Part shown: positions 1 to 42,975 of the stretch, piece after piece
How the letters are laid out: every line of letters begins with the position of its first letter
Numbering within the stretch: the first letter of the stretch is position 1
Origin: Prevotellaceae bacterium
GTDB lineage: Bacteria; Bacteroidota; Bacteroidia; Bacteroidales; Bacteroidaceae
Assembly (NCBI GenBank): GCA_030531085.1
Contig: JAUNOM010000020.1
Coordinates: 1 to 42,975, forward strand
Reading direction: 5' to 3'
Length of the DNA stretch: 42,975 nt
Notes under the pieces: model-generated
Seen by the model: only the letters and a program-made list of their open reading frames with translations
Database searches by the model: none
Told to the model about the DNA's origin: nothing
Program-made: the position numbers and the translations under genes

Positions 1-84
1 TCTTCAGACTAACAAGATTGTATGCTTAATCCACACACTTTTTCAGGTGAGCCCGTTTTTATACGAAAAGGCTGTGGGTGGCTG

Positions 85-954
85 TTACTCTTTCCGCGGC
101 TGCTGGCCCTGTCTCCGGTACATTGTAGGTGACGCACCGTATGCTTTGGTGAAGACGCGGACGAAATGCGGCAGGTCGTTGAAGCCGACGGTGTAGCATA
201 TCTCTGACACCTGTCTGTGACTGTCGCGGAGAAGGGTGGCGGCTGTGTTCAGACGGTACTGGATTAGGAACTGGGTGAACGTGATGCCCTTCTGACGCTT
301 GAACCAGATGCAGAATGAAGAGCGGTTCATTCCCACTTCTGCCGCTATGTCGTCGAGCGCTATATGGTGCATATAGTGGGCCATGACATATGTGCTAACC
401 TGCTGCAGCCTGCGCACGTTGCGCTCTATGCTTAGCGGCGCGCCGGCAAACGTGCTGTCTTGCGATGTGAATATGAAGGGAAGCAGCCGGAGCATCAGGC
501 AGAGCCGTTCCAGTTCGCTGCCGTCTGCCATCTGCTTGAGTGACTTTCGTATGGTTCCTGCGCTGATGTGGCCGAACTTTAGTGCGTTGGCAGGGAAGTC
601 AGCGGCGGCTAAACCATGGCGCAGTTCGGGAAAAGTGGTGATGCACCTCTCTACAAACCGGTGGCTGAAGGCGGCCATCAGATATTCTATGCGCCCGTCA
701 TCGCCCGCGGATGCGGGGGCATATTCCCAGCGGTGGTGCATCAGTGGCGGTATCAGTGCCACGTCGCCGGCCGCGAATGGCTGTACGGTGTCACCGGCCG
801 TGCGTCGTCCCTCGCCCTGTACAACGTAGTACAGTTCCCACGCGTCATGCTGGTGTAGCCTGGCTTCTATATGTGGTTCTATGCGCTGGTCTATGAAAAA
901 GAAGGAGTGGTTGTCCTGTTCCGGCAACTCATAAGGTATGATCTGTTCGTCCAT
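85..954 (-). CDS. AraC-family transcriptional regulator
   Basis: This 289-residue protein is a probable DNA-binding regulator. The N-terminal half (about 20-100) reads like a cupin/AraC ligand-binding domain with scattered histidines. Residues about 180-285 carry the double helix-turn-helix of AraC/XylS proteins, including a typical second recognition helix (GFNDLPHFVRVFTKAYG) followed by SPTMYRR. Length is usual for the family. It is divergent from the nitroreductase-family gene at 1074, and both have promoter elements in the shared 119-bp gap, so that gene is a plausible target. The ligand cannot be told from sequence. Confidence 0.9.
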   Translation of the reverse strand: MDEQIIPYELPEQDNHSFFFIDQRIEPHIEARLHQHDAWELYYVVQGEGRRTAGDTVQPFAAGDVALIPPLMHHRWEYAPASAGDDGRIEYLMAAFSHRFVERCITTFPELRHGLAAADFPANALKFGHISAGTIRKSLKQMADGSELERLCLMLRLLPFIFTSQDSTFAGAPLSIERNVRRLQQVSTYVMAHYMHHIALDDIAAEVGMNRSSFCIWFKRQKGITFTQFLIQYRLNTAATLLRDSHRQVSEICYTVGFNDLPHFVRVFTKAYGASPTMYRRQGQQPRKE

Positions 955-978
955 ACGGTAAGGATTCTATTCGTAATG

Positions 979-986
979 CAAAAGTA
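979..986 (-). promoter_or_regulatory. -7 element of the AraC-type gene
   Basis: On the minus strand this reads TACTTTTG, an exact match to the Bacteroidetes TAnnTTTG -7 consensus, 25 bp before the start codon. No TTTG is seen at the usual 19-21 bp upstream, so the assignment rests on the -7 box alone. Confidence 0.5.
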
Positions 987-1034
987 CGACAAATATTTCA
1001 AACGAAAGAACAAATACGGAACAATCTTTTGCCG

Positions 1035-1042
1035 TACCTTTG
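1035..1042 (+). promoter_or_regulatory. -7 element of the nitroreductase gene
   Basis: TACCTTTG matches the Bacteroidetes -7 consensus and lies 31 bp before the ATG at 1074. No clear -33 box is seen, which would fit a promoter that depends on an activator such as the divergent AraC-type protein. Confidence 0.5.
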
Positions 1043-1073
1043 CACCTGATAAAATTATGTAATCCAATAATAA

Positions 1074-1709
1074 ATGAGAACTATGGAATTTCAGAAAGTA
1101 TTAGAGACACGGAGGACAATCCGTGACTTCAGTGCCCGTCCCGTCAGTGACGAGCAGTTGCGGCGAGTGCTTAATGCCGCCTTTTATGCCCCGACAAACG
1201 ATCATTTGCGCCAGTTTCACTTTGTGGTGGTGCGCGACCGCCAGCGCATTCTTCAGCTTGTGGCCCCTATGAAGGCCAATATGCCTGACTTTACACAGGG
1301 AGTGGAGAGCTTACGTGGCAAGATGGATGCCGACGAGTATGATATGTTTGCCGATGCGCTGCCCAAGCAGGAGAAAATGCTTGTGGAGAGTGGCTGTCTT
1401 GTGCTGCCTTTCTTCCGTCATGTGGGGCGTCCGCTGTTGCGTCCCTCGTGTCTTAGCGACCTTAACTATTTCGCTTCCGTATGGTGCGCCATTGAGAACA
1501 TATTCCTTGCGGTGGCCAATGAGGGGCTTGCCTGCACGATGCACATACCCATTGCCGATGAGGCAGAGCACGTAAAGCGCGCTGTCGGGGCCCCTGAAGG
1601 GTATGAGTTCCCATGTTTTATCGCCATAGGGTATAAGTCTGAGAACGCGCGTATGCTGAAGCAGAAGGACATCTGTATGGAGGAGCGCGTACATCATGAC
1701 GTGTGGTAA
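1074..1709 (+). CDS. Nitroreductase-family flavoprotein
   Basis: This 211-residue protein resembles FMN-dependent nitroreductases. It begins with the family signature (LETRRTIRDFSARPV, then APTNDHLRQFHFVVV), where Arg and Ser/Asn residues normally contact FMN phosphate. A central insert of about 50 residues is poorly conserved. The C-terminal part (ENIFLAVANEGLACTMHIPI, then FIAIGYK) matches the usual flavin-binding and dimer core. Such enzymes reduce nitro compounds or quinones with NAD(P)H; the natural substrate is unknown. A second in-frame ATG at 1083 (MEFQKVLE) is an equally likely start. It is divergent from the AraC-type gene. Confidence 0.85.
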   Translation: MRTMEFQKVLETRRTIRDFSARPVSDEQLRRVLNAAFYAPTNDHLRQFHFVVVRDRQRILQLVAPMKANMPDFTQGVESLRGKMDADEYDMFADALPKQEKMLVESGCLVLPFFRHVGRPLLRPSCLSDLNYFASVWCAIENIFLAVANEGLACTMHIPIADEAEHVKRAVGAPEGYEFPCFIAIGYKSENARMLKQKDICMEERVHHDVW

Positions 1710-1736
1710 GGCTGATGTGTGACACGGCTGTATGCT

Positions 1737-1802
1737 ATAAGGCACTGACTCGCTGATGGCAGCCATGATGTAGTGGCGGCATCGGGCGTGTCAGTGCCTT
1801 AT
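1737..1802. terminator. Convergent hairpin between nitroreductase and umuC
   Basis: A 13-bp perfect inverted repeat (ATAAGGCACTGAC at 1737-1749, GTCAGTGCCTTAT at 1790-1802) with a 40-nt loop sits between two converging genes. Its right arm overlaps the last codons of umuC. There is no strong T-run on either side, so it is terminator-like rather than classical. Confidence 0.5.
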
Positions 1803-3059
1803 GGTGAGCAGCTGTGTTATGTCGGTCAGGTAGTCTCCGCTGCGGTGCTCGCATCTTGTCTGCCAAGCCTGTCCGCGCTCTCCCTCCGCCATCAGGTGTA
1901 TTGTCTTGGCCCCGTACCGTCTGTTGATGCTGTCGATGGCCTTCATCAGCTGTCCGCGTTCCATGCGGTTCGGGATGTTGTCAAACATATTCTGCTGTAT
2001 GGCGGATGCGGATGTGATACCTCCAACGGCGACTCCGGACTTTTTGTACATCACTCCCGGGCGGAATATGCTTCCAAGTGCCGTGAGCGCCGCCTGTGTT
2101 ATCTCCATGGTGTCAGAGGTCGGCACGGGCAGAGTCTCTGTGGCCGCGTTGCTGTACTGCTGCATATCGTCACGGAAACGGTTGCTGCACAGGAATACTG
2201 TTACGCTTGTGGCCGCCGTGTGTTGTCCCCTCAGCTTGCCGGCGCAGCCTGCCGCGAATGTGGCTACAGAGGCTTTGAGCGAGTCTATGTCGTCAACCAT
2301 GCGGCCGAAGCTGCGGCTGCAGCACAGACTCTGGTTGTGTGCTGCCTCTGTGGTGTCTATGCAGGCGGTGCCGTTCAGCTCATGCCATGTCTGCATCTCG
2401 GGCTTGCGCAGGTTGCTCCGCGCCCATGTCATGCTCTTGTCTGCCAAGTCCAGCGCCGTGTGTATGCCGTGGTATGCCAGTTTCGGGATGGAGTGCCGCC
2501 CTATTCCCCATACGTCTCCGATGGCCGTCATGCCCAGTGCCGTGCGCCGTTTGTCCTCATTGTCTATCATACATACGCTTCTGTAGCCGGGATACTTCTT
2601 TGCAAAGCGGCTGCCTATCTTTGCCAGCGTCTTGGTGGGGGCCACTCCCACGCTGACAGGTATGTCCGTCCACAGCAGTATGCGGTCGGCGATGTCGCGC
2701 ATCATGGTCTCCAGGGAATGGTGCCTGTCGTATCCGCGCAGGTCACAGAAACTTTCGTCGATGCTGTAGTTCTCCACGTGCGCTATGGAGTGGCGCAGTA
2801 TGCTTGTCACACGTTTGCTCATGGCGGCGTACAGGGTCATGTTCGAGGAGAAGACCGCCACATTGTGCGCTCTGACTATGGACTGGACCTTGAATAAAGG
2901 GTCGCCGCGCCTGAGGCCAAGAGCCTTAGCCTCGGGCGTCAGTGCCACGATGCAACCGTCGTTACTGCTGAGAACACAGACGGGCTTGCCCCTGAGTCCG
3001 GGATGGAAGGCCTGTTCCACGGAGCAGAAAAAGCTGTTGCAGTCTACCAGTGCGTACAT
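1791..3059 (-). CDS. umuC: UmuC, Y-family DNA polymerase V catalytic subunit
   Basis: The protein has 422 residues, the usual UmuC length. It starts with the Y-family palm motif (YALVDCNSFFCSVE, metal ligand Asp6) and has the second catalytic motif SIDES with Asp101/Glu102. The little-finger and C-terminal UmuC-type domains follow. Family members carry out error-prone translesion synthesis together with cleaved UmuD. It lies 52 bp downstream of umuD, the gene order expected for an umuDC pair. The gap before it contains no recognisable promoter, so it is probably co-transcribed with umuD. Confidence 0.95.
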   Translation of the reverse strand: MYALVDCNSFFCSVEQAFHPGLRGKPVCVLSSNDGCIVALTPEAKALGLRRGDPLFKVQSIVRAHNVAVFSSNMTLYAAMSKRVTSILRHSIAHVENYSIDESFCDLRGYDRHHSLETMMRDIADRILLWTDIPVSVGVAPTKTLAKIGSRFAKKYPGYRSVCMIDNEDKRRTALGMTAIGDVWGIGRHSIPKLAYHGIHTALDLADKSMTWARSNLRKPEMQTWHELNGTACIDTTEAAHNQSLCCSRSFGRMVDDIDSLKASVATFAAGCAGKLRGQHTAATSVTVFLCSNRFRDDMQQYSNAATETLPVPTSDTMEITQAALTALGSIFRPGVMYKKSGVAVGGITSASAIQQNMFDNIPNRMERGQLMKAIDSINRRYGAKTIHLMAEGERGQAWQTRCEHRSGDYLTDITQLLTIRH

Positions 3060-3111
3060 CGTGCTTGCTGTTTCCTTTTATATTACGGGTTGATCTATAT
3101 ATTATGGTAAT

Positions 3112-3585
3112 TTAAAACTTAGGCTTGTGTATGACGTATGTCACCGTTCCCCATACTCTGAAGTCGTCATCCGGGGTTACTTCAATCTCGGGATAATCCG
3201 GATTAGCGGGTATCAGCCATCCCTTTCCATTGCGTATGGCGAGGCGCTTGATGGTGTACTCGCCGTTAAGCTCGCATACGGCCACCTGCTTCTCGTCAGG
3301 ATTGCGTATGCTCTTGTCCACTATCACGATGTCGCCGGGGGATATGCCGGCGCCAATCATGGAGTTTCCCTCGACGCGTATCAGATAGCAGGACTCGGGA
3401 TTGGGGCACAGCATCCGCAGCAGGTCTATGTCCTGCGCGCGCTCGTCGTTGTCAAGGGGGATGGGAAAGCCTGCGGCGATGCCGATGTCGAAGTATGGCA
3501 GCGTCAGACTTTCAGCGTCTGTGGCGGACACTGCGGCTCCTATCTGGGAGAAGTCCGGTTCGTTGTGGTCTTTGCTCGTGCCCAT
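3112..3585 (-). CDS. umuD: UmuD-like S24 peptidase
   Basis: This 157-residue protein is a LexA/UmuD-type self-cleaving peptidase that lacks the LexA DNA-binding domain. The predicted cleavage site is Ala38-Gly39 (AAGFPIP). The catalytic serine is Ser75 in GNSM and the general base is Lys113 in EYTIKRL. In characterised systems RecA-stimulated self-cleavage activates the polymerase complex with UmuC, which is encoded next. The start lies 12 bp after the cca stop, so it probably shares the rlpA promoter. No SOS box was recognised. Confidence 0.93.
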   Translation of the reverse strand: MGTSKDHNEPDFSQIGAAVSATDAESLTLPYFDIGIAAGFPIPLDNDERAQDIDLLRMLCPNPESCYLIRVEGNSMIGAGISPGDIVIVDKSIRNPDEKQVAVCELNGEYTIKRLAIRNGKGWLIPANPDYPEIEVTPDDDFRVWGTVTYVIHKPKF

Positions 3586-3597
3586 ACGGCTTGCTGT

Positions 3598-5115
3598 TTA
3601 TGGTGTGGTGGTGGTGTCAGTGTCTCTGGTTCGCTCTGCCTGCTGGTTGCCTGCAATTCCCAATTCCGTTGCCCTCTCCATGAGCAGCCGCATCAGTGGC
3701 TCCCGTTCATTCTCCACACGGTTGTCGAGTACGGCGTCTTTCAGGTACTTCTTCAGGTCTCCCACCTCGCGTGAAGGCGGCAGGTTGAACATCCGCATTA
3801 TCTCGTTTCCATCAATGACGGGCTGTAGCAGGCGCTTGAAGTCACGCTGTTTGAGGTCCTCTATCTTGCCCCTAACCAACTGGTAGTTGTCCAGGAAGTG
3901 CTGCTTGCGCACGTGGTTCTTGCTTGTTATGTCGGCCTCGCACAGTATCATCAGCTCGTCTATGTCGTCACCGGCATCGTTTACCAGCCTTCTTACGGCG
4001 CTGTCCGTCACCTCGCTGTCCGCTATCACGATGGGGCGCATGTGTAGTTCCACCATCTTCTGCACGAACTTCAGCTTCATGTCAAGCGGGAGCTTCAGCC
4101 GTCGGAATATTCCTGCCGCCATCTTCGCCCCTATTGTGTTGTGAGCATGAAATGTCCAGCCCTGAACGTTGTCCCATCGCTTGCTTCTGGGCTTGCCAAT
4201 GTCGTGCAGCAGGGCCGCCCACCGCAGCCACAGGTTGTCACTGCGCCTGGCAACGTTGTCAAGTACCTCCAGTGTGTGGTAGAAGTTGTTCTTGTGGGCG
4301 CGGCCGTTGCGCGTCTCGACCATGTCCATTGCCGACAGGTCCGGCATGATAATCTCCAGCAGTCCGGAGCGTTGCAGGTCCACAAAGCCGCGTGACGGGG
4401 TGGAGGTCATGAGTATCTTGTTCAGCTCCTCGCTGATACGCTCGGCGCTTATTATCTTAAGTCTCTTGGCATTGCGCTCCAATGCCTCGAATGTCTCGTC
4501 CTCAATGATGAAGTTAAGGCGTGTGGCGAAGCGTATGCAGCGCAGCATTCGCAGCGGATCATCGCTGAAAGTGATGTCGGGATCCAACGGAGTGCGGATG
4601 ATACCGTCATACAAGTCGTCCAGACCTCCGAACGGATCCACGAGTTCTCCGAAGCGGTCGCGGTTCAGACAGATTGCCATGGCGTTGATAGTGAAGTCCC
4701 GGCGGTTCTGATCGTCTTCAAGTGTCCCGTCCTCCACTATGGGTTTGCGCGAGTTGTGCTGGTAACTCTCGCGGCGCGCTCCCACAAACTCCACCTCTAT
4801 GGCTCCCTCATTGGGCGCCTCGGGGTTGTAGCGCGTCCCGGGAGGATAGAACTTTACCTGTGCGGTGCCGAAGTTCTTGAACACAGACAGGTGCGCGCGC
4901 TTGCCAAGCATGGATGCGAACTTGCGTGCCACAGCGATGCCCGAGCCCACAACCACACAGTCTATGTCGTCGGATGGACGCTCAAGGAAGATGTCACGTA
5001 CATATCCGCCCACGACATAGCATTCAAGTTGCAGCTCATCTGCTGCAGATGATATCTTATGAAAAATGTCTTTGTCGAGAATCTGTGCAAGTTCGCTGTC
5101 TGTGTAATCCTTCAT
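3598..5115 (-). CDS. cca: CCA tRNA nucleotidyltransferase with HD domain
   Basis: This 505-residue protein belongs to the class II poly(A) polymerase/CCA-adding family. Near the N-terminus are the GG motif (VVGGYVRD, about 35-41) and the metal-binding DxD at Asp50/Asp52 (SDDIDCVV). The RRDFTINAMA motif and the RNA/primer-binding region (DPLRMLRCIRFATRL) follow. An HD phosphohydrolase domain (LLHDIGKP, around residue 300) is fused at the C-terminal half, as is common in Bacteroidetes. It adds or repairs the 3' CCA end of tRNAs. Its ATG overlaps the rlpA stop by one base (TGATG), which points to translational coupling. Confidence 0.95.
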   Translation of the reverse strand: MKDYTDSELAQILDKDIFHKISSAADELQLECYVVGGYVRDIFLERPSDDIDCVVVGSGIAVARKFASMLGKRAHLSVFKNFGTAQVKFYPPGTRYNPEAPNEGAIEVEFVGARRESYQHNSRKPIVEDGTLEDDQNRRDFTINAMAICLNRDRFGELVDPFGGLDDLYDGIIRTPLDPDITFSDDPLRMLRCIRFATRLNFIIEDETFEALERNAKRLKIISAERISEELNKILMTSTPSRGFVDLQRSGLLEIIMPDLSAMDMVETRNGRAHKNNFYHTLEVLDNVARRSDNLWLRWAALLHDIGKPRSKRWDNVQGWTFHAHNTIGAKMAAGIFRRLKLPLDMKLKFVQKMVELHMRPIVIADSEVTDSAVRRLVNDAGDDIDELMILCEADITSKNHVRKQHFLDNYQLVRGKIEDLKQRDFKRLLQPVIDGNEIMRMFNLPPSREVGDLKKYLKDAVLDNRVENEREPLMRLLMERATELGIAGNQQAERTRDTDTTTTP

Positions 5116-5633
5116 CAGTGCTTGTTTTTGTTTGTTCCTGCTGGTGTATCCTGTGTGTTATTGTCGCGCTGCCATTCGGGATGCAACGGGTCGCTGTCGT
5201 TGTTGAACGGCAATTCCAGGTCAAGTTCAATCTTGTCAGACTCATTCATCTTGAATGGTATGTGCATATCCTCGTACACAGACACCTCCACAAGGGCTAT
5301 GCCTGCCGCAAGTATGCCGAGTCTGCGCGCCGCTTCGTATGACAGGTCTATGATGCGTCCGCGGAGATGCGGCCCGCGGTCAATGACCTTTACCACTACT
5401 TCCTTCCCGTTTGCAGGGTTCTTGACCTTGAGCAGGGTCCCGAAGGGGTGCGTTCGGTGTGCGCATACGAGAGAGTCGTTGTTAAGTCGCTGGCCACTGC
5501 ACGTGCGTGTCCCGTTGGCCCTGCGTGAATAATAAGATGCCTTGCCTCTTTGCTGGGCGTGAATCGGCAGTGCTGCCATCAGCGGCAGAAACAACGAAAG
5601 TGCGCCCACGGCAAGATTTAGGAGTTTTAGCAT
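5115..5633 (-). CDS. rlpA: RlpA-like septal ring lytic transglycosylase
   Basis: This 172-residue protein has a signal peptide (hydrophobic stretch about 4-25, ending near HAQ) and then a double-psi beta-barrel domain. Its GKASYYSRRANGTRTCSG start and the VKVIDRGPHLRGRIIDLS segment are diagnostic of RlpA. RlpA proteins act on denuded peptidoglycan glycan strands in the envelope. The SPOR domain of some homologues is missing; the tail is short and Asn/Asp-rich. It is first in a minus-strand unit with cca, umuD and umuC. Confidence 0.9.
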   Translation of the reverse strand: MLKLLNLAVGALSLFLPLMAALPIHAQQRGKASYYSRRANGTRTCSGQRLNNDSLVCAHRTHPFGTLLKVKNPANGKEVVVKVIDRGPHLRGRIIDLSYEAARRLGILAAGIALVEVSVYEDMHIPFKMNESDKIELDLELPFNNDSDPLHPEWQRDNNTQDTPAGTNKNKH

Positions 5634-5659
5634 TGTTTCTGGTGGGTTGTTTTATGATG

Positions 5660-5691
5660 CAAAGATAGTACATTTGTATGTAATGGACAAC
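5660..5691 (-). promoter_or_regulatory. Promoter of the rlpA-cca-umuDC unit
   Basis: On the minus strand a GTTG (5688-5691, one mismatch to TTTG) is followed after 20 bp by TATCTTTG (5660-5667), a good match to the Bacteroidetes sigma-ABfr promoter. It lies 26 bp before the rlpA start. Confidence 0.7.
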
Positions 5692-5738
5692 GAATAGGTC
5701 AACTTTTGCGTGCGTACTATTAATTAAGACGTAAAAAT

Positions 5739-5769
5739 TTTGTCCTTTCTCTATTTTTTAGTAACTTTG
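5739..5769 (+). promoter_or_regulatory. Promoter of the purH-like gene and mre cluster
   Basis: TTTG (5739-5742), a 19-bp spacer and TAACTTTG (5762-5769) match the Bacteroidetes housekeeping consensus at every defined position. The ATG at 5813 follows after 43 bp. Confidence 0.8.
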
Positions 5770-5812
5770 CAGAAAATTTATAAATACCCCATTATTTTTC
5801 AATATTACAACA

Positions 5813-6415
5813 ATGGCAGAAACGAAGAAAATCAAAACAGCCCTCGTCAGCGTCTTCCACAAGGACGGTCTTGACGAGCTTCTCACAAAGTTGAATGCGG
5901 AGGGAGTCAAATTCCTATCTACTGGTGGTACACAGAAATTCATAGAGTCTCTCGGTTTTGAGTGTGAGGCTGTGGAGAATGTAACTACATACCCTTCAAT
6001 ATTGGGTGGCCGTGTGAAGACACTGCATCCAAAAATCTTCGGAGGCATACTGGGACGCCGCGAATTGCAGGGCGATCTGGACCAGATGGCTAAGTACGAG
6101 ATTCCGGAGATAGACCTTGTGATTGTGGATCTCTATCCGTTTGAGCAGACAGTGGCCAGCGGTGCGAGCGCTGCGGACATCATAGAGAAGATCGATATAG
6201 GCGGAATATCACTGATACGTGCCGGTGCCAAGAACTTCAAGGACGTGGTTATCGTTCCGTCAAAGGCGGAGTATGGCGTGCTGCTTGACATCCTTAACAA
6301 GAGAGGCGCGGAGACAACTGAGGAGGAACGCCGTATGTTTGCGACACGCGCATTCGGTGTCAGCTCTCATTATGACACCGCTATCCACGCATGGTTCGAG
6401 GGTTCTGGTAAATAA
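5813..6415 (+). CDS. purH: Stand-alone IMP cyclohydrolase domain (short PurH)
   Basis: This 200-residue protein corresponds only to the N-terminal MGS-like/IMP cyclohydrolase domain of bifunctional PurH, which is normally about 500 residues. The recognisable segments are FLSTGGTQKFIESLG, TTYPSILGGRVKTLHPKIFG, IDLVIVDLYPF and DIGGISLIRAGAKNF. It ends cleanly with FEGSGK and a stop where full-length PurH continues into AICAR formyltransferase. No remnant of that domain fits in the 42 bp before mreB. Alone it could close FAICAR to IMP but could not formylate AICAR, so a separate formyltransferase (PurV type) is expected elsewhere. It shares a promoter with mreB. Confidence 0.9.
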   Translation: MAETKKIKTALVSVFHKDGLDELLTKLNAEGVKFLSTGGTQKFIESLGFECEAVENVTTYPSILGGRVKTLHPKIFGGILGRRELQGDLDQMAKYEIPEIDLVIVDLYPFEQTVASGASAADIIEKIDIGGISLIRAGAKNFKDVVIVPSKAEYGVLLDILNKRGAETTEEERRMFATRAFGVSSHYDTAIHAWFEGSGK

Positions 6416-6457
6416 GAGGAAACTTAGGGTAACGGATTTAATATAGGGACTGGCTTT

Positions 6458-7480
6458 ATGGGTTTCTTTTCTTTTAGACGGGAGATAGCAATAGACCTGG
6501 GCACTGCAAACACTATCATCATTGCCGATGACAAAATCGTGGTGGACCAGCCGTCCGTTGTAGCCATTGACCGCGACACCAACCAGATGATAGCGGTGGG
6601 TGAGCGCGCCAAGAGTATGTATGAGAAGACCAACGACCGCATCAAGACGGTGCGACCGTTGCGTGATGGTGTCATAGCGGACTTCTCCGCCTGTGAGATG
6701 ATGATGCGCGGATTTATCAATATGGTGAACACTGGACGCCATCTGTTCTCGCCGTCACTGCGAATGGTCATAGGTGTGCCCTCAGGATCTACTGAAGTGG
6801 AGCTGAGAGCGGTGCGCGACTCCGCTGAACACGCCGACGGCCGTGACGTTTACTTGATATTCGAGCCTATGGCCGCTGCTGTCGGCATAGGAATAGACGT
6901 GGAGGCGCCGGAAGGAAATATGATTGTGGACATCGGCGGCGGCTCTACCGAGATTGCTGTCATATCACTTGGAGGCATAGTGAGCAACAATTCCATCAGA
7001 GTTGCAGGCGATGAGCTGACTGCGGACATCCAGGAGTATATGGCACGGCAGCATAATGTGAGGGTATCTGAGCGCATGGCCGAGAGAATAAAGGAGCACG
7101 TGGGCTCCGCTCTCTCCGATCTTGGGGACGAGGCGCCAGAGGATTACATCGTACACGGCCCGAACCGCACCACGGCACTGCCCATGGAGGTGCCCGTATG
7201 CTATCAGGAGATAGCGCACTGTATAGACAAGACCGTTGCGAAAGTGGAGAATGCCGTGCTGTCTGCACTGGAGAACACACCGCCGGAGCTGTATGCTGAC
7301 ATTGTCAAGAATGGCATCTACCTTACAGGTGGCGGCGCGCTGCTCCGTGGACTGGACCGCCGTCTGCAGGCAAAGATAGGCATTCCGTTCCATATAGCGG
7401 AGGATCCGCTACGCAGTGTGGCTAAGGGTGCCGGTGTGGCACTGAAGAATATAGGACGTTTCTCATTCCTTATGAGATAA
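6458..7480 (+). CDS. mreB: Rod-shape determining protein MreB
   Basis: This 340-residue actin-like protein is of normal MreB length. It has the phosphate 1 motif (IAIDLGTANTII), the phosphate 2 motif (VDIGGGSTEIAVI) and the adenosine motif (YLTGGGALLRGLDRRL). It polymerises on the inner face of the cytoplasmic membrane and guides the elongasome of cell-wall synthesis. An amphipathic, Phe-rich N-terminus (MGFFSFRR) could attach it to the membrane. It is followed by mreC after a 146-bp gap that contains a terminator-like hairpin, so its level may be set separately from mreCD. Confidence 0.97.
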   Translation: MGFFSFRREIAIDLGTANTIIIADDKIVVDQPSVVAIDRDTNQMIAVGERAKSMYEKTNDRIKTVRPLRDGVIADFSACEMMMRGFINMVNTGRHLFSPSLRMVIGVPSGSTEVELRAVRDSAEHADGRDVYLIFEPMAAAVGIGIDVEAPEGNMIVDIGGGSTEIAVISLGGIVSNNSIRVAGDELTADIQEYMARQHNVRVSERMAERIKEHVGSALSDLGDEAPEDYIVHGPNRTTALPMEVPVCYQEIAHCIDKTVAKVENAVLSALENTPPELYADIVKNGIYLTGGGALLRGLDRRLQAKIGIPFHIAEDPLRSVAKGAGVALKNIGRFSFLMR

Positions 7481-7527
7481 AGGACACATTGTATTCCGCA
7501 GGATTTAAAGAATGTACATAATGCAAG

Positions 7528-7584
7528 AGGTTAAAGGCTACGGGCGCCTGATAACATAGTGTCCCTTCAGCCTTTAGCCTTTTT
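7528..7584 (+). terminator. Terminator or attenuator between mreB and mreC
   Basis: A 12-bp stem with one G-T wobble (7528-7539 with 7569-7580) and a 29-nt loop is followed by TTTTT. It has classic intrinsic-terminator form. Located inside the mre cluster, it probably lowers read-through so that MreB exceeds MreC/MreD. Confidence 0.65.
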
Positions 7585-7626
7585 GGCATCAGTTAAGACT
7601 GTAGTCGCAGTAATTATCCTCATATC

Positions 7627-8484
7627 ATGCGTAATCTTATTGACTTTATAGTTTCATACTCACATTGGTTCGTCTTTATCTTACTCGAGGCGCTTGGTGT
7701 AGTGCTGCTGTTCCGGTACAACAGCTATCAGGGTGCCGTGTGGGTGTCAACGGCCAACACTGTGGCAGGGATGGTGTATGAGTGCGAGGCGAAGGTGCAG
7801 TCATTCTTCTCACTTACAAAACTGAATGAGGAACTGTCCGGACGCAACATCTATCTTGAGCAACAGGTGCGTAATCTCAGCGAGGCTTTGGAGAGGGAGG
7901 GGGTGGATTCTGTCCGCATAGAGTTACTGAAGACCCCTGTACCCTACAGGCTTGTACCGGCAAAGGTGGTGGCAAACAGCGTACATCTGCAGGATAACCT
8001 CATAACCATTAACAAGGGAGAGGCTGACGGCGTGCATAAGGACATGGGAGTGATATCCGGCAGCGGAGTTGTCGGGGTGGTATTCCTCACGGGACAACAT
8101 TACTCTGTGGTGATACCCGTGCTGTCAAGTCTTTCAAGTATCAGCTGTAAGATTGAGAATAGGGGCTACTTCGGCCGCCTGCATTGGGATGGCGGCAGCA
8201 GTAATATGGCTTATGTCGACGATATACCGCGTCATGCGCGCTTCAAGCTCTATGAGCGTGTCGTCACATCAGGATACTCCTCCATCTTTCCTGAAGGCAT
8301 AGCAGTGGGCAAAATCATTCATGTGCTCAATTCCACTGACGGCATCTCCTACAGACTTCAGGTCCATCTTTACACGGATTTCGCCAAACTGCGTGACGTT
8401 TATGTCGTTGACAACGCTGCCATGCGTGAGCAGCTCGAGGTGCAGCGTGAGGCTTTGGATACCCTTTATAAAAGAAAGAACTGA
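7627..8484 (+). CDS. mreC: Rod-shape determining protein MreC
   Basis: This 285-residue protein has one membrane segment (about 14-33), a heptad-like coiled coil (about 60-95) and the two-beta-barrel MreC periplasmic domain (PAKVVANS...NLITINKGEADGV, then GVISGSGVVGVV and a KIENRGYFGRL segment). MreC links MreB to PBP2 in the periplasm. Its stop overlaps the mreD start (TGATG), indicating coupling. Confidence 0.95.
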   Translation: MRNLIDFIVSYSHWFVFILLEALGVVLLFRYNSYQGAVWVSTANTVAGMVYECEAKVQSFFSLTKLNEELSGRNIYLEQQVRNLSEALEREGVDSVRIELLKTPVPYRLVPAKVVANSVHLQDNLITINKGEADGVHKDMGVISGSGVVGVVFLTGQHYSVVIPVLSSLSSISCKIENRGYFGRLHWDGGSSNMAYVDDIPRHARFKLYERVVTSGYSSIFPEGIAVGKIIHVLNSTDGISYRLQVHLYTDFAKLRDVYVVDNAAMREQLEVQREALDTLYKRKN

Positions 8485-8966
8485 TGCATTACATTCTACT
8501 TGCAATCGTATTTGTCCTTGTTCAGGCGCTGTTGCTCGGCCGTATACATATCTATGGCGTGGCAACACCATTGTTCTATGTCTATCTTCCCATGCTCTTC
8601 CATAGGGGTCTGCCGCGGTGGGTGTGTCTGTTGCTGTGCTTTTTTACCGGTGTTGTCATTGATATGTTCTGCAACACTCCCGGTCTGGCGGCAGTGTCTC
8701 TGACGTTTGTGGGCTTCATACAGCCGCCGTTGCTGGAGCTGTACCTGAAGCGTGAGGATGATCCCGCCTTCAGACCATCCATAAAGACCCTTGGCTTCTG
8801 GAAGTTTCTGACATACGCACTGCTGCTTGTCCTGCTGTTCTGTCTTCTTTTCTTCTCTCTCGAGGCGTTCTCCTTCAATCACTGGCTGATATGGCTTGAG
8901 AGCGTTTCGGGCAGTCTTCTTCTGACATTGATACTCATTCTTACTGTAGACAGTCTGCGCAGGTAA
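8484..8966 (+). CDS. mreD: Rod-shape determining protein MreD
   Basis: This 160-residue integral membrane protein has about five hydrophobic segments. It matches MreD in size and place, with the FTGVVIDMFCNTPGLAAVS segment typical of the Bacteroidetes form. It starts in the mreC stop codon, and its own stop overlaps the mrdA start (TAATG), so the three genes are translationally coupled. The role is accessory to MreC and PBP2 in the elongasome. Confidence 0.93.
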   Translation: MHYILLAIVFVLVQALLLGRIHIYGVATPLFYVYLPMLFHRGLPRWVCLLLCFFTGVVIDMFCNTPGLAAVSLTFVGFIQPPLLELYLKREDDPAFRPSIKTLGFWKFLTYALLLVLLFCLLFFSLEAFSFNHWLIWLESVSGSLLLTLILILTVDSLRR

Positions 8967-10813
8967 TGACATCAGAACTCTCAAATAGACGATATGTGAT
9001 AAGTGGCATAGCGATAGTTATCATCGTGGTGTACATCGTGCGCCTGTTCACTCTCCAGATCATGAGTGATGACTACCGCAAGAGCGCGGACTCCAACGCT
9101 TTTCTGAAGAAGGTGGAGTATCCCGCACGTGGAGTTATATACGATCGCAAGGGTAAGCTGCTCGTATATAACCAGCCCTCTTATGATGTCATGGTCGTTA
9201 TGAATGAGGCCAAGGGACGTATCGACACACTGGAACTGTGCAAGACCCTTGGCATAACAAAGGAATACTTTGTGAAGCGTATGGCCGACATCAAGGACCG
9301 CTCCAAGAATCCCGGCTATTCCAGCTTCACGCAGCAGATGTTCATGACCCAGCTCGGCGAGATGGACTTTGCCATCTTCCGCGAGAAGCTGTTCCGCTTC
9401 CCCGGTTTCTATATACAGCGCCGCAGTATCCGGCAGTACCAGTACCCTTACGCGGCCCATGTGCTCGGCGATGTGGCGGAGGTGTCACAGAATGACATGG
9501 AGAAGGATGACTATTATGTGCGCGGAGACTATATCGGAAAGCTCGGTGTGGAGCGCTATTACGAAAAGGAACTGCGCGGAGTGAAGGGTATGCAGATACT
9601 GCTGCGCGATGCCTACGGACGAATAAAGGGCCGTTACCAGAACGGACAGCTTGACAGACGTCCCGTGCCGGGCAAGACTCTCACCCTGTCCCTGGACATA
9701 GAGCTGCAGGCTCTCGGCGAGAGACTGATGGAAGGCAAGATAGGAAGCATCGTGGCAATAGAGCCATCCACGGGCGAGGTGCTGTGCATGGTGTCGTCAC
9801 CCACATACGATCCGCGTATCATGACAGGCAGACGGCGTGGCAAGAACCACATTGCCCTGCAGCGCGACTCATGGAAACCATTGCTGAACCGCAGCATCAT
9901 GGGACAGTATCCGCCTGGCTCCACGTTCAAGACAAGCCAGGCTCTGACCTTCCTCACAGAGGGAATAGTGAGCCCGCAGACTGCCTTTCCGTGCTATCAC
10001 GGTTTCTCCTACCGCGGACTCCATGTGGGATGCCACGGCCACAGCTCCCCGACACCGCTGGTGGAGGCCCTCTCCACGTCATGCAACGCATACTTCTGCT
10101 GGGGACTGTTCTATATGATTGGCAACCGTGGCAAGTACGGCAAGCCTCTGGAGGCCATGAACCGCTGGCGTGACTATATGGTGTCAATGGGCTTTGGCTA
10201 CAGGCTTGGCATAGACTTGCCGGGAGAAAAGCGCGGACTTATCCCTAACGGTAACTATTACGATGAGGCTTACAAGGGTTCATGGAACGGTCTCACGGTG
10301 ATATCCATATCCATCGGCCAGGGCGAGGTGAACCTTACGCCGCTGCAGATTGCCAACCTTGGAGCGACGATTGCCAACCGTGGCTACTATATCACGCCCC
10401 ATGTGGTGAGGAAGGTGGAGGGACAGCCGCTCGACACGGCATTCACCAAGCGGCATTACACCATGGCCTCACGCAAGGCTTACGACTGGGTGGTGGCCGG
10501 AATGCGCTCATCCGTGGTGAAAGGGACGTGCCGTGCGGCTAACCGTGCGGACTATCTCGTGTGCGGAAAGACCGGTACGGCGCAGAACCGTGGGCAGGAC
10601 CACTCCGTGTTCATGGGCTTCGCGCCTATGGATAACCCCAAGATTGCGATAGCGGTGTATGTGGAGAACGGCGGCTTCGGTGCGGAATACGGTGTGCCGA
10701 TAGGCGCGCTGATGATGGAGAAGTATATCAACGGCAAACTCTCTGAAGACTCCGAGAGGCGTGCCACGGACTTTCAGAAGCGCCGCATAGCATACGGCGC
10801 ACACATAAGATAG
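8966..10813 (+). CDS. mrdA: Penicillin-binding protein 2 (transpeptidase)
   Basis: This 615-residue class B penicillin-binding protein has an N-terminal membrane anchor (about 10-30), a dimerisation/pedestal domain with the RGVIYDRKG motif, and a C-terminal transpeptidase domain. The active-site serine is Ser319 in STFK, the second motif is SCN (LSTSCNAYF), and the third is KTGT beginning at Lys535. It cross-links peptidoglycan during cell elongation. In related Bacteroidales rodA usually comes next; here a sensor kinase does. Confidence 0.96.
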   Translation: MTSELSNRRYVISGIAIVIIVVYIVRLFTLQIMSDDYRKSADSNAFLKKVEYPARGVIYDRKGKLLVYNQPSYDVMVVMNEAKGRIDTLELCKTLGITKEYFVKRMADIKDRSKNPGYSSFTQQMFMTQLGEMDFAIFREKLFRFPGFYIQRRSIRQYQYPYAAHVLGDVAEVSQNDMEKDDYYVRGDYIGKLGVERYYEKELRGVKGMQILLRDAYGRIKGRYQNGQLDRRPVPGKTLTLSLDIELQALGERLMEGKIGSIVAIEPSTGEVLCMVSSPTYDPRIMTGRRRGKNHIALQRDSWKPLLNRSIMGQYPPGSTFKTSQALTFLTEGIVSPQTAFPCYHGFSYRGLHVGCHGHSSPTPLVEALSTSCNAYFCWGLFYMIGNRGKYGKPLEAMNRWRDYMVSMGFGYRLGIDLPGEKRGLIPNGNYYDEAYKGSWNGLTVISISIGQGEVNLTPLQIANLGATIANRGYYITPHVVRKVEGQPLDTAFTKRHYTMASRKAYDWVVAGMRSSVVKGTCRAANRADYLVCGKTGTAQNRGQDHSVFMGFAPMDNPKIAIAVYVENGGFGAEYGVPIGALMMEKYINGKLSEDSERRATDFQKRRIAYGAHIR

Positions 10814-10842
10814 GCATTCACGCTCTAAACAACATATCCTTA

Positions 10843-11997
10843 ATGTTCTGGACAGACAAGATACAACAGGTGAAGATAACGCTTACGGTGGCGGCGGTCA
10901 TAATTGCCGCGGCCTCACTCGTGGTGAGCCATTTCCTTGTAAGGGACCTGGCGCACGAGGAGCGTAACCGTATGGAGATATGGGCGGAGGCCATACACAG
11001 CCTGAGCATGGCGGACGCGGAGACTGACCTGAACCTTGTGCTGAAGGTACTGGAGGAGAACAGCACCATCCCCGTGATAGTAACAGATGCGAAAGGGAAT
11101 GTGCAGACATACAGGAATGTGGATGTTGACGCGGAGAACGCCGCCGACAGCGCTGCAGTGACGAGGCGGATGGCGGAGGATATGCGCCGTTACGGACAGA
11201 CGATAAAGGTGCAGCTGACGGACGAGGCGGATGACTACCTGCTGGTATGCTATGAGGACTCGCTGCTGCTTACGCGCCTTGCCTACTATCCTTACATACA
11301 GCTCGGCGTAGTCATGCTGTTTGTGCTGATTGCAATCTTCGCCCTCCTGACGTCAAAGAAGGCGGAACAGAACAAGGTGTGGGTGGGGCTGTCAAAGGAA
11401 ACGGCACACCAGCTCGGCACGCCGATATCCAGTCTTATGGCGTGGACGGAGATACTGCGCGAGACTTACCCCGAGGACGACCTCATACCGGAGATGGACA
11501 AGGACGTGAAGAGGCTGCAACTCATCGCGGACCGCTTCTCAAAGATAGGTTCAACACCAGAGCGTCAGCCCGTGATATTACAGGAACTGCTCAGCCATGT
11601 GGTGGAGTATATGAACAGGCGCACATCGCAGAAGGTCATGATAACGGCGGTGGTGGACGACCCGACGGCCACGATCAACGTCAATCCGCAGCTGTTTGAA
11701 TGGGTGTTCGAGAACCTGTGCAAGAACGCTGTGGACGCGATGGAGGGACGAGGCAGCATATCCATTAGCGCATTCAGACAGCAGGAGCGTATGTGCATAG
11801 AGGTGACAGACACGGGCAAGGGCATTGAGAGGAGGAATATAAAGAACGTTTTCCGTCCGGGATTTACCACAAAGAAGCGCGGATGGGGCTTGGGGCTGTC
11901 CCTGGCCAAGAGGATTATAGAGGAATATCATAACGGCAGGATATACGTGCTGCGCTCGGAGGTGGGCAAGGGGACGACGTTCAGGATAGAGGTGTGA
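10843..11997 (+). CDS. Orphan membrane sensor histidine kinase
   Basis: This 384-residue kinase has a first membrane segment at about 12-33, a periplasmic region of about 110 residues, and a second segment at about 151-170. The H box follows (SKETAHQLGTPISS, phospho-acceptor His189), then an ATPase domain with N box (ENLCKNAVDAMEG), G1 (DTGKGI), F (FRPGFTTKK) and G2 (GWGLGLSLAKRI). No response regulator is adjacent, so its partner is encoded elsewhere. It begins 29 bp after mrdA and is probably transcribed with the mre genes, which suggests envelope sensing, though that is inference. Confidence 0.92.
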   Translation: MFWTDKIQQVKITLTVAAVIIAAASLVVSHFLVRDLAHEERNRMEIWAEAIHSLSMADAETDLNLVLKVLEENSTIPVIVTDAKGNVQTYRNVDVDAENAADSAAVTRRMAEDMRRYGQTIKVQLTDEADDYLLVCYEDSLLLTRLAYYPYIQLGVVMLFVLIAIFALLTSKKAEQNKVWVGLSKETAHQLGTPISSLMAWTEILRETYPEDDLIPEMDKDVKRLQLIADRFSKIGSTPERQPVILQELLSHVVEYMNRRTSQKVMITAVVDDPTATINVNPQLFEWVFENLCKNAVDAMEGRGSISISAFRQQERMCIEVTDTGKGIERRNIKNVFRPGFTTKKRGWGLGLSLAKRIIEEYHNGRIYVLRSEVGKGTTFRIEV

Positions 11998-12092
11998 CTT
12001 TTTCAGAAAACTCATCCTGCCGTGTTAAAATGCCTTCGGTGGGGAAATGTGCCGGAATGGAAGCCATGCGCCCAGAGAGCTTTTAAGGCGTC

Positions 12093-12138
12093 AAAAAACG
12101 AAAGTCCGTATTCTGGAATTTTTCAGAATACGGACTTT
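12093..12138 (-). terminator. Strong hairpin with minus-strand T-run
   Basis: A perfect 15-bp stem (12101-12115 with 12124-12138) has an 8-nt loop. On the minus strand it is followed by CG and six T residues (12093-12098). That polarity suits transcripts coming leftward from the Abi gene at 12522. It may also fold in rightward transcripts of the sensor kinase gene, since no other terminator is seen there. Confidence 0.65.
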
Positions 12139-12145
12139 GTCGTAA

Positions 12146-12317
12146 TATCTATGCTTTTGCAGTGTGATTTGATAGAGATTGTAGGGTAATCAGATAGATA
12201 TTACCCTACAATCTCTATCTTTTTGCAGCGCGAATATGCACGAAATCCCCTTAATGTAAGGCTCATTACGCAGTTTTTAGGGCCTGAATATACCAGATTA
12301 AGGAAACTTTAACATTT
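12146..12317. repeat. 172-bp direct repeat, left copy, with 20-bp palindrome
   Basis: This copy matches 13675-13846 in the same orientation with about six mismatches in 172 positions and no gaps. Inside is a perfect 20-bp inverted repeat (12171-12190 and 12200-12219) with a 9-nt loop. No terminal inverted repeats or transposase are seen. The two copies bracket the Abi island, so it could be a small non-autonomous element or the product of a duplication. Confidence 0.9.
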
Positions 12318-12521
12318 CGCGAGTGTCTATTTTAACATTGTGGTTAATACGGTAAAAAGTGGCTTAGTGTCTTTTCAAATACAGATAATAGGGTGATATT
12401 TAACGTATTTAATTTTATTTTTTGGGGAGAATTTTAGCGAAAATGGAGCAAAAATGAAGATATGAGGGATGATTTGAAACCACTCCCCATGAAAGACTCA
12501 TATATAAAGATGGTATAACTA
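12318..12521. other. AT-rich stretch without a gene
   Basis: This is the segment between the left repeat copy and the Abi stop codon. It is visibly richer in A and T than the surrounding genes, with a T-rich tract around 12410-12425. No ORF, RNA or promoter could be supported here. Confidence 0.5.
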
Positions 12522-13438
12522 TTATTCTACGCTCCACAATGGTTCATTCTGCCAGTCACCTAAGGGAAATCCCAATGCTCTAAGGTCAACTTCTGGAAAT
12601 TCAGAAAAGAGCGACTGCATTTTGCAGAGCATATCATTTGCAGGAGATATAATGTTAAGGAAATATTTGATGATGCAGAGGTCGAAATATGTGCGCATAG
12701 GGTCTGTTGGCAGGAGAATCCACTTACCTGCAGGATTACTTGGAATAGCTGGCTGCATGGCGTTCCGTTTATTCCAAATTCTTGCATGGTGACCGCAGGC
12801 ATTACGTGTTACAGCAATAATAGTCATCCATGATTCAAAGACATTTATAGGCAGTCCAAATTTCTTTGCTATGCGTTTGCGAATGCGGTTCTGTTTGATG
12901 TTTCGGTATATGGCATTAATATTGCCTATAGTAAGCAGTTCACCTAATATCCATGATGGAGGGTATGGATTGGAATAAGTATTCTTGAAGTGAATAACAA
13001 ATTCTTCTTTCGATTTATTGTATTCTCCAGAAATGGTATGCATTGTGTCATTAAACTTTGCATTGTCAAGGAAGTATTCTGGGCTTGTAAGCCAAAAAGG
13101 ATTACCAGTCATTTCTGTAGGTATCTGCATCACGGCACGGCGAACGGCAATCTCTATCTTCTCTATCTCATTAAACATTAACAGGCGAAGCTTTTTGTCG
13201 AACCTATAGAGCATCATGACTTTCTTAAACGTCGCTCCTTGCTTGAAAATAGTTCGGTTTTGGGATTACACAGAAGAGGATACATATAAGCGGACAAGCG
13301 ATAATAGCCGATATTTTCAAGATAATTCTCAGCTTTTCCCGCGTCATCTATGTGCAACCCACGTGAACGAAGTAAGTCAACAAGTCTCGCTGACGGGACA
13401 AATTGTTTAGTAAAAGGGATTAAATGCGCCATGAGCAT
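12522..13438 (-). pseudogene. Abi_2-family (AbiD/F-like) abortive infection gene, frameshifted
   Basis: The gene is split into an N-terminal frame (13438 to 13214; start 13438 or 13432) and a C-terminal frame (about 13250 to 12522). The first part ends in the family signature YLENIGYYRLSAYMYPLL. The second resumes with KQGATFKKVMMLYRFDKKLR and IEIAVRRAV. The frames join if one T is restored in the four-T run (AAAA on the plus strand, 13246-13249), giving about 305 residues, normal for Abi_2. The C-terminal part keeps a HEPN RNase motif, RNACGH (R-x4-H, Arg and His six residues apart). The homologues act in phage defence by toxic RNA cleavage. The AT-rich composition and flanking repeats suggest transfer. 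It is a recent pseudogene, a sequencing error, or less likely a recoded gene. Confidence 0.85.
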
Positions 13439-13442
13439 AAAT

Positions 13443-13496
13443 AAAAAACGCCTCGCACGATTTGAGCATTGTTAAGAGGCTTGGCGAGGACTGACG
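13443..13496 (-). ncRNA. Candidate structured leader/small RNA upstream of the Abi gene
   Basis: A promoter at 13500-13530 would start a transcript near 13496, while the Abi start codon lies only some 60 bases later. The transcript can form CCTCGC (13484-13489) with GCGAGG (13451-13456), followed by CG and six T residues (13443-13448): a terminator in front of the gene. An alternative stem, GCCTC (13476-13480) with GAGGC (13450-13454), competes with it. Abi_2/AbiF-type genes have been reported, as I recall, to have an associated upstream RNA motif. This could be that RNA, made as a short terminated species with some read-through into the gene. Confidence 0.5.
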
Positions 13497-13499
13497 GTG

Positions 13500-13530
13500 C
13501 AAAGTTACAAATTTTCTTGGACTTTACAAC
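13500..13530 (-). promoter_or_regulatory. Promoter of the Abi leader RNA and gene
   Basis: On the minus strand GTTG (13527-13530), a 19-bp spacer and TAACTTTG (13500-13507) form a near-consensus Bacteroidetes promoter with one mismatch in the -33 box. Transcription would begin just before the hairpin leader. Confidence 0.7.
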
Positions 13531-13674
13531 TGTTTCTTATCATTTTTCTTCAAAAATCGAGTTATTTCTTGTTAAACTGTTCGGTATTTAATACTTCTTG
13601 AGTTGCAAAAATGCTGTTTTTTTATAATAATCGCAACAATCCTCAAAAATATTTTGTTATTTGACACTCGGATT
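13508..13674. other. AT-rich stretch upstream of the Abi promoter
   Basis: Apart from the -33 box no gene or structured element is seen. It contains long T and A runs and is much lower in GC than neighbouring genes, in keeping with a foreign or eroded segment. It ends at the right repeat copy. Confidence 0.5.
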
Positions 13675-13846
13675 TATCTATGCTTTTGCAGTGTGATTTG
13701 ATAGAGATTGTAGGGTAATCAGATAGATATTACCCTACAATCTCTATCTTTTTGCAGTGCGAATATGCACGAAATCCCCTTAATGCAAGGCTCATTACAT
13801 AGTTTTTAGGGCCAGAATATACCGGATTAAGGAAACTTTAACATTT
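13675..13846. repeat. 172-bp direct repeat, right copy, with 20-bp palindrome
   Basis: This is the second copy of the 12146-12317 repeat, at a constant offset of 1529 bp. The palindrome arms are at 13700-13719 and 13729-13748 and are identical to those of the left copy, while the few mismatches fall in the right-hand half. It lies between the Abi island and the BspA-like gene. Confidence 0.9.
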
Positions 13847-13869
13847 TGCAAATGACGATTTTTACATTC

Positions 13870-13892
13870 CATACCGCTTGTCAAGCGGTATG
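13870..13892 (-). terminator. Hairpin after the BspA-like gene
   Basis: A perfect 10-bp stem, CATACCGCTT with AAGCGGTATG, has a 3-nt loop and lies 10 bp beyond the stop codon of the leucine-rich-repeat gene. The T-rich side (GTTTTACC) faces the plus strand, so for the minus-strand gene it is a U-poor terminator or an mRNA-end stabiliser. Confidence 0.5.
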
Positions 13893-13902
13893 TTTTACCC
13901 CT

Positions 13903-16152
13903 TTAAAACACCACCTTCTTACCGTTTATGATGTTCACCCCTTTCTGCGGTGCGTTCATTCTCACTCCACTGAGGTTGTAGATGCGCTGCTCCGTCTTGT
14001 TTACATTGTCGTTTACAGCATCTACCTTTGTAGCGTCATACTCCTGAATGCTTGTAAACTCGTTCCATGATGATGCTCTATAAGCCCCCAGATAGCCTTC
14101 GGGCACATGAATAGTGCAGGTCGGGCAGATTTCATAATAGAAGACACTCCCCCTGCTATATGCTGGTGGTGTGGTGCCTTCACAATATATGTCCTGTAGG
14201 TTTTTGCACCCTGCAAAAGCATCACTGGCTATGGTTGTCACACTTGACGGTATTGTGATGGACTTGATGTTCATGAAATCGTTAAACGCCCTTGCCCCTA
14301 TACTTGTCACGGTGGCCGGGATTGTAGTATTCCCACATCCAGAAATCAGAGTATTGTCAGATGTCCTGATAATGGCATTGCATCCGTTGCGGCTGTCATA
14401 TCTGCTATTCCCGGCTTCCACTGTGACTTGTTTTAGATTGCTGCAACCTGTGAACAGACATGATTCGATGTAAGTCACACTGGAAGGAATGTTTATTGAC
14501 GTTATAAGGCTGCAATAGGCAAAGACACTTCTTCCAATATTTGTCACGCTGGATGGTATGATTAGTTCCCTAAGACCGTTACAACCTAAAAATGCAGAAG
14601 CCCCGATGTATGTAACAGTGGACGGTATATCTATCGAGGTTAGGTTGCGGCAATTATAAAAAGCAGCATAGGGAATATGTGTTAAACCATTTGGTAAAGT
14701 TATAGATGTTAAATTTTCACATCCATAAAAGGCTTCATCACCCATGGAGGTGATGGTTGATGGTAGATTGACAGTTCTAAGATTGCTGCAACCATAAAAC
14801 ATTTCTCCGGTGATACGAGATACGCTGTTAGGTATGTTTGCGGTCCTTAATGATGCGCAGTCACGAAAAGCTGCATTCCCAATTTCTGTTATGGTTGGGG
14901 GAATATTTATTGACAGAAGCCCTGTGCAACCATCAAAGGCATGGCTGGATATAGTCGTTACGGAAGATGGAATAACTGTATTCTTACATCCTAATACTAA
15001 AGCGTTTCTTGATGTGTGTATAATTGCATTGCAACCTTCACGACTGTCGTACACATTGTTTCCTGCATCCACTGTGATAGAGGCCAGACCGTCACACCCA
15101 CTGAAGGCCTGTCTGTGTATGCTTTCTACTGATGCAGGAATGTATATGGACGTAAGTCCTTCACAATTTCCGAATGAAAATGATTTAAGTTCTGTAACAC
15201 CAGAAGGAATATTGAATGACTGAAGACTTGTACACTCGTTAAATGCGCTCTCGCCTAAATATGTTATGCTTGGAGGCAGTTCTATAGAGGTCAGCTTGTT
15301 ACAACCAGAAAAAGCGGATTTGCCAATGTGTGTTACTGTGGATGGGATTTCTATTGATGTCAACCCTGCACCATTAAAACAATAATTACTGATACTTGTT
15401 ATTCCTGATGGAATATTTATGGAAGTGAGTTCTGTACATCCCACAAAAGCATGTTCCCCTATCTCCGTTACACTGTTTGGCAAATTCATTGCCTTTAGGC
15501 TTTTGCACCAGTAGAAAGCGTAAGCTCCAATACGTGAAACATTGGATGGAATATCTATTAACCAAAGTTTCTCGCAATTATAAAATGCGCTGTCTCCGAT
15601 GTTGGTAACTTTGTCTGGAATGCCTACTGTCCTAAGATTGTGGCAATACTCGAATGTCTTGTTACCTATATTTGTTACATTGTCGGGTATGTCTAATGAC
15701 GTAAGTGCGTAGCAATAACTAAAAACACCATTCCCAATGTTCGTCACGTTGGCAGGAATGTCTAATGCTTCAAGTTTGTTACATTCCCTAAATGCTTCCT
15801 CACCGATGCTTGTAAGACTTGCGGGTAAGGTCAGTGTGGTAAATCTACAGTTAAAAAAGGCCCTCTTTCCTATTTGTGTTATGCCGTAAGGTATGCTTAC
15901 CTGTGCGAGGTTGCTGCTGTTGGCGAATGCTGACTCGCCTATGGTCGTCACGTTAAAGTTTACATAATTATACGTTACAGTTGTTGGGATGTAAACGTTT
16001 CCTCTGTATGTAGCTCTGCCGTTGTGTGTGACTTCAACGGTTTTGTTTCTTGTTGATGTGATGTTGTAATATATTCCATTCACCTCAAAGTCGTAGGCGC
16101 TGGCGCAAAGGGCCAGTATGGCGAACAGGGATGATAAGAAAAACTTTCTCAT
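13903..16152 (-). CDS. BspA-like leucine-rich-repeat surface protein
   Basis: Starting at the ATG of a clear signal peptide (MRKFFLSSLFAILALCASA), the protein has 749 residues; an in-frame ATG at 16260 would add 36 residues with no signal character and is not preferred. About 25 tandem LRR_5 repeats follow, each near 23 residues, with the pattern IPSSVTxIGxxAFxxCxxLxSI. Two related non-repeat inserts (VDAGNNVYDSREGCNAIIHTS and a near copy later) interrupt them. The end (IYNLSGVRMNAPQKGVNIIN, then GKKVVF) resembles Bacteroidetes C-terminal sorting tails. It is probably secreted and displayed. Related BspA proteins bind host matrix or other bacteria; the ligand here is unknown. Confidence 0.92.
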   Translation of the reverse strand: MRKFFLSSLFAILALCASAYDFEVNGIYYNITSTRNKTVEVTHNGRATYRGNVYIPTTVTYNYVNFNVTTIGESAFANSSNLAQVSIPYGITQIGKRAFFNCRFTTLTLPASLTSIGEEAFRECNKLEALDIPANVTNIGNGVFSYCYALTSLDIPDNVTNIGNKTFEYCHNLRTVGIPDKVTNIGDSAFYNCEKLWLIDIPSNVSRIGAYAFYWCKSLKAMNLPNSVTEIGEHAFVGCTELTSINIPSGITSISNYCFNGAGLTSIEIPSTVTHIGKSAFSGCNKLTSIELPPSITYLGESAFNECTSLQSFNIPSGVTELKSFSFGNCEGLTSIYIPASVESIHRQAFSGCDGLASITVDAGNNVYDSREGCNAIIHTSRNALVLGCKNTVIPSSVTTISSHAFDGCTGLLSINIPPTITEIGNAAFRDCASLRTANIPNSVSRITGEMFYGCSNLRTVNLPSTITSMGDEAFYGCENLTSITLPNGLTHIPYAAFYNCRNLTSIDIPSTVTYIGASAFLGCNGLRELIIPSSVTNIGRSVFAYCSLITSINIPSSVTYIESCLFTGCSNLKQVTVEAGNSRYDSRNGCNAIIRTSDNTLISGCGNTTIPATVTSIGARAFNDFMNIKSITIPSSVTTIASDAFAGCKNLQDIYCEGTTPPAYSRGSVFYYEICPTCTIHVPEGYLGAYRASSWNEFTSIQEYDATKVDAVNDNVNKTEQRIYNLSGVRMNAPQKGVNIINGKKVVF

Positions 16153-16568
16153 AAATATAAAATGTTTGGATATAAAAAAGCGCGGAACCATTCTTATTGC
16201 CTGCCTTTTACATAGGTACCGCCAAGTAACCTTACACATAACAAGCATAGAACAGTCCACGCCTTATCAGCGTGAACTTCCAGACTGCTTGTCCTCATGT
16301 GTTGAAATTTTGGCGGTTTCATGTAAAAGAGAACAAGAGCTAAAAGCCCAAAATGTTATTTCAAGAAAAAGTATGGAGACGCTTCTTGTTGTTATTGATG
16401 CGCCGTTTGGTTACGGCGGATTGCTGTTTACAACTGCGGAATGCGGCCTTATGGCCGTTGGATCCCATTGGCGTTCCGTTGGTATGTCTGTTGTTTACCT
16501 CCTTCTTTGGATTGTTAATAATGTTATCTGTCTGTCATGTCCGCAGTTATATGCGGCGGATGATGTGG
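16153..16568 (-). other. Long 5' leader of the BspA-like gene
   Basis: If transcription starts from the -7 element at 16569-16576, the message has an untranslated leader of about 410 bases. No known riboswitch was recognised in it. The open frames through it (for example plus-strand 16118-16624) do not look like proteins. Confidence 0.4.
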
Positions 16569-16576
16569 CAAAGTTA
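16569..16576 (-). promoter_or_regulatory. -7 element for the BspA-like gene
   Basis: The minus strand reads TAACTTTG, an exact -7 consensus match. No TTTG is found at 19-21 bp upstream. It is the only good match between the gene and the divergent radical SAM gene. The stretch from 16577 to 16837 shows nothing else that can be supported. Confidence 0.5.
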
Positions 16577-16837
16577 CAAATAAAATATGACATTCATACA
16601 TCTTTCTTCTGTTTTTTCTTGTAAACGTATGTTTTTTATCTTGCTTTTCCAAAAAGTGAGACGCTGTCTCACCAATTGAGTTGGAGCCATTATGCCAAAC
16701 AGTGGGAATACTTTTTGTAGTCAGTTTTTCCAGTTTTGTATCAGAATACAGCTGTGGCTTCATCGGATATACGTTAAGGAGGTAATGATATAATACTTAT
16801 TTTTGCTGTCGGCACATATCATTTTTAGAGGTTAAGT

Positions 16838-16869
16838 CTTGGTTATGTGAAGTGTTTTTTGTACCTTTG
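16838..16869 (+). promoter_or_regulatory. Promoter of the radical SAM gene
   Basis: CTTG (16838-16841, one mismatch to TTTG), a 20-bp spacer and TACCTTTG (16862-16869) make a good Bacteroidetes promoter. The ATG follows at 16897. Confidence 0.7.
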
Positions 16870-16896
16870 CCACTGAATAAGATTTAAGATGAAAGA

Positions 16897-17676
16897 ATGT
16901 CAACAGTAATATATCCTTCTCCAATCTTCGGCCCGGTCCACTCTCGCAGGCTTGGCGTGTCGCTTGGTGTGAACCTTATGCCTCCTGACGGTAAGGTGTG
17001 TACTTTTGACTGCCTGTATTGTGAGTGCGGATTTAACAGTGATTTCCCTGCTCATGACAGGCGTCCCACGCGTGAGGAGGTGCACGATGCGCTGAAGGCG
17101 GTCCTGTTGAGGCGGCATACGGATGGTGAGCCGCTTGACTGCATCACGTTTTCCGGCAACGGTGAGCCGACAGGCCATCCCGATTTTCCCGATATAATAG
17201 CGGATACGGTGGCCTTACGTGACAGGTTCTTTCCCGAAGCCAAGGTGTCGGTGCTTAGTAATGCGACGTTTGCGGGCAGTGAGCGTGTGAGGAATGCGCT
17301 GATGCTTGTGGACAATAACATCATGAAGCTGGACACGGTGGATGCGGAGTACATAAGGATGGTGGACCGTCCCGTGCAGAAAGGCTATGATGTGCACAAG
17401 GTGGTGGAAAGTCTGAAGATGTTCAAGGGGCACGTTATGATACAGACAATGTTCATGACTGGAACAGCAGACGGCCGCAGTGTGGACAATACGGGTGACA
17501 GGTTCATAGTGCCGTGGCTTGAGACTCTAAGAGAGATAGGGCCGTGCGGAGTGATGATATACACCGTTGACCGTGATACTCCGGCGCATGGACTGCGCAA
17601 GGCCGCGCCGCAGGTTCTTGATGACATAAGGAACCGTGTGGAGGCCATGGGAATCAGGTGCTCGGTGGCGTACTGA
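16897..17676 (+). CDS. Radical SAM protein of unknown substrate
   Basis: This 259-residue protein has the radical SAM cluster motif CxxxCxxC at Cys35, Cys39 and Cys42 (CTFDCLYCECG) close to its N-terminus. The FSGNGEPTGHPDF segment, a SAM-binding GGE-like motif, comes next. The overall form (FGPVHSRRLGVSLGVNLMP at the start) matches a family of stand-alone radical SAM enzymes widespread in Bacteroidetes and related to wyosine-type and activating enzymes. No extra cluster-binding cysteines of a SPASM domain are seen. It appears monocistronic, followed by a low-complexity repeat region, so context gives no hint about its substrate. Confidence 0.88.
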   Translation: MSTVIYPSPIFGPVHSRRLGVSLGVNLMPPDGKVCTFDCLYCECGFNSDFPAHDRRPTREEVHDALKAVLLRRHTDGEPLDCITFSGNGEPTGHPDFPDIIADTVALRDRFFPEAKVSVLSNATFAGSERVRNALMLVDNNIMKLDTVDAEYIRMVDRPVQKGYDVHKVVESLKMFKGHVMIQTMFMTGTADGRSVDNTGDRFIVPWLETLREIGPCGVMIYTVDRDTPAHGLRKAAPQVLDDIRNRVEAMGIRCSVAY

Positions 17677-17686
17677 GGGCTGAGTT

Positions 17687-17890
17687 GGTTAATGGTTCTT
17701 GGTTTTGGGTTTTAGGTCTGTCCCAACTGGGGTTCATGGTTTTAGGTTTTGGGTTGTAGGTCTCTCCCATGCCATCTAACCTAAACCCACAACCCACAAC
17801 CATAAACCCATAACCAAAAACCTTACAACCTCCAACCAACAACCACAAACCCACAACCCCAAAACCTTCAACCACACAACCAGACAACTA
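17687..17890. repeat. Low-complexity inverted repeat, GGTTTT/AACCC type
   Basis: The left part is G/T-rich (variants of GGTTTTGGGTTTTAGG) and the right part is C/A-rich (variants of AACCCACAACC). The two sides can pair over tens of bases with imperfect stems. It fills the gap between the radical SAM and GH105 genes. The ORF across it on the minus strand is a by-product of the repeat. Confidence 0.75.
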
Positions 17891-17918
17891 ACTAATAACA
17901 AAATATTACAGTAAACCG

Positions 17919-19097
17919 ATGAAGAAGATGTTTATCTCGGCACTGATGTGCCTCTTTACAATTACGGCGTCAGCCGAGGGTACTACTGCCGACAACAGTG
18001 GTCAGATACAGTCCAGTCCGGACGCCCGTGCTCTGGCACGGCGTGCCAATGACTATTTCATGGCGAAGTGGAGTGACCCCACAGAGCCTACAAAGGCCAA
18101 GAGGATACGCCCGAACAATCTGTGGACGCGTGCCGTATATTTTGAGGGACTGTTGGCATTGAATGACATTGATCCACAGGACAGATATACAACATATATA
18201 GATACGTGGGGCAACTTCCATAAATGGACACCGCGTAATGGTGTGACTACGGTGCACGCTGACGACCAGTGCTGCGCGCAGGCTTATCTGGAGCGCTACA
18301 ATCAGGTTGGCGGCAATGAGAAAGTGGAACGTGTCATTGAGAACTTTGACCAGCAGATAGCACGCGGCACCAACCGTGACTGGACGTGGATAGACGCCAT
18401 TCAGATGGCTATGCCTGCATACGCGCAGCTGGCCGCTATCACTGGCGACAGGAAATATATAGACTATGCCATGCGGTCATACACATGGAGCAGGGATACC
18501 TGCGGCGGAAAGCTCTTCAATGTTGAGGAAGGCCTGTGGTGGCGTGACGCGAACTTTGTGCCTCCGTATAAGGAGAGTGACGGCAAGAACTGCTACTGGA
18601 GCCGTGGTAACGGATGGGTGTATGCCGCATACGTGAGGGTTATGAACGAACTGTCACCGAAGGACAAGTACTATAAGGCCATAAAGAAGGACTTCCTGAT
18701 GATGTCCAAGGCTCTGCTGCCGCTGCAGCGTGAGGACGGTTTCTGGAATGCAAGCCTCGCATCGCAAGACTATGCCGGTAAGGAACTTAGCGGAACAGCG
18801 CTCTTCCTGTATGGAATGGCATGGGGAGTGCAGCAGGGCTATCTGAAGAAGAAGGACTATATGCCCGCGATAGAGAAGGCATGGCAGGCCATAGCGTCAT
18901 GTGTACACAAGGATGGCTTTCTGGGATATGTGCAGGGAACAGGTGACAGGCCTGCGTCAAGCCAGCCTGTGACATACGTTAAGGAGCCGGACTTTGACGA
19001 CTATGGACTGGGTTGCTTCCTGCTTGGGGCTACAGAGTATTATAAGTTGAAGTCAGGAATGAAAACTTCAAGGGCTGTGAGACACTATATCAAGTAA
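17919..19097 (+). CDS. GH105 unsaturated rhamnogalacturonyl/glucuronyl hydrolase
   Basis: This 392-residue protein has a signal peptide (about 1-19) followed by an (alpha/alpha)6-barrel of glycoside hydrolase family 105. The motif RDWTWIDAIQMAMP contains Asp159, matching the catalytic aspartate of YteR/YesR enzymes, and WSRGNGWVYAA and a C-terminal DFDDYGLGCFLLG segment are also typical. GH105 enzymes hydrate the unsaturated uronic acid left by pectin or related polysaccharide lyases and so release it. It is followed 28 bp later by a GH2 gene; together they could trim plant or host glycans in the periplasm. No SusC/SusD genes are present, so this is not a complete utilisation locus. Confidence 0.9.
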   Translation: MKKMFISALMCLFTITASAEGTTADNSGQIQSSPDARALARRANDYFMAKWSDPTEPTKAKRIRPNNLWTRAVYFEGLLALNDIDPQDRYTTYIDTWGNFHKWTPRNGVTTVHADDQCCAQAYLERYNQVGGNEKVERVIENFDQQIARGTNRDWTWIDAIQMAMPAYAQLAAITGDRKYIDYAMRSYTWSRDTCGGKLFNVEEGLWWRDANFVPPYKESDGKNCYWSRGNGWVYAAYVRVMNELSPKDKYYKAIKKDFLMMSKALLPLQREDGFWNASLASQDYAGKELSGTALFLYGMAWGVQQGYLKKKDYMPAIEKAWQAIASCVHKDGFLGYVQGTGDRPASSQPVTYVKEPDFDDYGLGCFLLGATEYYKLKSGMKTSRAVRHYIK

Positions 19098-19125
19098 CTA
19101 ACTATAACCAACACACATTAGACAA

Positions 19126-21546
19126 ATGACAAAGAAACTATTAGGAACGACGCTCTTTGGACTGGCCTGCTCCATCATACCTGCCATGGCCGGCGCAGTA
19201 TCGGATACTATAAGCCTTGACAGGGGGTGGCTTTTCAAACTTGGAGATGTGGCCGACGCCACCATTACCACACAGAAGGCGCTGGCGGAGGAATGGCGTG
19301 AGGTGAATGTGCCGCATGACTTCCAGATAGAGCAGCCGTGGGTGGCACCGTCGGCTGATGAGAGGGCTGACGCGAGCGATGCCGGAGCGAATATAAAAAG
19401 CCGCCTGTCCGCACGCGGATTTAAGGAGATGGGCGGTGGATGGTATGTCAAGACCATAACGCCGGCTGCGGAGAAGAAGGGCAGGCGTGCACTGCTTGAC
19501 TTTCAGGGTATAATGTATTACGGTGACGTGTACCTTAACGGCGAGCGCATAGGCGGTACGGACTATGGCTATGTAGGCTTTGAGATTGACATTACAAATA
19601 AGCTGAAGTATGGACAGGAGAACACTGTCGCTGTGTATGCAAATACAGGACAGCCGAAACAGTCACGCTGGTACACCGGCGGCGGACTGTTCCGCGACGT
19701 GAACCTGGTATACACGGACCCGTCATTGTATTTCATGCGCCATCCGTTGTATATCACCACAAAGGACAACAGGACGGTGAATATCACGGCCAATGTGCAG
19801 TGTACCACCAAGTCCAACACTGTAAAGATGCGCCTGAAGGTGACGGCTCCTGACGGAACAGTGGTTAGGGACGAGACTTTTGACGTAAAGCGTAACCGTA
19901 ATTACAAGCGTGGTCAGGAGCTGGCGCTGCCTGCCTTTGACATAGCGGACCCTAAACTCTGGGACTGTGAGAACCCTAACCTGTATACGGCACGTGTGGA
20001 GCTGCTGCATCCTGATGGTACGGTGGCCGCCGTTACGTCACAGCGCTTCGGTATACGTACCATTGAGATTGGTCCGGACTATGGTCTGAAGCTGAATGGC
20101 AAGAAGGTGCTGCTGAAGGGTTATGCCAATCATCACACTAATGGTGCACTCGGCGCAGCCGCCTTCCCCCGTGCCATGGAGAAGAGGATAAAGCTAATGA
20201 AGGAGTATGGCATGAACCACATCCGCACATCACACAATCCGTATTCAGAGTCTTTCCTTGACTTGTGTGACGAGAATGGCATTCTGGTTGTGGATGAGCT
20301 GTATGACAAGTGGAATGACCAGTATGTCGGTGCGGGACGCAGCCATTTCAGAGACCTGTGGTCAGGCCATGTGCAGGAGTTCATTACCCGTGACAGGAAC
20401 CACCCCTCTGTGATTATGTGGTCCATGGGTAACGAGTTGCAGTCATACAATGATATGCCATACAATGACTTCGGTGTGACGATGTATAAACTGTTGAAGA
20501 CACTCGTGGAGCGTTATGACAACAGCCGTAAGGTCACAGTGGCCATGCATCCGCGTTACCGTAACTGGGAGACGGACTCACTGCCGTGTGAGCTTGCAAA
20601 GGTGACCGATGTGCAGTCGTATAACTATCGCTATATGTACTTCCCCGGTGATGGCAGGAACTTCCCATGGATGACGTTCTATCAGAGTGAGGCCTCTGTG
20701 GCCGCTATGGGCGAGAACTATTTCGCCATGGATTTGGACAAGGTCATTGGACTTGCATACTGGGGAGCCATAGACTATCTTGGAGAAAGCCAGGGATGGC
20801 CTGCAAAGGGCTGGGCACAGGGCGTGTTTGACATTGCACTGGAGCCGAAACCTAAGGCATACTACATGAAATCCTTCTTCACTCCCGACGAGCCGCTTGT
20901 GCACATTGCCGTGACGGACACCAAGGGGGACCAGATGTGGAACGGTGTGCAGACTGGCAACGACGGACAGAGTGACCACTGGAACCGTAAGCCGGGAACA
21001 AAACTGAGCATAACCACATACACTAATGCGGACGAGGTGGAGCTGTTTGTCAATGGCAAGAGCTATGGCAAGAAACCTAATGACACCAAGAGCGCCAAGA
21101 TGCGTAACCAGATACGCTGGAATGACGTGGAGTATCAGGACGGATACTGTGAGGCCATAGCCAGAACAGGCGGTAAAGTGGTGGCACGTCATAGGATTGA
21201 GACCACTGGCAAGGCGGTGGCGCTGAAGATTGAGAGCGACAACGCGGACTGGAAGGCGGATGGACAGGACCTGCAGCACATACGTGTGGTGGCTGTGGAC
21301 AAGAAAGGACGCCGCGTGCAGACTGCGCAGGGAGAGGTGACGTTCACGGTTAGTGGCAATACACCGCTGATAGCGGTCAGCAGTGGTGACCATAACTCTG
21401 ATGAGTTGAACGTGACAAACAAACGCAAACTTTATAAGGGCTCTGCGCTCGCCATACTGCGTGCAGGCGAACAGCCGTCAGCCGTTACAGTGACAGCCAC
21501 AGCACCGGGACTGAAGTCTGCCAAGTTGAAGTTAAGCACAAAATAA
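19126..21546 (+). CDS. Glycoside hydrolase family 2 (beta-galactosidase-like)
   Basis: This 806-residue protein has a signal peptide (about 1-23), then a GH2 sugar-binding domain, an immunoglobulin-like domain and a TIM barrel. The acid/base is Glu437 in WSMGNE and the likely nucleophile is Glu522 in YQSEAS. C-terminal GH2-type domains (DUF4982-like, then an Ig-like segment) follow. The opening (ISLDRGWLFKLGD, then VPHDFQIE) is typical of Bacteroidetes beta-galactosidases or beta-glucuronidases; the exact substrate cannot be set from sequence. It is 28 bp after GH105 and 30 bp before murF-alr. Confidence 0.92.
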   Translation: MTKKLLGTTLFGLACSIIPAMAGAVSDTISLDRGWLFKLGDVADATITTQKALAEEWREVNVPHDFQIEQPWVAPSADERADASDAGANIKSRLSARGFKEMGGGWYVKTITPAAEKKGRRALLDFQGIMYYGDVYLNGERIGGTDYGYVGFEIDITNKLKYGQENTVAVYANTGQPKQSRWYTGGGLFRDVNLVYTDPSLYFMRHPLYITTKDNRTVNITANVQCTTKSNTVKMRLKVTAPDGTVVRDETFDVKRNRNYKRGQELALPAFDIADPKLWDCENPNLYTARVELLHPDGTVAAVTSQRFGIRTIEIGPDYGLKLNGKKVLLKGYANHHTNGALGAAAFPRAMEKRIKLMKEYGMNHIRTSHNPYSESFLDLCDENGILVVDELYDKWNDQYVGAGRSHFRDLWSGHVQEFITRDRNHPSVIMWSMGNELQSYNDMPYNDFGVTMYKLLKTLVERYDNSRKVTVAMHPRYRNWETDSLPCELAKVTDVQSYNYRYMYFPGDGRNFPWMTFYQSEASVAAMGENYFAMDLDKVIGLAYWGAIDYLGESQGWPAKGWAQGVFDIALEPKPKAYYMKSFFTPDEPLVHIAVTDTKGDQMWNGVQTGNDGQSDHWNRKPGTKLSITTYTNADEVELFVNGKSYGKKPNDTKSAKMRNQIRWNDVEYQDGYCEAIARTGGKVVARHRIETTGKAVALKIESDNADWKADGQDLQHIRVVAVDKKGRRVQTAQGEVTFTVSGNTPLIAVSSGDHNSDELNVTNKRKLYKGSALAILRAGEQPSAVTVTATAPGLKSAKLKLSTK

Positions 21547-21576
21547 ACAATACAGTAATCAACACTTAGTGTCTAT

Positions 21577-24084
21577 ATGAGCTACTCAATAGAACAAGTA
21601 ACAAGCCTTATAGGAGCTCACCGCTACGGCAATGCCGCCACGGCGGTGGGCTTTCTTTTGACAGACAGCCGCTCGCTGTCTTTTCCGGAAGAAACACTGT
21701 TCTTCGCATTGAAGTCAGAGCGTAATGACGGTCACCGTTATGTCAACGACCTTTACCGCAGGGGAGTGCGCAGCTTTGTTGTGGAGTCCCTGCCTGAAGG
21801 ATATGCCGACGGACGGGACTGGCCAGGGGCAAACTTCCTCGTGGTAACCTCGTCACTCGCCGCCTTACAGCGTCTGGCGGAGAGACACCGTGACGCTTTC
21901 CGTATACCTGTAGTGGGTATTACGGGCAGTAATGGTAAGACCATGGTTAAGGAATGGCTCTATCAGCTGCTCATGCCTACGATGAATGTGACGCGTTCGC
22001 CGCGCTCCTATAACTCGCAGATAGGTGTTCCGCTGTCTATATGGCAGCTTAACGCCTCCTCGGCCATAGGAGTTTTTGAGGCTGGCATCAGCAGAGTGGG
22101 GGAGATGGCAAGGCTTACTGACATCATACAGCCCACTATCGGTGTGTTCACATCGCTTGGCATGGCCCATCAGGAGAACTTCGTGACGCTGGAGGATAAG
22201 TGCCGTGAGAAGTTCCGGCTGTTCAAGGACTGCTCCGTTCTGGTTTATCCAGTGGACAATGACGTGGTGTTCCGGACGCTGAGACAGTCAGACTTTCACG
22301 GAGAGAAGTTAGGCTGGTCTGTATGTGACAGTTCCGCGGCGTTCTTTGTTAGTGACATAGACAAGACAGATACCTCTACGCGCGTACATTATATATATAA
22401 GGGCGCTGTGGAGGGGGAGTATACACTGCCGTTTATCAGTGAGGCGTCAATAGAGAACTCTATAACCTGTGCCGTGACATCGCTGTATCTCGGACTCACT
22501 CCCGAACAGCTGGCACAGCGCATGGCGGCGCTTGAGCCCGTAGCCATGCGCCTGGAGGTGAAGGAGGGACGTAATGGCTGTACGTTGATAAATGATTCCT
22601 ACAATTCAGACCTTGCATCACTTGACATAGCGCTTGACTTTATGCAGCGTCGTCCGGACCATACGGGCCGCAGACGCACACTGATACTAAGTGACATAGA
22701 TCAGAGTGGACTGACAGAACAGGAACTTAATGTGAGGCTTACGGACTTGATTGCAAGCCGTGGCATAGACCGTTTTATAGCAATAGGCACCGAACTGGCA
22801 TCTCTGAAGCATTCCTCCTCGCTGCTGCATACCAGGGAGCATGAGGCTATGTGGACGGCTTTCTTTGACACTACCGAGGAGTTCATGCAGAGTGAGTGCT
22901 TTGCAGCCCTGCACGATGAAGTGATATTGATAAAGGGTGCGCGCCGTTTTCACTTTGACCGTATCACGGAGCAGCTTGTGGAGAAGGTACATGAGACAAC
23001 GCTGGAGGTGAATCTCTCGGCTGTTGTGGCTAATCTAAACTGGTATCGCTCGAAGATGAGGCCCGGAACCAAACTGGTCTGTATGATAAAGGCCAATGCA
23101 TACGGTGCAGGAGCGGTGGAAGTAGCCAAGACATTGCAGGAACACTGCGTGGACTATCTTGCTGTGGCCGTGGCGGACGAGGGCGTGGCGCTGCGTCAGG
23201 CTGGCATCACTGCGAACATTATGGTGATGAATCCGGAGATGACATCTTTCAAGACGCTTTTCGACTACGACTTGGAGCCGGAGGTATATTCCTTCCGTCT
23301 TCTGGAAGCTCTGCGTCTGGCCGCCCGTAAGGAAGGTATCACCGGCTGGCCTATCCATGTTAAGCTGGATACGGGAATGCACCGTCTCGGCTTTCATCCC
23401 ATTGATGATATGCCTGCGCTGACAGATTTCCTGAAAGGACAGAACGCATTGACGCCACGATCAGTGTTCTCACACTTCGTAGGGTCTGACAGTGACGAGT
23501 TTGATGAGTTCTCGCAGACGCAGTATGAGCTGTTCATGAAGGGAGCGGATGCGCTGCAGTCTGCCTTTCCACATCATATCATCCGCCATATATGTAACTC
23601 TGCTGGCATAGAGCACTTCCCTGACAGGCAGCTGGATATGTGCCGTCTTGGATTAGGACTGTATGGTATCAATCCGCGTGATAATTCTTTGATACATAAT
23701 GTATCCACCTTGAAGACCACAATCCTACAGTTAAGGCACGTCAAGGCTGGTGAGTCCATAGGATATTCAAGACGTACTGTGCTTGACAGGGACAGTGTTA
23801 TAGCTGACCTGCCTATAGGATATGCCGATGGATTGAACCGCCATCTGGGCAATCGTCATGCCTACTGCCTCGTTAATGGACAGAAAGCGGAATATGTTGG
23901 TAATATCTGTATGGATGTGTGTATGATAGATGTCACGGGCATAGACTGTAATGAGGGTGACAGCGTGGAGATATTCGGCGACAATCTGCCTGTCACGGTG
24001 CTGTCGGATGTTTTGGATACCATACCATACGAATTGTTGACTCTGGTTAGCAACCGTGTGAAGAGAGTGTATTTTGAGGAATAG
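21577..24084 (+). CDS. MurF-alanine racemase fusion
   Basis: This 835-residue bifunctional protein carries a MurF ligase (about 1-455) with the ATP-binding motif GITGSNGKTMVKEW and an NDSYNSD motif. It then carries alanine racemase (about 460-835) with the pyridoxal-phosphate lysine at Lys505 (MIKANAYGAG) and the catalytic tyrosine region (AGESIGYSRRT). Alr makes D-alanine, and MurF adds D-Ala-D-Ala to the UDP-MurNAc tripeptide, so the fusion joins supply and use. The fusion is common in Bacteroidetes and is not a rearrangement. It is followed by a strong convergent terminator. Confidence 0.95.
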   Translation: MSYSIEQVTSLIGAHRYGNAATAVGFLLTDSRSLSFPEETLFFALKSERNDGHRYVNDLYRRGVRSFVVESLPEGYADGRDWPGANFLVVTSSLAALQRLAERHRDAFRIPVVGITGSNGKTMVKEWLYQLLMPTMNVTRSPRSYNSQIGVPLSIWQLNASSAIGVFEAGISRVGEMARLTDIIQPTIGVFTSLGMAHQENFVTLEDKCREKFRLFKDCSVLVYPVDNDVVFRTLRQSDFHGEKLGWSVCDSSAAFFVSDIDKTDTSTRVHYIYKGAVEGEYTLPFISEASIENSITCAVTSLYLGLTPEQLAQRMAALEPVAMRLEVKEGRNGCTLINDSYNSDLASLDIALDFMQRRPDHTGRRRTLILSDIDQSGLTEQELNVRLTDLIASRGIDRFIAIGTELASLKHSSSLLHTREHEAMWTAFFDTTEEFMQSECFAALHDEVILIKGARRFHFDRITEQLVEKVHETTLEVNLSAVVANLNWYRSKMRPGTKLVCMIKANAYGAGAVEVAKTLQEHCVDYLAVAVADEGVALRQAGITANIMVMNPEMTSFKTLFDYDLEPEVYSFRLLEALRLAARKEGITGWPIHVKLDTGMHRLGFHPIDDMPALTDFLKGQNALTPRSVFSHFVGSDSDEFDEFSQTQYELFMKGADALQSAFPHHIIRHICNSAGIEHFPDRQLDMCRLGLGLYGINPRDNSLIHNVSTLKTTILQLRHVKAGESIGYSRRTVLDRDSVIADLPIGYADGLNRHLGNRHAYCLVNGQKAEYVGNICMDVCMIDVTGIDCNEGDSVEIFGDNLPVTVLSDVLDTIPYELLTLVSNRVKRVYFEE

Positions 24085-24088
24085 ATCA

Positions 24089-24132
24089 ATACAGCCTCAC
24101 CGTTTTCCGATACGGAAACGATGAGGCTGTAT
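24089..24132. terminator. Bidirectional terminator between murF-alr and flippase gene
   Basis: A long stem pairs ATACAGCCTCA (24089-24099) with TGAGGCTGTAT (24122-24132), continuing inward as CGTTTTCCG with CGGAAACG around a 3-nt loop. It sits between two converging genes and can serve both. Confidence 0.85.
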
Positions 24133-24156
24133 AAGTTTCTCTGTGTGTAATATTGT

Positions 24157-25611
24157 CTATTTCCGCATCTTTCCAATTAGAAATCTTTCGCATTCCTTTA
24201 GTATCTCTGCTCCTGACAGTTTCATTATGGTGTAGTAGAGCAGGGCTGCAATAGGAACTCGTGCTGATATCAGCAATAATGGCATGGATATGCTTCTGGT
24301 AATGTAGTGTGTAACCACCATTACTATGGCTGCGGCGATGGTGAACGGTATAATATCGCGTATCAGCTGATGCCAACTGTAGCCTATTAGGCGGCCAGCG
24401 AAGTGGTGCCATGGCACAATCCACAATACAATGAGAACGGAATATGCGGTCACCATGACATACATTCCATAGCGCCAGCATACGGCTATTATCAGGGCCT
24501 GCATGACTATCTGCCCTATGTTGAGCCACATGAATATGTCGCTGCGTCCCTGGCTGACGGACAGGTTCTGATACATTATATATATAGGCATGAAGGCACC
24601 GCTAATGCTTAGTATCTGTAGCATAGGTACGCAGCCAAGCCATTCCTCGCCTATTGTAAGGATGATGAACTCGTGTCCTACCAGTGCCAGACCGAACATC
24701 AACGGCATTGAGAGAAAGCAGGTGAAACGTAGCATCTTGCGGTAAACACGCAGGTTGCGGTCGGCGGAGTGTGTCTCGTTGTCCGCTTCCACCAGTACAG
24801 CCTGTGCTATCTGGCCTACAGTGTTTGAGACAAGGGAGTGTGCCATGGTGTCCCATTTGAATGCCTGTGAGTAGCTTCCCACATCATGCATGGAGAAGAG
24901 TCGTCCGAAGAACACTGTCAGTACATGATTACTGACTGTGTTTACTATCTTTGTGACGAGTATCTTCAGTGCGAATGGAGCCATTGTCACCACTGGAGCG
25001 AGGTTGAATGTAATCCGTGGGCGCCATTGACGTACGTAATAGTAGCGTCCTGCGTTGAGAACTCCTATGTATGCTATCTGTTGCCATGCCAAAGCCCAGT
25101 ATGAAGCGCCGTACAGTGCAAGCGCTATGCCCACAGTACCAGAGGCAATGAGTGCCACAGCACCGATGATAGCCATCTCGCGGTTCATCATGTTCTTAGT
25201 CATATAGCCGCCATGGGCTATGCCAAGTGATGCGATTACGAATGTAAGGAACAGAAGACGTGACACGTCCGTGAGGCAAGGCTGCTTGAAGAAGGCTGCT
25301 ATCAGTGGGGCGGAGAAGAACAGAATGGTATACATAACCGCTGACATCATCACGTTGAATGTGAATACCGCGTTGTAGTCATGACTGGCAGGCCGCTTCA
25401 TGTTTACCAGTCCTTGGGTGAATCCCGCACTTTGCAGGTCGCCAGCTATGGCGGTGAATATGGTCAGCACACCCACTATGCCGTACTCCTCTGGTGAGAG
25501 CAGGCGTGCCAGACATATACCTATGACAAGGTTCAGCACCTGTGTGGTGCCACTGTTCAGTGCTCCCCAAAGGAGTCCCTTCGCTGTTTTCTGCTTTAGT
25601 GTTTCAGACAT
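24157..25611 (-). CDS. Polysaccharide flippase (Wzx/RfbX-like)
   Basis: This 484-residue protein has about 12-14 hydrophobic segments and belongs to the MVF/polysaccharide transporter group. It starts with KQKTAKGLLWGALNSGTTQV, a common opening of Bacteroidetes lipopolysaccharide or O-antigen flippases. A conserved FSMHDVGSYSQAFK segment is in the middle. It would move lipid-linked sugars across the inner membrane. It is last in the minus-strand gene series and is separated from tyrS by a 14-bp hairpin, so it may have its own transcription. No glycosyltransferases are adjacent; the closest are 6-10 kb away. Confidence 0.88.
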   Translation of the reverse strand: MSETLKQKTAKGLLWGALNSGTTQVLNLVIGICLARLLSPEEYGIVGVLTIFTAIAGDLQSAGFTQGLVNMKRPASHDYNAVFTFNVMMSAVMYTILFFSAPLIAAFFKQPCLTDVSRLLFLTFVIASLGIAHGGYMTKNMMNREMAIIGAVALIASGTVGIALALYGASYWALAWQQIAYIGVLNAGRYYYVRQWRPRITFNLAPVVTMAPFALKILVTKIVNTVSNHVLTVFFGRLFSMHDVGSYSQAFKWDTMAHSLVSNTVGQIAQAVLVEADNETHSADRNLRVYRKMLRFTCFLSMPLMFGLALVGHEFIILTIGEEWLGCVPMLQILSISGAFMPIYIMYQNLSVSQGRSDIFMWLNIGQIVMQALIIAVCWRYGMYVMVTAYSVLIVLWIVPWHHFAGRLIGYSWHQLIRDIIPFTIAAAIVMVVTHYITRSISMPLLLISARVPIAALLYYTIMKLSGAEILKECERFLIGKMRK

Positions 25612-25641
25612 ATCCGGTTTTTCTGTCCTTTCTGAATGGTA

Positions 25642-25682
25642 AAGACCTTGAGGGGCAGGATTGTCAGTCCCCTCAAGGTCTT
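25642..25682 (-). terminator. Terminator after tyrS
   Basis: A 14-bp perfect stem (25642-25655 with 25669-25682) with a 13-nt loop lies between tyrS and the flippase gene. It is followed by only a short T-run on the minus strand. It probably separates tyrS transcripts from those of the flippase. Confidence 0.65.
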
Positions 25683-25739
25683 CAGCATTATGTTCTTGAT
25701 ACCTTCACAGTACACACAGTATGGCGTGACTGTGGTTCT

Positions 25740-27038
25740 TTATTTTACGGTTATGAGGTAGTAGTTTTTCTTACCGCGCTGTGCAAGGAGATATTTTCCA
25801 CCTATCAGGTCGTCAGAAGTGATGGTGCGGTTAGCGTCAGTCAGCTTCTCCTTGTTCAGAGACACGCCACCTCCCTGTACCATCTTGCGCATTTCTCCCT
25901 TTGAAGGGAACACTTTGCAGCCATCGGCCGTCAGTATGTCTATTGCAGGCTGGCCAAGCTGGGAAGCGTCAATGATGAAATGCTCCACTCCCTCGAATAC
26001 ATCAAGGAAAGTCTGTTCGTCCAGTTTCTCCAGATTCTCTTTGGTACTCTTGCCAAACAGTATGCCGCTGGCTTCTACTGCCATGTCATAGTCTTCCTGC
26101 GAGTGAACCATGACGGTCACCTCCTGTGCCAAACGCTTTTGGAGTATACGGCGTCCAGGGTCCTGTTTATGCTCTTCTACAAGGGCGTCGATAGTCTCCT
26201 TGTCAAGAGATGTGAATATCTTTATATACTTCTCGGCGTCATCATCGCTGACATTAAGCCAGAACTGGTAGAATTTGTATGGAGAAGTGCGGTTACGGTC
26301 AAGCCATATATTTCCACTTTCAGTCTTTCCAAACTTCTTTCCGTCCGCCTTGGTAATGAGAGGACAGGTCAGTGCGTAGGCCTCGTTATCATTACCCAGT
26401 GTGCGGCGTATCAGTTCTGTTCCCGTAGTCATGTTGCCCCATTGATCATTGCCGCCAAGTTGCATCTTGCAGTTCTTCTCCTGATACAGATGCAGGAAGT
26501 CATATCCTTGAAGTAACTGATATGTGAACTCTGTAAAAGACAGTCCGTCACGCGCTGTTCCGTTCAGACGCTGCTGCACAGAGTCCTTAGCCATCATGTA
26601 GTTTACTGTTATATGCTTGCCTACAGTGCGTGCGAAGTCAAGGAAGGTGAAGTCCTTCATCCAGTCATAGTTGTTCACCATCTCTGCAGAATTTGGCCCT
26701 TCCGCCTCAAAATCCAGGAACTTGGCTACCTGAGCCTTAATACATTCCTGATTATGGTAGAGTGTCTCCGCGTCAAGTAGGTTACGCTCCTGTGACTTTC
26801 CTGATGGATCACCTATCATTCCTGTTGCTCCACCTACGAGTATTATAGGCTTGTGTCCGCAATGTTGCAGATGGCGAAGCATCATTATGCCGCATAGATG
26901 ACCTATATGTAGAGAATCCGCTGTAGGATCGGTGCCAAGGTATGCCGTCACCATCTCCTTCTGCAACAGTTCCTCGGCGCCTGGCATCACTTGTGCGAGC
27001 ATTCCGCGCCATTTGAGTTCTTCTATAAAATTCTTCAT
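25740..27038 (-). CDS. tyrS: Tyrosyl-tRNA synthetase
   Basis: This 432-residue class I synthetase has the HIGH motif intact at 44-47 (SLHIGHLCG). The KMSKS-type motif is present as KKFGKTESG, a form common in bacterial TyrRS, and an S4 RNA-binding domain is at the C-terminus ([19 protein letters not shown]). Length and order are normal. It charges tRNA-Tyr in the cytoplasm. It lies 47 bp after yidD with no recognised promoter of its own. Confidence 0.97.
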
Positions 27039-27085
27039 TGTAATAAGTTTTATTTTCGTGAATCAGTGTCCCCGCCCGTTATTGC

Positions 27086-27319
27086 TCATGGCACAGGGTC
27101 GTATCCTGACCCTCCCCATGGGTGGCAGCGGAGCAGTCGTCTTATTGCGAGCCACAGTCCTTTTACTGGTCCGTGCTTTATTATGGCCTGTCTGGCATAC
27201 TCCGAGCAGGTGGGGGTGAACCTGCATGACGGTGGTGTGAAAGGACTGATGCACCTTTGGTAGAACAATACAGGGGCAAGCAGTAATAGTGACGTCGCTT
27301 TGCGTATAAGTCTAAGCAT
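27086..27319 (-). CDS. yidD: Membrane protein insertion efficiency factor YidD
   Basis: This 77-residue protein has the YidD family features: a hydrophobic/amphipathic N-terminus, conserved cysteines 23, 32 and 38 ([20 protein letters not shown]), and the end motif [13 protein letters not shown]. It assists YidC-dependent insertion of membrane proteins. Its start overlaps the end of rnpA by 8 bp, the usual arrangement in bacteria. Confidence 0.95.
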
Positions 27320-27701
27320 CAGCTTTCCCTTTCTCCGTTGCCCGTTGCAGCAGATTGCACACTTTGGCGGTCACTTTTGCCGATGTGTGATGGTTGCTGT
27401 CCAGCCATATCATGGCCATTACAGCCCTGTAACCTTCCGGCAGTACAAGCAGATGCTTGTTGTTCCTATAGGCCTCACGCACCTGCCTCTTAACCCTGTT
27501 CCTGTCCACCGCGTGTCTGAAATGCCGTTTCGGCACGGAGATAAGAAGTTCATTCTCTCCTTCCTCCTCGATGGTGTACATGACGAGTCTCAAGGGGAAT
27601 GCGGAGAAGGACCAACTGTTGCCCGGTTCAAAAAGTTTGTCGATGAGGTATTTGCTGCACAGCCTCTGCGACTTAGGAAAAGCGTGGCTATTTTTCTTCA
27701 T
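27312..27701 (-). CDS. rnpA: Ribonuclease P protein component
   Basis: This 129-residue basic protein has the RNase P signature [13 protein letters not shown] and the preceding [11 protein letters not shown] segment. With RNase P RNA it removes 5' leaders from tRNA precursors. It overlaps yidD by 8 bp. The usual rpmH neighbour is absent; hemD lies upstream instead, as is typical of Bacteroidetes. Confidence 0.96.
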
Positions 27702-27731
27702 ATCATCGCCTCAGGTCTATGGCAACCGTTT

Positions 27732-28481
27732 CTATTCCTCCTCTTCCTGCAGGAAGTGTCGTAATGCGCCGGTCATTGATGGATAACGGTCGGTAGGAGC
27801 CTCAAGGTCAAGTGTGAGGCCAACTTCCTTGACAGCCTTTGCCGTAGCAGGCCCGAAAGTTCCTATCTTGATATCACCGGCCTTCATGTCAGGGAAATCT
27901 TCCCTCAGTGCCTTAATGCCGGCAGGAGAGAAGAATAGCGCCATGTCGTAGTCAAAGTTTGCTATCTCCTCGGCCGTGAAGTTGTTGCTGACGGTGCGGT
28001 ACATCACACACTCCGTGTGCTTCAGGTTCTTGGAGTCAAGCAGACGTGTTATCGCGTCATTGGCAACATCGCTCAACGGCACGAGATACTTCTCGTCCTT
28101 ATGCTTTATCATTGCAGGTAGCAGGTCGTCTATCTTGCCTGTAGCTCCGAAGAATATCTTACGCTTGCGGTATGGGGCGTATTTCTGTATGTAGAGCGCT
28201 ATGGTTTCAGTTACACAGAAGTACTTTGTTGTCTCAGGCATCGTGATGCGCATTTCCTTTGTCAACTGGAAGAAATGGTCTATCGCATGACGTGATGTGA
28301 ACACTATTGCTGTATAGTCCGTGATATTTACTTTCTGTTTACGGAATTCCTGCTGTGTTATTTCCTCAACCTTTATGAATGGTCTGAAGACGAGTTCTAC
28401 GTCGAAGTCGCGTGCTATGTCATAGTATGGTGACTTCTCGCTTGAGGGCTTTGGCTGTGAGACCAGAATCTTTTTTACCAT
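27732..28481 (-). CDS. hemD: Uroporphyrinogen-III synthase
   Basis: Beginning at the ATG for MVKKILVSQP, the protein has 249 residues; an upstream in-frame ATG at 28523 would overlap the preceding DUF4271 gene and add no conserved sequence. It shows the two-domain HemD pattern, weakly conserved as usual, with TAIVFTSRHAIDHFF, ALFFSPAGIKALRED and KIGTFGPATAKAVKE. It cyclises hydroxymethylbilane in tetrapyrrole synthesis. It follows the DUF4271 gene after 10 bp, a common Bacteroidetes pairing. No other heme gene is nearby. Confidence 0.9.
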   Translation of the reverse strand: MVKKILVSQPKPSSEKSPYYDIARDFDVELVFRPFIKVEEITQQEFRKQKVNITDYTAIVFTSRHAIDHFFQLTKEMRITMPETTKYFCVTETIALYIQKYAPYRKRKIFFGATGKIDDLLPAMIKHKDEKYLVPLSDVANDAITRLLDSKNLKHTECVMYRTVSNNFTAEEIANFDYDMALFFSPAGIKALREDFPDMKAGDIKIGTFGPATAKAVKEVGLTLDLEAPTDRYPSMTGALRHFLQEEEE

Positions 28482-28491
28482 CGGTATCTTA

Positions 28492-29271
28492 CTATAAGTT
28501 TTGTGTCGAATATTGTGCTGCATAGAGCAGTATGCCTGTCAACAAAGCGAGTGGAACCGCTTCGAGAGTGCAAAGGTACAAAAAAAACTGCATAATACTG
28601 TTCCTTTTGCGGAAAAAGATGTTATAAGACTTGTAAAAACACATCAGCATGGGTAATGCCAGTGCCACGAGCAGCACTTTCAGTGTTGTGACTGCATTAA
28701 GCTGGAAATAGATGTGAACCAGTGTTATCGGCAGTAGTAACGCTCCCTGTACAGCCATGAAGAACAGTCTTGTTATATAGTCAAGGTGCATACGCACCCT
28801 GTCAAAGAATACGCTGTGCACTATGTACAGCAACGTCTCATGCACTATATTGTATGCTGCGAAGATGCCGCAGAATATGCCAAGAGTGGCATAGCGCCCA
28901 AGGACGAAGTCATCACCTATGCACTGTGACGTGATGGAGTATGCCAGTATTCCCAGCAGTATCACTCCCTGCAGGCAGAAGTACGTCTGATACCGCAGCT
29001 CGTATGCTGTCTCGCGCAGTTCCACGGAGTTCTCGCGTGGAACGCGGAACAGGTTCTTCAGCTGAAACCTTACAAGGCGCCGTGAGCGTGCCAGCGTAAT
29101 CAGAGTGACAAGCAGACACAGCAGTAGCACCATTGATATGAGACTGTCATTAACCAGTGTGTACGCCACGGGGTCACCGGACTCACCAAGCCAGTGCACC
29201 GGCACTTCCTCCTCATAGAGTGGATTACCCTTGAAGAACGACTCCTTGTATATGGTATCGCTTACCGTCAA
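28492..29271 (-). CDS. DUF4271 membrane protein
   Basis: This 259-residue protein has about six to seven hydrophobic segments and a soluble N-terminal 50 residues. It matches the Bacteroidetes DUF4271 family by sequence style (RLVRFQLKNLFRVPRENSVE) and by its place directly before hemD. Its function is not established. It starts 12 bp after metK and ends 10 bp before the hemD start, so the three are probably co-transcribed. Confidence 0.82.
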   Translation of the reverse strand: MTVSDTIYKESFFKGNPLYEEEVPVHWLGESGDPVAYTLVNDSLISMVLLLCLLVTLITLARSRRLVRFQLKNLFRVPRENSVELRETAYELRYQTYFCLQGVILLGILAYSITSQCIGDDFVLGRYATLGIFCGIFAAYNIVHETLLYIVHSVFFDRVRMHLDYITRLFFMAVQGALLLPITLVHIYFQLNAVTTLKVLLVALALPMLMCFYKSYNIFFRKRNSIMQFFLYLCTLEAVPLALLTGILLYAAQYSTQNL

Positions 29272-29283
29272 CTCCCTGTACCC

Positions 29284-30540
29284 TTAGCATCCCATGAACG
29301 TTTCCTTAAACTTCTCCACAAGGTCGAGTTTCTCCCATGTGAACAGCTCCACCTCCATTTCCTTTGTCTCATGGTATGCGGATTGGAACACTTTCTTCAC
29401 CTTATGCGGCATACGTCCTACGTGTCCGTACGCGGCAGTCTCAACATATATCGGCTGGCGCAGCTTCAGTGAGCGCTCTATCGCCTTAGGCCGGAAGTCA
29501 TACAGGCTCTTCAGCTTCTCGGCTATCTCTCCGTCTGTCATGTCAACATGACTCTTGCCGTAAGTGTTCACATATACACTGACAGGCTCCGCCACACCTA
29601 TGGCATAGCTTAACTGCACAAGCACCTCGTCAGCCACACCTGCCGCCACAAGGTTCTTGGCCACATGGCGCGCGGCATACGCTGCAGAGCGGTCCACCTT
29701 TGAAGGGTCCTTGCCCGAGAAGGCACCGCCTCCATGCGCACCACGTCCCCCGTATGTGTCCACTATTATCTTGCGGCCGGTCAGACCCGTGTCACCATGC
29801 GGTCCGCCAATGACGAATTTGCCCGTAGGATTGACGAAATACTTGATGTCATCATTAAACAATGCCAGCGTCTTCGCATCCCTTAGCTGTGCCTTCACAC
29901 GTGGAATGAGTATGTTTATGACATCCTTCTTAATCTTGGCAAGCATGGGCTCGTCAGCGTCAAACTCGTCATGCTGTGTTGAAACGACAATGGTGTCTAT
30001 CCTCTGTGGCACTCCCTCATCGCTGTACTCTACTGTAACCTGCGACTTTGAGTCAGGTCTCAGATACCTCATTACCTCTCCCTCGCGGCGGATGTCGGCA
30101 AGAGTCTTCATCAGCAGGTGCGCCAAGTCCAGAGTGACAGGTATAAAGCGGTCCGTCTCATTGGTGGCATATCCGAACATCATGCCCTGGTCTCCGGCAC
30201 CCTGCTGCTCCTCCTGCTCCCTTGACACACCGCGGTCTATGTCCTTGCTCTGCTCATGTATGGCGGTAAGTATGCCACATGAGTTGCCGTCAAACTGATA
30301 CTCCGACTTGGTATAGCCGATTCTGTTTATCGTCTTGCGCGCAATGGTCTGCAGGTCAACATACGCCTCGGATGTCACCTCTCCCATAAGCACGACCTGT
30401 CCTGTTGTGACAAAGCTCTCTATGGCACAGTGCGACTTGCTGTCGTATGCAAGGAACTGGTCAAGCAGTGCGTCACTAATCTGGTCTGCCACCTTGTCTG
30501 GGTGGCCTTCTGAAACTGATTCTGATGTGAATAAGTACAT
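29284..30540 (-). CDS. metK: S-adenosylmethionine synthetase
   Basis: This 418-residue protein has the MetK motifs: [19 protein letters not shown] at the N-terminus, [14 protein letters not shown] in the middle, and the phosphate-binding [16 protein letters not shown]. It makes S-adenosylmethionine from methionine and ATP. It lies first in the series metK-DUF4271-hemD-rnpA-yidD-tyrS. The 187-bp gap to rpsO contains a hairpin but no SAM riboswitch that I could recognise. Confidence 0.97.
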
Positions 30541-30646
30541 ATATAAGAATATTGGCTGACGGCTTTGAGGGAACCGTGGTTGTTTGTAGAATACTTGTTA
30601 CTTCGTATTGTGGCCGCATAGATATGCGTAATGGCCTAAATTACAA

Positions 30647-30694
30647 TATCCCACACAAGCGACGATTGTTGCTCATGCGGGATACTGCATTTTT
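30647..30694. terminator. Hairpin between rpsO and metK
   Basis: A 13-bp stem with three G-T pairs (30647-30659 with 30672-30684) and a 12-nt loop probably ends the rpsO transcript. The six-T run (30689-30694) is on the plus-strand side, so on the minus strand the hairpin is U-poor. Confidence 0.5.
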
Positions 30695-30727
30695 TCGCTG
30701 TCTTTAATAGTTGCGTTGAGTATTGGA

Positions 30728-30997
30728 TTACTTACGCAGACCGAGAGCCTTGACAATGGCGCGATAACGATTGATGTCGCGATCGTAAAGATATTTAAGC
30801 AGAGCACGGCGCTTACCTACGAGCTTGGTGAGGCTGCGTGCTGTCCTGTAATCCTTGTGGTTCTGCTTCAAGTGCTCAGTGAGGTGCTTGATGCGGTAAG
30901 TAAAGAGAGCGATCTGGCTCTCTGCAGAACCTGTGTCAGTTGCTGACTGTCCGTACTGTGTAAAGATCTCAGTCTTCTTAGTGCTGTCTAAATACAT
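30728..30997 (-). CDS. rpsO: Ribosomal protein S15
   Basis: This 89-residue protein is the usual length of S15. It has the RNA-binding motifs GSAESQIALFTYRIKHLTEH and a C-terminal LVGKRRALLKYLYDRD helix. It binds 16S rRNA in the small-subunit platform. A leader of about 125 bases precedes it; S15 leaders often hold autoregulatory structures, but none can be assigned from sight here. Confidence 0.97.
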   Translation of the reverse strand: MYLDSTKKTEIFTQYGQSATDTGSAESQIALFTYRIKHLTEHLKQNHKDYRTARSLTKLVGKRRALLKYLYDRDINRYRAIVKALGLRK

Positions 30998-31128
30998 TGT
31001 TGTTATCTGTTGTGGCTGTTTTTTTATAGAATTTGTACTATTACATCCTTCAGATGAACAGTGCTTAAGCCACGTAAGGCACTGCCATCATTCAAATGCA
31101 GCTTCGCTGTATTCTCGCTAAGCGGGTG

Positions 31129-31136
31129 CAAAATTA
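31129..31136 (-). promoter_or_regulatory. -7 element of rpsO
   Basis: The minus strand reads TAATTTTG, an exact match to TAnnTTTG, about 130 bp before the rpsO start. No -33 TTTG is seen at the normal distance. From 31137 to 31386 nothing else could be supported. Confidence 0.5.
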
Positions 31137-31386
31137 CCACTTTTTCTTGAATTATGGAAGTTTCTACTGGTTTATAATAGAAATGTTAATGTTTTTTAAC
31201 AGGATGATGCGTTTGATAGTAAAGACTGGTATTGTGAACAATGGTTACGATATGTATCTAATCATAGTGCAGTCAGATAGTGGTGGCATTGTGGGGTGCG
31301 CTGTGTAGGGAGAAAAACGCGTGTTAATTATATTTAATAAACGTGAGGGTGGATGGCTGTTTCATCCGGTGTGCTAAATAAATTTG

Positions 31387-31394
31387 TAACTTTG
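31387..31394 (+). promoter_or_regulatory. -7 element of the GT2 gene
   Basis: TAACTTTG matches the -7 consensus exactly, 45 bp before the ATG at 31439. The best -33 candidate (TTTC at 31360-31363) has a 23-bp spacer, longer than usual. Confidence 0.55.
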
Positions 31395-31438
31395 CATTGG
31401 CTATATTGCCATAATCTGGAGGAATATTGATTTTATCT

Positions 31439-32479
31439 ATGAGCAAAGTACTGTCTGTTATAATCCCGACTTATAATATGGAGAGGTATCTTCGGAGCTG
31501 TCTCTCCTCGCTGCTTGTTAGTAGTCACTCCGTCGGGCTTGAGGTTCTGGTGGTGAATGACGGCAGTCGCGACGGCAGTCTCGCCGTGGCGCGTGAGATG
31601 GCGGCGGCGCATCCCGATGTGTTCCGTGTCATAGACAAGCCCAATGGCAACTATGGCTCGTGCATTAACCGTGGCCTTGCGGAGGCTTCCGGCCGTTATG
31701 TCAGGGTGTTGGATGCTGATGACACGTATGACACGGCGGCTCTGGAGTCCCTTCTTGAGGTTCTGGAGACGGTGGATGTGGACCTTGTGGTTACGGATTA
31801 TGTGAAGGTGGATGACCGTGGCATGGTGACGGCGCGTCATGTTCGTAATCTTCCAACGGGACGTGACATGACTGATGATGAGATATTCGGCCTGGTGATG
31901 GGCGAGAAGCTGGAGATGCACGAGATAACGTACCGCACGGAGAATCTGCGCCGCATCGGTTACCGGCAGACGGAGGGCATATCGTTCACGGATCAGGAGT
32001 GGACCTTCCTGCCAATGACGACGGTGCGCACCGCGCGTTATGTGCCCGTGGTGCTGTACCGCTATCTGGTGGGCAGGGTAGGGCAGACGGTGGACCCTGC
32101 TGCCAGTCACAGGCTGCAGAGTCATGCGGAGCGTACCATGATGGCGCAGGTGGCTGCTTTCAATGCCTGCGGCCCCATGCGGCTGGCGCAGCGCGGTTAT
32201 CTTGTGGCGCATCTGCTGGCAAATCTCAACTTCACATACCGCTCATATCTTGTCTACTCGTACAGGTCTCTGCCGCTGGAGGGTCTGCGTAGCTTTGACA
32301 ATGCGCTGAGAGAGGCTGGCGGTGAGCTGTATTCCCTGCTGGACGATGAGACTGTTCATCCGCGTATTCCGTTGCATTTCATACGCCTCTGGCGCCAGTC
32401 CCGTAATGAGGTGCCCCTGCTTCTGCGCCTGTACCGCTCCATACTGTTCCCCATCCTCAGATGGTTTGGGAAGGGGTGA
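31439..32479 (+). CDS. Family 2 glycosyltransferase
   Basis: This 346-residue protein starts at ATG 31439; the longer frame would begin with TTG. A GGAGGA stretch lies 15 bp upstream, so ATG is preferred. The GT-A fold is clear: LSVIIPTYNMERYLRSCL at the N-terminus, VVNDGSRDGS for nucleotide binding, and the metal-binding DXD as LDADDTYD. The C-terminal half is less conserved. It transfers a sugar from a nucleotide donor; the acceptor is unknown. It stands alone, converging with the large minus-strand glycan operon, and may contribute to the same surface polysaccharide. Confidence 0.9.
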   Translation: MSKVLSVIIPTYNMERYLRSCLSSLLVSSHSVGLEVLVVNDGSRDGSLAVAREMAAAHPDVFRVIDKPNGNYGSCINRGLAEASGRYVRVLDADDTYDTAALESLLEVLETVDVDLVVTDYVKVDDRGMVTARHVRNLPTGRDMTDDEIFGLVMGEKLEMHEITYRTENLRRIGYRQTEGISFTDQEWTFLPMTTVRTARYVPVVLYRYLVGRVGQTVDPAASHRLQSHAERTMMAQVAAFNACGPMRLAQRGYLVAHLLANLNFTYRSYLVYSYRSLPLEGLRSFDNALREAGGELYSLLDDETVHPRIPLHFIRLWRQSRNEVPLLLRLYRSILFPILRWFGKG

Positions 32480-32487
32480 GCTGGTTT

Positions 32488-32709
32488 AGTTGTGAGTTGT
32501 GAATTATTAGTGATGAGTTATTAGTTGTGAATGATGAGTTATTAGTTATGAATTGGCACCTATTTACCCCTAATAAGACTATCTATTTCGCAGACAATAG
32601 GCAACAAATAGCGGACTACTTATCACTCATTCCTCATCATTCATAATTAGAAACTCATCATTCACAACTCACAACTAAGACCTCATCCCTCACAACTCAT
32701 AACTAAAAA
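32488..32709. repeat. Low-complexity inverted repeat, TTAGTTGTGAGTTG type
   Basis: The left part repeats variants of GTTGTGAATTATTAGTGATG and the right part repeats the complement (CATCATTCACAACTCAC), so a stem of several tens of bases could form. It separates the converging GT2 gene and the last gene of the glycan operon, and its right end runs into the last codons of that gene. It probably acts as a two-way terminator. Confidence 0.75.
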
Positions 32710-34095
32710 CTGCCCCAGCAGTTTGCTGTTCCACCACGCCATCCATATAGTGGCGGCGGAGATGGACAGCAGGGCGGCGCGGTAGGCTATGACATTGCGG
32801 CTGCGCAGTAATGGAGCTATGGCTATAGGTATGCAGAACAGGAAGTGGGGCGACATGATGTATATCTCATTGATGCCGAAACCGAGTATCAGGTGTATCA
32901 GCATATCGAAGGCGAGGAATGCCATGGCGGTCTGTACCACCGTGTTCCTGCGTCCGAACCATACACCTATGGCGGCGAGCAGCATGAGGAACGCCTCAAA
33001 GGCGTAGTTGTACCAGTGGCTGTAGGCCACAAAGGCCGGCCTGTCACGCAGCGCGTCACCAAGAAAATGGCTGTCATGAAACTGTAACGGCTCTCCGCAG
33101 AGGTTCTCAACGACTGTCTTCCACCGAGATGTCGATATGTCTGTCCATCCTATAAACTGCCCTTTGGCTATTGGACGGCCCGCATTTGCGTTCCAAGGCT
33201 TAAGGTGGTCGCGGCGGTATTTCGCCTTTGCACGCTGCCGTATAATGTTCTTTATCCCCTTTTCCACCGCCTCGGGAGTGACATTAGTGGCGGTGTCGAG
33301 GTACTGGCGGCGTATCTCCGCACGATATTCCCTGTCCTTCTGTATCATTTTCTGCCGCTGCGCCTCCGCTTTCGGCTTTACAAACAGCTCCTGCTGCGCC
33401 TGTGCCACCGTTAGCAGCAGCACCGTTGGCAGTGCCACCGCAAGCAGCAAGTAGCGTGGTTGGAAGAACTTCCTCTGGCGGTTGATGAGTGCCGCCATCA
33501 GCACCTTTATGCCATTGCTTAGCGTTACCCCTGCCGTTATGAGGTACAGTGCGGCCGTCTGCCCTGTGGTCATCGTCCTGCCGCTGATGTTCTGGCGGCA
33601 GGTAAAGTATATGACGGCGAGCAACAGCGTCATGGAAGGACCGAAATGGTCGGGCACAAAGGTGGCGAGCATCACGTAACCCATGGAGGCGAAGAGACAG
33701 CACAGCAGTAACGCGTCGCGCTGTCGCAGGCGCATCAGGCCGTGGAGTATGCGGAACAGGAGGATGAAGGCGCAGTATGCGCTGGCGGCCCACAGCATTC
33801 CCACTATGACACTGGCCCAGTTGCTGCCCGTGAGGGCGATGAGCCACTGGTTCATCTGACTTGGTATGTACATGGCAAAGGCCAGAAGTGGGTGGCGGTA
33901 GACATCATAGAGCACGTCCCATCGCGATACGGTGGAGTAGGTGTGCAGGTCATATCCCGACACGTGGTATGCCTTCCAGAACAGGTCGTGGTAGTCACTG
34001 GTGACGGTGCGGAACTGTTCAAAGTACTTCAGCACGTTGAGCACGTTGAGCGTTATGGCGTATATGGCGGCGAGAATGTGTACTGTCAGTTTCAT
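32683..34095 (-). CDS. Polytopic membrane protein, paralogue A of a three-member family
   Basis: This 470-residue protein has about nine to ten membrane segments. It shares ordered motifs with the proteins at 36254 and 37597: SGYDLHTY after the first membrane helix, then YRHPLLA, PDHF, TAGVTLSNGIKV, VENLCGEP and GINEIYIMSPHFLF with a following IPIA. The conserved Asp, His and Arg in outward loops resemble a GT-C type enzyme or a polysaccharide polymerase, but no named family is certain (a Bacteroidetes DUF6080-type assignment is possible). Last in the operon, 6 bp after a GT4 gene. A Lys/Arg-rich loop lies between residues about 235 and 310. Confidence 0.8.
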   Translation of the reverse strand: MKLTVHILAAIYAITLNVLNVLKYFEQFRTVTSDYHDLFWKAYHVSGYDLHTYSTVSRWDVLYDVYRHPLLAFAMYIPSQMNQWLIALTGSNWASVIVGMLWAASAYCAFILLFRILHGLMRLRQRDALLLCCLFASMGYVMLATFVPDHFGPSMTLLLAVIYFTCRQNISGRTMTTGQTAALYLITAGVTLSNGIKVLMAALINRQRKFFQPRYLLLAVALPTVLLLTVAQAQQELFVKPKAEAQRQKMIQKDREYRAEIRRQYLDTATNVTPEAVEKGIKNIIRQRAKAKYRRDHLKPWNANAGRPIAKGQFIGWTDISTSRWKTVVENLCGEPLQFHDSHFLGDALRDRPAFVAYSHWYNYAFEAFLMLLAAIGVWFGRRNTVVQTAMAFLAFDMLIHLILGFGINEIYIMSPHFLFCIPIAIAPLLRSRNVIAYRAALLSISAATIWMAWWNSKLLGQFLVMSCEG

Positions 34096-34101
34096 CTTGC
34101 A

Positions 34102-35193
34102 CTATTCTTTGTTGTAGAAGTCATGGTATTCCTGCTGCATACGTGACAGGGAGAAGTGTCTGCGTGCATACTCCCCGGCCGTGATGGCAAGCGCATTGCG
34201 GTCGGTATTGGGCAGTATGTCACGGAAGATGTGCAGCCATTGCTCCATGCTGTTGCCGCTTACGGTGAGCGGCCAGTCTGCAGGCAGCGTGTCGTAAAGC
34301 CCTGCGCAGTGGTTTATCATTGTGGGCAGGCCGTTCATGGAGGCCTCTATGGCAAGGATGCTGAGGCCCTCGTGGAGTGACGGCATTATGAGATAGTCAA
34401 ATGAACCCATCAGTTCCGCTATGCCGTGGCGTGGCGGTTGTATGGTGATGTTGTCCTGATGGCGCAGCTCCTCGACAGCGCTCTGCAGCCTGCCGGCACC
34501 GAACAGGTGGAAATGATAGCGCGTATCATCCCGCAGGGCCTTTATTATATCGCACAGGCAGGCTATTCCTTTCTGCTCCTCAAAGCGTCCTGCAAACAGG
34601 ATGTTTATCTTTCCCCGCACTATGCCGCTGTAATGTCGCTGCGTTGTGGGAGTCACTCCATTATATATAATAGGTGGGCACTCCGTGAAGCGGCGTGAGT
34701 ATGCCTGCTGTACATTTGGTGATATGGCGACATTGGCGTGCACTGACTGCATAAGGCGTTCCACACGTGGCCCTATCCGCTGCATTCCCGACCACAATAT
34801 GGTGTTGTGGATGGTGCGTACCACCCTGATATGGATGAATGGCAGGGCTTTCAGCGTCAGCCATACCGCCATGTCTGGCATCTCGGTGTGGCAGTGCACC
34901 ACGTCGGGACGGTACCTCATCCACAGGAACAGAAACCGTATGGGGAAGAGGATGGATATGAGCCGGTCCACATAGCAGTGCAGATGGAAGTACACGGGCA
35001 GCCACGAGCGGTGGCATGGTATGCCCTTTGCGCGCAGCTCTGCCGTCAGCTGCCGGGTGAAGGCGCTGTGTCCGCGCTGCAGCTCCACTATGTGGTGACG
35101 GTAGCCGGGGGCATCGGCCGATGCGATGTTTATCGCCACACGCTCCGCTCCGCCCACATCGAGGCGTGATATTATGTGGAATATGGTCTTCAT
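34102..35193 (-). CDS. Family 4 glycosyltransferase (1)
   Basis: This 363-residue GT-B protein has the N-terminal acceptor-side signature (ISRLDVGGAERVAINIA) with the glycine loop. The C-terminal donor domain has INILFAGRFEEQKG and the family motif LIMPSLHEGLSILAIEA (E-x7-E form) for nucleotide-sugar binding. It overlaps the preceding gene's stop by 4 bp (ATGA), so it is translationally coupled. It likely extends a cytoplasmic lipid-linked glycan in a retaining reaction. Confidence 0.9.
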   Translation of the reverse strand: MKTIFHIISRLDVGGAERVAINIASADAPGYRHHIVELQRGHSAFTRQLTAELRAKGIPCHRSWLPVYFHLHCYVDRLISILFPIRFLFLWMRYRPDVVHCHTEMPDMAVWLTLKALPFIHIRVVRTIHNTILWSGMQRIGPRVERLMQSVHANVAISPNVQQAYSRRFTECPPIIYNGVTPTTQRHYSGIVRGKINILFAGRFEEQKGIACLCDIIKALRDDTRYHFHLFGAGRLQSAVEELRHQDNITIQPPRHGIAELMGSFDYLIMPSLHEGLSILAIEASMNGLPTMINHCAGLYDTLPADWPLTVSGNSMEQWLHIFRDILPNTDRNALAITAGEYARRHFSLSRMQQEYHDFYNKE

Positions 35194-36242
35194 AGTGCCT
35201 TTATTACCGCCGCCATGTCTGCCGTGCAGCGTTCAATGTTATACAGCCGTTCGGCCAGCCTGCGGCCTTTACGTCCCATCTCCTGCGCCTTCTCGGGGTT
35301 GTTGGCGATGTATTCCACCGCCTTCTGCCATCCCTCTGTGTCCTCATGGTCCACCCATATTCCGCATCCCTCACGCTCTATGTCCATTGGCATCTGCTCA
35401 TTGCGTGTGCAGATGATGGGGATGCCGAGGGCGAGGGCCTCCACTACGGTGGTGAGTCCTACGGTGTAGTTGCTCCTCTGACAGCATATCACCACGCAGG
35501 AGGAGCGGTTCACCTTGCGGCTCATGTCGCGGAACGCCATGCCATGGATATAGTTCAGGCGGATGTTCGCGTTGAGTTGCAGGTGCGAGAAGATGTCATC
35601 ATAGTCGTTTCCGAGATAGGCCCGGCTGACATAGATGTCCAGTTGCGCCGTGGTACGGTTGAAGGCATTGACGAGTGTCGGCATATCGCGCAGCTCCTTG
35701 CCTGTGGATATGAATGTGCCTGGAGCGCGCAGCGTCCCCTCCTCGGCCATAAGGCGGTCGTAATAGTCAAGGTCCGCGCCCCAGTGTGCTATATGCAGGC
35801 GCTCGGGACGTGCCTTCTTAGCGGTTAATGAGTCATTGATGAGCTTCTCGGAGAACAGGAACATCTGGTCTATACCGCGGTAGAAGAGGCGTGCCATGAC
35901 TTCACGCAGGCGGCTGTCGGACTTCTTTACGGGCTGGTGATGCCACACAACGACGGGCTTGCGGTACAGTCCTATGGCGCGGAGGAATATTATCAGCTCC
36001 AGTCCGCGGAAGGCATTGCCGTACAGAACATCGTAGTGCTCACGGCAGGTCAGTACCTGCCACAGCGTGTTCAGGGACAGTTTCCACCTTTTGCAGGTGT
36101 CGTAGTAACGGTGTTTCACCATCCGTATGCCGTGCCTCTCAAAGTGAGTGCCGCCGTATAGCAGGTGGCCGGGGAAGAGACCCTTCTCCCATTCGCGCCA
36201 CATGAACTGTGTGTCCTGCTGGTTATAGAAATATATGGTCAT
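35190..36242 (-). CDS. Family 4-like glycosyltransferase (2)
   Basis: Starting at the ATG for MTIYFYNQQD, it has 350 residues; the in-frame ATG at 36302 would overlap the preceding gene and adds unrelated residues. It has a GT-B fold with a less typical N-terminal half (VVWHHQPVKKSDSR) and a donor-site region GTFISTGKELRDMPTLV. The conserved VGLTTVVEALALGIPIICT motif replaces the usual E-x7-E with partial conservation. Spacing is 11 bp after paralogue B, and it overlaps the next gene. Its sugar is unknown. Confidence 0.85.
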   Translation of the reverse strand: MTIYFYNQQDTQFMWREWEKGLFPGHLLYGGTHFERHGIRMVKHRYYDTCKRWKLSLNTLWQVLTCREHYDVLYGNAFRGLELIIFLRAIGLYRKPVVVWHHQPVKKSDSRLREVMARLFYRGIDQMFLFSEKLINDSLTAKKARPERLHIAHWGADLDYYDRLMAEEGTLRAPGTFISTGKELRDMPTLVNAFNRTTAQLDIYVSRAYLGNDYDDIFSHLQLNANIRLNYIHGMAFRDMSRKVNRSSCVVICCQRSNYTVGLTTVVEALALGIPIICTRNEQMPMDIEREGCGIWVDHEDTEGWQKAVEYIANNPEKAQEMGRKGRRLAERLYNIERCTADMAAVIKAL

Positions 36243-36253
36243 GGCATTGGGGG

Positions 36254-37591
36254 TTAGATGTGTATGATATGTTCCACTGTCAGCTTGAGATTGTGTGCCC
36301 ACAGGAATACTGTAAGGAACAGTATGGCGCAGAGCACGGCCATGTTGAGGCGCGGCCGCCGCTCAACGGCCTTGAGAAGGTATGCCACCGCTATCGGTAT
36401 TGCGAAGGCCCAGTGCGCCGTCATGATGTAAACGTCGGCGTTGGCGAAGTTGAGTCCCACGTGAAGAAGCATATCAAAGAGGAACATCGACATCGTCATC
36501 CATACTAAACGTGACCTGCGTCCGCACCAGACACCTGCCGCGAAGAGCGCCAACAGCACGCACTCGCAGCCGTAGAACCACCAGTGCCCGTAGCGGACTA
36601 ATGGCGGACGCTTCCTGTTAGCATCCTCAAGGGTGTGCCTCTCGTGCAGTATGAAGCCCTCGCCGAATATGTTTTCCACCACAGACGGCCACCTGTCCAC
36701 GTGGTGCTCGGTGTTGGTTACAAAGCTGAAGTGTATCAGCTGCTGCTGTCTGTTACGCTTCAGCTCCGCCTTGTCGTGCTTCCAGCGCCGTGCAAAGGTC
36801 TTGTCCTTGTCCGCCTTCTTGCGCATCAGCTCGTTGTTGCTGCGTGTCTCCTCCGCCTGTGTGGTGCGTGTCTGGTAGACGTATGCCCCAAAGATGAGCG
36901 CCAGTGGCAGCAGGTAGACGGCGAAATGCCTTATGATACGCGGCAGAGGGCGGCGCCCCCATTGCGTGAACAGGTCCGCCAGACCCACCTTTACCATATT
37001 GGTGGTGGTGACACCTGTCGCCAGAAACAGCAGCGGCAGTGACTGCCACAGCGGCATGGCGCGCCGTTCCATGACGGCTTTTCCTGCAAGATACACTGTC
37101 AGCAGCAGCAGCGGCAGCGTTATGGACATGTGGTCCGGAGTGAAGGTCACAAGCATTATGTGCGAGAAGGAGAAGAACCATGCCGTCAGCAGCAGGCTCT
37201 TTGTGGCGCAGAGCATGGTGATGCGGCGCAGTATGCGGTACATCAGGACCCATGACAGGGTTCCGAGTACGGTCCATACCGCGGCGATTATGAATATGGC
37301 GCAGTTGATATTCCATTCCGACTTCATCCAGCTGTTCAGCTCGGCAAGCGGCCACATCATTGCAGCAAGCAGCGGATGGCGCTCCAATACGTACAGCGGC
37401 CTCCACTTGGAGACGGTGATGTACGTGAAAGGGTCAAAGCCCGACAGCTCGAACCTGTTGTAGAATGCGCTCCAGAACCCCACCTTCGGGTTTGTCCACA
37501 CATCGTAATGGTATTGCAGCATGAGCAGGTTCAGGGCAGCCATGATGGCGAGGCCTGACGCAATGACCATAAAACTCTCCTTGTTTCTCAT
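36254..37591 (-). CDS. Polytopic membrane protein, paralogue B
   Basis: Counting from ATG 37591 (MRNKESFMVIAS) this is a 445-residue membrane protein. A longer open frame extends to 38212 but its first 200 residues are a Gly/Arg/Gln-rich shadow of the upstream gene. Motifs match paralogues A and C: SGFDPFTY, ERHPLLA, FTPDHM, TGVTTTNMVKV, VENIFGEG and VYIMTAHWAFAIPIA. It is the most divergent copy: it lacks GIN before the IM[ST]xH motif and has a shorter cytoplasmic loop. It begins 5 bp after paralogue C, the tightest spacing in this operon except for overlapping genes. Confidence 0.8.
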   Translation of the reverse strand: MRNKESFMVIASGLAIMAALNLLMLQYHYDVWTNPKVGFWSAFYNRFELSGFDPFTYITVSKWRPLYVLERHPLLAAMMWPLAELNSWMKSEWNINCAIFIIAAVWTVLGTLSWVLMYRILRRITMLCATKSLLLTAWFFSFSHIMLVTFTPDHMSITLPLLLLTVYLAGKAVMERRAMPLWQSLPLLFLATGVTTTNMVKVGLADLFTQWGRRPLPRIIRHFAVYLLPLALIFGAYVYQTRTTQAEETRSNNELMRKKADKDKTFARRWKHDKAELKRNRQQQLIHFSFVTNTEHHVDRWPSVVENIFGEGFILHERHTLEDANRKRPPLVRYGHWWFYGCECVLLALFAAGVWCGRRSRLVWMTMSMFLFDMLLHVGLNFANADVYIMTAHWAFAIPIAVAYLLKAVERRPRLNMAVLCAILFLTVFLWAHNLKLTVEHIIHI

Positions 37592-37596
37592 TGTCT

Positions 37597-39033
37597 TCAG
37601 TTGATGTTGCGCACTATCACCGTCATGTTCCATGCCATGCACCACAGGGCTATGGCCGCTGTCAGTGCCGTCAAGGCCATGCTCTCCCTCCTCTTCAGCA
37701 GGTAACCCATGGCTATTGGCACCACGAACAGGTAGTGGGCGGACATTATGTATATCTCGTTTATGCCGAAGCCTAAGCCCATGTGCAGCGTCATGTCCAT
37801 GAGAAGCAGGGACATCGCCGTCCATAGGAACAGCCTTTTCCTGCCACACCATATACCGATAAGGAACAGGACGACCACGGCTGCCTCCACACTGTAGTTG
37901 GCATAGCGCCATATTCCCGTGTAGCGCACCACCACAGGGCGGCTCCTCATCACGTCTCCCAGTGCGTTCTCGCTGTGCAGCTGCACAGCCTCTCCGAACA
38001 GATTCTCCACTGCCGCGTCTGTCCTCGAGGTGCTCTGGTCCGTCCACCGCATGAACTCTCCGTCCATGAAGGGCTTGCCCATCTTGCTGTTGGCTTTCTT
38101 CTTGTTTGCGGCCAGCCTCTTCTCCTCGTCCCTCCTGTGCTTTATCGCATCCACCGCAGCCTTTATCGAGGCGCTGTCCTTGACCTGAATGGTGTCTGAG
38201 ACACTGCTCCACAGCCTGACGGCAGACACACTGTCGCGGCGTGCCTTGGCCTCATGGCGTGCCATTTCCTTAGGCCACTGCCACGTCTTGTACTCCCATT
38301 TCGCCACACCCCATATCAATGCCGACGGCAACACTACTCCAAGCAGCAGGAACTGCCATCTGAAGAACCTCTGACGGCGCGTCACCATGGCGGCAAGGAA
38401 CACCTTCAGACCGTTGTTTAGCGATATGCCTGCCGTCAGCATGAATAGCGCCACCGTCTGCCAAAGGTTCAGAGCGGAGCCGCGGCGCAGCTTCTCTCCA
38501 CCCAGCCACAGGGTCAGCAGCAGGCAGAACTGGGACATAACGAAGTGGTCCGGGGCAAGGGACGAGAGTATGATGTACCCGAATGAGAAGTACATCGCGG
38601 TCAGTGACAGCGCCGATCTGTAGCTTATGCCGATGACATTGCGCAGTATCCGGTACAGGAAGACGTATGAGTATGTGGAGCATACAATAAGCACCATGGC
38701 CGTGAGAACGGCCGCGAAGTTCATGCCTGTGAGCCATATCAGCCCCTGATTTGCCAGATATAGCGGATACATGAAGAACGCCAGCAGGGGGTGTCTGTAT
38801 ATGTTATAGGCAGGAAACCACTGTGATATGACCTCGTATGTCAGAGGGTCAAAGCCCGATACGGCGTATGTGTTGACGAAAAGCCTGTGATAGTTGTCCG
38901 AGAGGGCGGAAAACTTGTCCCAGTAGGCATATACGTTGATGGCGTTGATGATGATGAAATACATCACCGCCAGTGCCACAGGCCGCCGCTCCCCGGTGCG
39001 CAGCTCGAAGATGTTTATTATTCTTTGCAGCAT
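37597..39033 (-). CDS. Polytopic membrane protein, paralogue C
   Basis: This 478-residue membrane protein is the upstream member of the family trio. It has SGFDPLTY, YRHPLLA, LAPDHF, TAGISLNNGLKV, VENLFGEA and GINEIYIMSAHYLF with a following VPIA. A charged loop (about 260-330) rich in Lys, Arg and Ala separates two membrane halves. Candidate active-site residues are the Asp of SG[FY]D, the Arg-His of RHPLLA, the Asp-His of PDH and the His of IM[ST]xH. It starts 12 bp after a GT4 gene. A GT-C transferase or polymerase role is inference. Confidence 0.8.
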   Translation of the reverse strand: MLQRIINIFELRTGERRPVALAVMYFIIINAINVYAYWDKFSALSDNYHRLFVNTYAVSGFDPLTYEVISQWFPAYNIYRHPLLAFFMYPLYLANQGLIWLTGMNFAAVLTAMVLIVCSTYSYVFLYRILRNVIGISYRSALSLTAMYFSFGYIILSSLAPDHFVMSQFCLLLTLWLGGEKLRRGSALNLWQTVALFMLTAGISLNNGLKVFLAAMVTRRQRFFRWQFLLLGVVLPSALIWGVAKWEYKTWQWPKEMARHEAKARRDSVSAVRLWSSVSDTIQVKDSASIKAAVDAIKHRRDEEKRLAANKKKANSKMGKPFMDGEFMRWTDQSTSRTDAAVENLFGEAVQLHSENALGDVMRSRPVVVRYTGIWRYANYSVEAAVVVLFLIGIWCGRKRLFLWTAMSLLLMDMTLHMGLGFGINEIYIMSAHYLFVVPIAMGYLLKRRESMALTALTAAIALWCMAWNMTVIVRNIN

Positions 39034-39045
39034 ACCTTACACCTA

Positions 39046-40281
39046 TTATATATGTCCGTCATTACCGTCACCATCCCTGTAGACGGCCATATACCTCTCC
39101 GCCACGCTTCTCTCGCTGTACTGTTCCGTCACCTTCTCGCGTGCCGCCGTCGCCAGCCGTGCCGCGTTTGCGGTGTCTGTGACATAGCGTATGCCCTGTG
39201 CCAGGTCGTGCGCGTCCCTGTATCGCGCCACATATCCGTTCACCTTGTGGTCTATCATCTCCGGTATTCCGCCCACGTTGAAGCCAACGCACGGCGTACC
39301 TACCGCCATTGCCTCCATGATGGTGTTGGGCAGGTTGTCCTGCAGCGACGGTGTGACGAAGGCGTCAGCCGCCGCGTACAGTGCCGCCATGGTGTCCGCG
39401 CTGCTCACCTGGCCTGCACACACCGTGTGGACTCCCTGTGGCATCAGCGCTCTTGTGGCCTCCGCGTTCCCTCCAACGAGCACTACAGTGATGCTGTCCA
39501 GTTCCCCCAGCGCGCTGATAAGGTAGTCCAGCCCCTTGCGCTTGTCCGTAACCTTCTGGCATCCGAACAGTATCAGCGTGCCCTGTGCAGGCAGTCCCGT
39601 CATTGTTCTTGCCTCATTGCGCGGTATGTGGTGGAACACAGTGGTGTCAATGGGGTTTGGTATGGCCACCACCTTCTGTCCCCTGGCCAGCATACTGGCA
39701 CGGGCCATGCGTCCAAGCCATTCGCTGCACGTCACGAATGTGATGCGTCCGCCGCTGTATATCCTCTGTTTCTTAAGAAAAACGCTGCGTGACAGGTCGT
39801 CCGCCCCGCAGTCCTTCAGCAGCGGACAGTGTCCGCAACCCTTCTCGTACCGTGTGCACTCCTCGCTGTAATGGCATATTCCCGTCATGGGCCACTGGTC
39901 GTGCATGGTCCATACGATGCGCTTTCCGCTGTTGACGATGCGCTGCAGCGTCCTGATGGATATGAACCCCTGGTTCACCCAATGCAGGTGTATCACGTCA
40001 GCATCCTTAAATGCCTTTGTGCTTGTCACGTCATCGCCGCAGCAGGCAATGTCCACGGCAAACAGATTTCTGCCGCTCATGCCATTGGCAAGCCATATCT
40101 TCAGCCGTTCAAGCAGAAAGGGAACTCCGCCCCACTTCTCCTTCCACAGCGGAAGCCTTAGGTTCCTGCGGCACAGCATCGTCGCCTCCGCACCGTTGGC
40201 ATTGAGGGCGCGCATCAGTCTGTTGGCCGCAATGGCGGCCCCTCCCGTAGAGGCAAAGGTGCTAAGAATAAGTATCTTCAT
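39046..40281 (-). CDS. Family 4 glycosyltransferase (3)
   Basis: This 411-residue GT-B protein opens with MKILILSTFASTGGAAIAAN, a form frequent in Bacteroidetes capsule loci. It has an inner Cys-rich stretch (HYSEECTRYEKGCGHC, about 155-175) that may bind a metal or form disulfides. The donor-binding region includes FVTPSLQDNLPNTIMEAMAV. It begins 18 bp after the VanZ-like gene and ends 12 bp before paralogue C. It is the first glycosyltransferase of the operon, so it may start glycan elongation. Confidence 0.9.
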   Translation of the reverse strand: MKILILSTFASTGGAAIAANRLMRALNANGAEATMLCRRNLRLPLWKEKWGGVPFLLERLKIWLANGMSGRNLFAVDIACCGDDVTSTKAFKDADVIHLHWVNQGFISIRTLQRIVNSGKRIVWTMHDQWPMTGICHYSEECTRYEKGCGHCPLLKDCGADDLSRSVFLKKQRIYSGGRITFVTCSEWLGRMARASMLARGQKVVAIPNPIDTTVFHHIPRNEARTMTGLPAQGTLILFGCQKVTDKRKGLDYLISALGELDSITVVLVGGNAEATRALMPQGVHTVCAGQVSSADTMAALYAAADAFVTPSLQDNLPNTIMEAMAVGTPCVGFNVGGIPEMIDHKVNGYVARYRDAHDLAQGIRYVTDTANAARLATAAREKVTEQYSERSVAERYMAVYRDGDGNDGHI

Positions 40282-40299
40282 GTCTTTATTTATGTCCCT

Positions 40300-40701
40300 T
40301 TAACGGCACCGCCTTGAGAGCGTGATGTATATCCATCCTGCCGCCGCGCCTGTCAGCACTCCCACCGCGTTGCATACGGCGTCAAGCCAGTCGCCGGAGC
40401 GGCACGTTGTCAGATATGCCTGTGCCAGTTCCACCAGCCCTCCCATCGCCATCGGCAGCGCCATGCCGCCTGTCAGCAGTCTTTTCCAGGCCACATCGTG
40501 ACGGTGGCGTATGGCATATTCCACCCATATCACCGCTGTCAGTGTGCCATACATCACAAAGTGTGTCCACTTGTCTATGAAACTGACATTGTCAAGGGGC
40601 GTCTCCGGTATGGGAATCATGCACACCACCCATATAGTCACTATGACGGCTATGCTGAGAGGATAGTAAAGCCTTGAGTACTTCATAGTCATTCCATACA
40701 T
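40300..40701 (-). CDS. VanZ-like membrane protein
   Basis: This 133-residue protein has four hydrophobic segments and the VanZ-type core IDKWTHFVMYG followed by a long helix pair, with a conserved GLVELAQAYLTTCRSGDWLDAVCNAVG region. Starts at 40701, 40692 or 40686 are all possible; the first overlaps the preceding stop (TAATG). VanZ proteins are linked to glycopeptide resistance and envelope lipid functions in other bacteria; no activity is set here. Confidence 0.8.
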   Translation of the reverse strand: MYGMTMKYSRLYYPLSIAVIVTIWVVCMIPIPETPLDNVSFIDKWTHFVMYGTLTAVIWVEYAIRHRHDVAWKRLLTGGMALPMAMGGLVELAQAYLTTCRSGDWLDAVCNAVGVLTGAAAGWIYITLSRRCR

Positions 40702-42281
40702 TATTTATATAGGTAACGCTTGATGGAGCGCTTTGGCGTCTTCACGAACTCATGGTTCTGCAGCTCCAGGTCCGTAATCTGCTCGTAGGATGCCGACATA
40801 TTGTTCAGGTCATTGCAGTTCTTCTGCATCACCCTGTACAGCTTCTTGTCGTTAAGGCCCTGCTCGTATGCCTCGTCATAGTTTGGATATATCAGCGCCA
40901 CCAGTTTGTTGTTTCTCTGTACTATCAGGCTTTCTGTGACGTATGGCATACCGTTCAGCCTGTTCTCCAGCTCCTCGGGGTATATGTTCTGTCCTGACGG
41001 GCCCACTATCATGTTCTTCTTCCTGCCGCTGATGTACAGATACCCCTTCCTGTCCATCACGCCGAGGTCTCCCGTGTGGTACCATCCCCTCTCGTCAAGG
41101 GCCTCCTTTGTCGCCTCGGGGTTCTTGTTGTACCCCAGCATCATGTTCTTTCCCTTGACGAGTATCTCTCCCGGCACGGTGTCAGGCCTGTCGCTGTCTA
41201 TTCTGATCTTCATGTTACACACCGCCTGTCCGCATGAGCCGGGCCTGAATTTCTTCCTGTCACTGTATGTTATCATCGGTGCGCACTCCGTGGTGCCATA
41301 TCCTACGGCCAGTGGGAAGCCTATTGACAGCAGGTACTCCTCTGTGGTGCTGTTCAGCGCCACCCCTCCCGTCATCACCTGGTACAGGTTTCCGCCGAAG
41401 AACTCCATGGCCTTCTGGCGCATCATGCGCTTGAACACATGACCGGCTATCGGCACTTTTATCATGCTCATGGCCTTGCTCTTCTCCAGTTCGGGCATTA
41501 TCCGGTTGCGCACTATCTTCTCCAGCACCAAAGGCACGGCGAACACTATCCTCGGCTTCACCTCGGCAAAGGCCCTTGCCAGTATTGACGGCGACGGCAT
41601 ACGTGTGAGGAAGTACACGTGTGTGCCCTTGACGAACTGGTACAGGAACTCAACCATCATGCCATACATGTGCGCCATGGGCAGCAGGGCGAGGATGGTG
41701 GAGTCCTCCTTCAGTATCTTTCCGAAGGCACCCTCCGCAAACTCTATGTTGCTGAGCATCGCGCGGTATGGTATAAGCACTCCTTTTGAGAAGCCCGTGG
41801 TGCCGCTGGTGTAGTTTATCATGGCCACATCCTCATGCGATGTCTCGGGAGAATACTCTACATCATCAGGCCGTATGTTACGGTCTGTGGGTGTGCTGAT
41901 GTCGTCAAGGCACAGCAGTTGCTCCAGTTGTGGCGTCTGCCCCTTGTCCACCGCGTTGTATTTTGCGCGTGAGGCGTACAGTATTCTCGCCTCGCTGTGG
42001 TTCACTATGTTGTGTGTCTGCTCTGTTGTGAAGTCGTTAAGTATAGGCACTGGCACCGCACCGTATGTCATGGCGGCGAGGTATGCGATGGCCCACCGCG
42101 CGCTGTTGGTGCCGCAGATGGCCACCTTGTCACCGCGTTCCAGTCCCCACGCCTTGAACCTGGCGTGGCTGTGGCTTATGATTGCGGCCACATCGCTATA
42201 TAGAAATTCGTCACCCTTGTAATCCGAGAAAGCCGGTCTGCTCCAGTTGCTGATAATGCTTTTTTGTATTGTGGCAATCAT
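40701..42281 (-). CDS. AMP-dependent acyl-CoA synthetase/ligase
   Basis: This 526-residue ANL-superfamily enzyme has the P-loop-like motif MINYTSGTTGFSKGV, the A5 motif GYGTTECAPM, the A7 motif GWYHTGDLGVMD and the KRSIKRYLYK C-terminus with the catalytic lysine. It adenylates a carboxylate and normally passes it to CoA; a long-chain fatty acid is the most likely substrate. It is first in an eight-gene unit with VanZ-like and glycosyltransferase genes. That context favours supply of an acyl group for a lipid or for acylation of a glycan, but a general fatty-acid role is not excluded. Confidence 0.92.
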   Translation of the reverse strand: MIATIQKSIISNWSRPAFSDYKGDEFLYSDVAAIISHSHARFKAWGLERGDKVAICGTNSARWAIAYLAAMTYGAVPVPILNDFTTEQTHNIVNHSEARILYASRAKYNAVDKGQTPQLEQLLCLDDISTPTDRNIRPDDVEYSPETSHEDVAMINYTSGTTGFSKGVLIPYRAMLSNIEFAEGAFGKILKEDSTILALLPMAHMYGMMVEFLYQFVKGTHVYFLTRMPSPSILARAFAEVKPRIVFAVPLVLEKIVRNRIMPELEKSKAMSMIKVPIAGHVFKRMMRQKAMEFFGGNLYQVMTGGVALNSTTEEYLLSIGFPLAVGYGTTECAPMITYSDRKKFRPGSCGQAVCNMKIRIDSDRPDTVPGEILVKGKNMMLGYNKNPEATKEALDERGWYHTGDLGVMDRKGYLYISGRKKNMIVGPSGQNIYPEELENRLNGMPYVTESLIVQRNNKLVALIYPNYDEAYEQGLNDKKLYRVMQKNCNDLNNMSASYEQITDLELQNHEFVKTPKRSIKRYLYK

Positions 42282-42300
42282 GTAATGAATATTTTAACTG

Positions 42301-42331
42301 CAAAAGTACATTATTTTTTTCTGACTGCAAA
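42301..42331 (-). promoter_or_regulatory. Promoter of the ligase-VanZ-glycan operon
   Basis: On the minus strand TTTG (42328-42331), a 19-bp spacer and TACTTTTG (42301-42308) match the Bacteroidetes consensus exactly. The start codon is 19 bp further on, so the leader is very short. It is the only good promoter found for the eight genes down to 32683. Confidence 0.8.
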
Positions 42332-42390
42332 ATAATTCATGTATGAAATATGTCAGCCTTCTCAAAAAACGCTAAAGCTATCAAGTTACA

Positions 42391-42424
42391 GATTGTAAGT
42401 AAAACGGCCTTTTTACTTACAGTC
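42391..42424. repeat. Palindrome copy 1 (GATTGTAAGTAAAA type)
   Basis: The arms are GATTGTAAGTAAAA (42391-42404) and TTTTACTTACAGTC (42411-42424) with one mismatch and a 6-nt loop. A near-identical palindrome lies 380 bp away. It is part of a 64-codon open frame on the minus strand (42337-42531) that I do not consider a supported gene. Confidence 0.8.
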
Positions 42425-42975
42425 CGCATTTTGGAAAGTGCCGGTCTCACCTCGCGTTTTAGAGAGAAAGATGTCGCTTTTGTTGTCTTTGTCATGATGA
42501 AATGACGGCCCTCCTGTGCTATTTGATACATATCGGTGTGTAATATGATAGAGATTACGATGCTATTTGTATCTTATTACCATGTGAAAGCTATCAGATT
42601 GTGATGCAAAAAGGCCCTTTTTAGAGCCTTTTCACATTGCTGCTACAGTATGTGTGCAGGTTAACTGTAAAAGAGCCAATTAGTTATGTGAAATTGCGGA
42701 GAATGCGCTGTACGCGCCATAGGAAAAATAATTTTCAAATACGCGATTCTCAGAGGGGTGTGAAAACATGGATTGTAAGTAAAAAGCCTGTTTTACTTAC
42801 AATCTGAAAAATGAGGCATTTCGCTATGATGCCCTTTTCCGTCCTTCAGAGTTTAACGTCCGTGTCCTCCCTTTGCTGACAGGTATGCGTACATTTTGGG
42901 AGATTTTATAAAACAAATCGTTTGAAGTGTGGAAGTAAGTGTATAAATGATTGTTTCCTTCCTGTAAAACAATCA
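42425..42975. other. Gene-poor region at the window end
   Basis: Apart from palindrome copy 2, this stretch holds a 7-bp hairpin around 42606-42630 (AAAAGGC with GCCTTTT) and a hairpin at the very end (TGATTGTTT at 42948-42956 with AAACAATCA at 42967-42975). No convincing gene, tRNA or promoter was found. Confidence 0.5.
42771..42804. repeat. Palindrome copy 2 (GATTGTAAGTAAAA type)
   Basis: Perfect 14-bp arms, GATTGTAAGTAAAA (42771-42784) and TTTTACTTACAATC (42791-42804), with a 6-nt loop. The arms match copy 1, and the loop shares GCC. Such repeats are probably intergenic hairpin elements. Confidence 0.8.

Follow-up and report, generated by a model that had tools for sequence, protein, structure and literature searches.

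Predicted GT-C enzymes of the DUF6080 family as probable pentose transferases in a Prevotellaceae gene run

The window, i.e. the whole stretch of 42,975 nucleotides analysed here, originates from a genome of 2.37 Mb (61 contigs, 81% complete) and encodes three DUF6080 proteins, which are probably enzymes transferring pentoses from a lipid carrier to a surface glycan. From family membership, conserved residues, genomic co-occurrence, gene neighbourhood and a gene fusion, all of which were computed, we infer as the best explanation that they are periplasmic GT-C transferases of polyprenyl-phospho-pentofuranose acting on a glycan, with a probability of roughly 0.7. The family itself is already in Pfam without an assigned function (PF19558), and the function proposed here is new; a search covering open-licence literature found no paper on the function of DUF6080 or PF19558. 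Thus, the term "undescribed" used in the first-pass annotation holds for the function within this literature, but not for the family. If correct, the proposal would assign a function to a family present in the majority of the sampled genomes of the genus (123 of 200) and would add Bacteroidota to the known range of the pentofuranose three-component pathway, here with another GT-C partner. It would also predict a sugar for glycan chemists to seek and name the donor genes UbiA, HAD and GtrA.

Gene run, family membership and relatives

On the minus strand, six genes extend from 40281 to 32683 in the order GT4-type glycosyltransferase, DUF6080 protein C, DUF6080 protein B, two further GT4-type glycosyltransferases, and DUF6080 protein A. 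Proteins C (37597..39033, 478 aa) and B (36254..37591, 445 aa) are predicted GT-C glycosyltransferases and their genes are 5 bases apart. The listed 652-aa ORF for B (36254-38212) is overextended, as the upstream DUF6080 gene already occupies the stretch of its first 207 codons in a different frame, and the true start is likely the ATG at 37591. Protein A (32683..34095, 470 aa) appears to be an extra copy. The first GT4-type gene (39046..40281; Pfam Glyco_trans_1_4, E 2.7e-26) lies upstream of C. The second (35190..36242; Glycos_transf_1, E 1.3e-9; homologues in L005 and L087) probably starts with the ATG at 36242 instead of the start of the ORF 35190-36302, and the third (34102..35193; Glyco_transf_4, E 1.1e-15; homologues in L005, L006, L007 and L086) lies upstream of A. 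The gaps between DUF6080 genes and the nearest glycosyltransferase gene are 12 (C), 11 (B) and 6 (A) bases, in agreement with the earlier remark that each sits within a few bases of such a gene. Ahead of the run, Pfam identified a VanZ-like gene, scoring below the cut-off, and an AMP-binding enzyme. On the plus strand, a GT2 glycosyltransferase (31427..32479; Glycos_transf_2, E 7.2e-28) is a candidate pathway member. About 7 kb off, a gene for a Wzx-type flippase (24157..25611, minus strand) adjoins a tyrosyl-tRNA synthetase gene; its closest model is the NCBI O-glycosylation flippase NF058658 (565.9 bits, below the cut-off of 720), and it is the sole match to this model in the genome.

All three DUF6080 proteins matched PF19558 over nearly its full length (profile positions 16-446, 10-446 and 2-443 of 447), with E-values of 8.1e-146 (A), 3.5e-128 (B, scored on the longer ORF) and 3.9e-162 (C). 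Since the scores of 428-540 bits far exceed the curated cut-off of 27 bits, the shared motifs reflect family homology, and chance likeness among the three proteins is ruled out. Thereby, the three paralogues with shared ordered motifs postulated in the first-pass annotation proved to be real minus-strand ORFs, and the DUF6080 membership it had named for a profile search was found. The motifs could be read in the three proteins: the first as SGFDPLTY, SGYDLHTY or SGFDPFTY, RHPLLA and PDH in every protein, the VEN motif as VENLFGE, VENLCGE or VENIFGE, and the IM motif as IMSAH, IMSPH or IMTAH. The segment earlier written as T[AT]G departs slightly from this description, since the middle gene has ATG there. 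Identity to protein C is 37% for A and 32% for B, and Pfam detected no carbohydrate-binding domain in the DUF6080 proteins.

The named relatives found are one Prevotella and two Prevotellaceae MAGs (L005, L006, L007). In all three, the order GT4 - C - B - GT4 - GT2 - Wzx recurs on a single strand, with an equivalent of the first GT4 gene of the window in the same position and a homologue of the window's flippase as the last gene of the run. The extra GT4 gene is present in L005 only, and copy A is missing from all three. DUF6080 was detected in 123 of 200 genomes of the same genus, in 20 of 301 genomes drawn from the family and in 8 of 296 drawn from the phylum; none of 14 control genomes contained it. 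A tree of 41 proteins revealed two old lineages, frequently encoded in tandem. Copy A joins the C lineage by a long branch (1.24); as it is in no strongly supported set, its placement there is weak. Against this background, three different linkages, as suggested in the first-pass annotation, may exist.

Association with genes for a pentofuranose lipid donor

In Citrobacter youngae O1 and O2, as assays and mutants of a 2024 study have shown (PMC11127046), pentofuranoses are added in the periplasm by a GT-C enzyme together with a UbiA synthase that carries a HAD domain, and a flippase is proposed; the main text of the study mentions neither Bacteroidota or Prevotella nor a DUF. The DUF6080 loci resemble these systems in having a UbiA-type synthase, a HAD phosphatase, a candidate flippase and a predicted GT-C enzyme, and in both the phosphatase may be fused to another component, namely to the synthase in C. 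youngae, while in DUF6080 loci it stands alone or is joined to the predicted GT-C protein. They differ in the flippase, which is MATE-type in C. youngae, whereas GtrA is often present in the DUF6080 blocks, and in the GT-C enzyme, which in C. youngae is GT136 with a carbohydrate-binding domain and in the DUF6080 loci would be DUF6080. The UbiA, HAD and GtrA block has the make-up of a three-component system in which DUF6080 fits the place of the GT-C enzyme, and the best reading is that it is the GT-C partner of such systems in Bacteroidota.

UbiA proteins were compared with NF008978 (NCBIfam, decaprenyl-phosphate phosphoribosyltransferase; cut-off 207 bits), which the UbiA partner matched with 236.5 bits in relatives and with 249.7 bits in the window's genome. 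Among the 200 genomes of the genus, 111 contain both DUF6080 and UbiA, 12 only DUF6080, 16 only UbiA and 61 neither, corresponding to an odds ratio of 35, a figure inflated by kinship of the species. UbiA was tallied at E 0.001, and 114 of the 127 UbiA genomes exceed the NF008978 cut-off; the draws for DUF6080 and UbiA share the same genome handles among those listed. One of the 12 genomes with DUF6080 only (G609) is listed as at least 90% complete, and for 85 near-complete genomes the tallies of 64 and 67 are consistent with 63 having both genes. The two genes are also close to each other: 101 of the 111 genomes could be placed among the matches listed, and 69 of them have both on the same contig, 34 within 1 kb, 58 within 2 kb and 61 within 5 kb.

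Also, 20 hand-chosen DUF6080 neighbourhoods of up to 19 kb each were inspected, of which the 14 from the same genus were clustered together with the window and L005-L007, and Pfam was run on cluster representatives. These 14 contain UbiA in nine, HAD in nine, GtrA in six, a sulfatase-fold enzyme in ten, one group of Acyl_transf_3 proteins in ten and Wzx in eight cases. HAD adjoins UbiA in relatives, and the motifs NDxxDxxxD (UbiA, 5/5) and DFDGTL (HAD, 4/4) were present in all sequences inspected. In the window's genome, the UbiA, HAD and GtrA parts exist but are scattered over contigs other than that of the DUF6080 run: UbiA is located on C21 next to sulfatase and Acyl_transf_3 genes, HAD on C57 (47% match, with a stop reported inside the matched stretch) and GtrA on C22 (family-level match only).

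Further links were found in more distant genomes. In G305, from another genus of the family, UbiA (L100:6655-7539) is followed after about 14 bases by a single frame encoding a HAD-DUF6080 fusion; the listed ORF of 921 aa overlaps UbiA with its first part in a different frame. The G305 UbiA shares 37-39% identity with its counterparts in G000, G012 and G697, and the HAD part of the fusion is 40% identical to the HAD of G697. In G219, a member of another class, a gene matching DUF6080 weakly (31.1 bits; cut-off 27) lies tail to tail with a UbiA gene whose 137 bits fall short of the 207 required by NF008978. In the phylum draw, UbiA is present in all eight DUF6080 genomes, above the cut-off in seven of them, versus 36 of 296 overall. 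Six of these eight belong to one family (f4). There, DUF6080 is apart from UbiA, whose neighbours are a FAD oxidase (L121, the one protein with a Pfam assignment), a short-chain dehydrogenase and HAD.

A pentofuranose lipid donor for DUF6080 is therefore considered likely from these associations, with the following chemical steps. A UbiA-type phosphoribosyltransferase would transfer ribose-5-phosphate from PRPP to polyprenyl phosphate, the HAD phosphatase would strip the 5-phosphate from the lipid-linked sugar, and GtrA or another flippase would turn the lipid-sugar outward. At the periplasmic face of the inner membrane, DUF6080 would then transfer the furanose to an acceptor, which may be built by the neighbouring GT4 and GT2 enzymes and flipped by Wzx.

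Predicted fold, conserved residues and alternative readings

Proteins C and B were modelled with AlphaFold2 on alignments of 9 sequences each, resulting in pLDDT 76.8 and pTM 0.79 for C, and pLDDT 75.9 and pTM 0.81 for B. The models were compared with the PDB by Foldseek, and all figures refer to the best 50 of 129 rows (C) and the best 50 of 191 rows (B). Every row with a probability of at least 0.5 is GT-C by title (25/25 for C and 22/22 for B), including OST/STT3, PglB, ALG12 and Pmt. Also among the rows were the translocon chains 8b6l_I and 9n9j_I, which we take to be STT3, and PIG-U, presumably of GT-C fold as well. The best E-values were 0.0032 (C) and 0.0019 (B), both for OST entries; neither model reached E ≤0.001 or a TM-score above 0.50, the values for C and B being 0.47 and 0.50 with PglB, and 0.44 and 0.45 with ALG12. 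The best non-GT-C row for C was a designed filament (probability 0.30). No sequence link from DUF6080 to solved GT-C proteins was obtained, the best PDB profile match being a designed protein (E 0.71). Judging from the two models, a GT-C fold of the DUF6080 proteins is very probable, which strengthens the GT-C proposal of the first-pass annotation.

Its second proposal, a polymerase, is unsupported, since the partner conserved across genomes, a polyprenyl-phospho-pentose synthase, points to single-sugar transfer from a lipid-monophosphate donor. The sole polymerase or O-antigen-ligase row near the top of either Foldseek list is WaaL (model B, probability 0.25). Model B also retrieved the furanosyltransferases EmbC (0.98), EmbB with donor (0.92), AftD (0.85) and AftB (0.84). 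The mycobacterial arabinan enzymes (EmbA-C, AftA, AftB, AftD) share the GT-C fold predicted for DUF6080, with Foldseek rows for both models. Their decaprenyl-phospho-furanose donor comes from a UbiA synthase, and UbiA is likewise the genomic partner of DUF6080; there is no sequence match between these enzymes and DUF6080. Enzymes of the GT-CA class (STT3/PglB, ALG12/ALG9, Pmt) hold the top Foldseek ranks, with TM-scores of up to 0.50 among the rows listed, but use lipid-PP-oligosaccharide or dolichol-P-mannose as donors and are 8-14% identical in these rows.

Conserved residues were surveyed in 103 distinct stretches of DUF6080, 96 from near and 7 from distant members, a set biased to strong matches. 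Invariant in the near members are, among others, G60, D62, R80, H81, P82, N105, D162, H163, G202, N344, G347, E348 and H353 (C numbering), while position 417 is His in 94 and position 433 in 83 of the 96. Among the seven distant members, D62, invariant in 96/96 near relatives, is aligned in two only, RHP is aligned in six, D162 is replaced by Glu in all, and G202, N207 and H417 are kept in all. The arrangement of helices and charges suggests that SGFD...RHPLLA lies in the periplasmic loop after TM1, and that loops further on, also on the periplasmic side, carry PDH, VENxxGE and YIMSxH. The acidic residues D62 (first periplasmic loop) and D162 are candidates for catalysis, together with H81, H417 and H433.

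The top Foldseek rows, among which hexosyl- and oligosaccharyltransferases (ALG12, STT3, Pmt) predominate, and the absence of UbiA beside DUF6080 in the window's genome would also agree with a GT-C enzyme using another polyprenyl-phospho-sugar, e.g. a hexose, the UbiA link then reflecting shared placement in glycan islands. However, the 58 of 101 genomes with a distance of at most 2 kb among the matches listed, the HAD fusion in G305 and the UbiA gene next to DUF6080 in G219, from a different class, exceed what shared placement would lead to, and no gene for a lipid-P-hexose synthase was recognised by eye and by Pfam of cluster representatives in the three conserved MAG runs, so that we regard a hexose donor as unlikely. 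Still less probable is an oligosaccharyltransferase or ligase that would move an Und-PP-linked glycan onto protein or onto the Bacteroidota O-glycan core. It would match the STT3 and PglB rows, the proximity of the flippase of the run to the O-glycosylation Wzx model, and the statement of a 2025 review that the O-OTase and ligase of this glycan are unknown (PMC12871550); yet it leaves the link to UbiA and HAD unexplained, and the same source describes the O-glycosylation motif as enriched across nearly all Bacteroidota families, in contrast to DUF6080 with 20/301 genomes in the family and 8/296 in the phylum draw. A transporter or non-enzymatic membrane partner, conceivable for polytopic proteins whose enzyme role is a prediction and named earlier as a structural outcome speaking against the GT-C reading, is highly improbable, as transporter and receptor rows had probabilities below 0.1 in both Foldseek lists (among rows listed) and the invariant charged residues fall in loops assigned to the periplasmic side.

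UbiA genomes without DUF6080, sugar and acceptor

Besides pentofuranose transfer by DUF6080, a replacement of DUF6080 was considered by reading every UbiA neighbourhood of all 16 same-genus genomes that have UbiA without DUF6080. In seven of them, members of one multi-TM family directly adjoin UbiA (two, G614 and G689, look near-identical), and the first-loop motif WIDEV...YPPLY is present in the six sequences inspected. A different 7-TM protein was found in G705 and further multi-TM proteins in G626 and G744; the neighbourhoods of G661 and G771 contain no convincing candidate, and those of G647, G674, G723 and G740 no multi-TM candidate. Because the latter four assemblies are 65-78% complete and their UbiA proteins are 60-66% identical to DUF6080-linked UbiA, DUF6080 may merely be missing from them. 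The candidates scanned (L124, L125, L126, L127, later L128 and L137) had no Pfam match above cut-off, and profile comparison of the candidate replacement family gave no link to DUF6080 (probability 0.2%) and no PDB match; from their motifs, the multi-TM proteins beside UbiA may be termed GT-C-like. In 13 other Bacteroidota without DUF6080 (L108-L120), the UbiA neighbourhoods are mixed and several have no clear GT-C neighbour; among four neighbours scanned there, only L113 touches PMT_2 (E 0.018, below cut-off).

For the identity of the sugar, L121, a FAD_binding_4 protein named DprE1-like from its gene position, was used as query at E 1e-10. As a control, it matched 6/6 f4 genomes with DUF6080 as well as G099 and G292, with no match in G000, G305 and G219. 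Unlike the situation with the mycobacterial arabinan enzymes, no DprE1-like gene was detected in any of the 200 genomes of the genus, and ribofuranose is therefore expected there; as the sugar transferred in Prevotella, it is the favoured candidate, with some reserve. In f4, arabinofuranose is likely, because UbiA there sits with a DprE1/DprE2-like gene set. The literature search listing named no Prevotella glycan structure with ribofuranose, and in the one Prevotella O-glycan checked, that of P. intermedia, the part of the source consulted gives no pentose (PMC10897501).

An O-glycan as acceptor, perhaps the outer O-glycan of glycoproteins, is put forward tentatively, at rather less than even chance. 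Taking all parts jointly, the chances are about even that DUF6080 is a new Bacteroidota GT-C family of polyprenyl-phospho-pentofuranose transferases, by which a Prevotella surface glycan (possibly an O-glycan) would receive periplasmic ribofuranose, each copy adding a separate pentose, with a phosphatase that can be fused to the transferase and with an unrelated GT-C-like protein beside UbiA replacing DUF6080 in some Prevotella.

The Bacteroidota O-glycosylation (LFG) locus has the order metG, wzx and then glycosyltransferases (PMC12871550); as to such locus features, the Wzx of the window scores below the model cut-off and is encoded next to tyrosyl-tRNA synthetase. Related DUF6080 loci contain LicD and IspD genes, which would be in keeping with the phospho-alditol reported for the O-glycan of P. 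intermedia (PMC10897501). As a separate observation touching the acceptor question, the O-glycosylation model is the closest one to the flippase.

Membrane proteins and candidate donor genes around UbiA

In genomes of the genus without DUF6080, one multi-TM protein family directly adjoins the UbiA gene and mostly also the HAD phosphatase gene, with members in the neighbourhoods L124 (7541-9025; coordinates local to each neighbourhood), L126 (8264-9835), L127 (5327-7033), L129 (4931-6424), L133 (6894-8600), L136 (6932-8548), and L139 (6602-8131). A Pfam scan of the members from L124, L126, and L127 gave no match. The first loop of this family carries WIDEV...YPPLY and, judged by sequence, looks GT-C-like. 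In the Bacteroidota neighbourhood L121, UbiA, a FAD_binding_4 oxidase, a short-chain dehydrogenase, and HAD are encoded consecutively (7123-10702). Similar gene rows were found in L122 and L123, and this arrangement likely represents a polyprenyl-phospho-arabinofuranose pathway in a Bacteroidota family.

Possible genes for glycan decoration

Epimerase, IspD-like, and LicD-like genes were located near DUF6080 in L082 (1856-4474) and similar loci, suggesting phosphate decoration of the CDP-alditol type. Since genes for a sulfatase-fold membrane enzyme and Acyl_transf_3 adjoin UbiA in L082 (14223-18166) and L103 (6484-10283; enzyme N-terminus weakly EptA-like), their products may decorate the glycan further.

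Other genes of the window

An Abi_2 (Abi-like) gene (12522-13217) has the cell-shape genes on one side and, on the other, a gene of the BspA-type leucine-rich-repeat kind. Just before mreB, a 200-aa ORF (5813-6415) appears to be a purH-like gene cut short, because besides an MGS domain it covers the AICARFT domain no further than position 57.
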